Assembly (NCBI GenBank): GCA_000332255.1
Contig: KB235926.1
Span: forward strand, 30,005-94,004
Direction of reading: 5' to 3'
Length of the DNA: 64,000 nt
Source: a cyanobacterium PCC 7702
GTDB taxonomy: Bacteria; Cyanobacteriota; Cyanobacteriia; Cyanobacteriales; Nostocaceae
Below the pieces are notes generated by a model. It was not told the DNA's origin and did no database searches. It saw nothing but the letters and a program-made list of their open reading frames with translations. A program made the position numbers and the translations under genes. Positions 1 to 64,000 of this stretch are shown piece by piece; position 1 is the stretch's first letter; every line of letters begins with the position of its first letter.

Positions 1-246
1 TCCGTTGACTTTTTCCGGAATGCCAGCTTTGAAAGCTGCTTGTCGGGGTAATAGCTGTCCGTGACCCGCTCGCAGCACGTTGCCCATAATATACAGGTCT
101 AATGCTTCTGCTGTTATACCTTTTGCCCGTTCTAAGGCAGCTCTCATCACGTGCGCACCCAAATCCACCGCTGAAAAATCTGCTAGCACGCCTCCAAATC
201 GACCGAGGGGTGTCCGTACTGCTGAGACTATGTACACTTCGTTCAT
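1..246 (-). CDS. Acetyl-CoA C-acetyltransferase (thiolase), N-terminal part, cut by window edge
   Basis: Only the first 82 codons are inside the window, read on the minus strand from the ATG at 246. The translation begins MNEVYIVSAVRTPLGRFGG and continues with an ALDLYIMGNVLRAGHGQLLPRQ-like stretch. This is the classic start of the biosynthetic thiolase family, which condenses two acetyl-CoA to acetoacetyl-CoA or cleaves it. The catalytic Cys and His lie outside the window. The gene follows aceB and aceA on the same strand, 129 nt after aceA, so it may be the third gene of an acetate/acetyl-CoA operon. A PhaA role in polyhydroxybutyrate synthesis is possible but cannot be shown here, because the downstream neighbour is not visible. 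Confidence 0.85.
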   Translation of the reverse strand, partial: MNEVYIVSAVRTPLGRFGGVLADFSAVDLGAHVMRAALERAKGITAEALDLYIMGNVLRAGHGQLLPRQAAFKAGIPEKVNG

Positions 247-375
247 AGATATTTTTAGGTAATTAGAGTCTGATAAAAGAAGCTTTTGGGTAGAAGAATT
301 TAAATTAATGTATTTTTTAATACAAAAATCTGCCTATCGGCACCTCACTTCTACCTTTTGCTTCCTAGCTTGGGT

Positions 376-1851
376 TTATTCGTCATCCATGCGGGTAAAT
401 TCTTCGATTTCTTTATAAGCTTCCTTCATGCGAGTGTAGTAAGCTTCTTTGGCAAACTCCTCTAATGTTTGTTGTGTTCCTTCCCTGTAAAGGGCGTTGT
501 CAAATTCGGCATGAAAGGAGCCTTGCTGGCTTTGATAGTCAATGCTTAGATGAGAAGCTCTGTATTCTTTGGGAGAGTGGAATTGCTGGGTTTCGGTAGA
601 GCTAGCCAAAGCTGTTGTCGATGATTTTCCGCCGGAAATGGCAGCAGAAACAGCGTCGAAATAGCCAGTTCCAACTTCTCGTTGATGACGTACTGCAGTA
701 TAGCCTTCCGATTCACTCTTCAATTCTGCTTCTTGCAATTTAGCATAAGCGCTCATTCCTGTCCGGTAATAGTTGCGAGCTAGTTCAAACATGCTGTGGT
801 TAAGACAATGGAATCCTGCTAAGGTTACGAATTGGAATTTATAACCCATTGCTCCCAGTTCTTTTTGGAAGTTGGCTATCGTAGCATCATCTAAGTTAGC
901 CTTCCAATTAAAAGAAGGAGAGCAGTTGTAAGCCAACAGTTTACCTGGAAACTCTCGATGGATGGCTTCAGCGAACAGGCGAGCTTCTTCCAAATTCGGT
1001 TTGGAAGTTTCCCACCACAGCAAGTCTGCGTAGGGGGCGTAGGCTAAACCGCGGGCAATACAATGGGCAAGTCCCGTACCTGGTTTGAGGCGATAGAATC
1101 CTTCCACTGTTCGCTCTGTGGTAATAAATGGCAAGTCTCGCTCATCAATATCACTAGTTATCAATTTTGCACTTTCTGCATCAGTACGGGCAATAATGAG
1201 TGTTGGTACACCCATGATATCAGCAGCGAGTCGTGCTGCATTCAAGTTGCGAATTTGAGCAGATGTTGGAATTAATACTTTGCCACCTAAATGCCCGCAT
1301 TTTTTCTCTGCAGCTAATTGGTCTTCGTAGTGTACTGCTGCCGCCCCTGCTTCAATGTAAGCTTTCATAATTTCAAAGCTGTTTAAAGGACCGCCAAATC
1401 CGGCTTCAGCGTCGGCAACAATGGGAGCAAAAAAGTTTATGTCTTCCTTTCCTTCCAGATGTTGAATTTGATCGGCTCGCTGGAGCGTGCGGTTTATGCG
1501 CCGGCACAATTCCGGACCACTGTTGGATGGATACAAGCTTTGGTCGGGATACATTGTTCCTGCTAGGTTCGCATCTGCTGCAACCTGCCAGCCAGACAAA
1601 TAAATTGCCTTTAACCCAGCACGCACCATCTGCATTGCTTGATTTCCCGTGACTGCACCAAGGGCATGGATATACTCTTGGTTGTGCAGCAGTTCCCAAA
1701 GTCTGTTGGCGCCCATTTCCGCGAGGGTATAGCGGATTTGCACTGAACCGCGCAGTTTGAGTACATCTTCAGGAGTGTACGTGCGTTTAATTCCGTGAAA
1801 GCGACCTTGAGGAGCACTGGGAATTAGGTCTTCAAAAGTATATTTACTCAT
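376..1851 (-). CDS. aceA: Isocitrate lyase
   Basis: This enzyme cleaves isocitrate to succinate and glyoxylate, the first step of the glyoxylate shunt in the cytoplasm. The signature [14 protein letters not shown] carries the catalytic Cys at about residue 185, and TGVPTL/ARTDA-like and NCSPSFNW blocks match the AceA family. I start at the ATG at 1851, which has AGGA 10 nt upstream; a GTG nine codons earlier (1878) has no evident ribosome binding site. The product is 491 aa. Similarity to bacterial AceA runs to about residue 424 (ending [12 protein letters not shown]), where the E. coli enzyme stops, and is followed by a 67-residue acidic, helix-prone tail. The gene lies 129 nt after aceB on the same strand. 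Identification is secure; the role of the tail is unknown. Confidence 0.97.
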
Positions 1852-1980
1852 GCTATTGGTATCCTTTAATTCAGTCACAATGCGAAAAATTTAAGTGGCA
1901 AAATATCTTTTGCTAGATTATGTGCGGATTTAGAGGAACAAAACCGTACAAAAGAGGGTGTAATTTTTGCCTACAATTGC

Positions 1981-3603
1981 TTAAAAACTGACAATATACC
2001 GATAGGCAGGTAGTGTCAGAAACTCTTCAAAGTTGTCTGCAGTGACAAGCTTGACAAATAATTCGATCGCCGTGTCAAAGGTTTTTTGCCAAGGTTTGTC
2101 CGCAATTTCTTGGCGCAATGCCGCAGTTTCTTGGTTTAGCAAGGCTTGGAAAAGCAAGCGCGAGATACTGCGACCGTCTGCGAGGATGGCGTTGTGATGA
2201 AGCCATTGCCAAATCTGGGCGCGACATATTTCTGCTGTTGCGGCGTCTTCCATCAAGTTGTATAAAGGTACGCAACCAGAACCACTCAGCCAAGCACTCA
2301 GGTACAAAATGCCAACTCGAATGTTATTCCGCACTCCGGCTTCAGTAATAGTTCCTGTTGGTACTTTAAGCAAATCTGCGGCGCTTATGGAGACGTCGTC
2401 TCGCAGTAGGGATACCTGGTTGGGGCCAGGCATTTTACTGTCGAATACTTGGCGAGCAATGGGAACGAGGGCGGGATGTGCCACCCAGGTACCATCATGT
2501 CCGTCTTCTACTTCTCGCTGTTTGTCAGCTCCGACTTTGGCAAGGGCTGCTTCATTGGCAACGGGATCTGTTTTAATTGGAATTTGAGCGGCCATACCTC
2601 CGATAGCTAAAGCACCCCGTCGGTGACAGGTCTTAATGGTTAGCAAGCTGTAGGAACGCAAAAAATGAGTTGTCATGGTAACTTGCTCGCGATCGGGTAA
2701 CACGCAATCAGCTCTGTTGCGGAACTTTTTAATAAAGCTGAAAATGTAGTCCCAACGACCGCAATTCAAGGCAACTATGTGGTCACGCAAAGTATAGAGA
2801 ATTTCATCCATTTCAAAAGCTGCAAGGATGGTTTCCAGCAAAACTGTTGCCTTAATCGTGCCAACTTTTAAGCCCAGTGCTTCTTGAGCTGCTACGAATA
2901 CTTGATTCCACAATGCAGCTTCATGTCTGTTTTCCAGTTTGGGCAAATAGAAATAAGGACCAGAACCTTGTTCCAACAGCTTGCGGGCGTTGTGGAAAAA
3001 ATACAGTCCAAAATCAAATAAGGAAGCCGATACCGGGCGATCGTCTACTAAAACATGTTCTTCTAGTAGGTGCCAACCACGGGGACGCGCAATTAAAACG
3101 GCTGTTTTTTCGTTGAGTTTGTAGGTTTTGCCAGTTTTGGCATCCCTAAATTCAATTGTGCGGTTGATAGCATCGCGCAGATTTATTTGACCGGATACCA
3201 TGTTGTCCCATGTGGGACTGTTAGCATCTTCGAAATCTGCCATAAATACATTAGCCCCTGAATTTAAGGCATTAACGATCATTTTGCGATCGCTCGGTCC
3301 AGTTATCTCTACGCGACGATCTTGTAAATCCTCTGGAATAGAAGCTACTTTCCAGTCTTGGTTGCGTATGTCTTCTGTTTCTGATGGAAAATTAGGCTCC
3401 CAACCTGCGTCGAGTTGTTGCTGAATTTTTTCTCGCAGCTTCAACAAACGTTCTCGTTCAGGACCAAAGCGGCGCTGTAGCATGGCAATAAACTCTAACG
3501 CCTCGGGAGTCAAAATTTCTCTGTATTCTTTCGAAACTTTACCCCGAATCTTAATGTTATCGGATGTCGATTTGTTAGTTGGGAAACTGAAGCTAGTCGT
3601 CAT
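1981..3603 (-). CDS. aceB: Malate synthase A
   Basis: It condenses glyoxylate with acetyl-CoA to malate, the second step of the glyoxylate shunt. The 540-residue product has the malate synthase A blocks: LIARPRGWHLLEEH with the catalytic Arg, the family signature around KLENRHEA, TVLLETILAAFEMDE with a metal-binding Glu, and LMEDAATAEICRAQIWQW with the catalytic Asp. Length fits the AceB class (about 530 aa) rather than the long GlcB class. The ATG at 3603 has AAGGA 6 nt upstream. It is first in the aceB-aceA-thiolase series and is preceded by an 842-nt gene-free region that should hold the promoter. With aceA it would allow growth on acetate or recycling of fatty acid or storage-polymer carbon. 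Confidence 0.97.
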   Translation of the reverse strand: MTTSFSFPTNKSTSDNIKIRGKVSKEYREILTPEALEFIAMLQRRFGPERERLLKLREKIQQQLDAGWEPNFPSETEDIRNQDWKVASIPEDLQDRRVEITGPSDRKMIVNALNSGANVFMADFEDANSPTWDNMVSGQINLRDAINRTIEFRDAKTGKTYKLNEKTAVLIARPRGWHLLEEHVLVDDRPVSASLFDFGLYFFHNARKLLEQGSGPYFYLPKLENRHEAALWNQVFVAAQEALGLKVGTIKATVLLETILAAFEMDEILYTLRDHIVALNCGRWDYIFSFIKKFRNRADCVLPDREQVTMTTHFLRSYSLLTIKTCHRRGALAIGGMAAQIPIKTDPVANEAALAKVGADKQREVEDGHDGTWVAHPALVPIARQVFDSKMPGPNQVSLLRDDVSISAADLLKVPTGTITEAGVRNNIRVGILYLSAWLSGSGCVPLYNLMEDAATAEICRAQIWQWLHHNAILADGRSISRLLFQALLNQETAALRQEIADKPWQKTFDTAIELFVKLVTADNFEEFLTLPAYRYIVSF

Positions 3604-4445
3604 ATCAGTCCTTATTTTTTTTCGTGTTCCGGAGATGGAGAAGGCTTCAAGACAGCAGCGGCTGAAGGTAAAAGAAAAAGCCTTTTATTCTGCTTATCTA
3701 CTGCTGTAGCAATGACGTTGGAAGTTAGAGACTAGATCGAATTTTGTCCGCTCAACTGCATTAGGGCAAAGCTGATTTTCCAAATTGCCAAATTTCAGAC
3801 AATATCTCAATTTTTTTTTGCCAGATTTTCCGAACTTTTTTCTGCTGTTCAGAATTGCAAAAATCTTTTCTATACCCTGACTTTTGCTTTCTATTAACTA
3901 CATCACAAAGCTATATTTTGGGAACTAATTTTTCATTATATATGATTAGTTTATTAACCTTTATCTTGCAAACTATATTAGAAAAATTTTTACATTTTTT
4001 AATTTACTATCTCTTCTGGATTTTCGGCGCTGACATTGATAGCAGTACCAGGATAATATACACTCTCCAAATTTTATTTATCTAGCTTTGTTATTCAAAA
4101 AAATTGATGTAAAACAGTGTCATACACTGAAATATTGTTGCAAATACAGAAGTTTACACTGTATGACATCAGCATTAAGACCTAACTAAATCCCAATTCA
4201 AAAAATAAAAAATAAACAAGCCTTGGTGACTTTGTTAAAAATAATGAATATAAATTTTGTCGAAATAGAAATATATCTTTACCTATCATGGTGTATTTTT
4301 TTTTGCAAAAGAGTCATATAAAAAAAACTGCCTAGGCGTGCCAGACAGTAACGGAAGTGTTGTAGCTTTTTCTAGCTGGAGAGGTACGGATGTGAAAAGG
4401 TTGATTTGTACCTCTTTTGCCAGCATTTCTTTGTTAAGAGTAATT
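3604..4445. other. Gene-free AT-rich region upstream of aceB
   Basis: No convincing gene is present. The open frames here are AT-rich and lack ribosome binding sites or family features. It must hold the aceB promoter. Notable are a 15-nt palindrome CAGTGTCATACACTG at 4115-4129 and a related, inverted near-copy ACACTGTATGACA at 4156-4168. Confidence 0.6.
4115..4168. repeat. Operator-like palindrome with inverted near-copy
   Basis: CAGTGT and ACACTG are perfect 6-bp arms around CAT (4115-4129). Twenty-six nt later ACACTGTATGACA repeats the same half-sites in inverted order. The pair looks like a double binding site for a dimeric regulator. It lies about 510 bp upstream of aceB and 280 bp downstream of the ribbon-helix-helix gene. 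Function is inferred only. Confidence 0.35.
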
Positions 4446-4862
4446 TTATCGGGATGATTTAACACCAAACCACATATCGGTGAGTTTTTTCATATAGGAA
4501 AAATAATTGAACCACCAATCTATATATTCTCGTATGGGAGGTTCTATGGGTTGAGAATACTTGAGAGGAGGTTCTATATACCTGGGATATTTTGGGAGTA
4601 GTTTCTCGACAGGTTCACTAGCAGGAACTTCCTCAAATGCTTTTTTAATTTGCTGCTCGTCAAGTTTTTGATTAATACTGAGATTATTTGTGGAACTAGC
4701 TTCGTGTTGCTTTAAAAATAAAGCGATCGCATCCAGAATTACTTGAGAGCGATTGGGATTTTTTCCTGCTCGTCGAGAAGGGTACAATTCCTGCGCCAGG
4801 CGATCGATACGCTCTAACATTTCCGGTGGAATGCGAACAGATACCAAAGGAGAATTAGCCAT
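4446..4862 (-). CDS. Ribbon-helix-helix (CopG/MetJ-type) DNA-binding protein
   Basis: The 138-residue product begins MANSPLVSVRIPPEMLERID, a typical ribbon-helix-helix start: a short strand VSVRIP followed by helices carrying RIDRLAQELYP and NRSQVILDAIALFL. Such proteins bind DNA as dimers and often repress their own gene or a toxin gene. Residues about 60-138 are unusual for the family: a low-complexity stretch with two IEPP units followed by an aromatic-rich tail (EYIDWWFNYFSYMKKLTDMWFG). No toxin gene is adjacent. The target is unknown; a transcriptional regulator is more likely than an antitoxin. Confidence 0.75.
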   Translation of the reverse strand: MANSPLVSVRIPPEMLERIDRLAQELYPSRRAGKNPNRSQVILDAIALFLKQHEASSTNNLSINQKLDEQQIKKAFEEVPASEPVEKLLPKYPRYIEPPLKYSQPIEPPIREYIDWWFNYFSYMKKLTDMWFGVKSSR

Positions 4863-5127
4863 TTGAGTTTATTCCGATCTCATGCTCATGCATTTGGATA
4901 TTGTATCTTATAGGTTGACGGTACCAGGAAAATAGCAGCCGACAAGAAACAAAACAAACTTGTTAAGTAAACCACGGTGATAATTTCTATTTTCTTCTGC
5001 TGAGTGTAGCGATTTACAAATAACTTTTAACTTTGGCTTTATTCTTAACAAAATCTCAAATTTTTCTTCTATGGTAAAACTTAGAAGCTGTGTCTTAGTA
5101 GCAAAACTCAGCTAGCTGGGGGGAATT

Positions 5128-5484
5128 ATGACTAAGACAATTTTTAATTTAACACTGCCGGTAGTGGTCAGTCTCGTAGAGGAAATTTTGGAAACCTATC
5201 CTCACCATCCCTATCAGCAAGCTTTCTCCATACCAGAGTGGCGCCAAGAATTAATTGCTTATGTCCTGAGTCGGGTATCTAATTATTACGTGGTTGTAGA
5301 AGACAGTGAGCAACCATGTATTAATTATCAGTCTTTGGCTTGTTCTTTGAAAAAGAAATCGGGCATAGAAGATTGTATCCGCCGGGGTATTCAGAAAATA
5401 ATGCGTAAACGAGAAAAAGAACTGAGTTGGAAAATTCCTCAAACAGTTGACCCTGCTTTAGCTGCTTCTGATTGGTTTGGCTAA
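5128..5484 (+). CDS. ComFB family (late competence development) protein
   Basis: The 118-residue product contains TLPVVVSLVEEILETYPHHP, then PEWRQELIAYVLSRVSNYYVVVED. This matches the cyanobacterial ComFB family, which resembles the B. subtilis late competence protein ComFB. Recent work on cyanobacterial members points to binding of cyclic dinucleotides and links to motility and competence; that is family knowledge, not visible here. The C-terminal third is basic (IRRGIQKIMRKREKELSWK). A GGGGGAA ribosome binding site precedes the ATG. It appears to be monocistronic. Confidence 0.7.
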   Translation: MTKTIFNLTLPVVVSLVEEILETYPHHPYQQAFSIPEWRQELIAYVLSRVSNYYVVVEDSEQPCINYQSLACSLKKKSGIEDCIRRGIQKIMRKREKELSWKIPQTVDPALAASDWFG

Positions 5485-5680
5485 GCACCAAGTACTGGAA
5501 AGTAACAAGAAATTCTTTTTTGAGAGATCGCCCTGGTTTAGTAGTGATTTTCTGCGTTTTTAGTCCTGGTTGTATTTTTGTTGGCGATCGCTTGCTTGCT
5601 GACAGGTAATTTTTTGATAGTTGTCGTGTTGTTAGTGGGTAATTTAACTACAAACCAACAACTATCTTAGCTAGGTGTAA

Positions 5681-6346
5681 TTATGCGTGTATTGTCGATT
5701 GTTGGTATCTTTGTGCTGCTTTTGCTAGCAGGTCGCGGACTTCTTCGTCAGTGGTTTGGGGAAAGTTTTCGTACCACAGACCAACACTGTGAAAGTGGGT
5801 GGGAGTAAAGGCGCAGATAACTTCATCTGCTAGTAATTCCAGTTGTTGGCAAGTTTGGGGTGCAGCAACAGGTACGGCGACCACAATTCGTGACACTTTG
5901 TGTGGTAGTAAAGCCATGATAGCTGCTCGCATGGTAGCGCCTGTTGCCAAACCATCATCTACTAAAATAACAGTGCGTCCGTGCAAAGCTGGTAGGGGAC
6001 GATTATCTCGGTAGAGACGAGAACGCCTTTCTAGTTCTTGTCGTTGAATAGCTTCTTCCTGGCTAATTTCTGTGTCTGTGAGGCGAAGCGATCGCACTAT
6101 CTCTTGATTGAGAACACGCACTCCGCCAGTGGCGATCGCTCCCATTGCTAGTTCTGGTTGGTCGGGTACGCCTAACTTGCGTACTACTAAAACATCAAGG
6201 GGAGCATTTAGTGCTTTGGCAACTTCAAAACCAACAGGTACACCTCCCCTTGGTAAGGCTAACACTAATACATCTGGGCGATTAGCATAGGCAGTTAATT
6301 CTTTAGCTAAAAATTGGCCTGCCGTTGTACGATTTTTGTATAGCAT
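5681..6346 (-). CDS. Phosphoribosyltransferase family protein
   Basis: The 221-residue product has a PRTase fold: an N-terminal block VLALPRGGVPVGFEVAKAL and the PRPP-binding loop VILVDDGLATGATMRAA, with two acidic residues followed by GLATGAT. The insert between them (GGVRVLNQEIVRSLRLTD) is typical of the stand-alone predicted phosphoribosyltransferases common in bacteria, often next to hydrolases or stress genes, with unknown substrate. I take the ATG at 6346, because AGGAG lies 10 nt upstream; a GTG at 6355 is too close to that site. It appears to be a single gene. A purine or pyrimidine salvage role is possible but unproven. Confidence 0.85.
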   Translation of the reverse strand: MLYKNRTTAGQFLAKELTAYANRPDVLVLALPRGGVPVGFEVAKALNAPLDVLVVRKLGVPDQPELAMGAIATGGVRVLNQEIVRSLRLTDTEISQEEAIQRQELERRSRLYRDNRPLPALHGRTVILVDDGLATGATMRAAIMALLPHKVSRIVVAVPVAAPQTCQQLELLADEVICAFTPTHFHSVGLWYENFPQTTDEEVRDLLAKAAQRYQQSTIHA

Positions 6347-6614
6347 GGCATCCACGCTCCTGACTTTAATTTCATTAAAAGCTCCGTTTCACTGGAGCAC
6401 TACAACAAGTCTGCACCCACTCCAACACCCCCTAATAATCTTGAGCTTATCGAAGAAATTCATAATTTTTGAGTGGGGGTATTTGTTTCTCAAGGATTTA
6501 TCTATCCTATAAACCTGAAAAATTCCTTACCTCTTACTAACGGAAGGTGATTTGTAATTTTTTCGGCTTGGCGCAAGGAGTAATGTTGTGAAAATACACC
6601 GAAACTAAATTTTG

Positions 6615-7775
6615 CTAAATGGTGTTGTGAAGCAGTCTACCACAAGGATGGGTGGCTACTTCTTTTGGGGTAGTCTTTGCCAAAGCAGCTGTTTGAGTTT
6701 TTGTTGTCAAATAATCTTCCTGCAGTTTGTCTAGCATTTTTTGGCGTTTGTCGTAGAGTCGTTTTAGGGGACGGGGCTGGCAGCGATTGATGATGTATGC
6801 TGTTACCAAGGGTAGGGCGATGGTGCTATCGGTGTAACAAACGATGGTACTAGGTAATTCTTGGGGGTCTATTTTTCCCCAGCTAACTGCTTCTGAAGGT
6901 GTGGCTCCTGATAAGCCACCGGTATCTGGACGAGCATCGGTAAATTGTACGAAGTAATCGTGTCCTCTTTCTTCTAATCCCAGAACTTCGTGAATTTGCG
7001 GTTGAGTTTGTAGCAAAAAGTTTTTAGGACTGCCACCACCGATAATAACTGCTGCGCTTCTACCTTGTGCTTGGCGGGCGTGGTAGGCGATCGCTGCGGT
7101 TTCGTTCACATCAATTGCTGGGTCTAAAATTAACTCAGAACCTTCCAGTGCCAAGGCTGCCACGTTCATGCCAATGGAGCTATCACCCGGAGAAGATGTA
7201 TAAATAGGAACTCCACACTCATAAGCTGTCGCTAGTAAGCAAGAATTTTTGATTCCCAGCTGCTGTTCTACTTCCCGGACGTATTTACCAAGTAAGTAAT
7301 GAAATTCAGCAGTTCCCATCCGCTTTTGAAACGGTTCTGCTTGTAAAATTTTCCGTACAAAGGCATCTGTTTCCAAAAGCACATTGTAGCTAAAAATTAT
7401 GTCGTAAATACGGATGGTACTTTCTTGGCGAAGCTTGACATCGTTCAAAAATGGATTGCCTGCAAACATGTCAAAGCCTAAACCGTAATGCATGTCGTGG
7501 TACAAGTTTGCACCCGTACTAATCATCCAATCAATAAAGCCATTACGAATCAAAGGAGCAAGTACGGAAACTCCAAATCCTGCTGGTGTCATCGCACCGG
7601 AAAGGCTAACTCCTACCGTCACACCTTCTTTGAGGATGTCTTGAGTTAGTAGCTGACATGCTTCCCGCAAACGCGCAGAATTGTAAGCAGTAAAGTAATT
7701 ATCAATCAAATCAACTACCCCAATTTCTTTGGGTATTGGTACGGGCGCGATTTTCTTACCCAGGGATTTTGACAT
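6615..7775 (-). CDS. speY: Deoxyhypusine synthase-like homospermidine synthase
   Basis: The 386-residue product belongs to the deoxyhypusine synthase family, with NAD-binding blocks ([33 protein letters not shown]) and the catalytic Lys in [10 protein letters not shown] at about residue 301. Bacteria have no hypusinated eIF5A. In Anabaena the homologue (SpeY) makes homospermidine from putrescine and spermidine and is needed for normal diazotrophic growth; I transfer that role by family. I start at the ATG at 7775, preceded by GGGAATT; an upstream start would add 16 residues without conservation. It lies 139 nt downstream of cphA2 on the same strand, which ties arginine-derived polyamine synthesis to arginine storage. 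Confidence 0.85.
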
Positions 7776-7914
7776 TTTTATAATTCCCAAAACAATAATT
7801 GAATAATTGTCAGCAGACTGCAACTAATAGTTGGCTGTGCAAACTTAGTCTGCAAGACCAACAAATTAACGTCAATAGTTTCGAGCGCCAACAAAATTTT
7901 CACCGAGGATTTTT

Positions 7915-9828
7915 TCAAATAACCGTGCAGATCTCTTTTAAATAAACCCTTGTAAAAGGTTCATCTTTTCCTAGGGTGTATTCTTCTATTAAACCTTGCC
8001 GCTGAATGGAAATTTTGTCTTCTTTTTTAATCACCATAGTAGAGTCGTCAATAACATCCCGCACCAGCATTATTTCGATTTCGGTTGGGTTGTTTAAAAC
8101 CACCATATTGCTACCGTAGTAAAACATGCCTTCTTTTTCCAGGATGTCTTCCTCGTACTCAGCAATGAGCAAGTCTAGCTTAGGATTGCGCAGCAAAGTC
8201 TGAATGTTGCTGTTGTAATTTCGATCGCAAAGAAGTTTTTGGGAGCGATTGACAAAAACTCCATCTCGACAAACAGCACCTATTGTCCAATCGGGATGCA
8301 CTGAAAGAATGCGATCGATAGTTTCTTGAAGTTCGTCGACGGAAATTTGGTTAAAGGTGATAATTGGTATTCTGGCATCAACGCTTTGCTTGAAGAAGGT
8401 TTCCAAAATATATGAAGGGACATCCACGCTGTCGCCAATGGCGGGATTGAGATGCATTAAAATACCGGGAGCAGCATTGATTTCTAAAACGGCAAAACTG
8501 CTTTCTTTCCAAGATAAAGCAATATCTTCGGCAATAACATCTATACCCAAGCAGACCAAACACAGGTGCTGAGCTATATCTTGTGCCAAAATAACATTGT
8601 CGGGATGAACAATAGAAGTTGCATCGATGCTCACCCCGCCTGCGGAAAGATTGGCAACTTTGCGAAGATAAACAGTGCGATCTTTTTCAATGACACTGTC
8701 AAATGACAAACCCTGTTCTTCTAGGTACAATTCCATCGCGCGATCGCGCTCGATTTTGCTTAAGGGTGAGGTGGGTGTATCTAAACGAGCAGGTTTGCGA
8801 TTTTCCCTTTCGATCAACTCATCGATAGTTGAGTAGCCATCACCGACAACCGATGCTGGACGGCGTTCGGTAGCAGCAACAAACTTACCGTTGACGCACA
8901 GCAAGCGATAATCCTTTCCGCGAATGTTTTTTTCGACTATAATCCGGACGGGTTCGTTTTCTGGAATAGCTTCCACTGCTGTGTTGTAGGCAAACTCAAG
9001 TTCTCGATCGTTTTGTACCTCAGCTGTGACGCCGATTCCTTTGTGACCGACTACAGGTTTAACTGCTACTGGGTAACCTATCGCTGCTGCGACTGCAAAA
9101 GCTCCTTTTTCAGAGGTGACTGCATTACCCTTCGGTACGGGAAAGCCTAGTGTTTCTAAAAATGCTTTGCAGTCATCTTTACGAGTGGTAAAGTCCGAGT
9201 CTAGGTGACTGTCGCTGTCAAATGTGGTTGCAATACCGCGAACTTGTTTTTTTTCATAACCGTATTGCATCAAGCCTTCTTCCCACAAATAAAAGGTGGG
9301 AATTCCTTTTTTGTCAGCTGTTCGCAGCAAGGCGTAAATTGTAGGGCCACCATAAACAGATTGGCGGAATTTTCGTTGCAGCTTTTGCAATTCCTGCTCA
9401 AAAGCGATATCTTCTTGCTGGGTTATAGCTTCAAACCAATCCCACACAAAGTAAACTACCGCTCGGGTTGTAGCTTCGTATAATGATTGCACGGCAATTC
9501 GTACGCGCTGGCGATGTGGTTTGACGCTCCAGCGCTCGAGGTGCAAATCCATATCCAGCTTTCCCACTTCTGAAACAGTGCGCGCAAAAAGCTGGGCGTA
9601 GGATTCGTATGTCTGGTGATTTAACTGCGGATAGCGATCGCCAACTACCGATACGTAATCCTCTATGGGTAAAGGTCGCCAATTCTCGGTCACAACAAAA
9701 TCAAATACCAACGCTCCCCTATTCAAGTACGGATTGGGTCCGACATAATACTTAAAGTTGAAAATATCAAAAGCGTCGGTTTCTCTAGCATTGACTCGAA
9801 CAATATCGCTGCTTCTGCTTGGAACCAT
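7915..9828 (-). CDS. cphA2: Cyanophycin synthetase CphA2
   Basis: The 637-residue product has a CphA N-terminal domain followed by an ATP-grasp domain (roughly residues 215-480; KPVVGHKGIGVT, RLLCVNGKFVAATERRPASV, AVLEINAAPGILMHLNPAIG). The C-terminal Mur-ligase-like domain of CphA1 (about 870-900 aa in total) is reduced to a short remnant without its ATP-binding loop. This matches CphA2, which polymerises beta-Asp-Arg dipeptides to cyanophycin in some cyanobacteria rather than adding Asp and Arg in turn. It faces the small gene at 10187 and cphB at 10875 across a shared upstream region. Such dipeptides come from cyanophycin degradation, so the enzyme would work in storage turnover. CphA1 is not in the window. 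Confidence 0.85.
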   Translation of the reverse strand: MVPSRSSDIVRVNARETDAFDIFNFKYYVGPNPYLNRGALVFDFVVTENWRPLPIEDYVSVVGDRYPQLNHQTYESYAQLFARTVSEVGKLDMDLHLERWSVKPHRQRVRIAVQSLYEATTRAVVYFVWDWFEAITQQEDIAFEQELQKLQRKFRQSVYGGPTIYALLRTADKKGIPTFYLWEEGLMQYGYEKKQVRGIATTFDSDSHLDSDFTTRKDDCKAFLETLGFPVPKGNAVTSEKGAFAVAAAIGYPVAVKPVVGHKGIGVTAEVQNDRELEFAYNTAVEAIPENEPVRIIVEKNIRGKDYRLLCVNGKFVAATERRPASVVGDGYSTIDELIERENRKPARLDTPTSPLSKIERDRAMELYLEEQGLSFDSVIEKDRTVYLRKVANLSAGGVSIDATSIVHPDNVILAQDIAQHLCLVCLGIDVIAEDIALSWKESSFAVLEINAAPGILMHLNPAIGDSVDVPSYILETFFKQSVDARIPIITFNQISVDELQETIDRILSVHPDWTIGAVCRDGVFVNRSQKLLCDRNYNSNIQTLLRNPKLDLLIAEYEEDILEKEGMFYYGSNMVVLNNPTEIEIMLVRDVIDDSTMVIKKEDKISIQRQGLIEEYTLGKDEPFTRVYLKEICTVI

Positions 9829-10186
9829 TAGAATACATACCTTTAACGAAACATCCTGGTATCTGTGAGTTTCCTGACCCTCGTTGCGTTTATTCGGCGT
9901 TATTTTTCCATATAAATTTTAACAATTGCTTGATTTTTACCTCCGTATACAAGCATCGCTTAGCATGTATCAGTTTAGGCCTGTTGATAGATTTTTTTAG
10001 CTATCTCAAGATATATTCAAACGCCATCAGTAACTAGATATAAAAGACAACTATGCCAAAATAACACACAAATATAACAGTACTCCTACAGCCGGTAATA
10101 AGAAAATATATAACCTTCGAAGGGTGCAACAGGATTCTAAAATTTGTATAAGTATTGAATACGCAAAATTTAGGAGACAGCAAAGT
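9829..10186. promoter_or_regulatory. Divergent upstream region between cphA2 and the small cphB-side gene
   Basis: This AT-rich, 358-nt region lies between divergent genes and must carry both promoters. An 11-nt palindrome GTATTGAATAC (10152-10162) lies about 25 nt before the small gene's start. I see no convincing NtcA site of the GTA-N8-TAC type. Confidence 0.4.
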
Positions 10187-10390
10187 ATGCATATTACCAA
10201 GGCTGCTCTCAGAAATGAAGTTCGCCACCTTGCTGAGGAAGCTTTTCATCGCAAACTAATTTCCGGCTATGGAGATGGTCCGGAACCAAACGAGTATCAA
10301 ATTGTATTTCAAGGCAAACCCAGACATTTTCCTTTAGAAGAAGCACATTCTTTTTTAGTCAATCTCCTTTTCAATCATCAGAGTAATTAG
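10187..10390 (+). CDS. Small unknown protein of the cyanophycin locus (67 aa)
   Basis: The ATG at 10187 has AGGAG about 10 nt upstream, and the frame codes for 67 residues: MHITKAALRNEVRHLAEEAF at the N-terminus, then GYGDGPEPNEYQIVFQGKPRHFPLEEAHSFLVNLL. The composition is soluble and mixed-charge with no membrane segment. A strong Rho-independent terminator follows 37 nt after the stop, so this is a complete, separate transcription unit. I do not recognise the family. Its place between cphA2 and cphB suggests a part in cyanophycin or arginine metabolism, but that rests on position alone. Confidence 0.75.
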   Translation: MHITKAALRNEVRHLAEEAFHRKLISGYGDGPEPNEYQIVFQGKPRHFPLEEAHSFLVNLLFNHQSN

Positions 10391-10426
10391 AAAAATAATT
10401 TTTGCATCATCTTATTTTTTCCTATT

Positions 10427-10460
10427 TCTCCCGTTTACTGACAAACGGGAGATTTTTATT
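10427..10460 (+). terminator. Rho-independent terminator
   Basis: TCTCCCGTTT and AAACGGGAGA form a perfect 10-bp stem around a 6-nt loop, followed by TTTTTATT. It ends the small gene at 10187-10390. Confidence 0.9.
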
Positions 10461-10545
10461 AAGGTTATCAATACGTCCTGAAAAACTGTGTTTGCTTAAC
10501 CATTATTATCATCAAAAACCAAAAATACATCAGGAGAGTGATGCG

Positions 10546-10770
10546 ATGAAAATAGAATTGTGGAAATATACAAAACATAAGCAAAAATTGCAAAGGAGCT
10601 GCCAATTTGCAGGAAAATTCTTATTTTTTCCACCCAGACGGCATTACCAAAATTTAATCCAAAATTTAATTTATTTCGCTGCAGGCGATCGCACCAAAAC
10701 TTCTCAAGATGCGATCAAAACAAAGATGCTCGCTTTTGAGAATTATTTTCTCACTTCTGTGCAAATATAA
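10546..10770 (+). CDS. Possible small basic protein (74 aa), unrecognised
   Basis: An ATG at 10546 follows a good CAGGAG site and opens a 74-codon frame beginning MKIELWKYTKHKQKLQR. The product is basic, with an FLFFPPRRHYQNLIQNLIYF core. It lies between the terminator of the preceding small gene and cphB (start 10875), on the same strand as cphB. A HIP1-like GGCGATCGC lies inside the frame. There is no family match that I know, so the ribosome binding site and position are the only support. It could instead be untranslated leader of cphB. Confidence 0.3.
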   Translation: MKIELWKYTKHKQKLQRSCQFAGKFLFFPPRRHYQNLIQNLIYFAAGDRTKTSQDAIKTKMLAFENYFLTSVQI

Positions 10771-10874
10771 TTAATTTCAAGTCTTTTCGGCTAGGAGCCA
10801 AATTCCAGAGGGTTTGCTTATATTTTCAAAGCTAGATATTTTTTCTTAACTTTAACTTTACTTTTGGAGGCATT

Positions 10875-11729
10875 ATGGCAGAGAGCAAAAGCAGTCGGCA
10901 ATTAGTAATTATTGGAGGAGCAGAAGATAAAGAGGGAGACTGCCAAATTTTGCGGGAGTTCGTACGTCGATCTGGAGGGACTAAAGCCAGAATTGTGATT
11001 ATGACAGCAGCAACAGAATTACCTAGGGAAGTGGGAGAAAATTATATTAGAGTTTTCGAGCGTTTGGGAGCGGAAGAGGTTCGCATCGTAGATACCGAAA
11101 CCCGTGAAGATGCTTCTTCATCTACAGCTTTGGAAGCAGTGAAAAAAGCAACTGGAATATTTTTTACTGGCGGCGATCAAGCTCGGATAACTAGTGTGAT
11201 TAAAGACACAGAACTCGATGCGGCTATTCACAAACGCTTTTCTGAGGGTGTAGTAATCGGAGGAACAAGTGCTGGAGCTGCAGTGATGCCAGATGTGATG
11301 ATCGTAGAAGGCGATTCCGAGACTAACCCCCGCATTGAAATCGTGCATATGGGTCCTGGTTTAGCTTTTTTACCCGGGGTAGTCATTGACCAGCATTTTT
11401 CCCAACGGGGACGCTTGGGACGTTTGCTTTCCGCTTTAGCACAACAACCAGCAGTTTTGGGATTTGGTATTGATGAAAATACTGCTATGCTTGTTACTGA
11501 TAATCAAATTGAAGTGATCGGGGAAGGCTCGATAACCGTTGTTGATGAGTCAGAACTGATATACAGCAATGTAGAGGAAATTTTGAAGGATGAATCTTTG
11601 GCTATATGCGGAGCTATACTTCATATTTTGCCACATGGATACAAATTTGATTTGAAAACTCGCAAACCGATTTTGAATGGAGGAGTACGAACAACTACTT
11701 CTGCAGCTGTTCCATCAGCAAGTGCTTAA
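10875..11729 (+). CDS. cphB: Cyanophycinase
   Basis: This is a serine exopeptidase of the peptidase S51 type that releases beta-Asp-Arg dipeptides from cyanophycin. The 284-residue product has the nucleophile in GGTSAGAAVM at Ser132, with His174 in VIDQHFSQRGRLGRL and Glu201 in FGIDENTAM. These positions equal those of the Synechocystis triad (Ser132, His174, Glu201). A GGAGG-containing ribosome binding site (TTTTGGAGGC) precedes the ATG. Located beside cphA2, it forms a degradation and resynthesis pair: CphB makes the dipeptide that CphA2 uses. The C-terminal tail (TTTSAAVPSASA) is low-complexity. Confidence 0.96.
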   Translation: MAESKSSRQLVIIGGAEDKEGDCQILREFVRRSGGTKARIVIMTAATELPREVGENYIRVFERLGAEEVRIVDTETREDASSSTALEAVKKATGIFFTGGDQARITSVIKDTELDAAIHKRFSEGVVIGGTSAGAAVMPDVMIVEGDSETNPRIEIVHMGPGLAFLPGVVIDQHFSQRGRLGRLLSALAQQPAVLGFGIDENTAMLVTDNQIEVIGEGSITVVDESELIYSNVEEILKDESLAICGAILHILPHGYKFDLKTRKPILNGGVRTTTSAAVPSASA

Positions 11730-11778
11730 TTAATTAAGTCTCAAAACCCTCAGCAAGCGATAAATCGCTCACTAGTTC

Positions 11779-11859
11779 GTAGTTGAGACTTTAGTTCCGC
11801 TTTTGCAAGCGAGAAACCGCTCACTACTAACTGTTGCTCGTAGTTGGGACCTTAGTCCC
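11779..11859. repeat. Two copies of a GTAGTTGRGACYTTAGTYCC intergenic repeat
   Basis: The 20-nt sequences at 11779-11798 and 11840-11859 differ at three positions and contain the near-palindrome GGAC(T)TTAGTCC. A third relative lies at 60858-60877. This is one of the short dispersed repeats frequent between cyanobacterial genes. Both copies are between cphB and the convergent glycosyltransferase gene. Confidence 0.7.
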
Positions 11860-11918
11860 TGACAATCCGCACGCTTTAAGCATGTAGTTGCTGACAGCGA
11901 AGGTTCTCCTGCGTGTTA

Positions 11919-13073
11919 CTAACGAGCAGTAGAGTGTACTACTGCTTGCAGTAGTTGGGCAATTTGTTGATTGATATTGGCTATATCAAAACGTTGGCTA
12001 GCGGTTATCCGAGCGCGATCGCCAATTTTGGTTGTAGCGTCAGAATCTTGCAGACAAGTTGCGATCAGTTGGGCTAATTGTTGGGGTTGTCCTGGTGTTA
12101 CTAAAAAGCCATTTATACCGTGTTCTACCAATTCTACTACACCGCCTGAGGAAGCCGCAACTACGGGTTTACCGCAGAGCATGGCTTCTACAATAACGCG
12201 ACCAAAAGGCTCTGGAGAAGTGGAAGTATGTGCTATCAAGTCACAAGCAGCCATTAATTGAGGAATATCTGCACGAAATCCCAAAAATTTCACTCGATTT
12301 TCAAGGTGGAGTGCGGTCACCAGCTGGTGCAATTTTTGTACGTATTCTTGTTCGCCAAATAAAGCATCGCCAACTAAAATTCCTGTGACTTGGGGAGGAC
12401 ATTGAGCGATCGCTTCGATGAGTACGTGTTGTCCCTTCCACGGTGCAAGACGGCTAAAGTGTCCGACGATAAATTTTCCATTCATTCCTAGTTGTTCGCG
12501 AATTTCAGTCACTACAGATTCTTCGGTTTGGTATTTGGCAGGATGAAAACCGTTGTAAACAACTTTAGTTATATCTGCGCGTCCTCCTGCTTGCACGAAT
12601 GCAACTTTACTAGCTTGGGAATTGGCAATCACTAATGAGGCAAATCGATTAGCAGCTGTGACGGCAATGCGACGGTTGATGTGGCTGAAGTGTTCTGGTG
12701 AAAGGATATCGTGTAAATGATAAACTAAGGGACGACGACTTAAAAAACTCGCTACTGCACCAACAATTAGAGCTTTTTGTGTATTGGCATAAATTAAATC
12801 ATATTTGCTGGCGGTCCGAGTCACTTTCGCAATCAACGGTACGAGTTGCTGGATACTTGCCAACCCTTGTACGAGAGAGCTTTCTTTGTGGACAGAGATA
12901 GGTTGGGTTGTAAAAACCCGAACCGGGATATGATTTTCTTCTAATAAAGTTCTGAAGGAACCGTCAGCAAACAAGCCAACTAAACAAGTTTGTTGATAGG
13001 GTTTGGCAATGTCTATCAGACACAGTTCTGCGCCACCTGGTTGACCGCTTTGGTCTAAAAAAAGAATTTTCAT
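11919..13073 (-). CDS. Glycosyltransferase family 4 protein
   Basis: The 384-residue product is a GT-B fold retaining glycosyltransferase. The N-terminal domain begins MKILFLDQSGQPGGAELCL with the glycine-rich acceptor loop. The C-terminal domain has VGHFSRLAPWKGQHVLIEA, then the EX7E motif in EPFGRVIVEAMLCGKPVVAASSGG. It would transfer a sugar from a nucleotide-sugar donor onto a lipid-linked or growing polysaccharide at the inner face of the plasma membrane. It belongs to a loose polysaccharide region with the GT4 gene at 13464 and the hps-like operon at 22007-27073, but is not co-transcribed with either. Donor and acceptor cannot be read from sequence. Confidence 0.9.
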   Translation of the reverse strand: MKILFLDQSGQPGGAELCLIDIAKPYQQTCLVGLFADGSFRTLLEENHIPVRVFTTQPISVHKESSLVQGLASIQQLVPLIAKVTRTASKYDLIYANTQKALIVGAVASFLSRRPLVYHLHDILSPEHFSHINRRIAVTAANRFASLVIANSQASKVAFVQAGGRADITKVVYNGFHPAKYQTEESVVTEIREQLGMNGKFIVGHFSRLAPWKGQHVLIEAIAQCPPQVTGILVGDALFGEQEYVQKLHQLVTALHLENRVKFLGFRADIPQLMAACDLIAHTSTSPEPFGRVIVEAMLCGKPVVAASSGGVVELVEHGINGFLVTPGQPQQLAQLIATCLQDSDATTKIGDRARITASQRFDIANINQQIAQLLQAVVHSTAR

Positions 13074-13463
13074 CCCGGGTTAATATCTACAAGTTAACTG
13101 AATAAGGCTGGGTGGATAGAAATTAACGTGCTGGGCAAAAGGCCATACTAAATGTAGGACTGCAAATATGCTTAACTTGGAATGCGCACGCTTTGTGCTT
13201 GCTGTTACAAAATAATTGGTATTTTTTGTGGCTAGAAAGCGATCGCTGAAATTTAATGTCAATCTTTCTCTCCTATTAAAGTAATTTGTGCCAAATTCTT
13301 CTTCTCCATACACAAAATTTATTTGTTTACCTACTGCCATTTATGGTAAACTATCCTCCAGATAACGGATACACTTGTCAAATTAAATTAGCTATTAAAA
13401 CTAAAACAAGCTCTTTCACACCACTAAAAATTCTTTTTTTTACTAATTTTCCAGAGAAAGATT
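13074..13463. other. Intergenic region between two GT4 genes
   Basis: This 390-nt AT-rich stretch shows no supported gene. It contains a HIP1 site and a short imperfect repeat (GCGCACGCTTTGTGCTTGC near 13181). It probably includes the promoter of the gene at 11919-13073. Confidence 0.5.
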
Positions 13464-14636
13464 TTATGGCAATCCTAATATAACTTTCCTGACTAATTCA
13501 GCTATTTTCTGCCAGTCAAAATTAGCAACTGCATATTGACGACAGTCTTCTCTGGAAGGTGTTGGTAGTGTTTTTAGCAGCACTTGTTCTAGTTTTTCTG
13601 CAATGGCTGCGGCTGTAGGAGAAGATGTTATTAACTGGGGTGAGAATGGTTCTAAAATTTCTGGCATACCACCTACGGGAGTAGACAAAACGGGTGTACC
13701 GCAGGCAAGAGATTCTACTATTGCTAATCCAAAACCTTCAAAAGACTGGCTTGGCATTACTGTGATGTCGGCAGCTTGATAAGCTATTGGTAGTTGCTCG
13801 TCAGGTAAAAACCCTAAAAATTTTACGTGGTTGTTCAGTTCCAGCTCGGTTACCAGTTTCTCCAGTGCTTGTTGCATGTGACCGCGACCGGCGATCGCCA
13901 ACCAAAAATCAGAAATCCTTGGCTTAATCTTTGCTAACGCTTCCAACAATTTGTCAATTCCAACCCGACACACTAAACGTCGAGTTGTGAAGATGATAGA
14001 ACGGTCTTGGGGCCAGCCTAGTTTGCTGCGGGCTTGCTGTGGTGATAAACTGGGCTGAAAGCGATCGGTGTTAACTCCACCAGGAATAATGTGAATTTTG
14101 TGCCAGGGAATGTAGTATTTTTGATGTAATATTCTGCCAAATGCTTTGCTCAGGACAATAAAGCGATCGCAGCGGTTGTAAGTTCTTTTTTCTATTAACC
14201 AGTGTTTGATAAAAACGCTTACCTGCTGGTGAACAACCTCCTGCTTGCTCTCGTATGCCCAAGGACCATGAAAGTTAAAGGTAATCGGCACTCCCTTTGG
14301 CAATAAATCCAAGATCGGAAAACTATATAATGCAAAATGCAAATTAATGGCATCCGGTTTTTCTGTTCTTGTTTTTTTGAAGTTCTTGCGAATAGACCAA
14401 AGGCGATGCCATATCAAACTATCAGGTGAACCTAAGTTTGTTAATTTTAATGGCAAATTTTGTTCCCCTTCTGGAAGACCAACACCACACAGTTCAATTC
14501 GATCTCGTGTCGCTAATTTTTGAGTCAATTCATAAACATATCTTTCTAATCCTCCTGGCGTTTTAGGAAACCAACCTGCTCCCATACACAAAATGTACGC
14601 TGATGCTGAAGCATCATTTTCTAGTTTATTTTTCAC
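13464..14636 (-). CDS. Glycosyltransferase family 4 protein
   Basis: The 390-residue GT-B enzyme has GWFPKTPGGLERYVYELTQ at the N-terminus (acceptor-side glycine loop), HIIPGGVNTDRF, TTRRLVCRVGIDKLLEA in the donor domain and the EX7E motif in EGFGLAIVESLACGTPVLSTPVGG. This is typical of enzymes that build extracellular polysaccharide or glycolipids. It is transcribed in the same direction as the GT4 gene at 11919 but 390 nt away, and is flanked upstream by a 641-nt AT-rich region. Sugar specificity is not evident. Confidence 0.9.
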   Translation of the reverse strand: MKNKLENDASASAYILCMGAGWFPKTPGGLERYVYELTQKLATRDRIELCGVGLPEGEQNLPLKLTNLGSPDSLIWHRLWSIRKNFKKTRTEKPDAINLHFALYSFPILDLLPKGVPITFNFHGPWAYESKQEVVHQQVSVFIKHWLIEKRTYNRCDRFIVLSKAFGRILHQKYYIPWHKIHIIPGGVNTDRFQPSLSPQQARSKLGWPQDRSIIFTTRRLVCRVGIDKLLEALAKIKPRISDFWLAIAGRGHMQQALEKLVTELELNNHVKFLGFLPDEQLPIAYQAADITVMPSQSFEGFGLAIVESLACGTPVLSTPVGGMPEILEPFSPQLITSSPTAAAIAEKLEQVLLKTLPTPSREDCRQYAVANFDWQKIAELVRKVILGLP

Positions 14637-15277
14637 CTCTTACTCTCCATTTGTGCGTTGCTTAGTTTCAGTTACTTTTGATTTATTTTGCTCCTCCAAT
14701 TAGAAATGGCAAAATCTGAGTAGTAATTATGCTAATATCCCTCTATTATAGATACTTTCATAATTTTAACCAGTCCGACTCTAGACGGATTTGAGAGCAA
14801 TTTCTAATTAACATTTTCCCTAGAGAAATCTATTAATCTAATTCTGTGTTATTGCTCAAATTTCTTTCATGGAAAGCTGAATTAATTTCAATTTTTGACC
14901 TTATTTATCTATGTTGACTGCAATTGGAGTCTATTAAATATTAAATACTGAGTTAATATTCCCTATCCGAATAAACTTTTCCAAATGCAGTTAATTTCAA
15001 TTTTAAAAAAATCATGTAATTTTTATAAAGTTTTTGTGAACCAGGAGCTGTTAGCTTGAGGATTAGATAGCTTATAAGTGAAGTTTGCCGAGAGTTGAAA
15101 GTATACACGGAATTTCAGTTAGTAAGAACAAACTTATGTAAATTTGCTAATTGTTCCAACGCCTAACAAACTGGATTATTAGGAGAAGAAAATTTGATTA
15201 TAAATTAATAATCTTAATTGATTTTAATTTATTTTTGCGAACAACGACAAGTGTAATATTAATTTAATATTGAAGTT
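14637..15277. promoter_or_regulatory. Divergent upstream region (GT4 gene / propeller gene)
   Basis: This AT-rich, 641-nt region lies between divergently transcribed genes, so it should hold promoters for both. I see no coding sequence and no clear operator. Confidence 0.4.
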
Positions 15278-17593
15278 ATGAAAATATTTTCACAGTATTT
15301 TGAAAAGCTGAAAACTAGGAATTCTAGGAATTGGAAATTTCATAAAAGTTTTAAGTTTTTAATTGCTGTTCTGGCTGGGGTCACAACAGCTATTTCAGTT
15401 GCTATGTACCTGACTGCCAGGACTGCACCTCCTGCGAAATGGTCGCTGGCAAAGACTACTCCTGTGGAGATCCAGGCGCAAGTAGAGAAAGCACCCGTGA
15501 CATTGACTGCCAAAGCTAGTCCTTTGCAAAAGGCAAGCGAAGTTGAAAAGATGCCTGCGAAATTGACTGCCAAGGCTGCAACTACAGCTAAAAGCTACAC
15601 AACTTCTTGGGTCGGTAACACTTTTGGCGGTGGGAAAAAGTGGGTGCAAATCAATGTACACGATCTCTATGTTACTCCTGATGGTACAGTTTACACCAAT
15701 ACAATTTGGGATGAAGCAGGACGGGAAGGAGGAATTTATAAAAATGGAGACGCGATCGCTCAAGCGGATCAATTGCACGGATGGGGAAGAACGGGCGGAG
15801 TTGCGGTCACTGCTGATGAAAAATACATATATATAGCAATGCAGCAGTATCCAGATGGAAAACCAGGAGAAGACTATCCTCCCAAGGGAACTGAATGGCA
15901 TTGCATTCGCCGCTACGACCTATCGGGAAAACCCGCGCCATTTCCAGGAGGGCGTGGTTGGGATAAAAGCATGTTAATTGTTAGTACCAAAGCTGGGGGT
16001 GACGTCACGGGATTGGCGACAGTCAAAGGACTATTGTATGCCAGCGACAACGCCGCGAACTTGATTCGCGTTTACGACAAGAGGACAATGAAGGAAGTAC
16101 GTCACTTTTCAGTTCCTCGTCCCGGCAAGATAGCAATTGATAAAAAAGGAAATCTGTGGGTGATTCAAAGCAAAAATGGTAAAAATCCCACTAAAATTTT
16201 GCATTATTCGCCAACGGGAAAGCAACTACCTGTGGGAATCACAAATATCGTGGAACCATCGGCGATCGCCATCGACAATCAAGGTAGGCTATTAGTAGCA
16301 GACAACGGTCCGCGCCAGCAAATATTGATTTACGATATTACAAATCAGCCCAAGCAAGTTGGTACTTTCGGAATTAAAGGCGGTATCTACGCCGGCAATC
16401 GCGGTGAAATTGGAGATTTAAAACTTTACGGTATTAGTGGCGTTGGTGTCGACGCTGCAGGAAATATTTATATCAGTAACGTTGCTTTTGGTTATAACGG
16501 GTCGGGAACAGATCTGCGCGCCTTTTCTCCTTCAGGAAAATTAAAGTGGCAGCTGCTAGGTTTGGAATTTGTGGATAATGCTGATGCCGATCCTGGCACC
16601 GATGGAGCGGATGTATATACTAAAGAAGAACATTTTGTGATGGATTACCGCCAAAATAGCGGTAAAGAATGGCGTTACAAAGGATATACCCTAGACAAAT
16701 TTCGCTACCCTGACGATCCGCGACTGCACTTTTCAGCTTCATCTGCTTTCGTACGTCGCGTTCGAGGAAAACGTTTGCTGTATTTATCCGCAGACATGAT
16801 GGCAGAGCGTCTGCTCATATATCGCTTCAATGGAGAGATAGCTGTTCCCTGCGGTATGTTCTCGAAAGTTCACAGTGACTGGCCGACCAATCAGCCAAGT
16901 AAAGGTAGTTGGATCTGGCAAGATGTAAACGGTGACGGTTCTATTCAGGGTAACGAATTTCAAAGTTTAGGAGCAGACGACACTTCTGTGTGGGGTTGGG
17001 AAATTGATACTAAAGGAGACGTTTGGCAAGCAGCAGAGGCTGGTTACATCAAACATTATCGCTTGCAGAAATTAGATTCTCGTGGCTGTCCTGTTTACAG
17101 TCGCACGGCTATGGAAAAAATACCTATGCCAGCACCGATAAAAACCCTCACACGAATTAAGTATTTTCCCGAGCAGGATGTAATGTACCTGTCGGGGTAT
17201 ACGAGCGATCGCCCCAACCTAGACGGTGATTGGGGATTGGTCGGTACAGAAATAATCCGTTACGACAACTGGAGTAAAGGTAGGAAAATACGCTGGCGAG
17301 CAGCTTTACCTTATAATCCCTATCGCAATCCTAAATTACACATCAAAGCTATAGATATAGCTGGAAATAGGGTTTTTGCTGTCAGCAGCAAAACAGCAGA
17401 GGTGTTTGTCTACGATACCAAAACAGGAGCGCAACTAAAAATATTAAAACCCGGTCCGGAAGTTTTTGGCGAAAGTGGGTGGATTGATATACCCTACGGT
17501 ATTCGTGCTTTTCGCCGCTCCAATGGAGAATATTTGGTATTTGTAGAAGAAGATTCAAAAGCTAAGGTGCTGATGTATAGGCTACCAGCTTAA
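15278..17593 (+). CDS. Membrane-anchored or secreted NHL/SMP-30-like beta-propeller protein
   Basis: The 771-residue product has a hydrophobic segment at about residues 27-46 (FLIAVLAGVTTAISVAMYLT) after a basic start, acting as signal or anchor. Residues about 55-105 contain two related units (VEKAPVTLTAKA and VEKMPAKLTAKA), a linker. From residue 110 on there are repeated propeller blades (GKIAIDKKGNLWVIQSKNG, SAIAIDNQGRLLVADNG, GVGVDAAGNIYISN). A DVNGDGSIQGNEF segment near residue 550 resembles a calcium-binding dockerin/EF-type loop. The protein probably acts outside the plasma membrane. Enzymatic activity is unknown. It sits among polysaccharide genes, and ygfZ follows 59 nt later. Confidence 0.75.
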   Translation: MKIFSQYFEKLKTRNSRNWKFHKSFKFLIAVLAGVTTAISVAMYLTARTAPPAKWSLAKTTPVEIQAQVEKAPVTLTAKASPLQKASEVEKMPAKLTAKAATTAKSYTTSWVGNTFGGGKKWVQINVHDLYVTPDGTVYTNTIWDEAGREGGIYKNGDAIAQADQLHGWGRTGGVAVTADEKYIYIAMQQYPDGKPGEDYPPKGTEWHCIRRYDLSGKPAPFPGGRGWDKSMLIVSTKAGGDVTGLATVKGLLYASDNAANLIRVYDKRTMKEVRHFSVPRPGKIAIDKKGNLWVIQSKNGKNPTKILHYSPTGKQLPVGITNIVEPSAIAIDNQGRLLVADNGPRQQILIYDITNQPKQVGTFGIKGGIYAGNRGEIGDLKLYGISGVGVDAAGNIYISNVAFGYNGSGTDLRAFSPSGKLKWQLLGLEFVDNADADPGTDGADVYTKEEHFVMDYRQNSGKEWRYKGYTLDKFRYPDDPRLHFSASSAFVRRVRGKRLLYLSADMMAERLLIYRFNGEIAVPCGMFSKVHSDWPTNQPSKGSWIWQDVNGDGSIQGNEFQSLGADDTSVWGWEIDTKGDVWQAAEAGYIKHYRLQKLDSRGCPVYSRTAMEKIPMPAPIKTLTRIKYFPEQDVMYLSGYTSDRPNLDGDWGLVGTEIIRYDNWSKGRKIRWRAALPYNPYRNPKLHIKAIDIAGNRVFAVSSKTAEVFVYDTKTGAQLKILKPGPEVFGESGWIDIPYGIRAFRRSNGEYLVFVEEDSKAKVLMYRLPA

Positions 17594-17652
17594 GTGACAG
17601 CAACGCCGGTACAATATTCCTGTAAGCTAGCTAGCTGTAACCCGCTTTTGCC

Positions 17653-18660
17653 ATGTCCGCATCTGCAATTAACAGTCAAGACCGAGCAGCTATTCACGCA
17701 GCACAAGAGCAAGTTGCTGTATGCGATCGCTCCCACTGGGGACGCATTAAAATCTCAGACGAAGATCGCCTCCGCTTCTTACACAACCAAAGCACTAACG
17801 ATTTCCAAAAACTTAAACCAGGCCAAGGCTGCGATACAGTATTTGTAACATCTACCGCTCGCATTATTGATTTGGTAACAGCCTACGTTCTTGAAGATGC
17901 TATCTTGTTATTGGTTTCCCCAAACCGACGCGATTTTTTGATGCAATGGCTGGATCGCTATATTTTCTTTGCTGATAAGGTACAGCTAACTGATGTCACC
18001 AAGGAAACTGCTACTTTCAGTTTGCTCGGACCAGGAAGCGCTGCAATTGTAGAAAATCTTGGTGCGGGAGCCATTATCGAGCAACCTTATGGAAACCACA
18101 TTTTTATCCCCCTTGGTAGCGACCAAGAGCAACAAAGGGCAATCGTTGCCGTTGGCAGTGGTTTGGCTTCGCCCGGATTTACTTTTATTTTACCAGCTGC
18201 TTGCAAACAAACTTTTTGGGACAAAATTATCGCTCTCGGCGCAGTACCAATGAGCGATCGCGCCTGGGAGGTCTTGCGAATTGTACAAGGACGCCCCGCT
18301 TGCGAACACGAACTTACTGAAGATTACAATCCCCTAGAAGCAGGTTTGTGGCAAACTATTTCCTTTCACAAAGGTTGCTATATCGGTCAGGAAACCATTG
18401 CTCGTTTAAATACCTATAAAGGTGTCAAACAACACCTTTGGGGAATACGCTTAAATGCTTTTGTGGAACCAGGAACAACCATTACAGTTGAAGAGGAAAA
18501 AGTAGGCAAGCTCACCAGCATCACTGAAACCACTGAAGGTTATCGTGGTTTAGGCTACATCCGTACCAAAGCAGGTGGTGTCGGTTTAAAAGTTCAAGTT
18601 GGAGAAGTTGCAGGTGAAGTAGTAGAAGTTCCCTTTGTTTCCCACGAGTATCCCGAATAA
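17653..18660 (+). CDS. ygfZ: YgfZ/GcvT-family folate-binding protein
   Basis: The 335-residue product resembles the aminomethyltransferase fold of GcvT, but carries the YgfZ motif K-G-C-Y-x-G-Q-E in SFHKGCYIGQETIARL near residue 245. YgfZ (IBA57 in eukaryotes) is a folate-dependent factor that helps assemble or repair some iron-sulfur enzymes. The N-terminal block RLRFLHNQSTNDF is also typical. Its Cys-containing motif is intact. The start at 17653 fits the family length (about 330 aa). A small [2Fe-2S] ferredoxin lies just downstream on the opposite strand. Confidence 0.9.
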   Translation: MSASAINSQDRAAIHAAQEQVAVCDRSHWGRIKISDEDRLRFLHNQSTNDFQKLKPGQGCDTVFVTSTARIIDLVTAYVLEDAILLLVSPNRRDFLMQWLDRYIFFADKVQLTDVTKETATFSLLGPGSAAIVENLGAGAIIEQPYGNHIFIPLGSDQEQQRAIVAVGSGLASPGFTFILPAACKQTFWDKIIALGAVPMSDRAWEVLRIVQGRPACEHELTEDYNPLEAGLWQTISFHKGCYIGQETIARLNTYKGVKQHLWGIRLNAFVEPGTTITVEEEKVGKLTSITETTEGYRGLGYIRTKAGGVGLKVQVGEVAGEVVEVPFVSHEYPE

Positions 18661-18720
18661 GTACTCTTGAGGATGAAAATTGAGATTCAAACTTAAGCTA
18701 TAACAACGCGATCGCAGTTG

Positions 18721-18810
18721 CTATTTACTTTCCACAAAAAGTGGACCATCCGCTGGAATTGCAACTTCAAAATTGACAAAGTTACCAATAGCATTAACAA
18801 CGGCGCAAAC
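18721..18810 (-). pseudogene. Possible C-terminal gene fragment
   Basis: Downstream of the ferredoxin on the minus strand, a 29-codon frame reads GNFVNFEVAIPADGPLFVES near its end and closes with TAG at 18721. The composition is protein-like and the stop looks natural, but no start or N-terminal part exists. It may be the tail of a lost gene. The family is not recognised. Confidence 0.3.
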
Positions 18811-18815
18811 CTATC

Positions 18816-19145
18816 TCACTGGGAATGAAACCGATGGTAGAGCATCTGCTTCACTTTTTGATTGCCCAACAAATGCTGTTCCACTATCAAAGGTACTTCA
18901 GCTACACGAACACCACTATACCACACCATATCTGGTAAAACTAATACCATAGGTCCATTACCGCATTGTCCCAAACAGCTGCTACCTATTACCGTTACTC
19001 CAGGAATAGACATAGCTTCAAAAGCTGCCAATACTTTAGCAGCACCTTGCTTGCGACAAGTACGATTTTGGCAAACACGCACGCAGCGATGGGAAACTGT
19101 AGGTGAGGTTTCAGAAGAATTTGCTGGGTCAAAAGCTTTGTTCAT
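18816..19145 (-). CDS. Thioredoxin-like [2Fe-2S] ferredoxin
   Basis: The 109-residue product contains CVRVCQNRTCRKQGA and GSSCLGQCGNGPMVLVLPDMVWYSGV. The cysteine pattern and the GNGP turn are those of the thioredoxin-fold [2Fe-2S] ferredoxins and the related NuoE/HoxE domain, which are small soluble electron carriers. The last block (VRVAEVPLIVEQHL) matches the family C-terminus. The redox partner is unknown. It is a single gene convergent with ygfZ. Confidence 0.85.
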   Translation of the reverse strand: MNKAFDPANSSETSPTVSHRCVRVCQNRTCRKQGAAKVLAAFEAMSIPGVTVIGSSCLGQCGNGPMVLVLPDMVWYSGVRVAEVPLIVEQHLLGNQKVKQMLYHRFHSQ

Positions 19146-19311
19146 TTATCAACCATTATGAAAGTTAGTTACTGTTACTAACTTTAGTAGTTAGGAGCGA
19201 TCGCTTTTTTAGCAGCAATACAAGTGCTCACTACAAGCAAAGAAGTTAGTAGTAAGTACTTTTATACTAGTATTTGCTACAAGCGGAGGAATGTAACTAC
19301 TGAGTGTCTGT

Positions 19312-20286
19312 CTATTCTGGCAATAAACCCTTTGATTTTAGCCACTCAGGATTAAATATACGCGATTGGTAACGAGAACCACTATCGCACAAAATAGTAA
19401 CAATAGTGTGTCCGGGTCCCATCTGTTTGGCAAGGGTAACAGCAGCAGCAACGTTAATACCAGTAGAACCACCCATAAACAAACCATCTTTTCGCAGCAG
19501 TTGATAAACTACCCGTACAGCTTCCCTATCGTTAATTTGAATTGCATCATCTGCTGGTGCACCTTCCATATTAGCGGTGATTCGACTGTTGCCAATTCCT
19601 TCGGTAATCGAATTGCCTTCTATTTTGATTTCGCCTGTTTTAATATAACTGTAAATACCGCTACCCATGGGATCGGCTACTACGCATTTAATGTCTGGAT
19701 TCTTTTCCTTCAAGAACATAGCTACGCCTGCGTATGTACCGCCAGTTCCGGTAGATGTAACCCAAGCATCTATTGTACCGTCTGTTTGAGTCCAAATTTC
19801 TGGACCAGTGGTTTCGTAGTGAGCCTGACGGTTTGCTAAGTTATCAAACTGATTTGCCCAAACGGCGTTTTCCATCTCGGCAGCGATTCTGCCAGAAAGT
19901 TTAACATAGTTGTTAGGATCTCTGTAGGGTACGGCAGGAACCAGACGAACTTCTGCACCTAACGCTCTTAACGCATCTATTTTTTCTTGGGATTGGGTAT
20001 TAGGTATAATAATTAAGCATTTATAGCCCTTGGCATTGCAGATATGAGCAAGTCCAATACCAGTATTTCCTGCAGTTCCTTCTACTACCGTACCACCAGG
20101 TTTGATTAAGCCTTTTTTTTCCGCATCTTCAATAATATAAAGTGCAGCGCGGTCTTTTACAGAACCTCCAGGATTGAGAAATTCTGCTTTCCCGAGAATT
20201 TCGCAACCAGTTTCTTGGCTAAAGCTATTTAAGCGAATCAGGGGTGTGTTACCAACGGTACCTACAAAGCCGTTCTTGATATCCAT
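19312..20286 (-). CDS. cysK: Cysteine synthase A (O-acetylserine sulfhydrylase)
   Basis: This PLP enzyme makes cysteine from O-acetylserine and sulfide. The 324-residue product has the PLP Lys in NPGGSVKDRAA (Lys44), the substrate loop EGTAGNTGIG, the glycine-rich phosphate loop TGTGGTYAG, and the C-terminal CDSGSRYQSRIFN. The AGN loop, where many CysK proteins have SGN, recalls the plasmid SrpG/CBS-like branch, so substrate preference could differ slightly. It is a single gene with no upstream partner. Confidence 0.9.
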   Translation of the reverse strand: MDIKNGFVGTVGNTPLIRLNSFSQETGCEILGKAEFLNPGGSVKDRAALYIIEDAEKKGLIKPGGTVVEGTAGNTGIGLAHICNAKGYKCLIIIPNTQSQEKIDALRALGAEVRLVPAVPYRDPNNYVKLSGRIAAEMENAVWANQFDNLANRQAHYETTGPEIWTQTDGTIDAWVTSTGTGGTYAGVAMFLKEKNPDIKCVVADPMGSGIYSYIKTGEIKIEGNSITEGIGNSRITANMEGAPADDAIQINDREAVRVVYQLLRKDGLFMGGSTGINVAAAVTLAKQMGPGHTIVTILCDSGSRYQSRIFNPEWLKSKGLLPE

Positions 20287-20902
20287 TTTGAATTAACCTA
20301 TGTTTTACTATAAAAATTCTTACCTAGAGTGGTACTGGAATTTCAAGTTGAGATTCTTACTGCAGGCGATCGCGCTTCCATTAAAAATTCAGTATACTTC
20401 AAGTCACCCTTTACTTTTGTTGTCATCAAATAGCATTCTATCTTTTAATTTTAATACATCTGACCACTATTGACAGTACAGATATTACCGAAAATTTCCA
20501 AAATAATCGAATTTTGCCAAACACAGATTCTAATCAAAAATAAAATTGATAACTGCTGGATAGTCTTAAATTATTTCTAATTTCTTGTTTAAAGTTTTTT
20601 TGCTGCAACAAATATCTATAGTTTAGTATTTTTTTAAACTTTAATTCCCTGTAGATTTTGTAATAAAATTCTTCTGAAAGCTGAATTACTATTTTTCAAC
20701 TTTGTTTGGCTAGATAATTTCTTTGGAAAACAATTCGAGAGATTGAAAGTTAACTATTTGCAAATGATAAGAACAAAATATGCTTTTTATTATAAAATAC
20801 TGGTTTTAAGCACTCAAGTGCTTACTAATAATTTTTGCTTTGAAAATGGAAAAAGGTGGGTAATGCCCACCCTGCTAATTTAACATGAAATATGTTGAGG
20901 AT
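20287..20902. other. AT-rich intergenic region
   Basis: This 616-nt stretch between cysK and the peroxiredoxin gene has no supported coding sequence. It holds the cysK promoter and the peroxiredoxin terminator at 20850-20871. Confidence 0.5.
20850..20871 (-). terminator. Rho-independent terminator of the peroxiredoxin gene
   Basis: On the minus strand GGTGGG-CATTA-CCCACC forms a 6-bp GC stem followed by TTTTT, about 30 nt after the stop codon. Confidence 0.85.
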
Positions 20903-21541
20903 TTACTTGTTGGGTTGAGGAGTTAAGCGCAAGTAAGGCTTGATTTCCTGATAACCTTTGGGGAATTTCTCCTTCAGAACTTCTGGATCTGTTAGTGAGG
21001 GAACGATGACGCAATCGTCTCCATCTTTCCAATCAGCTGGTGTTGCAACGCTGTAGTTATCAGTCAATTGCAGTGAATCGATGACCCGTAAAATTTCATC
21101 AAAGTTGCGTCCGGTGCTGGGAGGATAGGTAAGGGTCAGACGTAGTTTCTTGTTGGGATCGATAATGAATACCGTCCGTACGGTAACGTTGGGGTTAGCG
21201 TTGGGATGGATCATGTCGTATAGTTCGGAGACTTTACGATCCGCATCTGCCAAAATGGGATAATTGAGTTTGGTGTTTTGGGTTTCCTCGATATCGCCAA
21301 TCCATCCTTTGTGGGATTCTACATCATCAACGCTAAGGGCTATGACTTTAACATTACGCTTGTCAAATTCTGGCTTGAGTTTGGCAACAACGCCTAATTC
21401 GGTGGTGCAAACAGGTGTATAGTCTGCGGGGTGGGAAAATAATACTACCCAGCTATCACCAGCCCACTCGTAAAAATTAATTTCGCCATGCGTGGAGGCT
21501 TGAGTAAAATTAGGTACTGTATCACCGAGATGAAGAGCCAT
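20903..21541 (-). CDS. 1-Cys peroxiredoxin (Prx6 type)
   Basis: The 212-residue product reduces peroxides through the peroxidatic Cys45 in SHPADYTPVCTTELG, with the family Thr and Arg contacts (T42; R in TVRTVFIIDP). Long C-terminal sequence typical of the Prx6 group follows (LTDNYSVATPADWKDGDDCVIVPS). The residue at the start of the VCTTE motif and the length agree with cyanobacterial 1-Cys Prx. The second Cys (DDCVIV) is a conserved non-resolving residue in this subfamily. Electron donor is uncertain. Confidence 0.93.
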   Translation of the reverse strand: MALHLGDTVPNFTQASTHGEINFYEWAGDSWVVLFSHPADYTPVCTTELGVVAKLKPEFDKRNVKVIALSVDDVESHKGWIGDIEETQNTKLNYPILADADRKVSELYDMIHPNANPNVTVRTVFIIDPNKKLRLTLTYPPSTGRNFDEILRVIDSLQLTDNYSVATPADWKDGDDCVIVPSLTDPEVLKEKFPKGYQEIKPYLRLTPQPNK

Positions 21542-22006
21542 GTTACTTCCCTGTCAATAGATAAGGTATGGGTGTTCTAATTTGCATGATGACACAAAAC
21601 ACCGATTCTCCGATAGGACTATTGTAGTTCGCAACAAAATTTTAAGTTGTGAAAGCAAAAATGCTAGTCCAAAACCATCTTTCGAACCAGTGGATTTGTT
21701 AGCTTTACAGTCCTTGCAGGAAGAATGCTTTGGTGTTGCTGTCGAGCCATTACACACTTTACCACTTTTGCACACTGAAACAGAAGATGAGTTTCAGTGT
21801 TAAAGGCAGCAATTTAATCAAGCAAGTGGATGAATCTTTGCGTTTATCTAGGTTGTAACTGCTGTATACTTGCAGTCTTTTGCTGAAATGTAGATTTCTC
21901 CAGAACTGTTGAGTTAATATCAGCCTATCACAAGCTGGTAGTATAAAAGCAAGGCGGAAATCAAAGTTAAAGCTTACGCAAGCGTGTGATGTCGTGGTTT
22001 GATTTG
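21542..22006. other. Intergenic region upstream of the peroxiredoxin gene
   Basis: This 465-nt stretch has two overlapping short open frames on opposite strands (21554-21775 minus and 21582-21803 plus); neither has a known domain or a good ribosome binding site. It also contains the hairpin at 21772-21800. Confidence 0.45.
21772..21800. promoter_or_regulatory. Perfect 10-bp inverted repeat
   Basis: ACACTGAAAC and GTTTCAGTGT flank a 9-nt spacer. There is no T-run on either side, so it is not a terminator. It lies about 230 bp upstream of the peroxiredoxin start and could be a regulator site or an RNA structure. Confidence 0.4.
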
Positions 22007-23194
22007 CTATGATTGTTGTGCCAGAAGGATTTGTTGATACACTTGAATCATTTGGCGGGCGATCGCATCCCAGGAGTAATGTTGCAGTGCATATTCCTTA
22101 GCGCGCAAACCTCGTCTTTGGCATTCGTGGGGATTTTGCAAAGCAACGCGCAGCAATTTTGCCAGTGCTGAAACTTCTAGTTTGCTGACCCATCCTGATT
22201 CACTTTCTTGAACTTGTTGACAAATATGTACTTGTTCAGAAACGATCACAGGTGTTCCTGCTACCATTGCTTCCGCAACAGCAACACCAAAGTTTTCATA
22301 ATATGAAGGTAAAACAAAAATATCGGCGGCCTGCAAGAGGGCAGATTTTAATTCTCCCGTGACAAAGCCGGTTATGGTAGTATGCTCTCGCAAGGGAGAA
22401 TGATATATCTGCAATTTGATTTTCTCTTCATAATCCCGATTTTGGGGATTAGTCCCAGCTAAAACAAAGTGAAAATTTAATCCTTCTTTTAAAAGCTTCT
22501 CCAAAGCTGGAATTAATAGATTTAACCCCTTTTTGGGATCGATGCGTGACAGAAACAGCACCAATGGCGTATTTGCAGGAATAGCAAATCGAGTGTGTAT
22601 CGTAGCTTTGTGATTTTCCTGTTTATTTGGGGGAGTGACTCCCAGGGGAATTACCAAATCTCGCGTCGATACCCCAAATCTTTCTGAAATTTTAGCTTCC
22701 TGAGGGCTGGTAAAGTGAATGGCTGCTGCATTTGCTAAATTTGCACTTTCTAATATCAGTGCATAAAGTTGTTTTAATAGCCTTTTTTTGCGTAAATCTG
22801 CGGGATCGAGAGTACCCAAGGGGCGCAAAATATAAGGAAGCTTTTGCTGGTGACAAATCTTGGCTGCAAAACTGCTTATGGGAGAAAATAAAGCATGGAT
22901 ATGGGCTAAATCATACTTGTGAGCTTGAAGATTTAACCATTTGAGTAAATCAAGAGAAAATTTATAACGGCGAAATGGAGTGCAACGAAAATAGATAATT
23001 TCATAGCCATCTTGTGGGACAGGAACGTTTAAGGGAACATCCAGAGGTTTTTGACCGGTATCGCCATTACTGTTAGTTGCGATCGCAGTAACTTTTATAC
23101 CCTCTCGTGCTAAAGCAGCAGACAGTTCCAGTACCACTTGACTGGGACCGCCGTAAACTAAGGAAATTGAGGGGATTATTTGCAGAATTCGCAT
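22007..23194 (-). CDS. Glycosyltransferase family 4 (HpsP-like)
   Basis: The 395-residue GT-B glycosyltransferase starts MRILQIIPSISLVYGGPSQVV and has VLFLSRIDPKKGLNLLIPALE and the EX7E region ENFGVAVAEAMVAGTPVIVSE. It is the last gene of a tight minus-strand series (spacing 10 nt from the previous gene) with HpsL-, HpsN- and HpsO-like genes. In filamentous cyanobacteria such genes make the hormogonium polysaccharide needed for gliding. By order and length this is the HpsP position. It acts at the cytoplasmic side of the membrane; sugar unknown. Confidence 0.75.
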   Translation of the reverse strand: MRILQIIPSISLVYGGPSQVVLELSAALAREGIKVTAIATNSNGDTGQKPLDVPLNVPVPQDGYEIIYFRCTPFRRYKFSLDLLKWLNLQAHKYDLAHIHALFSPISSFAAKICHQQKLPYILRPLGTLDPADLRKKRLLKQLYALILESANLANAAAIHFTSPQEAKISERFGVSTRDLVIPLGVTPPNKQENHKATIHTRFAIPANTPLVLFLSRIDPKKGLNLLIPALEKLLKEGLNFHFVLAGTNPQNRDYEEKIKLQIYHSPLREHTTITGFVTGELKSALLQAADIFVLPSYYENFGVAVAEAMVAGTPVIVSEQVHICQQVQESESGWVSKLEVSALAKLLRVALQNPHECQRRGLRAKEYALQHYSWDAIARQMIQVYQQILLAQQS

Positions 23195-23204
23195 CTTCTT
23201 GAAG

Positions 23205-24377
23205 TTAACTGCTCACAATTTCTTTATAAAAATCTAATTGTTGTTTTGCTAACGCTTTATTTGTATATTGCGCCGTGACTCTTTGATAGCCCTTTTCACC
23301 TAAATATTGAGCGAAATCTGGTTTTTCCATCAATTTAATTATGCAGTTTGCCAGTGCTTTGCCATCTTTTTCTGGAAATATTAAACCTGCATCGCCGATC
23401 ACGTGAGGAATTTCTCCAGAATTCGAACCAATTACAGGTACTTGACAAGCCATTGCCTCTATTAAAACATGACCAAATTGTTCTTTCCATCCGCAAGAAC
23501 CGAAAGTTTTAAATTGATACGTTGTCTCAGAAGGCAATACTAAAGTATTCATCAAATTAATGTATTGCGCTACTTGCTCGTGGGGAACGCTTTCTCGAAA
23601 AATAATTCTGTCTTCCCAATTGTTTTCCCTTGCTTTTTGTCTTAATTCTAATTCTAGTTCTCCCCGCCCTAATAATAGTAATTTCCAAGGTTTATCAGAT
23701 AAGATTTTCAGGGCATCAAAAAGTGTTAGCAATCCTTTTTCTGGGACAAAACGTCCGACAAATCCGATGACGAATTCCTCGGGTTTAATACCTAATTTTT
23801 TAGCTAATTCTGGTTGATATTGACGTTTGAATACGCGTTCGTCAACACCTAATTGGGGTATGACTTTAATTTGTCCTTTGTATCCCCGCTGTCTTAGTAT
23901 TTCCGCTCCTTCTTGATTTCCACAAATAATACCATCGCTATGACGAAGATTGTATTTTTCTAGGAGCGAAACAGGAAATTTTAATTGATAAGGAAGATTC
24001 CACCAAGTAAAAAATACATTTTTAGCTTGCAGTCTCAAGATTTTGTTCAGAGCAATCATTTGACTGTAAGCAAGACTTTTAGAACCTTGTTCTACTTGGA
24101 TAATATGAGGTCGAAATTGCCGCAGTAGGGATATCAAATCATAACCAAAAGCCATCAAGGATTGATGATTTTGATGAAAATTAGAAATCGGTACAAGGCG
24201 AAATTTTCCTTGTTGATGGTAATGCGTTTCAATAATTCTATTTTGCACGCCACCTGGTTGCCATTTTTGGGGTACGACAACCGTTACTTCTAGATTTTGT
24301 TCTAGTTGAGATAAAGCACGTAATTTCTCACAATTGAGATCGATAATATAAGTGTGGCTTGCTACTAAAATTTTCAT
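23205..24377 (-). CDS. Glycosyltransferase family 4 (HpsO-like)
   Basis: The 390-residue product has MKILVASHTYIIDLNCEKLRAL at the start, VEQGSKSLAYSQMIALNKIL in the N-domain, VGFVGRFVPEKGLLTLFDAL in the donor domain and an EQFGHVLIEAMACQVPVIGSNSGEIP EX7E block. This fits the HpsO group of the hormogonium polysaccharide locus. It lies 38 nt after the GT2 gene and 10 nt before the next GT4, so the four genes are very likely one transcript. Assignment to HpsO rather than another GT4 rests on order. Confidence 0.75.
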   Translation of the reverse strand: MKILVASHTYIIDLNCEKLRALSQLEQNLEVTVVVPQKWQPGGVQNRIIETHYHQQGKFRLVPISNFHQNHQSLMAFGYDLISLLRQFRPHIIQVEQGSKSLAYSQMIALNKILRLQAKNVFFTWWNLPYQLKFPVSLLEKYNLRHSDGIICGNQEGAEILRQRGYKGQIKVIPQLGVDERVFKRQYQPELAKKLGIKPEEFVIGFVGRFVPEKGLLTLFDALKILSDKPWKLLLLGRGELELELRQKARENNWEDRIIFRESVPHEQVAQYINLMNTLVLPSETTYQFKTFGSCGWKEQFGHVLIEAMACQVPVIGSNSGEIPHVIGDAGLIFPEKDGKALANCIIKLMEKPDFAQYLGEKGYQRVTAQYTNKALAKQQLDFYKEIVSS

Positions 24378-24415
24378 ATATTTTTTTCAAAAAATTTAAT
24401 TATCCAGGAGAATGA

Positions 24416-25423
24416 TTAGCAGTTATCAATTGGATTGTGGTCTTGCTGTTGTTCCTCGAAACGAGTATATATTTGACCATCGTTCCAAGGAGATTGAATA
24501 ATTGTACCCAAAGCTTTTAGAAAGCCCAAAAAGTAGAAAATAGCACGGGTAAAGATTTTGATAGGAGAACCGCTTTTGTGACAAGGGGGACGTCCAAGGA
24601 CGTGACAGTCAAACAAACGGACATAAAGACGTAAAGCTTGACTAGGAGTGAGATTTTTTAAGCCCATTAAAAAATGGTTGTGGTAAAAAGTAAGTTGGTA
24701 CTGGAGCGATCGCATGCTAATATCGTGGCAACCACCCGTCTCTTCTCCTAAATGCACCAAATAAGCTTCTGGATCGTACCAAATCTTATATCCAGTTTGC
24801 CGCAGCCGCAAACAAAAATCAGATTCTTCTCGTACCGCACTTCCGCAAAACCTTTCATCAAACCACAGTCCGTATTTAGTAAAAATTTCACGGCGAAACG
24901 ACATATTACAACCTCTGGCGGTTAGAACTTCCTGAGGTTTGACGGTGTGTACAAAATCAATATAGTACCAAGCAATACCAGGATCCATAGCTTGAGGAGG
25001 CAGGTATTCTATAGTCTTATCAGTTACACCTGCATCAGCGATTTTCATGCGGTCAAACACTCGTCCGGCGATCGCTCCAATTTCTGGTTTTTCCAAAAAA
25101 TTTTTGGCATGAGCCGCTAAAAAGCCAGGATGCAAGCGAATATCGTCATCAATAAATAAAATTATCTCACCTTTTGCTCGCCGTATTCCATAATTGCGCG
25201 CTCCTGGTAAACTAGCCCAATTGACGCGGAACCATTTAATTTTACCTGCTGCATGTTGTTCCGCTAAGAATACTTCAATTTCTGGTTGATGTTTTGCAGT
25301 TTGATCTACCACCAAAACTTCAAAGTTCGGATAATCCTGTTTTAGGACATCTAAAATACTATTGCGCAATACTTCTTCACGACCGTAGGTGGGAATAATA
25401 ACAGACAATAAAGGAAAATCCAT
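24416..25423 (-). CDS. hpsN: Glycosyltransferase family 2 (HpsN-like)
   Basis: The 335-residue product is a GT-A enzyme: LLSVIIPTYGREEVLRNSIL opens the nucleotide-binding fold, and LFIDDDIRLHPGF carries the DXD metal site. A later ARGCNMSFRREIF block and EESDFCLRLRQTGYKIWYDP form the acceptor and catalytic region. No long membrane segment is present apart from a short hydrophobic stretch near the C-terminus (IFYFLGFLKALGTI). Located 42 nt after the HpsL-like gene, it matches HpsN of hormogonium polysaccharide clusters. The gene name is based on family and order. Confidence 0.75.
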   Translation of the reverse strand: MDFPLLSVIIPTYGREEVLRNSILDVLKQDYPNFEVLVVDQTAKHQPEIEVFLAEQHAAGKIKWFRVNWASLPGARNYGIRRAKGEIILFIDDDIRLHPGFLAAHAKNFLEKPEIGAIAGRVFDRMKIADAGVTDKTIEYLPPQAMDPGIAWYYIDFVHTVKPQEVLTARGCNMSFRREIFTKYGLWFDERFCGSAVREESDFCLRLRQTGYKIWYDPEAYLVHLGEETGGCHDISMRSLQYQLTFYHNHFLMGLKNLTPSQALRLYVRLFDCHVLGRPPCHKSGSPIKIFTRAIFYFLGFLKALGTIIQSPWNDGQIYTRFEEQQQDHNPIDNC

Positions 25424-25465
25424 AGCAGATAATTAAATAAATACAGTAAATAAATTGATTGACAA

Positions 25466-27073
25466 TTATTTATTTTCATCCCCCTTGCTGTTGCAATTTT
25501 TCCCCCTATCTATAACTGGTAACTTCAACAAAACCCCAGCAGCAAACCAATAATAAACAGCTACCGGATCCACATCCAAAGGGTAATAGTAAGTGTTGTA
25601 GCTAATAAAAAGTATAAACACCCACATAGCAGCAGCGTAACTGCGTAAATTACGGTTTTTGATTTGACGATAGGTGCGATAGCAAGTAACTGTTAAAGTC
25701 GTAACCAAAGCCACGAATCCAAGCAATCCAAAAATTCCCACTTCATAAAGAATCTTGGGATAATAAGTTTCCACCAGCTTGGTTTGACCTAGAGCACGAG
25801 CAGAATTGGTAGCGCGACCCAAACCACTTCCTAAAATGCCATCTACGTTTTTCCAATTCTCTTGAAATTGTTGGACGATAAAGTCGTAAGGAGGCGAAGC
25901 ATTCCAGCGAGCGATAAAGCTGTCTGTTCTCTCTTGGACAACCGTAGGATTGGTAACCATCGCTACACCCAAAATGAGTGCAAGACCTACAAAGATCGGG
26001 ATAAAGCGCTTGAGGTTTCCAATTTGACCGGTTAGCAACAATAACATCACAAAGCAGATTGGTACTAAGGCCAAGGCGATTCTTTGTCCGGAAATGACAG
26101 CGTTGATAAACACCAATGCTGTTGAAACCAAACTGACAATTCGCCAAACAATCAAAGGATCGCTAAAAGCTGTAGCAAAGGTAAAAAAAGTACTGGAAAT
26201 TAAAAACCACGCCCATTGCCAAGGAGCGACAAAAGTTCCTGGTAAGCGAATAACTCCTTGACTGGGACTGTAAACAAGCGAACCACCAAAAAAGCATCGC
26301 GCTTCTAGAGAAGCCCGAAATAAGTCTGCTCCAACTGCATCTCTTGTACCGTGACATATGCCAGTTAACAGTAAAAAGTATTGAATAATACCTAGAATGC
26401 AGCAAATAAGTATCAAAACTACTTGCAAGCGGGAAACTAATAGAAAATCGTGGCGATCGCGAATCCAATAGTAAGTACAACTAATTAAAGGTAGATACCC
26501 CAAAAACACTTTCAAACCCAGAATCCCCATCGCAATGGGAAATTCTTTGGCAGCTTCTTCAAATAGTCCATCAGAAGGGGGATAAAGCTGCTGCGAACCA
26601 TTTACAAACAGTAACGTCAGCATGCATATACCTAATAAAATATACAGAGGAGTTTTGATAGTTTGGGGAATAAGCAAAGGTTGTCGTTTTTGATAGCAAG
26701 TTTGCCAAATACTGACAAGGGCGGGAAAGTAAAAAGAGTCTTTTGCTAATTGCAAGATAGGACTGTTGCCTATGTAGTAAGTGATTGTTCCCCCAAATGG
26801 TATGTAAATAATAAAAGCAAACAAAGCTTCTCTGGGGTATTTATAGGAAAAAGACATGACGATAATTCCCAGCACTACTGGAATTGCTATCTTGATTCCA
26901 CCTAATAAAAAAAGAATCAAACCAACAAATAAGCCAACAGTGACAGTAGTGGTAAGTAAATTCGTGAATTCTTTGCGTGCTTGAGCTTGTTTGCGCTTTT
27001 GGGCTAAACGTTCTTTCCGGCTAAGGGTAGAATTTTGACTTTGGAATTTCTTCTTTGATAGGGATTTTGGCAT
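25466..27073 (-). CDS. hpsL: O-antigen ligase-like membrane protein (HpsL-like)
   Basis: The 535-residue product begins with a very basic, soluble stretch (MPKSLSKKKFQSQNSTLSRK, then ERLAQKRKQAQARKE), followed by roughly 10-12 hydrophobic segments (for example TVTVGLFVGLILFLLGGI, LVLILICCILGIIQYFLLL). A large loop holds GSGLGRATNSARALGQTK, like the WaaL/Wzy group of O-antigen ligases and polymerases. The long basic N-terminus and the downstream gene order match HpsL of hormogonium polysaccharide synthesis. It would polymerise or attach exported polysaccharide at the periplasmic face. First gene of the four-gene series. Confidence 0.8.
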   Translation of the reverse strand: MPKSLSKKKFQSQNSTLSRKERLAQKRKQAQARKEFTNLLTTTVTVGLFVGLILFLLGGIKIAIPVVLGIIVMSFSYKYPREALFAFIIYIPFGGTITYYIGNSPILQLAKDSFYFPALVSIWQTCYQKRQPLLIPQTIKTPLYILLGICMLTLLFVNGSQQLYPPSDGLFEEAAKEFPIAMGILGLKVFLGYLPLISCTYYWIRDRHDFLLVSRLQVVLILICCILGIIQYFLLLTGICHGTRDAVGADLFRASLEARCFFGGSLVYSPSQGVIRLPGTFVAPWQWAWFLISSTFFTFATAFSDPLIVWRIVSLVSTALVFINAVISGQRIALALVPICFVMLLLLTGQIGNLKRFIPIFVGLALILGVAMVTNPTVVQERTDSFIARWNASPPYDFIVQQFQENWKNVDGILGSGLGRATNSARALGQTKLVETYYPKILYEVGIFGLLGFVALVTTLTVTCYRTYRQIKNRNLRSYAAAMWVFILFISYNTYYYPLDVDPVAVYYWFAAGVLLKLPVIDRGKNCNSKGDENK

Positions 27074-27189
27074 GGCAATACCGGTTCTCAGCCATTTGAG
27101 TAGCCAATTATACTTTATAGCAGTGGCGAGTTGACCGGTATCAGCAGCAAATCAACACGCACAAAGCAGGCGATCGCTGTTTGATGTGA

Positions 27190-28509
27190 TTACAAACTAA
27201 ATTCCGCTATATCTTCATCCACATCTTGTCCTGCAACAGTGGGTTGAAAATCACCACCGTGAATCAAATCATCAAAAGAGATTCCTGAATTTTGATAAAG
27301 AACATTCAGCACGCTAATCAAATCCCGTACTATTTCCCCGGGAGTCAACAGCGCTTGTGCGCCTAAACGATTGACAATTTCTTGCACAAATGCTTTTAAA
27401 TCGTCAATTTTTAAAGTTTGCTCGTAATTAAAGTTGAGGGCGTGGATCTCGACCAGTCTTTGCAGCAGCGTGAGAATTTCTGCTTCCGTTAATGGATAAA
27501 GGCGCATTACCGGCCCAAAAAACTCCTGTACTTTGGCTTTGGTTACAAAACTACTTTCTTTTGTGCGCCTGCGCCAAGCTGCATCTGCAAAAAGTCCGCG
27601 ATGGGGATCTTCTAAAAAATTTGTTGTACCGCTGACAAAAACACCCAAATGCTCTGCTTTGCACTGCATGGTGTCGTTGAATATTGCTAACAGTCTGTTG
27701 TAATTTTTCTCGCGAGTTACTGTAGTTGGAATTTGACAGATTTGGGCGGCTTCATCTAGTAAGACTAACAGTCCCCGATAGCCAATTTCCGCTACAAATT
27801 TAGCTATTAATTTAATGTAGTCATACCAACTGTCGTCATCAATAATTACACGCACGCCCAAGGCAGCTTTTGCTTCAGTTTTTGTGGTGTACTCTCCTCG
27901 CAACCACCGCAAAGCGGCACTTTTGAGCTGTTCGTCATCCGAACGGTAACCGCGCCAATAAGCAATAATCACACTGCCAAAATCAAAACCGTGAACTAAA
28001 TCTTCTATGTATTGAACTACTTCCCTAATTTTGGTTTCGACTCGATCGTCAAAGCCATCGTCATTGGGATGCATTCCAGTTTCTTTGGCTACTTCTTGCT
28101 GGATTTTATTAATCCATCCTTCTAAAATAGAAACTAAAGCACCACCTTCAGGACGAGCTTTTGTTGCCAGACGGCTCATTAATTCTCGATAGGTCGCTAA
28201 ACCCTCGTTATTTGTTCCTGCTAGTCGGCGTTCGGAAGATAAATCAGCATCGGCAACAACAAAGCCTTGCTCAATGGCGCGGTGACGGAGCAATTGTAAC
28301 ATAAAGCTTTTGCCACAACCGTAGTTGCCGATGAGAAAGCGAAATGCTGCGACGCCTTCGGCAATATCATTGAGGTTTTGCAACAGGCTTTGCATTTCCT
28401 TTTCTCGACCTACTGCTAAATACTCCAGTCCTACTCTTGGTACTACCCCTGCACCGAGAGAGTTGATGATTGCAGCAGCGACTTTTTTCGAGATTTTCTG
28501 CTTTGCCAT
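27190..28509 (-). CDS. BrxD-like P-loop ATPase (DUF2791 family)
   Basis: The 439-residue product has a Walker A motif in IGNYGCGKSFML (near residue 62), a Walker B in GLLVLLDEAAQI and an AAA-type arginine-rich region (DAAWRRRTKESSFV). VVADADLSSERRLAGT and FVSGTTNFLEDP are signature blocks of the BrxD/DUF2791 family, known as an ATPase of some BREX phage-defence systems and also found alone or with helicase/TerB-like partners. No pglX, pglZ or helicase gene is adjacent here. I choose the ATG at 28509 because GAGGTG lies 6 nt upstream. A 17-nt palindrome (28552-28568) lies 42 nt upstream. Function here is unknown. Confidence 0.75.
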   Translation of the reverse strand: MAKQKISKKVAAAIINSLGAGVVPRVGLEYLAVGREKEMQSLLQNLNDIAEGVAAFRFLIGNYGCGKSFMLQLLRHRAIEQGFVVADADLSSERRLAGTNNEGLATYRELMSRLATKARPEGGALVSILEGWINKIQQEVAKETGMHPNDDGFDDRVETKIREVVQYIEDLVHGFDFGSVIIAYWRGYRSDDEQLKSAALRWLRGEYTTKTEAKAALGVRVIIDDDSWYDYIKLIAKFVAEIGYRGLLVLLDEAAQICQIPTTVTREKNYNRLLAIFNDTMQCKAEHLGVFVSGTTNFLEDPHRGLFADAAWRRRTKESSFVTKAKVQEFFGPVMRLYPLTEAEILTLLQRLVEIHALNFNYEQTLKIDDLKAFVQEIVNRLGAQALLTPGEIVRDLISVLNVLYQNSGISFDDLIHGGDFQPTVAGQDVDEDIAEFSL

Positions 28510-28551
28510 GGCGAGCACCTCACTTCGGTTTATTTTAACTTGGCCATAGGT

Positions 28552-28568
28552 CTAGTTTTCAAAACTAG
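28552..28568. promoter_or_regulatory. 17-nt perfect palindrome upstream of the BrxD-like gene
   Basis: CTAGTTTT-C-AAAACTAG is a perfect inverted repeat 42 nt before the start codon of the minus-strand ATPase gene and 138 nt before the divergent methyltransferase. This is a suitable place for an operator. Confidence 0.4.
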
Positions 28569-28706
28569 CTAGCTGCTCCCCTTATTGGGTTTGCAAAGAC
28601 AAAATAGGAAGTAGATCGTATTTTGCATTTTGCAGACGCAGTTAATACCTCATCCGCTTGCTATCCGTACAATCAAAGTGCGATCTGCGCTGCTGTTTGA
28701 AAGCTC

Positions 28707-29357
28707 ATGACTGAAAACTTTTTTCTTCATAAAAAGCAACTATTTGACTGCTGGGCGTCTACTTACGACTGGCTGTTTCCTTCGGTATTTTACCAAGCTA
28801 TTCACAAGCGATTGCTGGAATACGTTGATTTACCACCCCGAGCAAACGTACTGGACTTGGGTTGCGGTACTGGACGACTGCTTAACCGTCTTGCCAAAAC
28901 TTTTCCAGACTTACACGGTATGGGAGTCGATCTGTCCTCCCAAATGTTGCAGGTAGCACGACGCAATAATTGCTACCATCCGCGTTTAATCTTTGTAGAG
29001 GGAAAAGCCGAATCTCTTTTTTTTGCTCAAGAGCAATTTGATGCTGTTTTTAGCACTATTAGTTTCTTGCACTATCCCGAACCCAAACAGGTTTTTGCAG
29101 AAGTAACACGGGTCCTCAAGGTCGGTGGAAAATTCTACTTGGTTGACTTTAGCGTTCCCCATCAGGAAGAATTGCAAATCAAACACATAGTTGGTGGTAT
29201 CAGACTTTACAGCCCAAACCAGCGCCAATTTTTAGGCTCTTGTTGCGGACTTAAATGTGTGGCTCACCATAATTTGCTTGGCCCTGTTTTACTGACAATT
29301 TTTACCAAACCTTTAACCATCCACCTTCTGCATAAACACCACAGGAACAATATGTAG
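28707..29357 (+). CDS. Class I SAM-dependent methyltransferase
   Basis: The 216-residue product has motif I in VLDLGCGTGRLLNRLA, an acidic motif II around GMGVDLSSQML, and post-motif blocks FDAVFSTISFLHYP and RVLKVGGKFYLVDF. This is the UbiE/COQ5-like small methyltransferase fold. The last 45 nt overlap the convergent GNAT gene. The substrate cannot be told; it is shorter than UbiE proper. A tail of HLLHKHHRNNM is histidine-rich. Confidence 0.85.
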   Translation: MTENFFLHKKQLFDCWASTYDWLFPSVFYQAIHKRLLEYVDLPPRANVLDLGCGTGRLLNRLAKTFPDLHGMGVDLSSQMLQVARRNNCYHPRLIFVEGKAESLFFAQEQFDAVFSTISFLHYPEPKQVFAEVTRVLKVGGKFYLVDFSVPHQEELQIKHIVGGIRLYSPNQRQFLGSCCGLKCVAHHNLLGPVLLTIFTKPLTIHLLHKHHRNNM

Positions 29358-29795
29358 CTTTCTTCCTAATTCAGACCACCGAAACTTGCTTTGAAGCGAT
29401 CGCGGTAATTCCTGGAAACCAATGGGTACAAAACCAAAGCGGCGGTAAAACTTTGCCAATCGCTGACCCAAACATTCTAAATATAATGGCTGGGTAGCAC
29501 AGGAAATCAAATGCTGAGTGAGAAAACTCCCCAAACCGCGACCCCGCCAAGCTGACGCTACCACTAAACTGCCCAATTCTTGCGCGTTTGGAAAATTGCG
29601 CAACTGTCCGCAGGCTACTATTTTTCCATCACATTCAATTACCCAAAATTGTTGCCAGTAAATTTGTGTAGGATCGAGCTTGGCCGAGAACACTAAGTAG
29701 CGAATTGACCAAATATCACCAGAAGTTGCTTTCCTAAGCGTACAAGCATCTGGAAGGGATAACAAGTTGCGATTTTGCATAATCGTCCTTGTCAA
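29313..29795 (-). CDS. GNAT family N-acetyltransferase
   Basis: The 160-residue product carries the acetyl-CoA loop SAWRGRGLGSFLTQHLI (Q/RxxGxG/A), preceded by the strand CGQLRNFPNAQELGSLVV and followed by LYLECLGQRLAKFYRRFGFVPIG, the usual GNAT C-terminal block. Its 3' end overlaps the methyltransferase by 45 nt in convergent orientation. The acceptor is unknown. Start chosen at the ATG at 29795; a second in-frame ATG lies only a few codons inside. Confidence 0.88.
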   Translation of the reverse strand: MTRTIMQNRNLLSLPDACTLRKATSGDIWSIRYLVFSAKLDPTQIYWQQFWVIECDGKIVACGQLRNFPNAQELGSLVVASAWRGRGLGSFLTQHLISCATQPLYLECLGQRLAKFYRRFGFVPIGFQELPRSLQSKFRWSELGRKLHIVPVVFMQKVDG

Positions 29796-29807
29796 CTAAC
29801 TCTGGAA

Positions 29808-30161
29808 ATGAATAAGTACACTTATCCTCAAAATTGACTTACAGAACGATTTTACTTTGGTAGCACCCCAGTAAAAATTGCAGGAACAGGTGAAAAAGTA
29901 CTGTAAATACTGCAATTAGTAAATGCCTTTCCTGGTGTTTCGCGCCCTGTTATCCACGTTATCCGTCTTTATCTACCAGATGGTAGCAATTTTCATGCCT
30001 GTCGTAGAGAGATGGTTGAAAATGATACACAAATTCTGGCTACCGTTACAATTGACGTGGAATTGGTTGAGGAATTAAAATCAGACAAATTTCGTTTGGC
30101 ATCAGCACAGTTGCTTGCAGGGAAATTTCAGTTATTTGCTAAAAATGGGGATGCCTTCTAG
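29808..30161 (+). pseudogene. Decayed gene of about 117 codons, family not recognised
   Basis: From an ATG at 29808 one frame reads MNKYTYPQN, stop (TGA at 29835), LTERFYFGSTPVKIAGTGEK, then a TAA at 29904, and continues protein-like through VSRPVIHVIRLYLPDGSN and ELVEELKSDKFRLASAQLLA to a TAG at 30159. Two in-frame nonsense codons in an otherwise coding-looking frame of one phase point to a recent pseudogene. I do not know the family. The second half alone could only be made from a non-standard start. Confidence 0.5.
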
Positions 30162-30361
30162 CAAACTTCTCTTGCAGACCATCTTGCTGCACTGGAAACG
30201 CAGTTGTATTTTGTGGTTATAATTTTTCCAATTGTCCCCATGCTTCTATAAATTATGGTGCGAGCATGTGAGATTTTGGCCTTATCTTGGTATTGACTGG
30301 CTTACGTGTTAGTCTGGACGGCTAATAGTATTAATAAGCTGACAATTTTAATTAATTTTAG

Positions 30362-30670
30362 TTATAAAATCCACTCTGTTGCTCTTTCTCCCAAATCTAT
30401 GGGAATGCTTACAGCTTTGCCAAGACGGGGCCGCTCCCGGGTTTGTTGGATATAATTTCGCACTTTGGTCGTTCCACCCAAATAATTTAAATAACTAGCA
30501 ATACTATCTAGATGTTCTTGGTATTCTGCTTCATTAAGGGGAAAAGAAGCTTGCTCTAGGTATTTCCACATAATTTGCACGAATATCTTTCCTTGTGTGC
30601 GGCGCAGCTGGATATCGTAAGAGCGTCCCCATTTCTCAAGCAGCAACTGGCGCAATTCCTGTCCTGTCAT
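30362..30670 (-). CDS. DUF3067 family protein
   Basis: The 102-residue product (MTGQELRQLLLEKWGRSYDI at the start; GKIFVQIMWKYLEQASFPL; LNYLGGTTKVRNYIQQTRERPRLGKAVSIP) matches the conserved cyanobacterial and plastid-lineage DUF3067 family. It is commonly found divergent from petC, as here (233 nt). No biochemical role is established. I prefer the ATG at 30670 over one at 30682 because homologues begin at MTG-like residues; the extra four residues would not change the assignment. Confidence 0.85.
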   Translation of the reverse strand: MTGQELRQLLLEKWGRSYDIQLRRTQGKIFVQIMWKYLEQASFPLNEAEYQEHLDSIASYLNYLGGTTKVRNYIQQTRERPRLGKAVSIPIDLGERATEWIL

Positions 30671-30902
30671 AAGTCTTCTCAATCAGATTTTACATTTGGT
30701 GACGATATTAAGTTCAGTGACTCAAGTATGATAGGAATATAAAGAAATGTAATGCTGTGTTTGTCAAAGATGCGAGATATTTCTTTGAAGAGATCATCTG
30801 GCATCTTCAAAAAAAGAAGCATCTGCTCTCAGACAAGAGTTTCTCAAAAACTAGAACTCAAGTCAAAAGAAGTTAACAAAATACACCAAGAACGCGTAGA
30901 TT

Positions 30903-31442
30903 ATGGCTCAATTTTCAGAATCAATGGACGTTCCCGATATGGGGCGGCGTCAGTTTATGAACCTTCTGGCTTTTGGAACTGTAACTGGAGTAGCTTTGGG
31001 GGCATTGTATCCCCTTGTCAAGTACTTTATTCCACCTTCTGGCGGTGCAGTTGGTGGCGGTACCACTGCCAAAGACAAACTGGGTAACAATGTTAAGGTC
31101 AGCAAGTTTTTAGAAAGCCATAATGCGGGCGATCGCGTTCTGGTGCAGGGACTCAAAGGCGATCCTACCTATATTGTGGTAGAAAGCAAAGAAGCAATTC
31201 GCGATTACGGTATTAACGCTGTTTGCACCCACTTAGGTTGTGTTGTCCCTTGGAACGCTGCCGAAAACAAATTCAAATGTCCCTGTCACGGTTCCCAGTA
31301 CGATGAAACCGGTAAAGTAATTCGGGGACCTGCGCCGCTATCTTTGGCTTTGTGTCACGCCACAGTACAAGACGATAACATTGTCCTCACCCCTTGGACT
31401 GAAACTGACTTTCGCACTGGGGAAAAACCCTGGTGGGTTTAA
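30903..31442 (+). CDS. petC: Cytochrome b6f Rieske iron-sulfur subunit
   Basis: The 179-residue product carries the [2Fe-2S] ligands Cys108 and His110 (CTHLGC) and Cys126 and His129 (CPCHGSQYD), with the extra cysteines Cys113 and Cys128 forming the disulfide. The N-terminal twin-arginine [12 protein letters not shown] with the following hydrophobic segment (residues about 20-44) is the uncleaved Tat anchor. A flexible glycine hinge ([10 protein letters not shown]) follows. It sits 89 nt upstream of petA, the usual petCA operon. It passes electrons from plastoquinol to cytochrome f in the thylakoid. Confidence 0.99.
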
Positions 31443-31531
31443 AGCGTTTGAGAATTGCATCTCAAATCAACACACCTGGCCTCCTTATTTTGTATTATCT
31501 ACTTTGCTTTGAGACTCTTGATCCTTAAAAG

Positions 31532-32533
31532 ATGAGAAATTCTTGTAAAAAAGCGAGACGAACTCGCCCTCTAAAAGCAACTATACAAGCGTTGCTTGTG
31601 GCGATCGCGACGATGACATTTTTCTTCACTAGCGATATAGCCCTTCCCCAATCCGCCGCTGCTTATCCATTTTGGGCACAGCAAACTTACCCAGAAACAC
31701 CACGCGAACCAACTGGAAGAATTGTCTGCGCTAACTGCCATCTAGCAGCCAAACCGGCGGAAGTGGAAGTTCCCCAATCCGTTCTTCCTGACACGGTATT
31801 TAAAGCAGTAGTCAAAATTCCCTACGACACCAAACTCCAGCAAGTAGCCGCTGACGGTTCTAAAGTTGGGTTGAACGTCGGTGCTGTGCTGATGCTACCA
31901 GAAGGCTTCAAAATTGCTCCTGAGGAACGCATTCCTGAGGAACTCAAAAAAGAAGTTGGCGATGTGTACTTCCAACCCTACAAAGAAGGACAAGACAACG
32001 TTCTGCTCGTAGGTCCTCTTCCTGGCGAACAATATCAAGAAATCGTCTTTCCAGTTCTTTCTCCCAACCCCACCACCGACAAGAACATCCACTTCGGGAA
32101 ATATGCTATTCATTTAGGTGCTAACCGCGGGCGCGGACAAATTTATCCCACCGGTGAAAAAAGCAACAATAATGTTTTTACCGCTTCTGCTACTGGTACC
32201 ATAACTAAAATTGCCAAAGAGGAAGACGAATACGGTAACGTCAAATACCAAGTCAGCATTCAAACCGACTCTGGAAAAACAGTGGTTGACACTATTCCTG
32301 CCGGTCCAGAATTAATCGTCTCGGAAGGACAAGCAGTAAAAGCTGGGGAGGCCCTCACTAACAACCCGAACGTGGGTGGCTTCGGCCAAGATGATACTGA
32401 AATCGTACTGCAAGACCCAAACCGAGTTAAATGGATGATTGCCTTTATCTGTTTGGTGATGCTTGCTCAGCTGATGCTGATTCTCAAGAAAAAACAAGTG
32501 GAAAAAGTGCAAGCAGCTGAGATGAATTTCTAA
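31532..32533 (+). CDS. petA: Cytochrome f
   Basis: The 333-residue precursor has a signal peptide up to the AAA-YPFWAQ cleavage site; Tyr45 becomes the N-terminal haem ligand. The haem-binding CANCH is at residues 66-70. The large lumenal domain ends in the stop-transfer helix [18 protein letters not shown] (about residues 299-318) and a short basic stromal tail. It is part of the cytochrome b6f complex and donates electrons to plastocyanin or cytochrome c6. It is co-transcribed with petC and closed by a terminator at 32574. Confidence 0.99.
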
Positions 32534-32573
32534 ATTTTGTTGAAATTTTGTTGGCGTGCAAATTACATAATTT

Positions 32574-32603
32574 AGACAGGCTAGATCGTGCCTGTCTTTT
32601 TCG
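32574..32603 (+). terminator. Rho-independent terminator of petCA
   Basis: AGACAGGC and GCCTGTCT form an 8-bp stem around an 8-nt loop, followed by TTTTC-type U-run, 41 nt after the petA stop. Confidence 0.9.
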
Positions 32604-32723
32604 TTGCCGCAGCTTTCCCCCCCTGTTAAAAATCACTGCTTGCAAACAACAGTGGTAACATTTCCTGTTAGATAGCCGGAATCCACCACACAGCAAACAA
32701 GGAAAACACCTGTTAGTATTTCT

Positions 32724-33806
32724 ATGGCTCGTACTGGTTACACCTTACCAGTTTTTGCAGTAGCTGCTGCCAAAGCCGCTTTGATGCACCTGCAGCAAAA
32801 AATAGACACCGGTCAGACAATAGAAATAGATCTGCTTCCCGGAACAGCGGAAATACCAATCTCGCAAATAGCAGCTTTAGATAAATGCAGCGCTTTAGCA
32901 ATTACCTTGAGCGATCCGGGCGATAACCTCGATTTGACCCGAAATACTCCTGTTTGGGCTTGGATACGGTTATCACCCAGAAAATCCCAAGCTCTGATTT
33001 TAGAAGCTGGAGAAGGTTTGGGCAAAACAGCCACAGGAGCTGCAGCTATTTATAGCTACGCTCGTCGTTTGTTCGATGCCAATTTATTACCGCTGATTCC
33101 CCAACAGCAAACCGCAACAGTATCAATTATCCTTCCTGAAGGCCGTCAACTTGCACAACGTACCTCTAATGAAGCCTTTGGCATTTTAGAAGGATTAGCT
33201 TTGTTAGGGACGAGCGGTATTTCTCAACCCCTGTCTGTAGCCGAGCATTTGCAGGAATTTCGCCTGCAATTGCAAACTAAGGTAAAAAATTGTTCTCACT
33301 TAGTTTTTTGTATTGGTAGCAATGGTATGCAGGTAGCACAACGTTTAGGCATACCAGATTCAGCTATTGTGCAAACCGGTAACTGGATTGGTGCTTTGTT
33401 GGTAGAAGCTGGCTTGTACCAGGCAAATTCTGTTTTGTTACTGGGGTACCACGGTAAACTGATCAAGCTTGCAGGTGGTATTTTTAACACCTCCAGTCAC
33501 ATAGCCGACGCCAAATTAGAAATTATGGGTGCTGCAACCGTTGCAGCTGGCGGTGATATGGAAGCAGTAAGAAGCGTTTTAGAAGCTAAAACTGCGGACG
33601 GGGCACACAAAAAATTGATAGAGCTTGGGCTAGCAGAATCAGTATTTGGGATATTGGCTGCAAAGATTAGTCAAAAAGCTACTGCCTACGTGCAAAAATA
33701 TGCTAACGTCACCCTCAAGGTCGGTACTATTTTGTTTGACCGTCAAGGCGAAATTATCAGTCAAGATTTGCAAGCTCAACAACTAACCGGAGAATTACTA
33801 AATTGA
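32724..33806 (+). CDS. cbiD: Cobalt-precorrin-5B C1-methyltransferase
   Basis: The 360-residue product matches CbiD: RTGYTLPVFAVAAAKAALMHL at the start, WAWIRLSPRKSQALILEAGEGLGKTATGAAAIYSYAR, NEAFGILEGLALLGTSGI and LLLGYHGKLIKLAGGIFNTSSHIADAKLE. CbiD methylates C1 after ring contraction in the oxygen-independent B12 route. Note FAVAAAKAAL where many homologues have TGTCAAAAAKAAL. It is the first gene of a short pair with cobK (4-nt gap). Confidence 0.93.
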   Translation: MARTGYTLPVFAVAAAKAALMHLQQKIDTGQTIEIDLLPGTAEIPISQIAALDKCSALAITLSDPGDNLDLTRNTPVWAWIRLSPRKSQALILEAGEGLGKTATGAAAIYSYARRLFDANLLPLIPQQQTATVSIILPEGRQLAQRTSNEAFGILEGLALLGTSGISQPLSVAEHLQEFRLQLQTKVKNCSHLVFCIGSNGMQVAQRLGIPDSAIVQTGNWIGALLVEAGLYQANSVLLLGYHGKLIKLAGGIFNTSSHIADAKLEIMGAATVAAGGDMEAVRSVLEAKTADGAHKKLIELGLAESVFGILAAKISQKATAYVQKYANVTLKVGTILFDRQGEIISQDLQAQQLTGELLN

Positions 33807-33810
33807 GAAT

Positions 33811-34560
33811 ATGAAACGCGTTCTTATTCTTGGCGGAACAAGCGAGGCCACTGCATTGGCAGCGAAAGTTTCCACCTGGCCAGATGTAGAAGTGATTACA
33901 TCTTTAGCCGGTCGAACCCAGCATCCTTCAGTTCCGGTAGGAGGAACCCTGCGCATTGGTGGGTTTGGCGGGGAAAAAGGACTATCTCAATATCTCCTGG
34001 ATAACAGAATTGATGTATTGATTGATGCCACTCATCCCTTTGCCGTTCAAATATCTTTTCATGCCGCAGCTGCTGCTGTTGACTGTAAAATTCCGCACTT
34101 AATGCTGGTTCGTCCGGCGTGGAAACGACTTCCACCAGACCAATGGATTGAAGTTGACAGCATTGAAGCAGGAGCTGCCATTTTACCCACATGCGGGCGG
34201 CGGGTATTTCTAACAGTGGGCAGACAGCAATTAGCACCCTTTGCCGGTCTCAAAGATATTTGGTTTTTGATGCGATTGATCGATCCTCCAGCGTTTGATG
34301 CATTAGTTCCGCCAGGAAAGATTTTGTACGCGCGCGGTCCTTTTAGTTTAGACAATGAACGAAAACTCTTGCTAGAACATCAAATTGATACCATTGTGAC
34401 TAAAAATAGTGGCGGTAGTGCTACCTACGCCAAAATCCTTGCCGCGCGGGAGTTAGGGTTAAAAGTAGTGATGGTGAAGCGTCCACCTGCTCCACCAGCA
34501 GAAACGGTGGCTGATGTGGAAAGTGCGCAAAATTGGTTGTTAGAAAAGTTACAATTCTAA
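33811..34560 (+). CDS. cobK: Cobalt-precorrin-6A reductase
   Basis: The 249-residue product has MKRVLILGGTSEATALAAKV, SLAGRTQHPSVPVGGTLRIGGFGG, DATHPFAVQIS and TIVTKNSGGSATYAKILAARELG, the four signature blocks of CobK/CbiJ, which reduces precorrin-6A with NAD(P)H. It starts 4 nt after the cbiD stop, so translation is probably coupled. Its last 4 nt overlap the convergent cobL gene. Confidence 0.93.
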   Translation: MKRVLILGGTSEATALAAKVSTWPDVEVITSLAGRTQHPSVPVGGTLRIGGFGGEKGLSQYLLDNRIDVLIDATHPFAVQISFHAAAAAVDCKIPHLMLVRPAWKRLPPDQWIEVDSIEAGAAILPTCGRRVFLTVGRQQLAPFAGLKDIWFLMRLIDPPAFDALVPPGKILYARGPFSLDNERKLLLEHQIDTIVTKNSGGSATYAKILAARELGLKVVMVKRPPAPPAETVADVESAQNWLLEKLQF

Positions 34561-35771
34561 ATTTTGACCGCTATCCACTGGGTCACTGGTACCATCGCTT
34601 TCCACCCTAAAAAACCGCCAATCGGGGCAGCTTGCTGCACGGCGACACGAATTAAATCCCCACCTTTTTGCTTGTGCCACTGCAGTAACTTGTATTCGCT
34701 GGAGAGGGTTACCGCATTAGCAACAAAACGTCCGCCAGGACGCAAAGCTTCCCAGCAAGTCTCGAACAAGTTTTCTGAAGTAGCGCCGCCACCTATGAAA
34801 ATGGCGTCTGGTTGGGGTAAGTTAAAAAGCGCGGCGGGAGCCTTACCTGCGACAATTTGCAAATCGGGTGTACCAAGGGCAGCAGCGTTGGCAGCAATGT
34901 ACTGCAGGCGGGTAGGGTTTTGTTCGATAGCGATCGCTCGACAGCGAGGATGGCTGCGCATCCACTCAATTGCGATCGAACCGCATCCAGCTCCCACATC
35001 CCACAACAACTGTCCCGGTATGGGAGCTAAAGCAGACAGGGTGATAGCTCGCATCTGACGTTTGGTCAACTGACCGTCATGCTGGTAAACATCATCCGGT
35101 AGCCCCGCTAACCGAGATAAAGGTACAGCAGAAGCATCAGCAATGCACTCCACAGCAACGGTATTCAAATCTGCTAATTCTGTTTTTGTCCAGGAGGCGG
35201 CTGTTCCTTCCACGATTCGTTCCTGGGAACCGCCCATACGTTCCAAAACAATTATTTTACTACCACCAAAGCCACGTTTTGTCAAGATATCGGCTACAAC
35301 AGCCGGTGTTTGACTGTCTTGACTTAAAATTAGCAACCGCGCTCCAGGATAAATAAAAGCTTGCAGCAGCGCCGGGGAACGGCCGCACAAACTCAATGTT
35401 TCCACTTCCGCCAGCGACCATCCCAGTCTAGCACAAGCCAGGCTAAAGGCTGAAGGTGCAGGAACAACAGTCATTTCAGATGTGGGAATTTCCCGAGCCA
35501 GGGTAACACCAACACCAAAACACATCGGATCGCCACTGGCCAAAACGCACACAGCCTGACCGCGATGGCGGAGAATTTCCCTTACAGACAGGGAAATAGG
35601 CGAAGACCAGGCGATTTTTTGGCGCTCGTCTGGCGGTAGCATGGCAAGATGGCGACTTCCACCAAATATTACCTCTGCACGCTCAACCAAAAAACGGGCG
35701 ATCGCGCTCAATCCCGATAACCCATCTTCACCTATACCCACCACCGATAACCATTTTTTGTCATTCGTCAT
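34557..35771 (-). CDS. cobL: Precorrin-6Y C5,15-methyltransferase (CbiE-CbiT fusion)
   Basis: The 404-residue product joins CbiE (about residues 8-205; WLSVVGIGEDG, VCVLASGDPMCFGVG, VVPAPSAFSLACARLGW) and CbiT (about 210-400; LWDVGAGCGSIAIEWMRSHP, a SAM-binding motif I, and FIGGGATSENLFETCW). It methylates C5 and C15 and decarboxylates the acetate side chain at C12. The fused form is the CobL arrangement. It runs against cbiD-cobK (overlap 4 nt) and away from the riboswitch, so it probably has its own promoter. Confidence 0.95.
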   Translation of the reverse strand: MTNDKKWLSVVGIGEDGLSGLSAIARFLVERAEVIFGGSRHLAMLPPDERQKIAWSSPISLSVREILRHRGQAVCVLASGDPMCFGVGVTLAREIPTSEMTVVPAPSAFSLACARLGWSLAEVETLSLCGRSPALLQAFIYPGARLLILSQDSQTPAVVADILTKRGFGGSKIIVLERMGGSQERIVEGTAASWTKTELADLNTVAVECIADASAVPLSRLAGLPDDVYQHDGQLTKRQMRAITLSALAPIPGQLLWDVGAGCGSIAIEWMRSHPRCRAIAIEQNPTRLQYIAANAAALGTPDLQIVAGKAPAALFNLPQPDAIFIGGGATSENLFETCWEALRPGGRFVANAVTLSSEYKLLQWHKQKGGDLIRVAVQQAAPIGGFLGWKAMVPVTQWIAVKI

Positions 35772-35885
35772 CTGTCAGAAATTGGTAGTTAGTGGTTGTT
35801 TCTCTACCTAAAAACAACTAACAACAAGTAAAAAAATATTGTATCCACAAGTAAAGCAATTGCCTCATGTTATAATACCCTCACT

Positions 35886-36008
35886 TAGAGTCGGGAAAGT
35901 CTGGTGAAAATCCAGCACTGTGCCGCAGCTGTGATCCGATGTTGGTAGTTAGTCAAACTAACATAAACTAACATTAATAAATTCGGTTAAGTCAGAATGC
36001 CGACTCTA
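35886..36008 (+). ncRNA. Cobalamin riboswitch
   Basis: The B12-box core GCCGCAGCTGTGA occurs at 35932 and the motif GTCTGGTGAAAATCCAGCAC just before it. The element is closed by a 9-bp P1 stem, TAGAGTCGG (35886-35894) with CCGACTCTA (36000-36008), and AAGTCAGAATGCC precedes the 3' arm. It is in sense orientation upstream of cobG-cobH-cobI-cobJ. Downstream, CTCCC near 36040 can pair with the GGGG/GGAG of the cobG ribosome binding site, which suggests translational control: B12 excess would hide the site. Confidence 0.92.
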
Positions 36009-36069
36009 GGAGTGTCACACCGACACGATTACGATCTGCTCCCTGCGTCGCACGGGGAAGGAGTTACTT

Positions 36070-37590
36070 TTGTTGTTGCCACGTGATTTCGTCAGTTGTC
36101 CTGGTTTATATTACGGCACCTCAACACTGGATGGCGAACTATACCGCATTCGCATTCCTGGAGGGATCCTCAGCAGCGAACAGTTTTGTGCCATAGCAGA
36201 TCTAGCAGACAACTTTGGTAGTAGCTGCGTTCAAATTACCAATCGCGCCAACCTGCAAATTCGTAAAATCTCTACAAACATCTGCCAAAAAGATATCTTG
36301 CTCAAACTCCAGAAAAGTGGAGTTGCTTTTGCGATTCCCCAGGTCGATCACCTTCGCAACATCATGGGTAGTCCCACCGCGGGTATCGACCCCCAGGAAT
36401 TAATCGATACTCGTCCCTTGGTGCAAGAATTAAATAACTGTATTGCTACCCATCCCGAATGGGCACCCCTTTCACCTAAATTTAGCATTGCTGTTGACGG
36501 TGGTGGTTGCGTTTCGATTAGCGATCGCCCCAACGATATTCTCCTGGCTGCTGTGATGTTAAATGGGGAAATATACTTTCGCCTGCAACTAAGAACAGGC
36601 CAATCTGAATTTGTAAAAACAAACATTCTTCTCAAACCACAACAGTGCTTGCCTGTTGTCGCTGCCTCAGTAGCAGTATACTTGCAGAACTTACAAATCA
36701 AAATACAAAAAGTAAATTTCCATCGCAAATCCCACCAACCTCGTTTTTTTGAGGTCTTAAATTACCTAGGTATAGAAAAATTTCTGCAAGCAGTTGCATC
36801 TACCCTGAATTTTCCACTACCAAGATTTACTTCCCTCCCAAACGATAACTGCACAGCAAATAACAAAACACCCCAGTACCAACATCTTGGTATCCGTCCC
36901 CAACGACAATCAGGATTTTTCTACATCGGTACTGTTGTCCCCCTGGGTCGACTAGAAACTTGGCAAATGCGCTTGTTAGGAGATATCGCCCTTCGCTGCG
37001 GTAGCAGCACCCTCAGACTTACACCTTGGCAAAATTTATTACTCCCAGACATTCCCCATCAGCACATCCCTACCGTACTCACTCAAATTGAGAACACCAA
37101 ACTATCCTGGTCTGCAAACAACATACACGGTGCTTTAGTCGCCTGTACCGGTAATCAAGGATGCGCTTCCTCCGCTACCGACACTCAAAATCACGCCTGG
37201 AAATTAGCTCAATATCTGCACGAACGAATAAAGTTGGACCAACCTGTAAACATTCACTTCACAGGCTGTGAAAAATCCTGCGCGCAGCAGCTAGAAAGCG
37301 ATATTACCCTCCTGGGTCACCTCCAGGAAAACTCCACCACCGCTAGCAAGCTTGCAGGATATCGAGTATTCGTCGGCAATGCTGGTAACAACAAATTTGG
37401 AAGACAACTGTGCAGTTGGATTTCCTCAGCGAAATTACCTTTACTGCTAGAACGAATGTTGCAAGTTTACCTTGCCAAACGCACAGCTTCAACCGAGTCG
37501 TTTCGGACATTCGTAAATCGACACACCACAGCACAGTTGCAAGCAATGTTTGAAATTCCGCAAGCTTTCCACCCAGAAGCAAACAGCTAA
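36070..37590 (+). CDS. cobG: Precorrin-3B synthase-like protein (CobG)
   Basis: The 506-residue product belongs to the sulfite/nitrite reductase family. It has two half-repeats and the [4Fe-4S]-binding cysteines Cys359 and Cys365 (ACTGNQGC) and Cys400 and Cys404 (TGCEKSC). CobG in the aerobic B12 pathway hydroxylates precorrin-3A in an O2-dependent way. The start is a TTG at 36070, 6 nt after AAGGAG at 36058; TTG also occurs at the two next codons. It is the first gene after the riboswitch. The N-terminal RDFVSCPGLYYGTSTLDGELYRIRIPGG matches the family. The C-terminal 50 residues are less typical. Confidence 0.85.
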   Translation: MLLPRDFVSCPGLYYGTSTLDGELYRIRIPGGILSSEQFCAIADLADNFGSSCVQITNRANLQIRKISTNICQKDILLKLQKSGVAFAIPQVDHLRNIMGSPTAGIDPQELIDTRPLVQELNNCIATHPEWAPLSPKFSIAVDGGGCVSISDRPNDILLAAVMLNGEIYFRLQLRTGQSEFVKTNILLKPQQCLPVVAASVAVYLQNLQIKIQKVNFHRKSHQPRFFEVLNYLGIEKFLQAVASTLNFPLPRFTSLPNDNCTANNKTPQYQHLGIRPQRQSGFFYIGTVVPLGRLETWQMRLLGDIALRCGSSTLRLTPWQNLLLPDIPHQHIPTVLTQIENTKLSWSANNIHGALVACTGNQGCASSATDTQNHAWKLAQYLHERIKLDQPVNIHFTGCEKSCAQQLESDITLLGHLQENSTTASKLAGYRVFVGNAGNNKFGRQLCSWISSAKLPLLLERMLQVYLAKRTASTESFRTFVNRHTTAQLQAMFEIPQAFHPEANS

Positions 37591-37600
37591 CAAATAAAAA

Positions 37601-38230
37601 ATGACCCATAATTACATTCGAGATGGAAAGGAAATATATCGTCAATCCTTCGCGCTTATCCGCTCGGAAGCAAATTTATCCATACTTGCTCCTGATTTAT
37701 CGCAGGTGGCGGTGCGCCTGATCCACGCTTGCGGTATGACCGACATCGTCTACGACCTCGCAGCGTCACCAACAGCAGTCAAAACCGGGCGTACCGCTAT
37801 TGCTAGTGGAGCGGTTATTCTCTGCGATTGTCGCATGGTCGCAGAAGGTATTACCCGCAAGCGATTACCCGCACAAAACGCCATCCTTTGCACCCTCGAT
37901 CGCCCAGAAGTACCGCAACTAGCTGAAAAATTAGGAACTACCCGCTCCGCTGCAGCTTTGGAATTGTGGCGACCAAATCTCGAAGGAGCGGTGGTAGCAA
38001 TAGGTAACGCACCCACCGCCTTATTTCGCCTTCTGGAAATTTTGGATGAAGGTGCAGCAAAACCAGCCTTAATTTTAGGTTTTCCCGTCGGATTTGTGGG
38101 CGCTGCAGAATCGAAAGCAGCACTGGCGGCAAACAGTCGCGGTGTGCCATTTATGACATTACACGGGCGGCGAGGCGGAAGCGCGATCGCAGCTGCTGCA
38201 GTTAATGCTTTAGCAATGGAGGAAGAATAA
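37601..38230 (+). CDS. cobH: Precorrin-8X methylmutase
   Basis: The 209-residue CobH/CbiC protein moves the C11 methyl group to C12 to give hydrogenobyrinate (or the cobalt form). Signature blocks are MTHNYIRDGKEIYRQSFALIRSEA, VRLIHACGMTDIVYDL (catalytic His), and AVVAIGNAPTALFRLLEI, with a C-terminal GFPVGFVGAAESK. It begins 10 nt after cobG and its stop overlaps the next start (TAATG). Confidence 0.95.
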   Translation: MTHNYIRDGKEIYRQSFALIRSEANLSILAPDLSQVAVRLIHACGMTDIVYDLAASPTAVKTGRTAIASGAVILCDCRMVAEGITRKRLPAQNAILCTLDRPEVPQLAEKLGTTRSAAALELWRPNLEGAVVAIGNAPTALFRLLEILDEGAAKPALILGFPVGFVGAAESKAALAANSRGVPFMTLHGRRGGSAIAAAAVNALAMEEE

Positions 38231-38931
38231 TGGCAAAAGGCCGCCTTTACGGAGTTGGCGTGGGTCCTGGCGATCCGGAACTATTAACGCTCAAAGCTTT
38301 GCGATTGTTGCGCTCTTGCCCTGTAGTAGCCTATCAATCGGCAGAAGATAAAACTAGCATTGCCAGAAGTATTGTCTCTGAATATCTTCCAGGCAACCAA
38401 ATCGAGGTACTGTACCACTTACCTCGCGCTCTCGATCCGCAAGCAGCTCAACCTATTTACGATCGAGTTGTTACCCCCATAGCCGAACATCTTGCAGCTG
38501 GACGCGATGTAGCTGTCCTGTGCGAAGGCGATCCGTTATTTTACGGCTCTTTTATGTACGTATTCACGCGTTTATCCGATCAGTACGAGACGGAAATCGT
38601 ACCGGGAGTTTCCTGCGCCATGGGATGCGCCTCCGCATTATCAGTACCCTTAAGTTACCGCGATGATATTTTCACCGTGCTACCAGCAACCCTACCTGCA
38701 GAAGTACTGGAAACACAATTATCAAACACTGATGCAGCAGCGATCGTTAAACTGCGACGACATTTTGCCAAAGTTCGAGATGTTCTGCAGAAATTAAACA
38801 TGACATCGCGAGCACACTACATTGAACGAGGAACCATGGCAACTCAGAAGATTATTCCCTTACAGCAAGTAGATCCCGAACAAGTGCCTTATTTTGCAAT
38901 GATTCTAGTACCGAGTCAGAGTAAACTGTAA
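38230..38931 (+). CDS. cobI: Precorrin-2 C20-methyltransferase
   Basis: The 233-residue SAM-dependent methyltransferase of the CobI/CbiL group has GRLYGVGVGPGDPELLTLKA, the SAM loop CEGDPLFYGSFMYVF and a PGVSCAMGCASAL block. It methylates C20. Start overlaps the cobH stop by one base, and its own stop overlaps the cobJ start, so the three are translationally coupled. Confidence 0.95.
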   Translation: MAKGRLYGVGVGPGDPELLTLKALRLLRSCPVVAYQSAEDKTSIARSIVSEYLPGNQIEVLYHLPRALDPQAAQPIYDRVVTPIAEHLAAGRDVAVLCEGDPLFYGSFMYVFTRLSDQYETEIVPGVSCAMGCASALSVPLSYRDDIFTVLPATLPAEVLETQLSNTDAAAIVKLRRHFAKVRDVLQKLNMTSRAHYIERGTMATQKIIPLQQVDPEQVPYFAMILVPSQSKL

Positions 38932-40694
38932 TGACAAAACTTGCTGCTGCCGTTGTTGTTTTGAATAACAACACTATCCCCGTTGCACAAAAAATTATTA
39001 GCGCCGTTGCGGGAGCGCAACTATACGGGCTGGCTGGACGTACTTTTGGCGTAGATGTTAGCTTCTCGCAATTTCAAGTCACGCTGCAGGAATTATTCAC
39101 CAGCGGTACGCCTATTGTTGGTATTTGCGCTACGGGTATTTTGATCCGAACTTTGGCGCCACTGCTTGCTAACAAGCAACAAGAACCCCCAGTCGTTGCA
39201 GTTGCAGAAGATGGTAGCGCAGTTGTACCGCTTTTGGGCGGACTGAATGGTGTAAATAATTTAGCTCAGCAAATTGCCGCCGCCTTAGGTGTAAAAGCTG
39301 CGATCACAACTGCTGGTGACATTCGTTTTGGAATCAGTTTGGCAAATCCGCCAGATGGCTATCGTTTATCTGAAGGCTCGGATCTCAAGGCTTTTATCTC
39401 AGACTTGCTAGCAGGAAGTACCGTTAGATTAGAAGGTCATGCACCTTGGTTGAGCAATAGCTCCTTGCCTTTAACAGAGGACGGGCAAAGAGTTATCCAA
39501 ATTACAGAAAAGCAAGTAATTTCCACGCAAGAGCGCCTGGTTTATCATCCCGCCACCATCGCTATCGGGGTGAGTACGTGCGGGCGAAAAAATTGCAGCC
39601 ATTCGCTCCCAATTGCTGGTATACAACAAATGCTTGTAGATGCACAGCTATCTCCAGCCTCTGTTGCCGGAGTATTTACCAGTACCGCTGATGCTGCCAA
39701 TCCAGCAATGACGGCGATCGCGGATTCCTTGGGTGTACCGATTCGCTTCTTTACAGCCAAAGAACTGCAAAAAGTTATGTCACAAAACAATACCGCCGAT
39801 GCAGCTGTAGGATCGGCCTTGGCTGCAACAACCGGACGTTTGGTCATGCACAGGCAATTTTCTGACATCAGCTGCGCCATTGCAATCGCACCGGTACCTA
39901 TCAATCTCCACACCACGGGTAGACCGCGGGGACGATTGGCGATCGTCGGTATTGGTCCAGGCAAAAAAGACTGGATTTCACCGGAAGTTAGAGACATTCT
40001 CTCCCAAGCTACTGATGTTATTGGTTATTCTACGTACTTAGATTTCATCCGCCCTTTCATCGGGAACAAAAAGCAGCATAAATTTGACAATCGAGAAGAA
40101 ATCACACGAGCGCGAACAGCACTCGATTTAGCTGCAGAAGGTCGTTTGGCAGTACTAGTCTCCTCAGGTGACCCCGGTATATACGCAATGGCAGCGGCAG
40201 TATTTGAAACTTTAGATCAAGAACGCAAACCAGAATGGGAAAGTATTGAAATTTACGTCGCACCAGGTATCTCTGCCATGCAAGCAGCAGCAGCAAAAAT
40301 CGGCGCGCCCCTCGGTCACGACTTTTGTGCCATCTCTCTTTCAGATATTTTAAAGCCCTGGTCGGTGATAGAAAAGCGAATCCATGCTGCTGCAGAAGCT
40401 GATTTTGCCATCGCATTTTACAATCCAGTATCCAAACAACGAACTTGGCAACTACAACAAGCACGAAATATATTGCTGCAGTATCGCCGTCTTGATACCA
40501 CCGTAGTAATTGCGCGTCATGTGGGTAGAGAGGGAGAATCTGTCAAAATTTCTACCCTAGAACAACTGTCGCCCCTCGACGCAGATATGCAGACTGTTAT
40601 TATTGTTGGTTCTAGTCACACCCGGACTGTGCAACAAGACAATGGTAATACTTGGGTTTATACTCCCCGTCGATACATACAACAACAGCTGTAG
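38931..40694 (+). CDS. cobJ: CbiG-CobJ fusion: cobalt-precorrin-5A hydrolase and precorrin-3B C17-methyltransferase
   Basis: The 587-residue product has a CbiG part (about residues 1-325; GICATGILIRTLAPLL, VVAVAEDGSAVVPLLGGLNG, then a CbiG C-terminal domain with AIGVSTCGRKNCS and GVFTSTADAANPAM) and a CobJ/CbiH methyltransferase part (about 330-587; LAIVGIGPGKKDWISPEV, VLVSSGDPGIYAMA, VAPGISAMQAAAAKIGAPLGHDF). CbiG opens the delta-lactone in the anaerobic route; CobJ methylates C17 and contracts the ring. It is the last gene of the riboswitch operon. Confidence 0.93.
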   Translation: MTKLAAAVVVLNNNTIPVAQKIISAVAGAQLYGLAGRTFGVDVSFSQFQVTLQELFTSGTPIVGICATGILIRTLAPLLANKQQEPPVVAVAEDGSAVVPLLGGLNGVNNLAQQIAAALGVKAAITTAGDIRFGISLANPPDGYRLSEGSDLKAFISDLLAGSTVRLEGHAPWLSNSSLPLTEDGQRVIQITEKQVISTQERLVYHPATIAIGVSTCGRKNCSHSLPIAGIQQMLVDAQLSPASVAGVFTSTADAANPAMTAIADSLGVPIRFFTAKELQKVMSQNNTADAAVGSALAATTGRLVMHRQFSDISCAIAIAPVPINLHTTGRPRGRLAIVGIGPGKKDWISPEVRDILSQATDVIGYSTYLDFIRPFIGNKKQHKFDNREEITRARTALDLAAEGRLAVLVSSGDPGIYAMAAAVFETLDQERKPEWESIEIYVAPGISAMQAAAAKIGAPLGHDFCAISLSDILKPWSVIEKRIHAAAEADFAIAFYNPVSKQRTWQLQQARNILLQYRRLDTTVVIARHVGREGESVKISTLEQLSPLDADMQTVIIVGSSHTRTVQQDNGNTWVYTPRRYIQQQL

Positions 40695-41076
40695 TTTACT
40701 TAGGTCTTGGGGTAAAGTTGCCCAATGAAACTGGAAAATCACGGCAAGCCGGCACGTACGACCCGCAATTTGTCGAAGCTTAGCTGTACAACTTCCTTGT
40801 TCTTCCCCATACTCGGTCGGGCGATATGCTATCCGGTAGGCTTCGCGATTACCTCCGGTACGCTTCGCGATCGCTGCTAATCTAAAATTTTTAGAATAAA
40901 TCATTCTCAGGATGGATGTTTTTATAAACATATTTCTATCGCTGGAAGATTACACTTAACTTATAAGCAAAGGCAGTGTAGAAACAGGGCTGTTCCCAAC
41001 CGCATTTTTTGTGCGTTACCTGTGACCGTCTAGCTTCCCAAACAGCCTGGAGAAGCTTTGAGAAGGAGGAATATAT
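40695..41076. other. Intergenic region with direct repeats between cobJ and the HPPD gene
   Basis: A 382-nt stretch with no supported gene. Two 17-nt direct repeats, CCGGTAGGCTTCGCGAT (40833-40849) and CCGGTACGCTTCGCGAT (40855-40871), differ at one position and lie 22 nt apart. The remainder includes the HPPD promoter. Confidence 0.6.
40833..40871. repeat. 17-nt direct repeat pair
   Basis: CCGGTAGGCTTCGCGAT and CCGGTACGCTTCGCGAT, period 22 nt, one mismatch. These are GC-rich short dispersed repeats typical of cyanobacterial intergenic DNA. Confidence 0.7.
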
Positions 41077-42180
41077 ATGAGTGACTTTTGCCCGATTCAG
41101 CGATTTGACCACCTAGAATTTTATGTTGGTAACGCTAAGCAGGCAGCACTCTTTTATGCAAAATGTTTCGGATTTACAAACACAGCTTATCGAGGATTGG
41201 AAACGGGAAGCCGCGAAATAGCATCCTACACGATGCAGCAAGGAGATATTCGATTTGTTTTCAGCACTGGATTAACCCCGGAGCACCCCATCTCCAAAAG
41301 CGTTCTCAAGCACGGTGACGCAGTAGGAGTTATTGCTGTAGAAGTACCAGATGCAGTCAGCGCTTACAAACAAACAACCGCACGAGGAGCTGTGGGAGCA
41401 ATACCTCCCACCCTCGAAGAAGATGCTCACGGAATATTGCGTTACTCAGCCATTTACGCCTATGGAGATGTGTTAATCAAGTTTGTAGAACGCAGTGATT
41501 ATAAAGGTGTATTTGCTCCTGGTTTTAGACCTTCCAATCACGCACACCTCAAAGGAATTCAAATGGGTCTAAACTCCATCGATCACGTAGTTGGTAATGT
41601 CGAACTCGGTGCAATGGATCGATGGGTAGAATTTTTTGCCAAGACCATGGGATTTAGCCTTTTAGTGCATTTTGACGACAAAACTATTTCCACAGAATAC
41701 TCAGCCTTAATGTCTAAGGTGATGCAAAATAGTAGCGGCAAAATTAAATTACCCATTAACGAACCAGCTCGAGGCAAACACAAATCCCAAATAGAAGAGT
41801 ATCTAGAATATAATTGCGGTCCCGGAGTGCAACACGTAGCACTTTCTACCGACAACATTATTGAAACGGTGACTCGCATGAAAGCAGCAGGTGTTGAGTT
41901 TCTCAGCACTCCACAAACCTATTACGAAGATTTAGAACAACGGGTAGGAAAAATAGAAGAACCTATAGAAAAACTAGCAGAGTTAGGAATATTGGTAGAT
42001 AGGGACCCAGACGGATACTTACTTCAGATTTTTACCCAACCGGTACAAGATAGACCAACACTATTTTTTGAAGTTATTGAGCGCCATGGAGCGCAGGGAT
42101 TCGGTGAAGGAAACTTCAAAGCCTTGTTTGAAGCTATTGAACGCGAACAAGCACGGCGCGGGAATCTTGTCACCATATAA
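41077..42180 (+). CDS. hppD: 4-Hydroxyphenylpyruvate dioxygenase
   Basis: The 367-residue enzyme converts 4-hydroxyphenylpyruvate to homogentisate using non-haem Fe(II). Iron ligands are His170 (SIDHVVGN), His253 (VQHVALST) and Glu332 (FFEVIERHGAQGFGEGNFKA), and the C-terminal FGEGNFKALFEAIE helix is the family gate. A strong AAGGAGGA site precedes the ATG. The homogentisate dioxygenase gene follows 19 nt later, so this copy should serve tyrosine breakdown, rather than only tocopherol synthesis. It is first in the aromatic cluster. Confidence 0.96.
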   Translation: MSDFCPIQRFDHLEFYVGNAKQAALFYAKCFGFTNTAYRGLETGSREIASYTMQQGDIRFVFSTGLTPEHPISKSVLKHGDAVGVIAVEVPDAVSAYKQTTARGAVGAIPPTLEEDAHGILRYSAIYAYGDVLIKFVERSDYKGVFAPGFRPSNHAHLKGIQMGLNSIDHVVGNVELGAMDRWVEFFAKTMGFSLLVHFDDKTISTEYSALMSKVMQNSSGKIKLPINEPARGKHKSQIEEYLEYNCGPGVQHVALSTDNIIETVTRMKAAGVEFLSTPQTYYEDLEQRVGKIEEPIEKLAELGILVDRDPDGYLLQIFTQPVQDRPTLFFEVIERHGAQGFGEGNFKALFEAIEREQARRGNLVTI

Positions 42181-42199
42181 AAAAAGGGGGAGTGAAATT

Positions 42200-43375
42200 A
42201 TGACTTATTACTATAGATTAGGAAAAATTCCCCGCAAGCGACACACCCAATTTCGCCAACCCAATGGCTGCTTGTATCACGAAGAATTAATTAGTATTCT
42301 CGGCTTTTCTGGCGTGCAATCTTTACTGTACCATCTACGTCCGCCAACCCAGATTCACAAAATTTTGCTGCAGCGATCGCCAGATATTCCCCCAGAGGAG
42401 TCAGGACCTTTACGTCCTCGCCACCTGCGAACAGCAACCGTAGCAGCAAGCGGCGATGCGGTAGAAGCACGAGTTCCTTTGATGCTAAATGCAGATCTTT
42501 GCATTGGAGTTGCTCGTCCTACCCAATCCATGCAGTATTGGTATCGCTGCGCTGACGGAGATGAGGTCATTTTCGTTCACGAAGGCAGTGGTGTCTTCGA
42601 AAGCCAATATGGTATCCTTCGTTACAAAACAGGAGATTATTTAGTTATTCCTACTGGTGTACTGTGGCGAATTATTCCTGATGAGGGAATCGAGCAGCGC
42701 ATGCTTTTTATAGAAGCTTGCGGACACATCGAGCCTCCAAAGCGTTACCTCAACAGTTACGGTCAATTCCTCGAACACTCTCCCTACTGCGAACGCGACA
42801 TTCGCCCACCCCAGGAATTGATTACCCACGATGAGGAAGGCGAGTTCGAGGTGCGAGTTAAAGCTAGAAACCAAATTACTAGTTATATTTATCACTATCA
42901 TCCCTTAGATGTAGTAGGTTGGGACGGACATCTTTGGCCTTTTGCCTTCAACATCGAAGATTTTGAACCGATTACGGGACGAATTCACCAACCTCCCCCC
43001 GTACATCAAACTTTTGAAGGACCGGGATTTGTATTGTGCTCGTTTGTACCGCGTCTTTTTGATTATCATCCCCTAGCGATTCCAGCTCCTTACAACCATT
43101 CCAACGTTGATTCCGACGAAGTCCTGTACTACGCCCGAGGAAACTTTATGTCGCGCCAGGGCATTGAGGCAGCATCGATTACCCTTCATCCCCGGGGTAT
43201 TCCCCACGGTCCTCATCCAGGAACTTATGAAGGTTCGATCGGGAAAGAACGAACGGAAGAATTGGCAGTGATGATCGATACTTTTCGCCCGCTGCAGCTG
43301 ACAAAATACGCGCTGGCTTTAGAAGACAAAGATTACCCCTATAGTTGGATTTCGCGATCGGAAATTGGAAAATAG
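42200..43375 (+). CDS. hmgA: Homogentisate 1,2-dioxygenase
   Basis: The 391-residue cupin-type enzyme opens the homogentisate ring to 4-maleylacetoacetate. Probable iron ligands by alignment to the family are His300, Glu307 (PYNHSNVDSDEVLYYARGNF) and His336 (GIPHGPHPG). The start is the ATG at 42200 with GGGGGAG upstream; a longer frame overlaps the HPPD gene without reason. The next enzymes (maleylacetoacetate isomerase and fumarylacetoacetase) are not in the window. It is shorter than the human enzyme (445 aa) and belongs to a compact bacterial branch. Confidence 0.93.
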   Translation: MTYYYRLGKIPRKRHTQFRQPNGCLYHEELISILGFSGVQSLLYHLRPPTQIHKILLQRSPDIPPEESGPLRPRHLRTATVAASGDAVEARVPLMLNADLCIGVARPTQSMQYWYRCADGDEVIFVHEGSGVFESQYGILRYKTGDYLVIPTGVLWRIIPDEGIEQRMLFIEACGHIEPPKRYLNSYGQFLEHSPYCERDIRPPQELITHDEEGEFEVRVKARNQITSYIYHYHPLDVVGWDGHLWPFAFNIEDFEPITGRIHQPPPVHQTFEGPGFVLCSFVPRLFDYHPLAIPAPYNHSNVDSDEVLYYARGNFMSRQGIEAASITLHPRGIPHGPHPGTYEGSIGKERTEELAVMIDTFRPLQLTKYALALEDKDYPYSWISRSEIGK

Positions 43376-43386
43376 AGGTGTTTTCT

Positions 43387-44304
43387 ATGACGAACGTGAC
43401 GGTAACAACACCCAGAAATTTAAGTGTTTCCTCGCGGATACAAGAACGTTTGCATCGAGGAGAACTCACCCCAGCTCAGGTAGAAGATTTTCGTGATTTT
43501 CTGGCGGAGGTGGAGCAGAAATTTTTGCATCACCGCATCATCACTAATAACGCCTACACTCGTTGGTTTCGTAACGGTACGGCAACAGATGAACAATTGC
43601 GGCACTTTATCAAACAATTTTCCGTTTTCTCCAACCAATTTTTAATCGCAGCTTTGTTGAAAGAAATCAACTCGCCTACCCTAGAGCAGTCGCGAGCAAG
43701 TCGAGAGATTTTATTAAACGAACTAGGCGTTATTTACCGTCAACCCGAACAAGCAGTAAACCAAATACAAGTCCAAACAGAAGAGGAAAAAGATAGAGAA
43801 GGCGACCCGGAATTAGTGAGCACCCAAGGAACGGTGGATGGCGGTATCTATCGTTTTCGAGCAGCTCATTTTGAATGGTTGCTGACGGTTGCCCAGGATT
43901 TGGGACTGCATTACGAAGATATCGGCAAACGCAAGCACGGAACAGCTACAACTTTACATTTTTGTGATGAATTGATCCGCCTTTACGGCAGTGAAGACCC
44001 GCAAATTGCAGAAGGTGCTAGTTTTGCAGTGGAGAATTGGGCCGCAGCAGGTTTTTGGCAAGAGTTGGAAGACGGATTGCTTCAGATTAAAAAGACGCGA
44101 CATCCCCAGTTACACTTGGCCTTCTTCAGCTGGCACAATCGCGTCGAAGCCCAGCATGCTGGACATACGCTTTTGGAATTGGAAGAAGTTTACTTTCAGC
44201 CAGACTTCGATTGCAGCAAATTTATACAAGGAGGACAAGAAATTTTAAATGCGATCGCCGTTTTCTGGGATGGATTGAATAATGACCGTTGGCAACACCT
44301 TTAA
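43387..44304 (+). CDS. Haem-oxygenase-like, putative diiron oxidase (TENA/PqqC fold)
   Basis: The 305-residue all-helical product has the features of the iron-containing redox enzyme family with a haem-oxygenase-like fold: NAYTRWFRNGTATDEQLRHF, an ILLNELGVI helix, RAAHFEWLLTVAQDLGL, SFAVENWAAAGFWQELEDGL and SWHNRVEAQHAGHTLLELEE. The Glu and His residues in the last four blocks are candidate metal ligands. Members act on fatty acids, amino acids or arylamines by O2 activation. It starts 11 nt after hmgA, so it is co-transcribed with the homogentisate genes. The substrate is unknown; an aromatic or acyl compound is a reasonable guess. Confidence 0.75.
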   Translation: MTNVTVTTPRNLSVSSRIQERLHRGELTPAQVEDFRDFLAEVEQKFLHHRIITNNAYTRWFRNGTATDEQLRHFIKQFSVFSNQFLIAALLKEINSPTLEQSRASREILLNELGVIYRQPEQAVNQIQVQTEEEKDREGDPELVSTQGTVDGGIYRFRAAHFEWLLTVAQDLGLHYEDIGKRKHGTATTLHFCDELIRLYGSEDPQIAEGASFAVENWAAAGFWQELEDGLLQIKKTRHPQLHLAFFSWHNRVEAQHAGHTLLELEEVYFQPDFDCSKFIQGGQEILNAIAVFWDGLNNDRWQHL

Positions 44305-44308
44305 AAGC

Positions 44309-44346
44309 ATGCCTTCGTTCGCGGAGCGTGCCGGAGCGGAGGGCAT
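44309..44346. repeat. GC-rich palindromic intergenic repeat
   Basis: ATGCC...GGGCAT ends enclose TTCGTTCGCGGAGCGTGCC-type sequence. This is a common cyanobacterial dispersed palindrome, placed between the putative oxidase and the acyl-CoA ligase genes. Confidence 0.6.
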
Positions 44347-44449
44347 ATCACTATCCCAAGGTGCTTTTGACCGCTAAAACCAATTTTTCTGCACCCACCT
44401 TGCCTTTATTAACCGCTACTGTTCTTTCACCATTATTTTTACAAAACGC

Positions 44450-46498
44450 ATGAGCAAGCAAGTGTCACTCGCACAACTTCTTGGCTGTGGCTTGGAAGCA
44501 AAGGCCGCTGGTGCACTGCTATTGGAGATAAATCAATGCCTTCTTAGCTGTGCAAGTGCTTGTGAATGTTGGCAATATCTAATTCAGAACATTCTCAAAC
44601 CCAGCCATCCCTTTGCGCTTCACCAGCTGCTTTATGAAACGGTTTACCGCGATTGGGACACCAACCAAAAAGGACCGCCTCCAGCTTGGTTTCCCTCAAA
44701 ACAGCAGATACAAGCAACTAATATAGCGGCGTTTATCAAACAGCTAAAGCTAGATTCCTACCCAGAATTTCATACTTGGTCAGCACAACATCGAGCTGAA
44801 TTTTGGGAGATGGCGATCGCGCGACTTGGTATCCGCCTGCACGAACCCTACACTCAAATTGTGGACTTATCTGGCGGTGTAGAATTTGCCCAATGGTTGG
44901 TAGGAGCTCGTTTAAACATTGCAGAAAGTTGTTTTCTCGCACCTTTAGACCATCCTGCAATTATCTTTCAACAACAGCAAGAAAGTTCCCTAAAAAGCTG
45001 GAGTTATGGAGAACTTTTGGCATTAACCAATCGAGTTGCCAATGGACTGGTAGATGCTGGCTTTGCTCCTTTTGATGCGATCGCCATTGTTATGCCCATG
45101 ACCGCCGAAGCTGTGGCCATCTACCTGGGAATTGTCAAAGCTGGTTGTACAGTAGTCTCCATTCCCGACAGCTTTGCTGCTTGTGAAATTGCCGCACGCT
45201 TGCGCCTATCCCAAGCTAAAGCAGTTTTCACCCAAGATTGCATTTGGCGCGGTGGCAAACAATTACCTGTTTATGCCAAAGTAATCGATGCGAATGCACC
45301 CAAAACCATTGTTTTGAGTTCATCTGGCTGTGTGAAACTCCGTCTTGGTGATTTAACTTGGGAGCAGTTTCTCAGCGCTAACGACAAATTTGCAGCTGTT
45401 TTTACCCATCCTGACGCCTACACTAACATCCTGTTCTCCTCAGGAACAACAGCACAACCCAAAGCAATTCCCTGGACGCAAACAACTCCGATTAAATGTG
45501 CGTGTGACGGCCATTTGCATCACGACATTCATCCCCAAGATGTGGTAGCCTGGCCCACTAACTTAGGATGGATGATGGGACCTTGGCTAATTTATGCCAC
45601 TCTCATCAACAAAGGAACTATTGCTCTTTACTACGGCACGCCTACAGAACAAGGATTTGGTAAGTTTGTTCAGGACGCCCGTGTCAACATATTGGGTGTT
45701 GTCCCCAGTTTGGTCAAAACTTGGAAAACAACTGGCTGCATGCAAGGATTGGATTGGAGTGCAATCAAAGCTTTTAGCTCCACAGGCGAATGTTCCCATC
45801 CCCAAGATATGCTGTTTTTGATGTCTTTGGCTGGCTACAAACCAGTTGTAGAATACTGCGGCGGTACAGAAATTGGCGGAGCTTATATTACGGGTACCTT
45901 AGTACAGCCTGCTATTCCCTCTACCTTCACCACACCAGCTGTGGGTTTGGATGTGGTAATCGTTGACGAAGCAAAAAAAGTGGCGGACAAAGGAGAAGCT
46001 TTTATTGTTCCCCCTTCTATTGGACTGTCGGCGGAATTGTTAAATCAGGACCACCACCAAGTTTACTTTGCCAATACTCCCTGTTTGAATATTCCCTTGC
46101 GCCGCCACGGCGACCAAATGGAACGGTTACCCAACGGTTACTACCGCGCTCGCGGTCGCGTTGACGATACGATGAACCTAAGCGGTATTAAGGTCAGTTC
46201 GGCAGAAATCGAGCAGATCCTCAACGCAGTAGAGGGAATTCAAGAAACCGCCGCGATCGCTGTTTCTCCCCCCCAAGGCGGACCAAGCCAGTTAGTAATT
46301 TACGCAACGCTAGAAAAAAATACGCCCCCCGACCAACAAGCACTGCAAACTTCCTTGCAGACAGCGATTCGACAACACCTCAATCCGTTGTTTAAGATTC
46401 ATGATGTTGTGATTGTCGAGTCTTTACCCCGCACTGCTTCCAACAAAGTTATGCGTCGCCTGTTGCGCGATCGCTACCAAGCCACGCTTCGATCGTAA
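44450..46498 (+). CDS. AMP-dependent acyl-CoA synthetase/ligase (AAE17/18-like)
   Basis: The 682-residue product is an adenylate-forming ligase. The P-loop-like NILFSSGTTAQPKAIPWTQ binds ATP; CGGTEIGGAYITG is the A5 motif; GRVDDTMNLSGIKVSSAEIEQIL is the A8 hinge; the catalytic Lys is in PRTASNKVMRRLLRDRY. An N-terminal domain of about 180 residues precedes the adenylation core, like acetoacetyl-CoA synthetase and the plant acyl-activating enzymes 17/18. Placement after homogentisate enzymes would suit acetoacetate or an aryl acid as substrate, but this is inference. The broken IDO gene starts 7 nt later, so the two were one operon. Confidence 0.85.
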   Translation: MSKQVSLAQLLGCGLEAKAAGALLLEINQCLLSCASACECWQYLIQNILKPSHPFALHQLLYETVYRDWDTNQKGPPPAWFPSKQQIQATNIAAFIKQLKLDSYPEFHTWSAQHRAEFWEMAIARLGIRLHEPYTQIVDLSGGVEFAQWLVGARLNIAESCFLAPLDHPAIIFQQQQESSLKSWSYGELLALTNRVANGLVDAGFAPFDAIAIVMPMTAEAVAIYLGIVKAGCTVVSIPDSFAACEIAARLRLSQAKAVFTQDCIWRGGKQLPVYAKVIDANAPKTIVLSSSGCVKLRLGDLTWEQFLSANDKFAAVFTHPDAYTNILFSSGTTAQPKAIPWTQTTPIKCACDGHLHHDIHPQDVVAWPTNLGWMMGPWLIYATLINKGTIALYYGTPTEQGFGKFVQDARVNILGVVPSLVKTWKTTGCMQGLDWSAIKAFSSTGECSHPQDMLFLMSLAGYKPVVEYCGGTEIGGAYITGTLVQPAIPSTFTTPAVGLDVVIVDEAKKVADKGEAFIVPPSIGLSAELLNQDHHQVYFANTPCLNIPLRRHGDQMERLPNGYYRARGRVDDTMNLSGIKVSSAEIEQILNAVEGIQETAAIAVSPPQGGPSQLVIYATLEKNTPPDQQALQTSLQTAIRQHLNPLFKIHDVVIVESLPRTASNKVMRRLLRDRYQATLRS

Positions 46499-46505
46499 AA
46501 AATCT

Positions 46506-47721
46506 ATGACCAGCATCTTTCCAGAACAAGAAGCCGCACTCAAGCTTGAAGATTACGATGTTAGCCAAGAATGTGGTTTTTTACCGAGTCAATCTCCTGC
46601 TCGTGCTCAACTACCACCAGCTTTTGAGCAGGTGCAACAAGCTGCTGCTTTACTCCCGAAATGGCTAACTACCGGTAAGATTCGCTCCCTGATAGAGAAC
46701 CTCAGGGAAATAAACGCAGACCCAAAAAACTTAGACCAGATGCAACTGCGCCGACTGATGCAGGTATATTCCTTCCTCGCTCACGCCTATGTTTGGGGCG
46801 AAGCAACACCCGCAAAAGACTGCCACGCAATCTTGCTGTACCGTATTATCAGATTTCCCAAATGCTAGGTAGACCTCCTGTTTTGTCCTATGCTTCCTAT
46901 GCTTTGGATAACTGGGTGCGGATTCGGGAAAATCTACCCGTTGAAATCGGTAATATCATTATTTCCCAAAATTTCTTGGGCGGACTGGATGAAGATTGGT
47001 TCATTCTCATCCACATTGATATCGTAGACGCGCGAAGCGCGGCTTCTCGTTAGAGAAGCTAAAGCTGCACCTGCACTTGCTGCTATTCCCCCTCTTTTGC
47101 AAGCGATCGCTACACAAAAATTTTCCGCCGCGATCGCTGCTTTAGAAGAAATCAAAAAAGCCTGGACAAATATCAACACTACCATGCAGCGCATGCCCCA
47201 AGGCTGCGATCCCTACATTTACTTCCACCGTGTTCGCCCCTACATCCATGGCTGGAAAAATAATCCCGCACTACCACAAGGACTCGTCTATGAAGGCGTA
47301 GAAGAATACAACCAAAAACCACAACAGTTTCGCGGCGAAACAGGTGCCCAAAGCTCCATACTACCTACCATGGATGCTTTATTCAATATCTCCCACGAAC
47401 GCGACCCCTTATGGCAATACCTGATGGAAATGCGAAATTACATGCCACCCAAACACCACGCCTTTATCAAAAAAGTGGAAAAACACTCTACCTTGAGGAA
47501 TTTTGTTATCAAACACAAACAACAAGTACCAACACTTAGAGTATAATGACTGCGTGTCCCTGATCGAAAAATTCCGTACCCAACATTTGGAATTCGCTCA
47601 CCGCTACATCCACCAGCGAACTGCTAAGTTCTACAACAATACCGATATCGGTACAGGCGGTACACCTTTCCTAAAATATTTGCAAAAACACCGCAACGAA
47701 AGCAAACAGCATCTATTATAA
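46506..47721 (+). pseudogene. Indoleamine 2,3-dioxygenase-like gene, broken in three places
   Basis: Four consecutive frame pieces reconstruct one protein of about 400 aa. Piece 1 (46506-about 46835) has FEQVQQAAALLPKWLTTGKI; piece 2 (to 47023) has NLAVPYYQISQMLGRPPVLS; piece 3 (47055-about 47525) has QQFRGETGAQSSILPTMDAL and LMEMRNYMPPKHHAFI; piece 4 (to 47721) has YNDCVSLIEKFRTQHLEFA and GTGGTPFLKYLQKHRNE. These are IDO family blocks (haem enzyme opening the indole ring of tryptophan). Breaks are a 1-nt loss near 46835, the 31-nt element at 47024-47054, and a shift near 47525. No functional protein is expected. Confidence 0.88.
47024..47054 (+). mobile_element. 31-nt palindromic element, copy 1 (inside the IDO pseudogene)
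   Basis: The sequence starts GTAGACGCGCGAAGCGCGGC and ends TTCTCGTTAGA. It contains nested palindromes (CGCGC-GAA-GCGCG; GAAGC-GCG-GCTTC). Deleting exactly these 31 nt joins ATC to GAAGCT, restoring the IDO frame (HIDI-EAKAAPAL). An identical copy is at 48437-48467. Confidence 0.85.
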
Positions 47722-47971
47722 GTAGTTGAATTTCCTCTCTCAGTCCTAAAAAAGGAAGCCTATTCCTGCAGGAAAATCTCATAACCTCAGGTAAAAATTC
47801 TATTAAAAACATCTTAATGTTTTTGTCCTTTGTCACTTCTGCAGTTTTTTATCAATTCTGACAGAAAGCCCCCATACGAAACACAGTGAAGCTTGGGGAT
47901 GAAAGCCAGGGCAAAAATTAAAACACTTAACCAAATAACCCTAATTAGTTAAGCGTTATAGAATCAGACGT

Positions 47972-48363
47972 ATGGGAAATAAGGCTTACAAATTCAAAAT
48001 CTATTCCAATCAAGAGTAATCAGCATTTTTGGCAAAATGTTTTGGTTGTTCGAGATTTTTCTACAACCACTTTTTAAGAGTAACTACTGATGTTTACGTA
48101 GAATCCAAGAAATCTCTGCGATACAAAGAATGGGCAAAACTCTTAGTTTCTCTTAAGTCTGAATTTAAATAGCTTAAAGATGTTAATTCCGAATCACTAC
48201 AACAAACACTACAAGATTTAGAGTCTGCATTTACCAGGTTTTTTAAAAAATTAGGAGGGTATCCCAATTTCAAAAAGAAAGATAATCGACAATCGTTTAG
48301 AGTTCCACAGCATTTTTTAAGAGATGAAAAAGGATTTCTAAAACTTCCAATCGTTAGAGATGA
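47972..48363 (+). pseudogene. IS200/IS605-family TnpB remnant with two nonsense codons
   Basis: From an ATG at 47972 the frame reads MGNKAYKFKIYSNQE, stop, SAFLAKCFGCSRFFYNHFLR, ... SLKSEFK, stop, LKDVNSESLQQTLQDLESAF, KKLGGYPNFKKKDNRQSFRV. This is the N-terminal third of TnpB (the FGCSRF-YNHFL and YPNFKKK-QSFRVPQ blocks). The two stops replace the Gln and Trp expected in the family. The catalytic DED domain and zinc finger are missing. The sequence 47860-47900 contains a GC-rich inverted segment (GCCCCC ... TTGGGG) that may be the element's left end. Confidence 0.8.
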
Positions 48364-48566
48364 TGACACGCCTTTTTACGGAAAATTTTTGGATTTGGAA
48401 ATGCTTGTGGGATATACGGGGAAGGAGCGTAGTGCTGTAGACGCGCGAAGCGCGGCTTCTCGTTAGAGATGAATATCGAAATTTATTTGCTCAAGCTGAG
48501 TTTAAGCTAACGCAGATTTTTCCTACGCAGGCTTTGGTAAGTGTAATTGAAGGTGTGCGCAGCTAG
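48364..48566 (+). pseudogene. C-terminal fragment of a family 2 O-methyltransferase
   Basis: Directly after the TnpB remnant the frame reads PFYGKFLDLEMLVGYTGKER, is cut by the 31-nt element, and continues EYRNLFAQAEFKLTQIFPTQ, then SVIEGVRS before TAG at 48564. This is the usual C-terminus of acetylserotonin/hydroxyindole-type O-methyltransferases (GKFLDLNMLV...YRxLFxxAGFKLTxIxPTxSxxSVIEG). The N-terminal 250-300 residues, including the SAM site, are absent. With the IDO gene it hints that a larger operon once ended here. Confidence 0.75.
48437..48467 (+). mobile_element. 31-nt palindromic element, copy 2 (inside the O-methyltransferase fragment)
   Basis: Identical in sequence to the copy at 47024-47054. 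Removal joins GCT to GATGAATATCGA and restores the methyltransferase frame (KERSA-DEYRNLF). Both copies are on the same strand, and both are followed by GA. Confidence 0.85.
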
Positions 48567-48983
48567 CTGAAATAGTCAGCGCTCAAGTGCTTAACTACAG
48601 CACTAAAGTGCTGACTATTAACTGTAGCGCTAAGGTCTTGCTACTGGCTGAGTTTATTGTCTAGTCTGGGTATGGGTTGCCGACCGGGATTGAGACGCCC
48701 TTGAGATGCGTATCCAACAGAAACGAGAACTAAGATCGCCTAGCGACTCCATACATAAGAGTAACGATGACGATTCGCCAGTCCTGGAGGTTGAAGCTAC
48801 TGTGTGCTGCAACAGTTAATTCTACCAATTGTCTGAGCAATTGCGGGGGGATGGGGTCTCTGAGTTGAAAGTTTTGATAGAACGACGCTTTTGGATAGCA
48901 CTCGGGACGTCTAGTGGAGCGATTGAATTAATGGGATTCCCCTAGTATTTGGACTCGGGGGCGATCGCTTTTTAAACTGTCAG
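48567..48983. other. Gene-free region with inverted repeats
   Basis: No supported gene. AATAGTCAGC (48571-48580) and GCTGACTATT (48610-48619) are perfect 10-bp inverted arms, with AGCACTAAAGTGCT (48599-48612) nested at the right side. A 35-codon protein-like frame (ALEMRIQQKRELRSPSDSIH start) runs 48699-48821 without a recognisable family. Confidence 0.5.
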
Positions 48984-50084
48984 TTAATGCGCTTTTTGTA
49001 ATTCAAGGGTGGGATAATCGGTATAGCCTCTTGCTGTTCCACCGTAAAAGGTAGATTCATCGGGTTCGTTTAGGGGTGCATTATAAAGAAAGCGTTTGGG
49101 TAAATCTGGATTAGCTATGAACAGTCTGCCAAAGGAAACTAAATCTGCTTGTTTGGCAGCCAGAACGGAATTAGCTTTTTCCAAGGTATAGCCTCCATTG
49201 ACCATTAATGTACCTTGGTAGCGTTCCCGTAGGTGACTGGTAGGTACAACAGTTCCTCCATGTCTGATATCTGCTTCTGTTGCTTCATAGATATGTAGAT
49301 ATGCTAAGTCAAATTGATTTAAAGCTTCTGCTACATAACCAAAGGTCAGCAGCGGATCCGAGTCAGACATGTCATTAAATGTCCCGCTAGGAGACAAGCG
49401 TACTCCTACCTTTTTTGCACCCCAGACACCAATTACTGCTTGTGTTATTTCCAGCAAAAATCTAGCGCGGTTTTCGAGCGAACTTCCATATCTATCTGTG
49501 CGGTGATTTGTACCGTCCCGGAGGAATTGATCGATTAAATAACCGTTGGCGGCGTGAATTTCCACACCATCAAATCCAGCAGCAAGGGCGTTCTGTGCTC
49601 CTTGGCGGTACTGCTGTACAATTTCAGGAATTTCCCAAGTTTCTAAAGCGCGGGGTGTAACAAAAGGTTTCATTCCTTCATAGGTCCAGGCTTCTCCTTT
49701 AGGCTTGATAGCAGAAGGTGCTACGGGTAACGCTCCGTCCGGTTGCAAATCTGGATGGGAAATGCGTCCGACATGCCATAGTTGCAGGTAAATTCTTCCT
49801 CCATTTTGATGTACTGCATCTGTTACTAACTTCCAACCTGCTATTTGTTCGGGCGAATGAATACCTGGTGTAAAAGGATATCCTTGTCCTTGGGGTGAAA
49901 TTTGAGTGGCTTCAGAAATAATTAATCCTGCAGATGCACGCTGAGCGTAGTATTCTGCGTTAAGCTGGTGGGGTACGTTTCCCTTTCCTGCGCGGTTACG
50001 CGTCAGAGGAGCCATAACGATACGATTGGGTAGTTCTAAGTCACCAATTTTGTAAGGTGTGAATAAATTAATGTTAGTATCCAT
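48984..50084 (-). CDS. nemA: Old Yellow Enzyme family ene-reductase (NemA-like)
   Basis: The 366-residue FMN enzyme starts LFTPYKIGDLELPNRIVMAP and has LQLWHVGRISHPD, the catalytic region FDGVEIHAANGYLIDQFLRD with the His-Ala-Asn substrate clamp, and LVSFGRLFIANPDLPKRF for flavin phosphate binding. It reduces alpha,beta-unsaturated carbonyls and nitro compounds with NADPH. It lies 46 nt after the glutathione transferase gene on the same strand; with the thioredoxin gene it forms an electrophile-detoxification group. Confidence 0.93.
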   Translation of the reverse strand: MDTNINLFTPYKIGDLELPNRIVMAPLTRNRAGKGNVPHQLNAEYYAQRASAGLIISEATQISPQGQGYPFTPGIHSPEQIAGWKLVTDAVHQNGGRIYLQLWHVGRISHPDLQPDGALPVAPSAIKPKGEAWTYEGMKPFVTPRALETWEIPEIVQQYRQGAQNALAAGFDGVEIHAANGYLIDQFLRDGTNHRTDRYGSSLENRARFLLEITQAVIGVWGAKKVGVRLSPSGTFNDMSDSDPLLTFGYVAEALNQFDLAYLHIYEATEADIRHGGTVVPTSHLRERYQGTLMVNGGYTLEKANSVLAAKQADLVSFGRLFIANPDLPKRFLYNAPLNEPDESTFYGGTARGYTDYPTLELQKAH

Positions 50085-50130
50085 CAGTTAATGTTCCAAA
50101 AATTGTCTTTATTTTTATTGACGCTGCAGT

Positions 50131-50853
50131 TTAGCGATCGCCTGTTTCAGAACGTCGTACTGTCTTCGCCGATTGGTTAAACAACAATTCTCGCGATTTT
50201 TGGGGATCTAAGGCTTGATTTTTGAATGCTTCTGCTTTTTCATAGGCGCGAATTGTAGCTGGACGCGCTTTGATTGTCTCAAACCAACGCTTGAGATGGG
50301 GGAAATCCTCTAGGTTTTGCCCTTGACGTTCGTAAGGTACAATCCAAGGATAAGATGCAATATCGGCTATGGAATAGTAATTACCAGCAATAAATTCCCG
50401 ATCGCTCAGTCGTTTATCTAATACGGCGTACAATCGTCCTGTCTCGTTGACGTAGCGGTTGATGGCATAAGGTATCTTTTCTGGTGCATACTGACTAAAG
50501 TGGTGGTTCTGTCCCGCCATCGGTCCCAAACCTCCAACTTGCCAAAATAACCATTGCAAGACTTCTACGCGATCGCGCAGGTTGTCGCGAATTAACTTGC
50601 CAGTTTTCGAAGCTAAATACAGTAGTATGGCTCCAGATTCAAATACAGAAATTGGCTCGCCACCATCAGCTGGTTCTTTGTCAACGATCGCGGGAATGCG
50701 ATTGTTGGGTGAAATCTTCAAAAATTCTGGTTTAAACTGATCGCCAGCACCAATATTTACAGGAATAATGGTATAGGGCAATTCAGCTTCTTCAAGGAAC
50801 ATAGTAATTTTGTGACCGTTTGGGGTTGTCCAGTAGTAAAGCTCTATCATCAA
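50131..50853 (-). CDS. Glutathione S-transferase (Ure2/nu-class-like)
   Basis: The 240-residue product has a thioredoxin-fold N-domain, MIELYYWTTPNGHKITMFLEEAELPYTIIPVNI, with the cis-Pro block SPNNRIPAIVD and the glutathione contact FESGAILLYLASKTGKL, and a helical C-domain with FIAGNYYSIADIASYPWI (N-capping box). It resembles YfcG/YghU-type disulfide-bond oxidoreductases. It lacks the zeta-class active-site motif, so it is not the maleylacetoacetate isomerase that the homogentisate pathway needs. Start ATG at 50853; a second ATG follows at once. Confidence 0.88.
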   Translation of the reverse strand: MMIELYYWTTPNGHKITMFLEEAELPYTIIPVNIGAGDQFKPEFLKISPNNRIPAIVDKEPADGGEPISVFESGAILLYLASKTGKLIRDNLRDRVEVLQWLFWQVGGLGPMAGQNHHFSQYAPEKIPYAINRYVNETGRLYAVLDKRLSDREFIAGNYYSIADIASYPWIVPYERQGQNLEDFPHLKRWFETIKARPATIRAYEKAEAFKNQALDPQKSRELLFNQSAKTVRRSETGDR

Positions 50854-51095
50854 TTACTTCTCCTAATTTGGTCGTCAAGTTAAGTCGGTGTTTTTTTTAG
50901 CTGGCGATTGGTTACTTTCGCTTGGCAAGTTTGTCTGAACTCAAAGTTCTAACCACAAACCTTCGTTTCATGCTTGGTGAGTGCTTTTTAATTCTGTGAT
51001 ATCACTGCATCTACGCAACTGCGTACGCCACTGGCGAAAGTTGAACTACAGTTTGTTTTGTTGCACCAACGCAATTTCTGTGTTTTGCCTTGTTC

Positions 51096-51422
51096 TCAAG
51101 ATAGATGCTGTGCTAAAGTTTTAGTCGAGGTTGTTTTTGGCACCACACCCACAACCGTATTGACTTGCCTGCCGCCTTTGAACACCATCAAGGTAGGAAT
51201 GCTACGAATCCCGTAATGACTAGTAACAGCGGGATTCTGCTCTGTATTCAATTTCACTACTTTTAATTGTCCTGCAAAGTCAATAGCTATCTCATCTACC
51301 ACTGGAGCCACCATGGGACAAGGACCGCACCAAGGCGCCCAAAAGTCTACTAATACTGGAATTTCGCTTTCTAGAACTTCTTTTTTGAAAGTGGCTTCTG
51401 TCACATTCGTAATGGATGACAT
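51096..51422 (-). CDS. Thioredoxin
   Basis: The 108-residue product has the active site [14 protein letters not shown] at about residues 28-41 and the cis-Pro loop [13 protein letters not shown]. The residue after the second Cys is Pro, where TrxA has Lys (CGPCK), which may shift redox potential or partner choice. It diverges from the ArsR gene across a 76-nt region that contains a clear operator, so it is probably regulated by it. It could be transcribed on into the glutathione transferase and ene-reductase genes, although the gap to the former is 242 nt. Confidence 0.93.
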
Positions 51423-51441
51423 ATTTGCCTGCCTTTATTCG

Positions 51442-51464
51442 TTTATTCGATAAAATCGAATAAA
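51442..51464. promoter_or_regulatory. ArsR-family operator between thioredoxin and regulator genes
   Basis: TTTATTCGAT-AAA-ATCGAATAAA is a perfect 10-bp inverted repeat. The half-site TTTATTCG is also repeated directly just upstream (51434-51441). It lies 20 nt before the thioredoxin start and 35 nt before the arsR start, so a bound dimer would control both. Confidence 0.8.
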
Positions 51465-51498
51465 TAAACTATAAGAGATTTTATGAGATAATGCAAGT

Positions 51499-51858
51499 AT
51501 GAGATGTTTATATCACCCAGAGCGAAAACATATTTCTTTAGCAGGGGTATTGTATGCCTTAGGGGATCCTGTGCGATTGGAAATTGTGCGACAGTTGGCG
51601 ACTAAGGGAGAGCAATGTTGTGCAGATTTCGATTTTGCGATCGCTAAGTCCACCATGTCCAATCACTTTAAAATATTAAGGGAGTCGGGGGTAGTTTGGA
51701 CTCGCAAAGAAGGAACACAACATATAAATTCTTTGCGGCGGGAAGATTTAGAGGCTTTATTTCCGGGGTTGTTAGACGTGGTTTTGCGAGCAACTGCAAA
51801 AGGAGTCAATCAAAAGTCGTCGCTTGATGACAAGCAGCAATTAACAGTTAATCACTAG
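51499..51858 (+). CDS. ArsR family transcriptional regulator
   Basis: The 119-residue winged-helix protein has LADPxR-type [15 protein letters not shown], and the recognition helix [17 protein letters not shown]. Cysteines in EQCCADFDF and MRCLYH lie near the expected positions of metal or redox sensing sites; no classic CxC-type arsenic site is seen. Given its neighbours (thioredoxin, GST, ene-reductase), a thiol or electrophile sensor is more likely than a metal sensor. Its 3' end overlaps panB by 11 nt in convergent orientation. Confidence 0.88.
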
Positions 51859-52630
51859 ATTGTGGAAACCTTCGCTCTCTTACTTCCAGGCTGTAATTTT
51901 GCACTGCTTTGATAATTTCCGAACGTAAATCCGTATAAACTTTAGCAAAAGGCGGCTGTTTTTCGGAAAGTCCAAGTACGTCAGAAGTGACTAAAACTTG
52001 ACCGTCACAGTAGGGTCCCGCACCAATACCGATGGTGGGGATACTAAGTTTTTCTGTGATTTGGCAAGCCAGATCGGAAGGGATGTGCTCTAGGACGATA
52101 GAAAAGACACCAGCTTTTTCCAGAGCGATCGCTTGTTGTAAAATTTGTTGCCGTGCTGCTTCCGTTTTTCCTTGTTGTCGCAAGCCAATTTGATGAACGG
52201 ATTGTGGAGTCAAGCCAACGTGACCCATAACAGGAATTCCCGCCTCTACCAAACGTGTAATAGTTCTGACCATAGCGGGATATCCCCCTTCTAATTTTAC
52301 TGCCTGTGCTCCGGTTTCTTTGAGTACGCGGCCAGCAGAGTGTATTGCTTGCGGGATGCTTTCTTGATAGCTCAAAAAAGGCAAATCTACAACTATTAAA
52401 GCGCGTTTGACGCCGCGGCGAACAGCTTTGGCATGGTGTAGCATTTCTTCGAGGGTAACTGGTAGTGTAGTTTCATACCCTAACACTACCGCCATGGAAT
52501 CACCTACCAAGATCAAATCCACACCAGCTGCGTCGAGCAATTGGGCGATGGCGCAATCCCAAGCAGTTAGCGCCACAATTTGACGTTTCTGCTGCTTCCA
52601 TTGAATTAATTCCCGGGTAGTGATTGCCAT
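51848..52630 (-). CDS. panB: 3-Methyl-2-oxobutanoate hydroxymethyltransferase
   Basis: The 260-residue TIM-barrel enzyme transfers a hydroxymethyl group from methylene-tetrahydrofolate to ketoisovalerate, the first committed step of pantothenate synthesis. It has [20 protein letters not shown] (metal Asp), [22 protein letters not shown] with the KLEGG block, [15 protein letters not shown]-like sequence and the [19 protein letters not shown] signature. It is a single gene 51 nt from the propeller gene on the same strand. Confidence 0.96.
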
Positions 52631-52681
52631 TTGAGATTTCAGATTTGCAAGTTAGCAGTTATGGGTTACCAGTACCAGACC

Positions 52682-53800
52682 TCACTTCACGGCGCGAGTA
52701 AAAGCTAAATGAGGCTTTGCACCAGTCATTTTTGGCATCAACCAAGCTAAACCTTCTGTGGTACCGATCCATAATTTCTTACCAACATCCGTAGCAAGAG
52801 TCAGCACGCGACTGGAAGGAAGACCGGGAACTTGGCGATCGAGTACAGCTCCTGTATTTGGATTTAATCGTAGCAAACCATTACTAGTACCGATCCAAAC
52901 ACTGCCATCTTGAGCAAAACGTATAGCTTTAACATCCCGTCCCCTTAGGGGAGTTACAGATCGCACTACAGTACCAGTTTTTGGGTTAATTACTAAAAGA
53001 CTGTTTGGCATTCCCGCCCAAATCAAACCTTCCGGACTAATAGCAACAGCTTGCACAGTACTTCCTGGTAATTGGTCAATCCGCTTCATAATATAAGCGC
53101 TAGCAGTGTTAACGCGCACCAGACCATCCAGCGTTCCTACCCACAGTTGACCTTCTGCATCTAAAGTCAAAGCATTAGCACTCACACCGGGAAGATTTTT
53201 CAATGTAGTCATAATCAAACCTCGATCGGGACTGATCAAGGCTAAGCCATTATCCGTTCCTACCCATAAATAACCTCGCTTATCAATTAATAAAGATAAA
53301 ACTCTTTTAGAAGGCAAAAATAAATTTTGTGCAGTAATTTCGCTGGTACGAAGGTCTACTCTTTGCAATCCTTCATAAGTTCCCACCCACAAGCGTCCCA
53401 CTTTGTCTTGGGCTAAAGCGCTAATGGCGCGATTTGGTAAAGCTACACGAGCTAGTATTTTACCAGTGTTGGGATCGATCCGCGACAATCCCCGCCAAGA
53501 AGCTACCCAGAGATTACCTGTATAATCTGGCTGCAAGGCGCTAACGCGATAATCGGTTTCTTGTAATCTTTCTTGTATATCCCGCTCGTCGGGTAAAGGC
53601 TGTACTCTTGGTGGTGGAGCAGTAGCTGGGTAAGAAGGAGTTATTCTCGGCGGACTGAGATGAGGAATTTTTGGCAGTGGAGTAGTGTTATCAATTTTTG
53701 AGCTAGTGGTTGGATTTGCTAAAGCTAAACTTGGCAAAATTATCAAACTCAACAAATTCAAGGTTACCCAGAAACTAGTACGCTTGCAAAACACCTTCAC
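52682..53800 (-). CDS. Exported regulator-propeller-repeat protein
   Basis: The 372-residue product starts at GTG 53800, which has AAGGAG 9 nt upstream; an ATG at 53809 directly abuts that site and is unlikely. Residues about 1-28 form a signal peptide (basic start, LLSLIILPSLALA). A proline-rich linker (about 30-70) precedes at least six propeller repeats of the form LWVGTxxGLxRVD, which resemble the two-component-sensor propeller repeats. No kinase or effector domain follows. It probably acts in the periplasm. The function is unknown. Confidence 0.8.
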   Translation of the reverse strand: MKVFCKRTSFWVTLNLLSLIILPSLALANPTTSSKIDNTTPLPKIPHLSPPRITPSYPATAPPPRVQPLPDERDIQERLQETDYRVSALQPDYTGNLWVASWRGLSRIDPNTGKILARVALPNRAISALAQDKVGRLWVGTYEGLQRVDLRTSEITAQNLFLPSKRVLSLLIDKRGYLWVGTDNGLALISPDRGLIMTTLKNLPGVSANALTLDAEGQLWVGTLDGLVRVNTASAYIMKRIDQLPGSTVQAVAISPEGLIWAGMPNSLLVINPKTGTVVRSVTPLRGRDVKAIRFAQDGSVWIGTSNGLLRLNPNTGAVLDRQVPGLPSSRVLTLATDVGKKLWIGTTEGLAWLMPKMTGAKPHLAFTRAVK

Positions 53801-54568
53801 GAGACACATCTCCTTGAAAAACAGTTTTCATCGCCTCCGTCCCAACAGGCTGATGTTAATTTCAGTGTTCCCTGCAGACGTACTTTATTAAACTGTATTT
53901 GCGATTTTTCTCTTTTGTTGTGAACTAGGTGGTTATTATTTGTATTTAGTGCCCTTACCCCACAGGATGGATGCTTTGTAAAGTATCTTTGATAAAATTT
54001 TGAAAATAATTTAAATAAAATATTTAAATATAAAAGTTAAAAAGATCGCAAGAATAACTTATTACATTCTTGATATATTGTGAAACAAGTTACGAATTGC
54101 GTGGTGTGCAGATAGTGTTTCGCTCGCTACTCCTTGAGTTGTAAGCCAATCTGCAGAGCGTTCCCAACCTGTAACAGCTCTTGGAAAAGGTGTGGGAGTT
54201 GAAAAAGCACTATTAACTTTTTCAAACTCGCCTGCTTTCAAAGCCTTACAGTCAGGACAGCAGCAGGGACGCTTCGGGAGCCAATCAAGCCACATTCGCT
54301 AGGCTGGCTGCAGAGTTCTATGGCGCCGAATAACTTGAGTAGAGTGCAAGCAAGCGATGATAAATCCAGTTTTGCTCCTGGAAGTGGGAAAAACTAGAGG
54401 AGAAACACGCTCATAGAAAAATGTTCCTGGAGATAGTACAACCAGTAAACTATTTTTCAGGCGCGATCGCCTGGGAAAACTGTGTTCTCAGCTTGCGAAG
54501 AGAGCGAAAGAAGAAGTAGCACGCAACGAAATTTGTAAGTATAAAGAGTGACTTCTTGGAAGGAAATT
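53801..54568. promoter_or_regulatory. Upstream region of rbcL
   Basis: This 768-nt region lies between divergent genes and contains the rbcL promoter and leader. A 77-codon minus-strand frame at 54062-54295 has a CCCPDC motif but no ribosome binding site and is not supported. A HIP1-containing GGCGCGATCGCC is at 54460. No clear operator seen. Confidence 0.4.
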
Positions 54569-55999
54569 ATGTCTTACGCTCAAACGAAGACTCAGACGAA
54601 AACAGGGTATCAAGCAGGGGTAAAAGATTATAGACTTACCTACTACACCCCTGATTACACACCCAAGGATACAGATCTTTTAGCAGCATTCCGCGTTACG
54701 CCCCAACCCGGGGTACCCCCCGAAGAAGCAGGGGCGGCCGTAGCTGCTGAGTCTTCCACTGGTACTTGGACAACCGTATGGACAGACTTGCTCACCGATC
54801 TAGATCGCTACAAAGGTCGTTGCTACGATATTGAACCAGTTCGAGGCGAAGACAACCAATACATCTGCTACGTCGCTTATCCTCTGGATTTATTTGAAGA
54901 AGGGTCTGTTACCAACATGTTCACCTCTATTGTTGGTAACGTGTTCGGTTTCAAAGCTCTCAAAGCTTTGCGCTTAGAAGATATACGAGTTCCTGTAGCA
55001 TATTTGAAGACATTCCAGGGACCTCCCCATGGAATTCAAGTTGAGCGTGACAAATTAAATAAATACGGTCGTCCGTTGCTGGGTTGTACAATCAAACCCA
55101 AGTTAGGTTTGTCTGCAAAGAATTACGGACGCGCTGTTTACGAGTGCTTGCGCGGTGGTTTGGACTTTACCAAGGACGACGAAAACATCAACTCCGCACC
55201 TTTCCAAAGGTGGCGCGATCGCTATTTGTTCGTAGCCGATGCCATCCACAAAGCTCAAGCCGAAACAGGTGAAATCAAAGGTCACTACCTCAACGTTACT
55301 GCTCCCACCTGCGAAGAAATGTTAAAACGGGCAGAGTTCGCCAAAGAACTGAAAATGCCCATTATCATGCACGACTACCTGACCGCAGGCTTTACCGCTA
55401 ACACCACCCTGTCTCGCTGGTGTCGCGATAACGGTTTGTTGCTTCACATCCACCGAGCTATGCACGCAGTTATCGATCGCCAAAAGAACCACGGCATCCA
55501 CTTCCGCGTTTTGGCAAAAGCCCTGCGCATGTCTGGTGGCGACCACATCCACACCGGTACCGTAGTTGGAAAATTAGAAGGCGATCGCGCCATCACCATG
55601 GGCTTTGTCGACCTGTTGCGGGAAAACTACATTGAACAAGACAAGTCTCGCGGCATCTACTTCACCCAAGATTGGGCTTCTATGCCTGGTGTAATGGCAG
55701 TTGCTTCTGGCGGTATCCACGTCTGGCACATGCCAGCTTTGGTAGAAATCTTTGGTGATGACTCCGTACTACAATTTGGTGGCGGTACCCTCGGTCACCC
55801 TTGGGGTAATGCTCCTGGCGCTACCGCTAACCGTGTGGCTTTGGAAGCTTGCATCCAAGCTCGCAACGAAGGTCGCGACCTGACTCGCGAAGGAAACGAC
55901 ATTATCCGCGAAGCTGCTAAGTGGTCACCAGAATTGGCAGCCGCTTGCGAACTTTGGAAAGAAATCAAGTTCGAATTTGAGGCAGTTGATACCGTCTAG
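54569..55999 (+). CDS. rbcL: Ribulose-1,5-bisphosphate carboxylase/oxygenase large subunit
   Basis: The 476-residue form IB large subunit has the catalytic [14 protein letters not shown] loop, the carbamylated Lys in [14 protein letters not shown], the [12 protein letters not shown] block, and loop 6 GKLEGDRA. It starts [20 protein letters not shown] at 54569, with AAGGAA upstream; a TTG seven codons earlier is not needed. It is first in rbcL-rbcX-rbcS. Carbon fixation takes place in the carboxysome. Confidence 0.99.
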
Positions 56000-56013
56000 G
56001 CATCATGGCGAAA

Positions 56014-56074
56014 GTAAAAAGGTAAAAGGTAAAAGAAAATCCTTCTTTTCACTTTTTACTGTTGACCTTTTTAC
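56014..56074 (+). repeat. rbcL-rbcX intergenic stem-loop
   Basis: GTAAAAAGGT (56014-56023) and ACCTTTTTAC (56065-56074) are perfect 10-bp arms. Between them a second AAAGGTAAAAG / CTTTTCACTTTTTAC pairing can extend the stem. The structure ends just before the rbcX start and could lower downstream expression or protect the rbcL 3' end. Confidence 0.6.
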
Positions 56075-56097
56075 TTAATTGTGTGCTGGGGTCAGGC

Positions 56098-56505
56098 ATG
56101 AATCTTAAACAAATTGCAAAAGACACAGCTAAAACGCTGCAAAGCTACCTGACTTATCAGGCGCTAAAGACAGTGCTAAACCAGCTTGGTGAAACAAATC
56201 CTCCCTTGGCGCTTTGGCTGCAAAGCTTTTCTGCTGACAAAATTCAAGACAGTGAAGCTTACATTCAAAGTTTGTTTCAAGAAAAAGCAGATTTAGCATT
56301 GCGAATCATGACAGTCAGAGAGCATATTGCCGAGGAAATCACCGAATACCTACCAGAGATGGTACGTGACGGCATTCACCAAGCTAACATGCAACACCGT
56401 CGACAGCATCTGGAGCGGATGGCGCAAATCAATATGCCTCACCCCAGTTCTCAGTCAGAACAACAACCTACTTCCGATCCGAACTTGGGTAACTCACCCA
56501 GCTAG
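56098..56505 (+). CDS. rbcX: Rubisco assembly chaperone RbcX
   Basis: The 135-residue product starts MNLKQIAKDTAKTLQSYLTYQ (ATG at 56098). A TTG 12 codons earlier falls inside the stem-loop and is unlikely. It has the central YLTYQALKTVLNQLGETNPPLALWLQSF groove helix and the LALRIMTVREHIAEEI block typical of RbcX, which binds the RbcL C-terminal peptide EIKFEFE as a dimer. That peptide is present in RbcL here. The C-terminal 25 residues are polar and variable. Confidence 0.96.
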   Translation: MNLKQIAKDTAKTLQSYLTYQALKTVLNQLGETNPPLALWLQSFSADKIQDSEAYIQSLFQEKADLALRIMTVREHIAEEITEYLPEMVRDGIHQANMQHRRQHLERMAQINMPHPSSQSEQQPTSDPNLGNSPS

Positions 56506-56566
56506 TTCGATAACTGCTTTTTTGTCAGACCTTTGATCAAAAGTCAAACTTCAATTATTTTTAGCT

Positions 56567-56896
56567 ATGCAAACCCTACCAAAAGAGCGTCGTTACGAAA
56601 CCTTCTCTTACCTTCCTCCTTTGAGTGATGCTCAAATTGTCAAGCAGATTCAGTACATCCTCAATCAAGGTTATATTCCCGCTATTGAGTTCAACGAAAC
56701 TTCTGAGCCTACCGAACACTACTGGACTTTGTGGAAACTACCTTTATTCGGTGCTAGAAGCACTCAAGAGGTGATGAACGAACTTCAAGCTTGTCGTTCT
56801 CAATATCCCAACTGCTTTATCCGCATTGTTGGTTTTGATAACATCAAGCAGTGCCAAGTACTCAGCTTTGTTGTTCACAAACCTAACAGGTACTAA
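56567..56896 (+). CDS. rbcS: Rubisco small subunit
   Basis: The 109-residue product has [36 protein letters not shown] and [16 protein letters not shown], the usual beta-strand and helix blocks of the cyanobacterial small subunit, and ends in [20 protein letters not shown]. It follows rbcX by 61 nt and is followed by a terminator. Confidence 0.98.
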
Positions 56897-56952
56897 AATA
56901 CCAAGCTAAAAAAGTCCGCCCGCTGGACTCGCTGTTGATCTTTGTTTCTTTG

Positions 56953-56987
56953 GAGAAGTAGGTAAGTCTACTTCTCTTTTGTTTTTT
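56953..56987 (+). terminator. Rho-independent terminator of rbcLXS
   Basis: GAGAAGTAG and CTACTTCTC form a 9-bp stem around GTAAGT, followed by TTTTGTTTTTT. Confidence 0.92.
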
Positions 56988-57761
56988 GCCTTTTGAGAAA
57001 TACCCTAACTTGCTTGACCAATAGCGATCTACAGAAAAGATGCTATTATTTATATAGATATTTCTAAATAGTTCTTTTTTACTCTTTTAAAAGGGGATAG
57101 TGTTGCCATAACAAAAAGGTTACTGACAAAAACTGCCTCCTCAAACCCCTAGAAGTAATGTTCTTTTCTGTATACCGACTACACGAGTAGCCCTTGAAAA
57201 AGCTGCGCTTCATCAAGCCTTTGTTCCATGAGATATTTCCCTGCTAATACTTACCATTGCGTGACATCCCTCCCCAAACATCCCGGATTAGTTCGGTTAT
57301 CTCCCCAGGCATGGAAACCTAGAGAGGGGTCTCTAGCGTCAATAATATATATATAGTTAGGAGTGGAGAAAGAAATCTCAACTATTTTTTTGTTAATTGT
57401 CAATCTTGAACTATAATGGAATATTTGTCTCGACTACTTTACTAGTGATGAAATTTGTCGTAATATTAAGATAAGTAGAACTCATACTGACTTCATATTT
57501 TATTAAGGTCGTAAGTAGCGACCAAAGAAAAAAGAATTATTTAAGACAACAAATGGGTGGTTGTAGAGGTTTGAAAATTTAGGGAGGGTAGGGGGAACCT
57601 ATCCAGGGAATTAGCCGTCTTGACAGGTTCTAAAAAAGAAAACTCGACCTTTGGTGGTAGTTCCGAGATGTCCAGTGATATATGCACTACCTTTCCCAAT
57701 CCGCCATAACTATTAAGTATTCTAAGTATTCTTTGTTCTAGGAGAAGAGGAAAACGCACCA
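56988..57761. promoter_or_regulatory. Long upstream region of the sigma factor gene
   Basis: No supported gene in about 770 nt. Features: a 7-bp hairpin CTAGAGA-GGGG-TCTCTAG (57319-57336), an alternating AT run (57341-57355), and a GTGACATCCCTCCCC segment near 57261 that resembles the ends of IS200/IS605-type elements. It may contain a long 5' leader for the sigma factor. Confidence 0.4.
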
Positions 57762-58745
57762 ATGCCCACTGTTAACACTGAACTAGAAAATACCAACGCC
57801 AAATTCACGGCTGATATGGTGCGAACCTATCTGCGCGAGATTGGTCGTGTACCTTTGCTAACCCGGGAACAAGAAATTGTCTACGGGAAGCAGGTACAAC
57901 AGATGATGGCGCTGCTGGAAGCAAAAGAAGCTTTAGCAAAGAAACTACGTCGCGAACCGACCTTGGAAGAATGGGCTGCGCACGTGAAAAAGTCTGAATC
58001 AGAGCTGAATCAGATGGTGTTGCAGGGGAAACGAGCAAAGCAGAAGATGATAGAAGCGAATTTGCGTCTGGTAGTAGCGATCGCGAAAAAATACCAGAAG
58101 CGGAACATGGAGTTTCTAGACCTAATTCAAGAAGGAACACTAGGGCTAGAGCGGGGTGTAGAAAAATTTGACCCGACGCGGGGATACAAGTTTTCAACTT
58201 ACGCTTACTGGTGGATTCGCCAAGCGATTACTCGTGCTATCGCGCAGCAAGGGCGCACCATTCGCCTGCCCATCCACATTACCGAAAAACTCAACAAAAT
58301 CAAAAAAGTACAGCGAGAACTCGCACAAAAGTTGGGGCGATCGCCATCTCCAGCAGAAATAGCCAAAGAACTGGAATTAGAACCAGCTCAGATCCGCGAG
58401 TACTTGAACATGGCGCGCCAACCAGTTTCTTTAGATGTCAAAGTTGGTGATAACCAAGACACCGAGTTACAAGAGATGCTGGAAGACGAAGGACCATCGC
58501 CAGAATCCTACATGACTCAAGAGTTCCTGCGTCAAGATCTGAACACTCTGCTTGCGGAACTAACTCCCCAACAGCGAGAAGTACTTGCTTTGCGCTTCGG
58601 ACTAGAAGATGGTAATGAAATGTCTTTAGCCAAAGTAGGCGAGCGCTTAAATCTCAGCCGCGAGCGCGTTCGCCAGTTAGAGCATCAAGCCTTGGCGCAC
58701 TTGCGTCGTCGCCGCGCTAACGTCAAAGAGTACGTTGCTAGCTGA
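57762..58745 (+). CDS. Group 2 sigma-70 family RNA polymerase sigma factor
   Basis: The 327-residue protein has region 1.2 ([20 protein letters not shown]), region 2 ([26 protein letters not shown], then [20 protein letters not shown] for -10 recognition and melting), region 3 and region 4 ([20 protein letters not shown] for -35 recognition). Length and sequence put it with the cyanobacterial SigB/SigC/SigD/SigE group 2 factors, non-essential factors for stress, light or nitrogen. SigB or SigD is my best guess. A long leader precedes it and a terminator follows. Confidence 0.92.
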
Positions 58746-58773
58746 AAATGCTTATCCTCGTTGGCGACGACAA

Positions 58774-58803
58774 GCCTCCTGAATTCAGGGGGCGATTTTT
58801 TTG
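58774..58803 (+). terminator. Rho-independent terminator of the sigma factor gene
   Basis: GCCTCCTGAATTCAGGGGGC is a near-perfect palindrome followed by GATTTTTTTT, 29 nt after the stop. Confidence 0.9.
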
Positions 58804-59122
58804 GTTTTGTCACCATTTCTAAATAAGATCCGGAATTGAGGGAAATTTTTTGTATTTTCAGATAGGTATGCAGCGAGGAAGGTTCTCGGTGATAAAAATC
58901 CAGATTTCCGGGTCTAAATCCCAAAAATTTTTCCTGAGCATCTCTCGATCGGATTAATCACATAGGTAAAAGTTTTATAACTTAACCAATGGTAGTCTTG
59001 TTTTATCAGCATACACTCATGTTTGCGGAGTTATTTTGCAGGCAATTTGCCTCAATTTTTCCCACTTGAGCGATCGCCCAGCAATTACAACTTACTAGTT
59101 AATTTTCGACAGGAGAAATAGG
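58804..59122. other. Intergenic region
   Basis: About 320 nt without a supported gene. It contains a HIP1-like site near 59071 and presumably the promoter of the exported protein gene at 59123. Confidence 0.4.
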
Positions 59123-59866
59123 GTGCTCAAATATATCAAAAAGTTTCTTCCCCCTCCTCAGTGGAGAATACCCTTAACAGGGCTACTTTTAATTGTCGGT
59201 GTTGTTGGTGAGCAATCTCAATCTGTCTTCAGCAACCAGCTTGCAAAACTTTATATTTCCGCACCCAAACAATTTGAGTATCAAGCAAACACTACCCACG
59301 CCCAACAGCAGTCAAATTCAACGCTACAATCACAAGCAAAGGTACTGCAATTGCGCAGGGCTTTGGCCAGGTCAAGTTCCAAAGCAGCACCGGTGCAAGT
59401 TTGGGAAGATCGAACAACATTAGTTCCCACCACTACAGCCCAAAAAAGTGTATTGAAAACATCTCCCCAACCAGCACAAACACAACAACAACAAAAATTT
59501 CCACAGCAAGATGGTGTTTACCTTTACGGACAGTCGCCAAAGCCGGGACAATTCGGGTATGGCTATATAATTTTTGAAAAACATCAGCGTCAAGTCACAG
59601 GCGCTTTGTACGTGCCCAGGTCTGAGTATAGTTGTTTTCAAGGAACTTTAGAACCCTTAGGAAAACTGGCGGTGACCGTGAAGGGTTATCCTGGTGAAGG
59701 TAGTTTGCTACAAGTAGCAACAAAGGATAGATTTCCCAGCACCAGCGACAGTGAACCAGTAATTTATGGGCATTCCCTGGCACTTTCCGATTACTATCGG
59801 CTAAGCTCCGTTAGTGCAAGCGATCGCCAGATTTTACAAGCGTGTCAAGCTGACTGGCAAAAATAG
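59123..59866 (+). CDS. Conserved exported/membrane-anchored protein, function unknown
   Basis: The 247-residue product starts at GTG 59123 (AGGAGA 6 nt upstream). A hydrophobic segment, IPLTGLLLIVGVVG at about residues 16-29, is a signal or anchor. Residues about 50-130 are Gln-, Ser- and Thr-rich low complexity. The C-terminal domain (about 130-247; GVYLYGQSPKPGQFGYGYII, QRQVTGALYVPRSEYSCFQG, ILQACQADW) looks folded, with two cysteines. I recall this arrangement among uncharacterised cyanobacterial exported proteins, but no function is known. It converges on cobO. Confidence 0.65.
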   Translation: MLKYIKKFLPPPQWRIPLTGLLLIVGVVGEQSQSVFSNQLAKLYISAPKQFEYQANTTHAQQQSNSTLQSQAKVLQLRRALARSSSKAAPVQVWEDRTTLVPTTTAQKSVLKTSPQPAQTQQQQKFPQQDGVYLYGQSPKPGQFGYGYIIFEKHQRQVTGALYVPRSEYSCFQGTLEPLGKLAVTVKGYPGEGSLLQVATKDRFPSTSDSEPVIYGHSLALSDYYRLSSVSASDRQILQACQADWQK

Positions 59867-59888
59867 ATAGTCCACAAAAGAGGGCATT

Positions 59889-60566
59889 TTAAAATTCAAT
59901 TCCTGGCTGTGCTTTAACGCCTTGCTCCCGGAAAGGATGTTTAATTAGCGTCATTTCCGTGACTAAGTCGGCGTGTTCAATTAATGCTGCTGGAGCGCCC
60001 CGACCTGTTAAAATTACGTGATTTTCTGCTGGCTTTTGCTGCAGTCCTGCTAAAACTTCCTCAACACGCAAATAGCCCAGCTTCATCGCTACATTGATTT
60101 CATCGAGCAACACTAACTTGTAGTCTGGGTTACGGAGGAACTCTAATCCTTTTTGCCAAGCAGCTTGCGCCTTTTCCATGTCGCGAGCGCGATTTTGGGT
60201 TTCCCAAGTAAAACCTTCACCGAGAGCGTGAAACTGCAATTGCTCCGACCAAAGACTAAAAACCCTTTTTTCAGAAGGTTCCCAGGCTCCCTTGATAAAT
60301 TGCACGATCGCTACTTTATACCCGTGTCCGAGCGATCGCAACACCATTCCCAGTGCTGCAGTGGTTTTTCCCTTACCGTTACCAGTATGAACAATAACTA
60401 AGCCTTTTTCTTGTGTGGCGCGAGCAAGTCTTTGTTCTTGTACTTGCTTGCGGCGCTGCATTTTTTGGCGATACTGCTCGTTACTAAGGCAGGTGGATGA
60501 TACTTCTTCCATTAAGCTTTTCGCTTCTATGTCTGGGTTTAATTGTGTTAAGTTATTGGTGTTCAT
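59889..60566 (-). CDS. cobO: Cob(I)yrinic acid a,c-diamide adenosyltransferase
   Basis: The 225-residue product is the CobA/CobO/BtuR-type enzyme that adds the adenosyl group to reduced corrinoid. It has the P-loop VIVHTGNGKGKTTAALGMVLRS, IVQFIKGAWEPSE, LVLLDEINVAMKLGYL (Walker B) and HVILTGRGAPAALIEHADLVTEM. I use the ATG at 60566 (MNTNNLTQ); a longer frame to 60704 adds a hydrophobic stretch foreign to the family. It is separate from the cob operon at 32724-40694. Confidence 0.93.
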   Translation of the reverse strand: MNTNNLTQLNPDIEAKSLMEEVSSTCLSNEQYRQKMQRRKQVQEQRLARATQEKGLVIVHTGNGKGKTTAALGMVLRSLGHGYKVAIVQFIKGAWEPSEKRVFSLWSEQLQFHALGEGFTWETQNRARDMEKAQAAWQKGLEFLRNPDYKLVLLDEINVAMKLGYLRVEEVLAGLQQKPAENHVILTGRGAPAALIEHADLVTEMTLIKHPFREQGVKAQPGIEF

Positions 60567-60942
60567 CAACTTTTTTTTGAAAGCAACAATATACAAACAA
60601 ATTCCAGGATGAACCAAAAATAGGAGATGTTTCTCCATCATCGCACTAAATGCCCGGTAAATATTCGTTGAGATTGAAACGCCGGGCGATCGCCACGGCA
60701 GCAAAAGTGCACCAAGCTTTATTGTTCAGTTACTCAATAAAAAGCTAAACCCGCGCTGTAGTGCCAAACATCCAGCAACGGGAGGATGTCGCCATTTGAG
60801 GCGATCGTGACTTGTTAAAGAAATCTATTAGTTCATCAAATTGATTTTTATAGGTATGTAGTGAGGACTTTAGTCCTGATTCAAGCACGCTTCGTGCTTG
60901 CTGCGAACTCCCCTAACCCGTCAAAATCTTTATGGCAGACTA
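60567..60942. other. Intergenic region with palindromic repeats
   Basis: This 376-nt stretch has no supported gene. It contains the dispersed repeat GTAGTGAGGACTTTAGTCCT (60858-60877), followed by the perfect palindrome CAAGCACG-CTT-CGTGCTTG (60882-60900). Confidence 0.6.
60858..60900. repeat. Dispersed repeat plus 19-nt palindrome
   Basis: The first 20 nt belong to the GTAGT(T/G)...TTAGTCC family seen at 11779 and 11840. The second part, CAAGCACGCTTCGTGCTTG, is a perfect inverted repeat with a 3-nt loop. Similar CACGCTTYGTGCTTG sequence occurs near 13187. Confidence 0.7.
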
Positions 60943-62598
60943 CTATTGCCAAACGAGAACTTTGGCTTCGTATGGTCCGATATCAATCATGATGCCATCA
61001 TTGCCAGCTTCCACATCATAATTACCCGTCCATTCATGCCACCTACCAGCGTTGGGAAAGTTAGGAACATTATAGCCAGCCAAGAAGTTTTCAGAAAAGT
61101 TGGCCACAACTACCACCCGCGAACCTTCATCATTCCAGCGACTGTAGGCTAACACTTTTGCTTGTGGATTTTCGTGGATAAAGTCGATATTTTCCGTGTA
61201 AAGAGCATGATTGTGTTTGCGCAGGTTAATTAAGCCTTTGTAGTATTCAAGCAAACCGCGATTCAAATCATTGCCCAAAAGTTGCCAGTCAATCTTAGCA
61301 GATTCTTGAGTTTTTGGTTTGTACTCGCCAAATTCTTCACCCATCCAAATCAAAGGTACACCCACGGCAGTCATTAAAATTGCAGCGCCTAATTTTGCTC
61401 GCCGAAAAGCTTCTTCACCTAGAATATTGCGGTTTCCCAGTTCCGCCATTAAATGGTTGTGGTCGTGATTTGTTAAGTAATTGACGACATTTGTCACGCC
61501 CATAAAACCTTGACGCTTGCAATCAATAACATTCTTGAGCTGTTCTATATCAAATGTGTCGCCGCATATATGCGTGGTAATAACATGGCGAAAACTATCA
61601 TGCCAGCAACCATCCATTGGCCCGTCTGTGTTGGTAATGCTGGTAGTTTCAGGAATATGTTCGGCAATGTTATAGAAGGGTTTGGGACCGGCTGTATTTT
61701 TTGCCTCTTGTACAATCCAGTGCATAAAGTCGTAATTGGCAATTTGGCGGGCAGCATCGTAGCGAATGCCATCTATGTGATATTCTTGAATCCAAAAACG
61801 AACTACATCACTGATAAACCGACGCGCTGGATAAGTTTTTAACTTTTCGTCAAAGTGCTCGTAATTAAATTCTGGCCCCCAGTTATTATCTGGATCGCGG
61901 GGAGAATGATGGTACCAATAATCGTGGTCAATTTGTGTTAAAGGACAAGATGCTTCTGAATGGTTATAAATTCCGTCTATAATTACACGAATTCCTCTGG
62001 CGTGGCACTCATCAATTAAATTTTTTAATTCTGCTGTTGAGCCATAACTTGATTCCGTAGCAAAAAAATAGCGGGGATTGTAGCCCCAACTATAATCGCC
62101 TGGATATTCTTTAACTGGCATTAATTCAATAGCGTTAATTCCTAGTTCCCATAAATAATCTAATTTTTCGACCACGTGCTTGTATTTTCCTCGCGCGTAG
62201 GGGTCATCTTCACCACCAGAAAAATCTGCCACATGCAGTTCGTAAATGACTAATTCGCGATCGCTAGGCAAAGGTTTGTCGTCATGCTTCCAAACATAAG
62301 TATCAATTATTCTTTGCCCGTCTTTGATTCGGACAATGCTGTTGTCATTTCCTCCATATTCATCTATATCGGTGGCGTAGGGATCTGTAATTTCAACCCA
62401 TTGATCTGGTTCAAAAAACCAGGATCTAGATTGGATGCGGAATTTATATTGATAAACTCCGTCTTCTAATTCCACTGTGGTGCGAAAATAGCCATCTTCC
62501 CCTTTTTCCATTGGAATTTCTTTCCAATCAGAAAAAGAACCAATTAAAGCTGCCCCCTTATTATAGGGAGCAAATAAGTTAAATTCAATGGGCGACAT
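60943..62598 (-). CDS. GH13 alpha-glucan enzyme with N-terminal CBM48-like domain
   Basis: The 551-residue product has an N-terminal immunoglobulin-like domain (about 1-90; FNLFAPYNKGAALIGSFSDW) like CBM48 of branching and debranching enzymes, then a GH13 barrel. Catalytic residues: the nucleophile Asp in DGIRYDAARQ, the acid/base Glu in NIAEHIPE, and the transition-state Asp in NYLTNHDHN. Region I is IDGIYNHSE (where many have DxVxNH). It is shorter than GlgB (about 630-760 aa) and lacks its second N-domain. It may be an alpha-amylase or a branching-enzyme relative acting on glycogen. Confidence 0.85.
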   Translation of the reverse strand: MSPIEFNLFAPYNKGAALIGSFSDWKEIPMEKGEDGYFRTTVELEDGVYQYKFRIQSRSWFFEPDQWVEITDPYATDIDEYGGNDNSIVRIKDGQRIIDTYVWKHDDKPLPSDRELVIYELHVADFSGGEDDPYARGKYKHVVEKLDYLWELGINAIELMPVKEYPGDYSWGYNPRYFFATESSYGSTAELKNLIDECHARGIRVIIDGIYNHSEASCPLTQIDHDYWYHHSPRDPDNNWGPEFNYEHFDEKLKTYPARRFISDVVRFWIQEYHIDGIRYDAARQIANYDFMHWIVQEAKNTAGPKPFYNIAEHIPETTSITNTDGPMDGCWHDSFRHVITTHICGDTFDIEQLKNVIDCKRQGFMGVTNVVNYLTNHDHNHLMAELGNRNILGEEAFRRAKLGAAILMTAVGVPLIWMGEEFGEYKPKTQESAKIDWQLLGNDLNRGLLEYYKGLINLRKHNHALYTENIDFIHENPQAKVLAYSRWNDEGSRVVVVANFSENFLAGYNVPNFPNAGRWHEWTGNYDVEAGNDGIMIDIGPYEAKVLVWQ

Positions 62599-62833
62599 AA
62601 AAATATTTTTGTAGTCAATGACGGTATGGATATTCTCTGGTTTTTGCTAAATTTAGCCAATCATTCTTGAGAAAGAAATACTTTATTTTTTCCTCTATCT
62701 TCAGGGATATTCTCAAAAAATTTAAAAAATAAAACTTGAAGATTGCCACAGAATTAACATGAAAAAGACAAAACTCTGTTAATTTTTTTGCCCAGGATAT
62801 TGATAATCTAATATACACGTGCTTTTCCTGAGT

Positions 62834-62858
62834 CCACCTGCACGAGCAGGTGGTTTTT
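62834..62858 (+). terminator. Rho-independent terminator-like hairpin on the plus strand, no gene assigned
   Basis: CCACCTGC-ACGA-GCAGGTGG is a perfect 8-bp stem followed by TTTTTG on the plus strand. No plus-strand gene precedes it; both neighbours are on the minus strand. It may end a small RNA. Confidence 0.7.
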
Positions 62859-62883
62859 GTATGTTTGTAGAAAAATTTATTTT

Positions 62884-63279
62884 CTAAACAAAGAAGATAG
62901 TATTCATAGCTTTGCCGTCATGTTGCTGCAGATAACTTAATAGCCAATTTGCTGCTGTTGCCCTTCGAGTTTGACGCGGCCCGAATTCTCCGATTTTGTA
63001 ACCTGTAAAACCCAATTTTTCTTTCAGAAGTTGTTTGTTTTCTGGAGGGATGGAGCGAGTCAGTTTGACAGTTGCAGGGCGAGAGTTAATAAAATCTGGT
63101 GGTTGGGGATACTCCTTTTGCCATTCAGCAGGTACTTGTTGATTGTTCCACTTTTGGGTGGATCGGTCGTAGCGATATCCCAAGCAGTACCACAGCAATT
63201 GATTTACCGTAGCATCATCAATTTCATCGTTGAGAATTGACCAAATGGTTTGGGTATTGAGCGGTGGTAAATCGGACAT
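62884..63279 (-). CDS. DUF1823 family protein
   Basis: The 131-residue product begins MSDLPPLNTQTIWSILNDEI and has QLLWYCLGYRYDRSTQKWNN, PQPPDFINSRPATVKLTRSI and GFTGYKIGEFGPRQTRRATAANWLLSY. These match the DUF1823 family of cyanobacteria and plastid-bearing organisms, whose role is not known. I choose the ATG at 63279 because homologues begin there; a start at 63291 adds only MLIF. It lies 82 nt from the phycobilin lyase gene on the same strand. Confidence 0.82.
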   Translation of the reverse strand: MSDLPPLNTQTIWSILNDEIDDATVNQLLWYCLGYRYDRSTQKWNNQQVPAEWQKEYPQPPDFINSRPATVKLTRSIPPENKQLLKEKLGFTGYKIGEFGPRQTRRATAANWLLSYLQQHDGKAMNTIFFV

Positions 63280-63361
63280 AAAAATCAACAAAAACTAACT
63301 TACAACAAAAAAACAGTTATCAGCAAGGTTTTCACAGAAACTGATAACTGCTGGCGATTAA

Positions 63362-63925
63362 TTAACTGGATGCAGAATTAGTTGCTTCCGATACTTTTGC
63401 AGCAGGAGCAGCACCCATGCGAATTTCAGAAGTAAAAGAGGCCATGCTAAATCCACCAAAGCGCTTGAGAATACTTACTCGCATGCGTAAATTGGGACTT
63501 GCGAACCACAGGCGTTCTTCAGACCACATGGTTTCATATTCTGTCGTCAGGGTCAAAGCACCATCACTGCCCATTTTATAACTGCCGGCGACTGGTGTTT
63601 TCTCAGCGTAACCCATTTCCCGCAGCAATTTTCCTTGTTGGGGATTATCCTCATCAGGTACTGTTACCAATACTGTGGAACCAACATGCTTTTCTTCATC
63701 CCATTCCATCGTACCGTTCCAACTGACTCTTGCGCCGCAGCCAGCTCGGTTCGGGTCGATGGAGTACAATTGGCAAAGCTTAATTACATCTGGATGGTCT
63801 GCTGGTAGCATTTCGATTGTAATATCGGATTTGCCAGATTCAGATTGCTTAAAGGCCAAATGGTGGCTGGTGCGATGGGAAAACCATTTGCCAACGCTCA
63901 ACTGAAAAAACTCTTCTATGTTCAT
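63362..63925 (-). CDS. cpcS: Phycobiliprotein chromophore lyase, CpcS/CpeS type
   Basis: The 187-residue beta-barrel lyase attaches phycocyanobilin (or another bilin) to the conserved Cys84-type site of phycobiliproteins. It starts [20 protein letters not shown] (ATG at 63925, AAGGTGA upstream) and has [44 protein letters not shown] and [19 protein letters not shown], all family blocks. A TTG one codon earlier is not needed. CpcS and CpeS names are used interchangeably for this group; bilin and target choice cannot be told from sequence. Confidence 0.92.
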
Positions 63926-64000
63926 CAATTAAATCACCTTGCATTAAAATCTTGACGATCAATCATCCCACTGATTACAAGGTAGCAGCAGGAGGTGTCC

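Follow-up and report, generated by a model that had tools for sequence, protein, structure and literature searches.

A recently active 31-nt mobile repeat of the SDR or GTAG-tagged REP kind in a cyanobacterial genome

The means by which repeats of about 30 nt move have been debated ever since such repeats were first described, and the two proposals made so far invoke RNA intermediates and RAYT enzymes. The SDRs of Nostoc punctiforme and its relatives, which Elhai and colleagues reportedly described in 2008, are said to form eight families of 21–27 nt. Two of these, SDR1 and SDR4, are reportedly self-nested, SDRs are also said to occur in heptamer repeats or minitransposons, and RNA intermediates were reportedly proposed for their spread.

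Here we describe an element of 30 or 31 nt that occurs twice in the DNA analysed, a stretch of 64 kb (the window, G000:C1:30005–94004 of the window's genome, G000). By description, the element has in common with SDRs its size class, heterocystous hosts, compensatory hairpins and self-nesting. It also sits within heptamer repeats or minitransposons, as SDRs do, in Fischerella thermalis and Calothrix sp. MO_192.B10 but not in the window's genome. The reported SDR length of 21–27 nt differs from the 30 or 31 nt that empty sites give for the element, a measure open to a boundary ambiguity of 1–4 nt where the target starts with GTAG. SDR5 is said to occur only in HIP1 (GCGATCGC), between bases 3 and 4 (PMC4390886 for the position); just one of the 40 copies in the window's genome lies in HIP1, which excludes identity with SDR5 and also HIP1 as the target.

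GTAG-tagged REPs are known from Anabaena, Nostoc and Cyanothece (families GTAG-12, -15 and -16) and include intragenic copies (Di Nocera et al. 2013, PMC3733652). By description, they share with the element an unpaired 5′ GTAG tail, a 5-bp stem with a 3-nt loop, compensatory stem variants and intragenic copies. The element's moving unit differs in including a second hairpin segment (GGCTTCYCGNAGR), and whereas GTAG-tagged REPs (REPtron) associate with RAYT, the element shows no such association. In a RAYT subclass that is abundant in Cyanobacteria, in-frame REP insertions within the genes have been described (PMC6006769). The first-pass annotation regarded clean insertions into genes as rarely described, which is slightly inaccurate in view of published intragenic REP insertions (PMC3733652, PMC6006769).

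REPINs, which are moved by RAYTs and are found in Nostoc punctiforme (Bertels and Rainey 2011, PMC3116915), are likewise tiny non-autonomous mobile DNA, but a REPIN is an inverted REP pair, whereas the element is a single 30–31-nt unit with clean empty sites. Rickettsia palindromic elements make in-frame insertions (cited in PMC3733652) and, like the element, lie in frame within working proteins; by description, host, sequence and size differ. A classical MITE, with terminal inverted repeats, target-site duplication and a length of 70–300 bp, can be dismissed, as the element has 30–31 nt and no duplication beyond a 1-nt ambiguity.

From its behaviour and from these descriptions, we regard the element as a real, recently active and very small mobile repeat of the SDR or GTAG-REP kind already described for heterocystous cyanobacteria, present here as a 31-nt variant; that it is mobile and SDR-type is highly probable. 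It is among the smallest mobile DNA pieces known, and enters genes, non-coding DNA and itself.

The two copies and the exact unit

The 31-mer GTAGACGCGCGAAGCGCGGCTTCTCGTTAGA occurs at 47024–47054 (copy 1) and 48437–48467 (copy 2) of the window, both on the + strand and identical by exact match, as the first-pass annotation had reported. The number of matches expected by chance is 0, and 100 shuffles gave none even when three mismatches were allowed. Searching the whole genome (4.90 Mb, 4 contigs) yielded seven copies on both strands, of which six match exactly and the seventh carries one change, and the reversed-pattern control gave 0 matches across the same genome. Comparison of 200-bp flanks (p 0.45 and 0.71) shows the surroundings of the two window copies to be unrelated, and the copies are therefore separate insertions; a single duplication of the surrounding DNA, an origin that the annotation itself had raised, is ruled out.

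Copy 1 lies within a pseudogene of indoleamine 2,3-dioxygenase (IDO; 46506–47721, + strand), located by tblastn with the intact 399-aa congeneric IDO, a protein that matches Pfam IDO with an E-value of 6e-101. Excising exactly 31 nt rejoins HIDI-EAKAAPAL, as predicted, and the congeneric IDO reads HIDIEAKAAPAL without an insert. The site is empty in both congeners, G001 and G002 (ATT^GAAGC), with zero bases gained or lost, and the target bases that follow copy 1 on its right, GAAG (47055–47058, + strand), belong to the ancestral gene, being present in both congeners without the insert. Copy 2 lies within the C-terminal remnant of an O-methyltransferase gene (48350–48566, + strand), in which the predicted junction KERSA-DEYRNLF likewise forms on removal. 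It is followed by GATG (48468–48471, + strand), in agreement with the genome-wide preference for Y^GA(A/T).

Seven of the ten family loci tested (IDO and six more) have clean empty sites in both congeners, the remaining three being too diverged for judgement. At the lysC site, many further genomes align across the joined flanks at equal length, with the insert absent. The unit is also defined by nesting, independently of empty sites. At about 3.0021 and 3.0025 Mb of G000:C1, the 31-mer is inserted in itself, with three units nested at one site and two at the other; cutting out the inner 31-mer regenerates an exact 31-mer, and after three rounds and two rounds, respectively, leaves TTTGCGTTT^GATGGC and TTTCT^GAAGCA, both of which are ordinary Y^GA sites. 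The self-insertion point is always GTAGACGCGC^GAAGCG, between the stem and the loop of hairpin 1. We read the loci as insertions rather than as precise losses in both congeners on the strength of this self-nesting and the wide emptiness of the lysC site, not of a dated tree. Clean empty sites and regenerating nested insertions together give good support to the earlier proposal that the element moves as an exact unit.

Clean empty sites show that nothing was deleted and that any target duplication is confined to a 1-nt (G) ambiguity, so that the duplications suggested by the annotation as something to look for did not appear. The ambiguity arises because unit and target both start with G; a one-base duplication is thus compatible with the data, and a longer one is excluded at these sites.

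Family, target and host genes

Most relatives of the 31-mer in the window's genome have 30 nt and consist of GTAGAC, a stem, a 3-nt loop, the second strand of the stem and GGCTTCTCGTAGA, followed by GA(T/A). In the 31-nt form GTAGA is replaced by GTTAGA, the one extra base falling in the second loop. The consensus of the 30-nt elements is GTAGACGCSCnnnGSGCGGCTTCYCGTAGR. Copies were listed by pattern searches with up to three mismatches, which miss more diverged ones. In the host family the pattern is present in 103 of 193 genomes, with a maximum of 75 copies in one genome, and the reversed-pattern control gave 0 matches in any of the 193. Carriers include Fischerella, Calothrix, Nostoc, Brasilonema, Tolypothrix, Dendronalium and Amazonocrinis. 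The GTTAGA form is nearly limited to the window's genome (7 of 15 sites among the matches listed); one other genome contributes two exact-pattern sites. No other GTDB species genome searched contains the exact 31-mer; a plasmid collection gave no match to it, in a search that is weak for a 31-nt query, and a literature search for the literal motif showed nothing relevant among the items listed. The 31-nt form has spread recently in the window's genome, with about ten insertions of near-identical sequence.

The annotation called the element palindromic, a loose term: the unit does contain a 5-bp hairpin, but the second, shorter hairpin needs target bases to complete it. Folding is unremarkable for the bare unit (z about −1.3) but striking with the flanking GAAGC that completes hairpin 2 (z −4.0). 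Among 48 distinct 31-column copies, helix 1 is compensated in four of its five pairs and helix 2 alternates between U-A (28) and C-G (19); 96.6% of cells are paired, 54 are double-changed, and the observed score was reached by none of 500 shuffles. T2, A3 and G4 are invariant in these copies, and G1 is conserved in at least 90%.

Larger repeats surround many copies of the element in two other genomes. In Calothrix sp. MO_192.B10 (e.g., L192, L204 and L236), it is embedded in a bigger unit that recurs, gtgtacaaacgttcat[element]gtggggctaacttgaaaatagtt, and that appears to be a minitransposon carrying it. Copies in Fischerella thermalis PCC 7521 (e.g., L195, L216 and L233), the genome labelled G010 and recognised by its identical flanks, lie within short tandem repeats of the tgatgggg type.

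A pyrimidine precedes the unit in 39 of 40 copies in the window's genome and in 56 of 56 elsewhere, and the base after the unit is nearly always G. At +2, A is found in 31 of the 34 G-starting copies of the window's genome, against T in 50 of 56 elsewhere; the target rule is therefore Y^G(A/T), switched between lineages. The GA that the annotation had seen after both copies is thus a true preference in this genome, although the rule for the family as a whole is Y^G and Y^GT prevails in most other genomes. GAAG, which is complementary to the element's CTTC, is the target of 13 of the 40 copies in the window's genome. Target choice by pairing with CTTC fails elsewhere, where the targets are GTGG, GTAG and GTAC.

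Both window genes are damaged beyond the insertions, and the claim that each copy destroyed a coding frame is overstated. Compared with the intact 399-aa proteins of both congeners, the IDO pseudogene has at least two frameshifts besides the insert, at about 46.83 and 47.54 kb. The methyltransferase remnant comprises, by tblastn, only the last ∼60 residues of intact relatives of ∼350 aa (Pfam Methyltransf_2 positions 175–209 of 210, below cut-off). The 31-nt insertions may therefore be later than the death of the window genes. The frame that hosts the three-deep nest is still broken after removal of all three units, and no intact host gene was found for any 31-nt copy, the sites being dead genes or non-coding DNA.

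Directly adjoining the methyltransferase remnant (together 48173–48566) is a further remnant (48173–48346, + strand), which resembles the TnpB-like frame of the IS605-type element at G000:C1:3.828 Mb (BLASTP, 64% over 33 aa) and in which no Pfam family was recognised. This arrangement suggests that most of the methyltransferase gene was lost through an IS-linked deletion. The window's genome measures 4.9 Mb, compared with 7.8–7.9 Mb in the two congeners, contains several pseudogenes and retains most of its Y1 transposases only as fragments; it looks like a genome in decay.

The 30-nt form has a different set of hosts. In-frame copies lie within long reading frames, among them those that Pfam assigns to aspartokinase (lysC), a MurF-type Mur ligase and an LpxA-type acyltransferase. 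The lysC gene (G000:C1:2559824–2560752; L058 and L059) has two in-frame copies in opposite orientation, one of them close to the conserved GRGGSDT motif. In the region of the second insertion (L058), congeners G001 and G002 have different short extra sequences (L102 and L103), and this linker appears to be repeatedly variable. From our reading of the sequences, a putative aldehyde dehydrogenase, an NRPS and an Mfd-like protein may be further hosts. The 30-nt form is tolerated in working genes because it adds ten codons, whereas the 31-nt form shifts the frame.

Route of movement and significance

On balance, we favour the reading that copies 1 and 2 are independent insertions of a non-autonomous 30–31-nt mobile repeat of the SDR or GTAG-tagged-REP kind, moved in trans by a single-strand route. 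For the route taken by itself, a single-strand, HUH-like mechanism fits the junctions best and is a good possibility, though short of probable; some other route is less likely but well worth considering. Duplication-free insertion beside a short motif, with a hairpin near the GTAG tag, resembles HUH/Y1 single-strand transposition (general logic in PMC6006769). On the bottom strand, the element ends in ...GTCTAC and the target ends in C, as (A/T)TC in the window's genome and NAC elsewhere. An enzyme encoded elsewhere would recognise the GTAG-plus-hairpin fold as single-stranded DNA, cut the bottom strand after CTAC at one end of the element and after a similar target motif at the other, and join the strand with no duplication, as HUH/Y1 enzymes do. 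Copies showed no orientation bias by chromosome arm (two-arc test, p 0.57, a weak test in which the replication origin was not located).

The mover could be the IS605-type TnpA at G000:C1:3828404, the remaining candidate for the transposase in trans that the annotation had suggested, or else a host replication or repair enzyme, but we consider this unlikely. Y1 transposase matches in the window's genome are IS605-like, and this TnpA is the only intact frame found among fragments; IS200/IS605-type insertion is duplication-free and uses hairpins and a short target, as is established (PMC6006769). However, element-like half-sites are no commoner near Y1 genes than in shuffled DNA, and the Y1 protein of the copy-rich Fischerella thermalis PCC 7521 (G010) differs, with 24% identity. 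None of the Y1 transposase loci in the window's genome is flanked by the element. With half-site matches at the shuffled level, derivation from an IS200/IS605 parent with matching half-ends was rejected.

An RNA intermediate, in which a two-hairpin RNA would insert through base pairing and then be reverse-transcribed, is a still weaker candidate. It is reportedly the route favoured by the SDR authors; the compensatory changes suit an RNA fold no less than a DNA one, and the GAAG target of the window's genome would pair with CTTC. This complementarity is gone in other genomes, however, and the reverse transcriptase profile (PF00078), found in 26 of 31 genomes searched, has no match in the window's genome or in Fischerella thermalis PCC 7521. 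Within genes, sense and antisense copies are about equally common, and insertion into mRNA was rejected on that ground.

Movement by a RAYT, as proposed for GTAG REPs, with the gene recently lost from the window's genome, is more doubtful again. The 5′ GTAG tail and stem-loop are those of cyanobacterial GTAG REPs (PMC3733652), and RAYTs are present in many relatives, including the congener G002. Against this, at an E-value of 0.001 the RAYT query had no match in the window's genome, Fischerella thermalis PCC 7521, G033, G073 or G104, which contain 13–42 element copies each, and a close RAYT is missing in 20 of the 25 genomes with ten or more copies. Across 193 genomes, the mean copy number is 4.8 with and 4.5 without a close RAYT (p 0.24), and this lack of association rejects a RAYT in trans as the current mobiliser. 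The examined RAYT loci have no flanking element. A REPtron architecture was also rejected: the 166 kb surrounding Y1 transposase loci contained one element-like site, which was not at a RAYT. The present absence of RAYT or reverse transcriptase is compatible with recent loss. That there is no mobility at all, the copies being assembly artefacts or old repeats spread by gene conversion or slippage, is very improbable: several processes can copy very short sequences, but sites that are cleanly empty, nests that are exact and copies that are identical amid unrelated flanks speak against it, and the nested sites refute it as a general explanation.

The single-strand route in trans remains our preferred reading, and the contrast between the 30-nt and 31-nt forms suggests that selection sorts a mobile element by whether its length is divisible by three. 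Aspartokinase and MurF, enzymes expected to be essential, contain ten-residue inserts. The unexpected part, and to us the most interesting point, is that both proposed mobilisers are undetected in two copy-rich genomes, the window's genome and that of Fischerella thermalis PCC 7521. Recent and exactly delimited insertions in the window's genome, and a named strain that likewise shows neither mobiliser, make the mobilisation question directly testable. More tentatively, a 30-nt DNA element could transpose, also into itself, with neither RAYT nor reverse transcriptase and under a target rule that has switched between lineages, being Y^GT or Y^GA; we hold this rather unlikely, but if true, it would reveal a new way in which the smallest mobile elements are mobilised.
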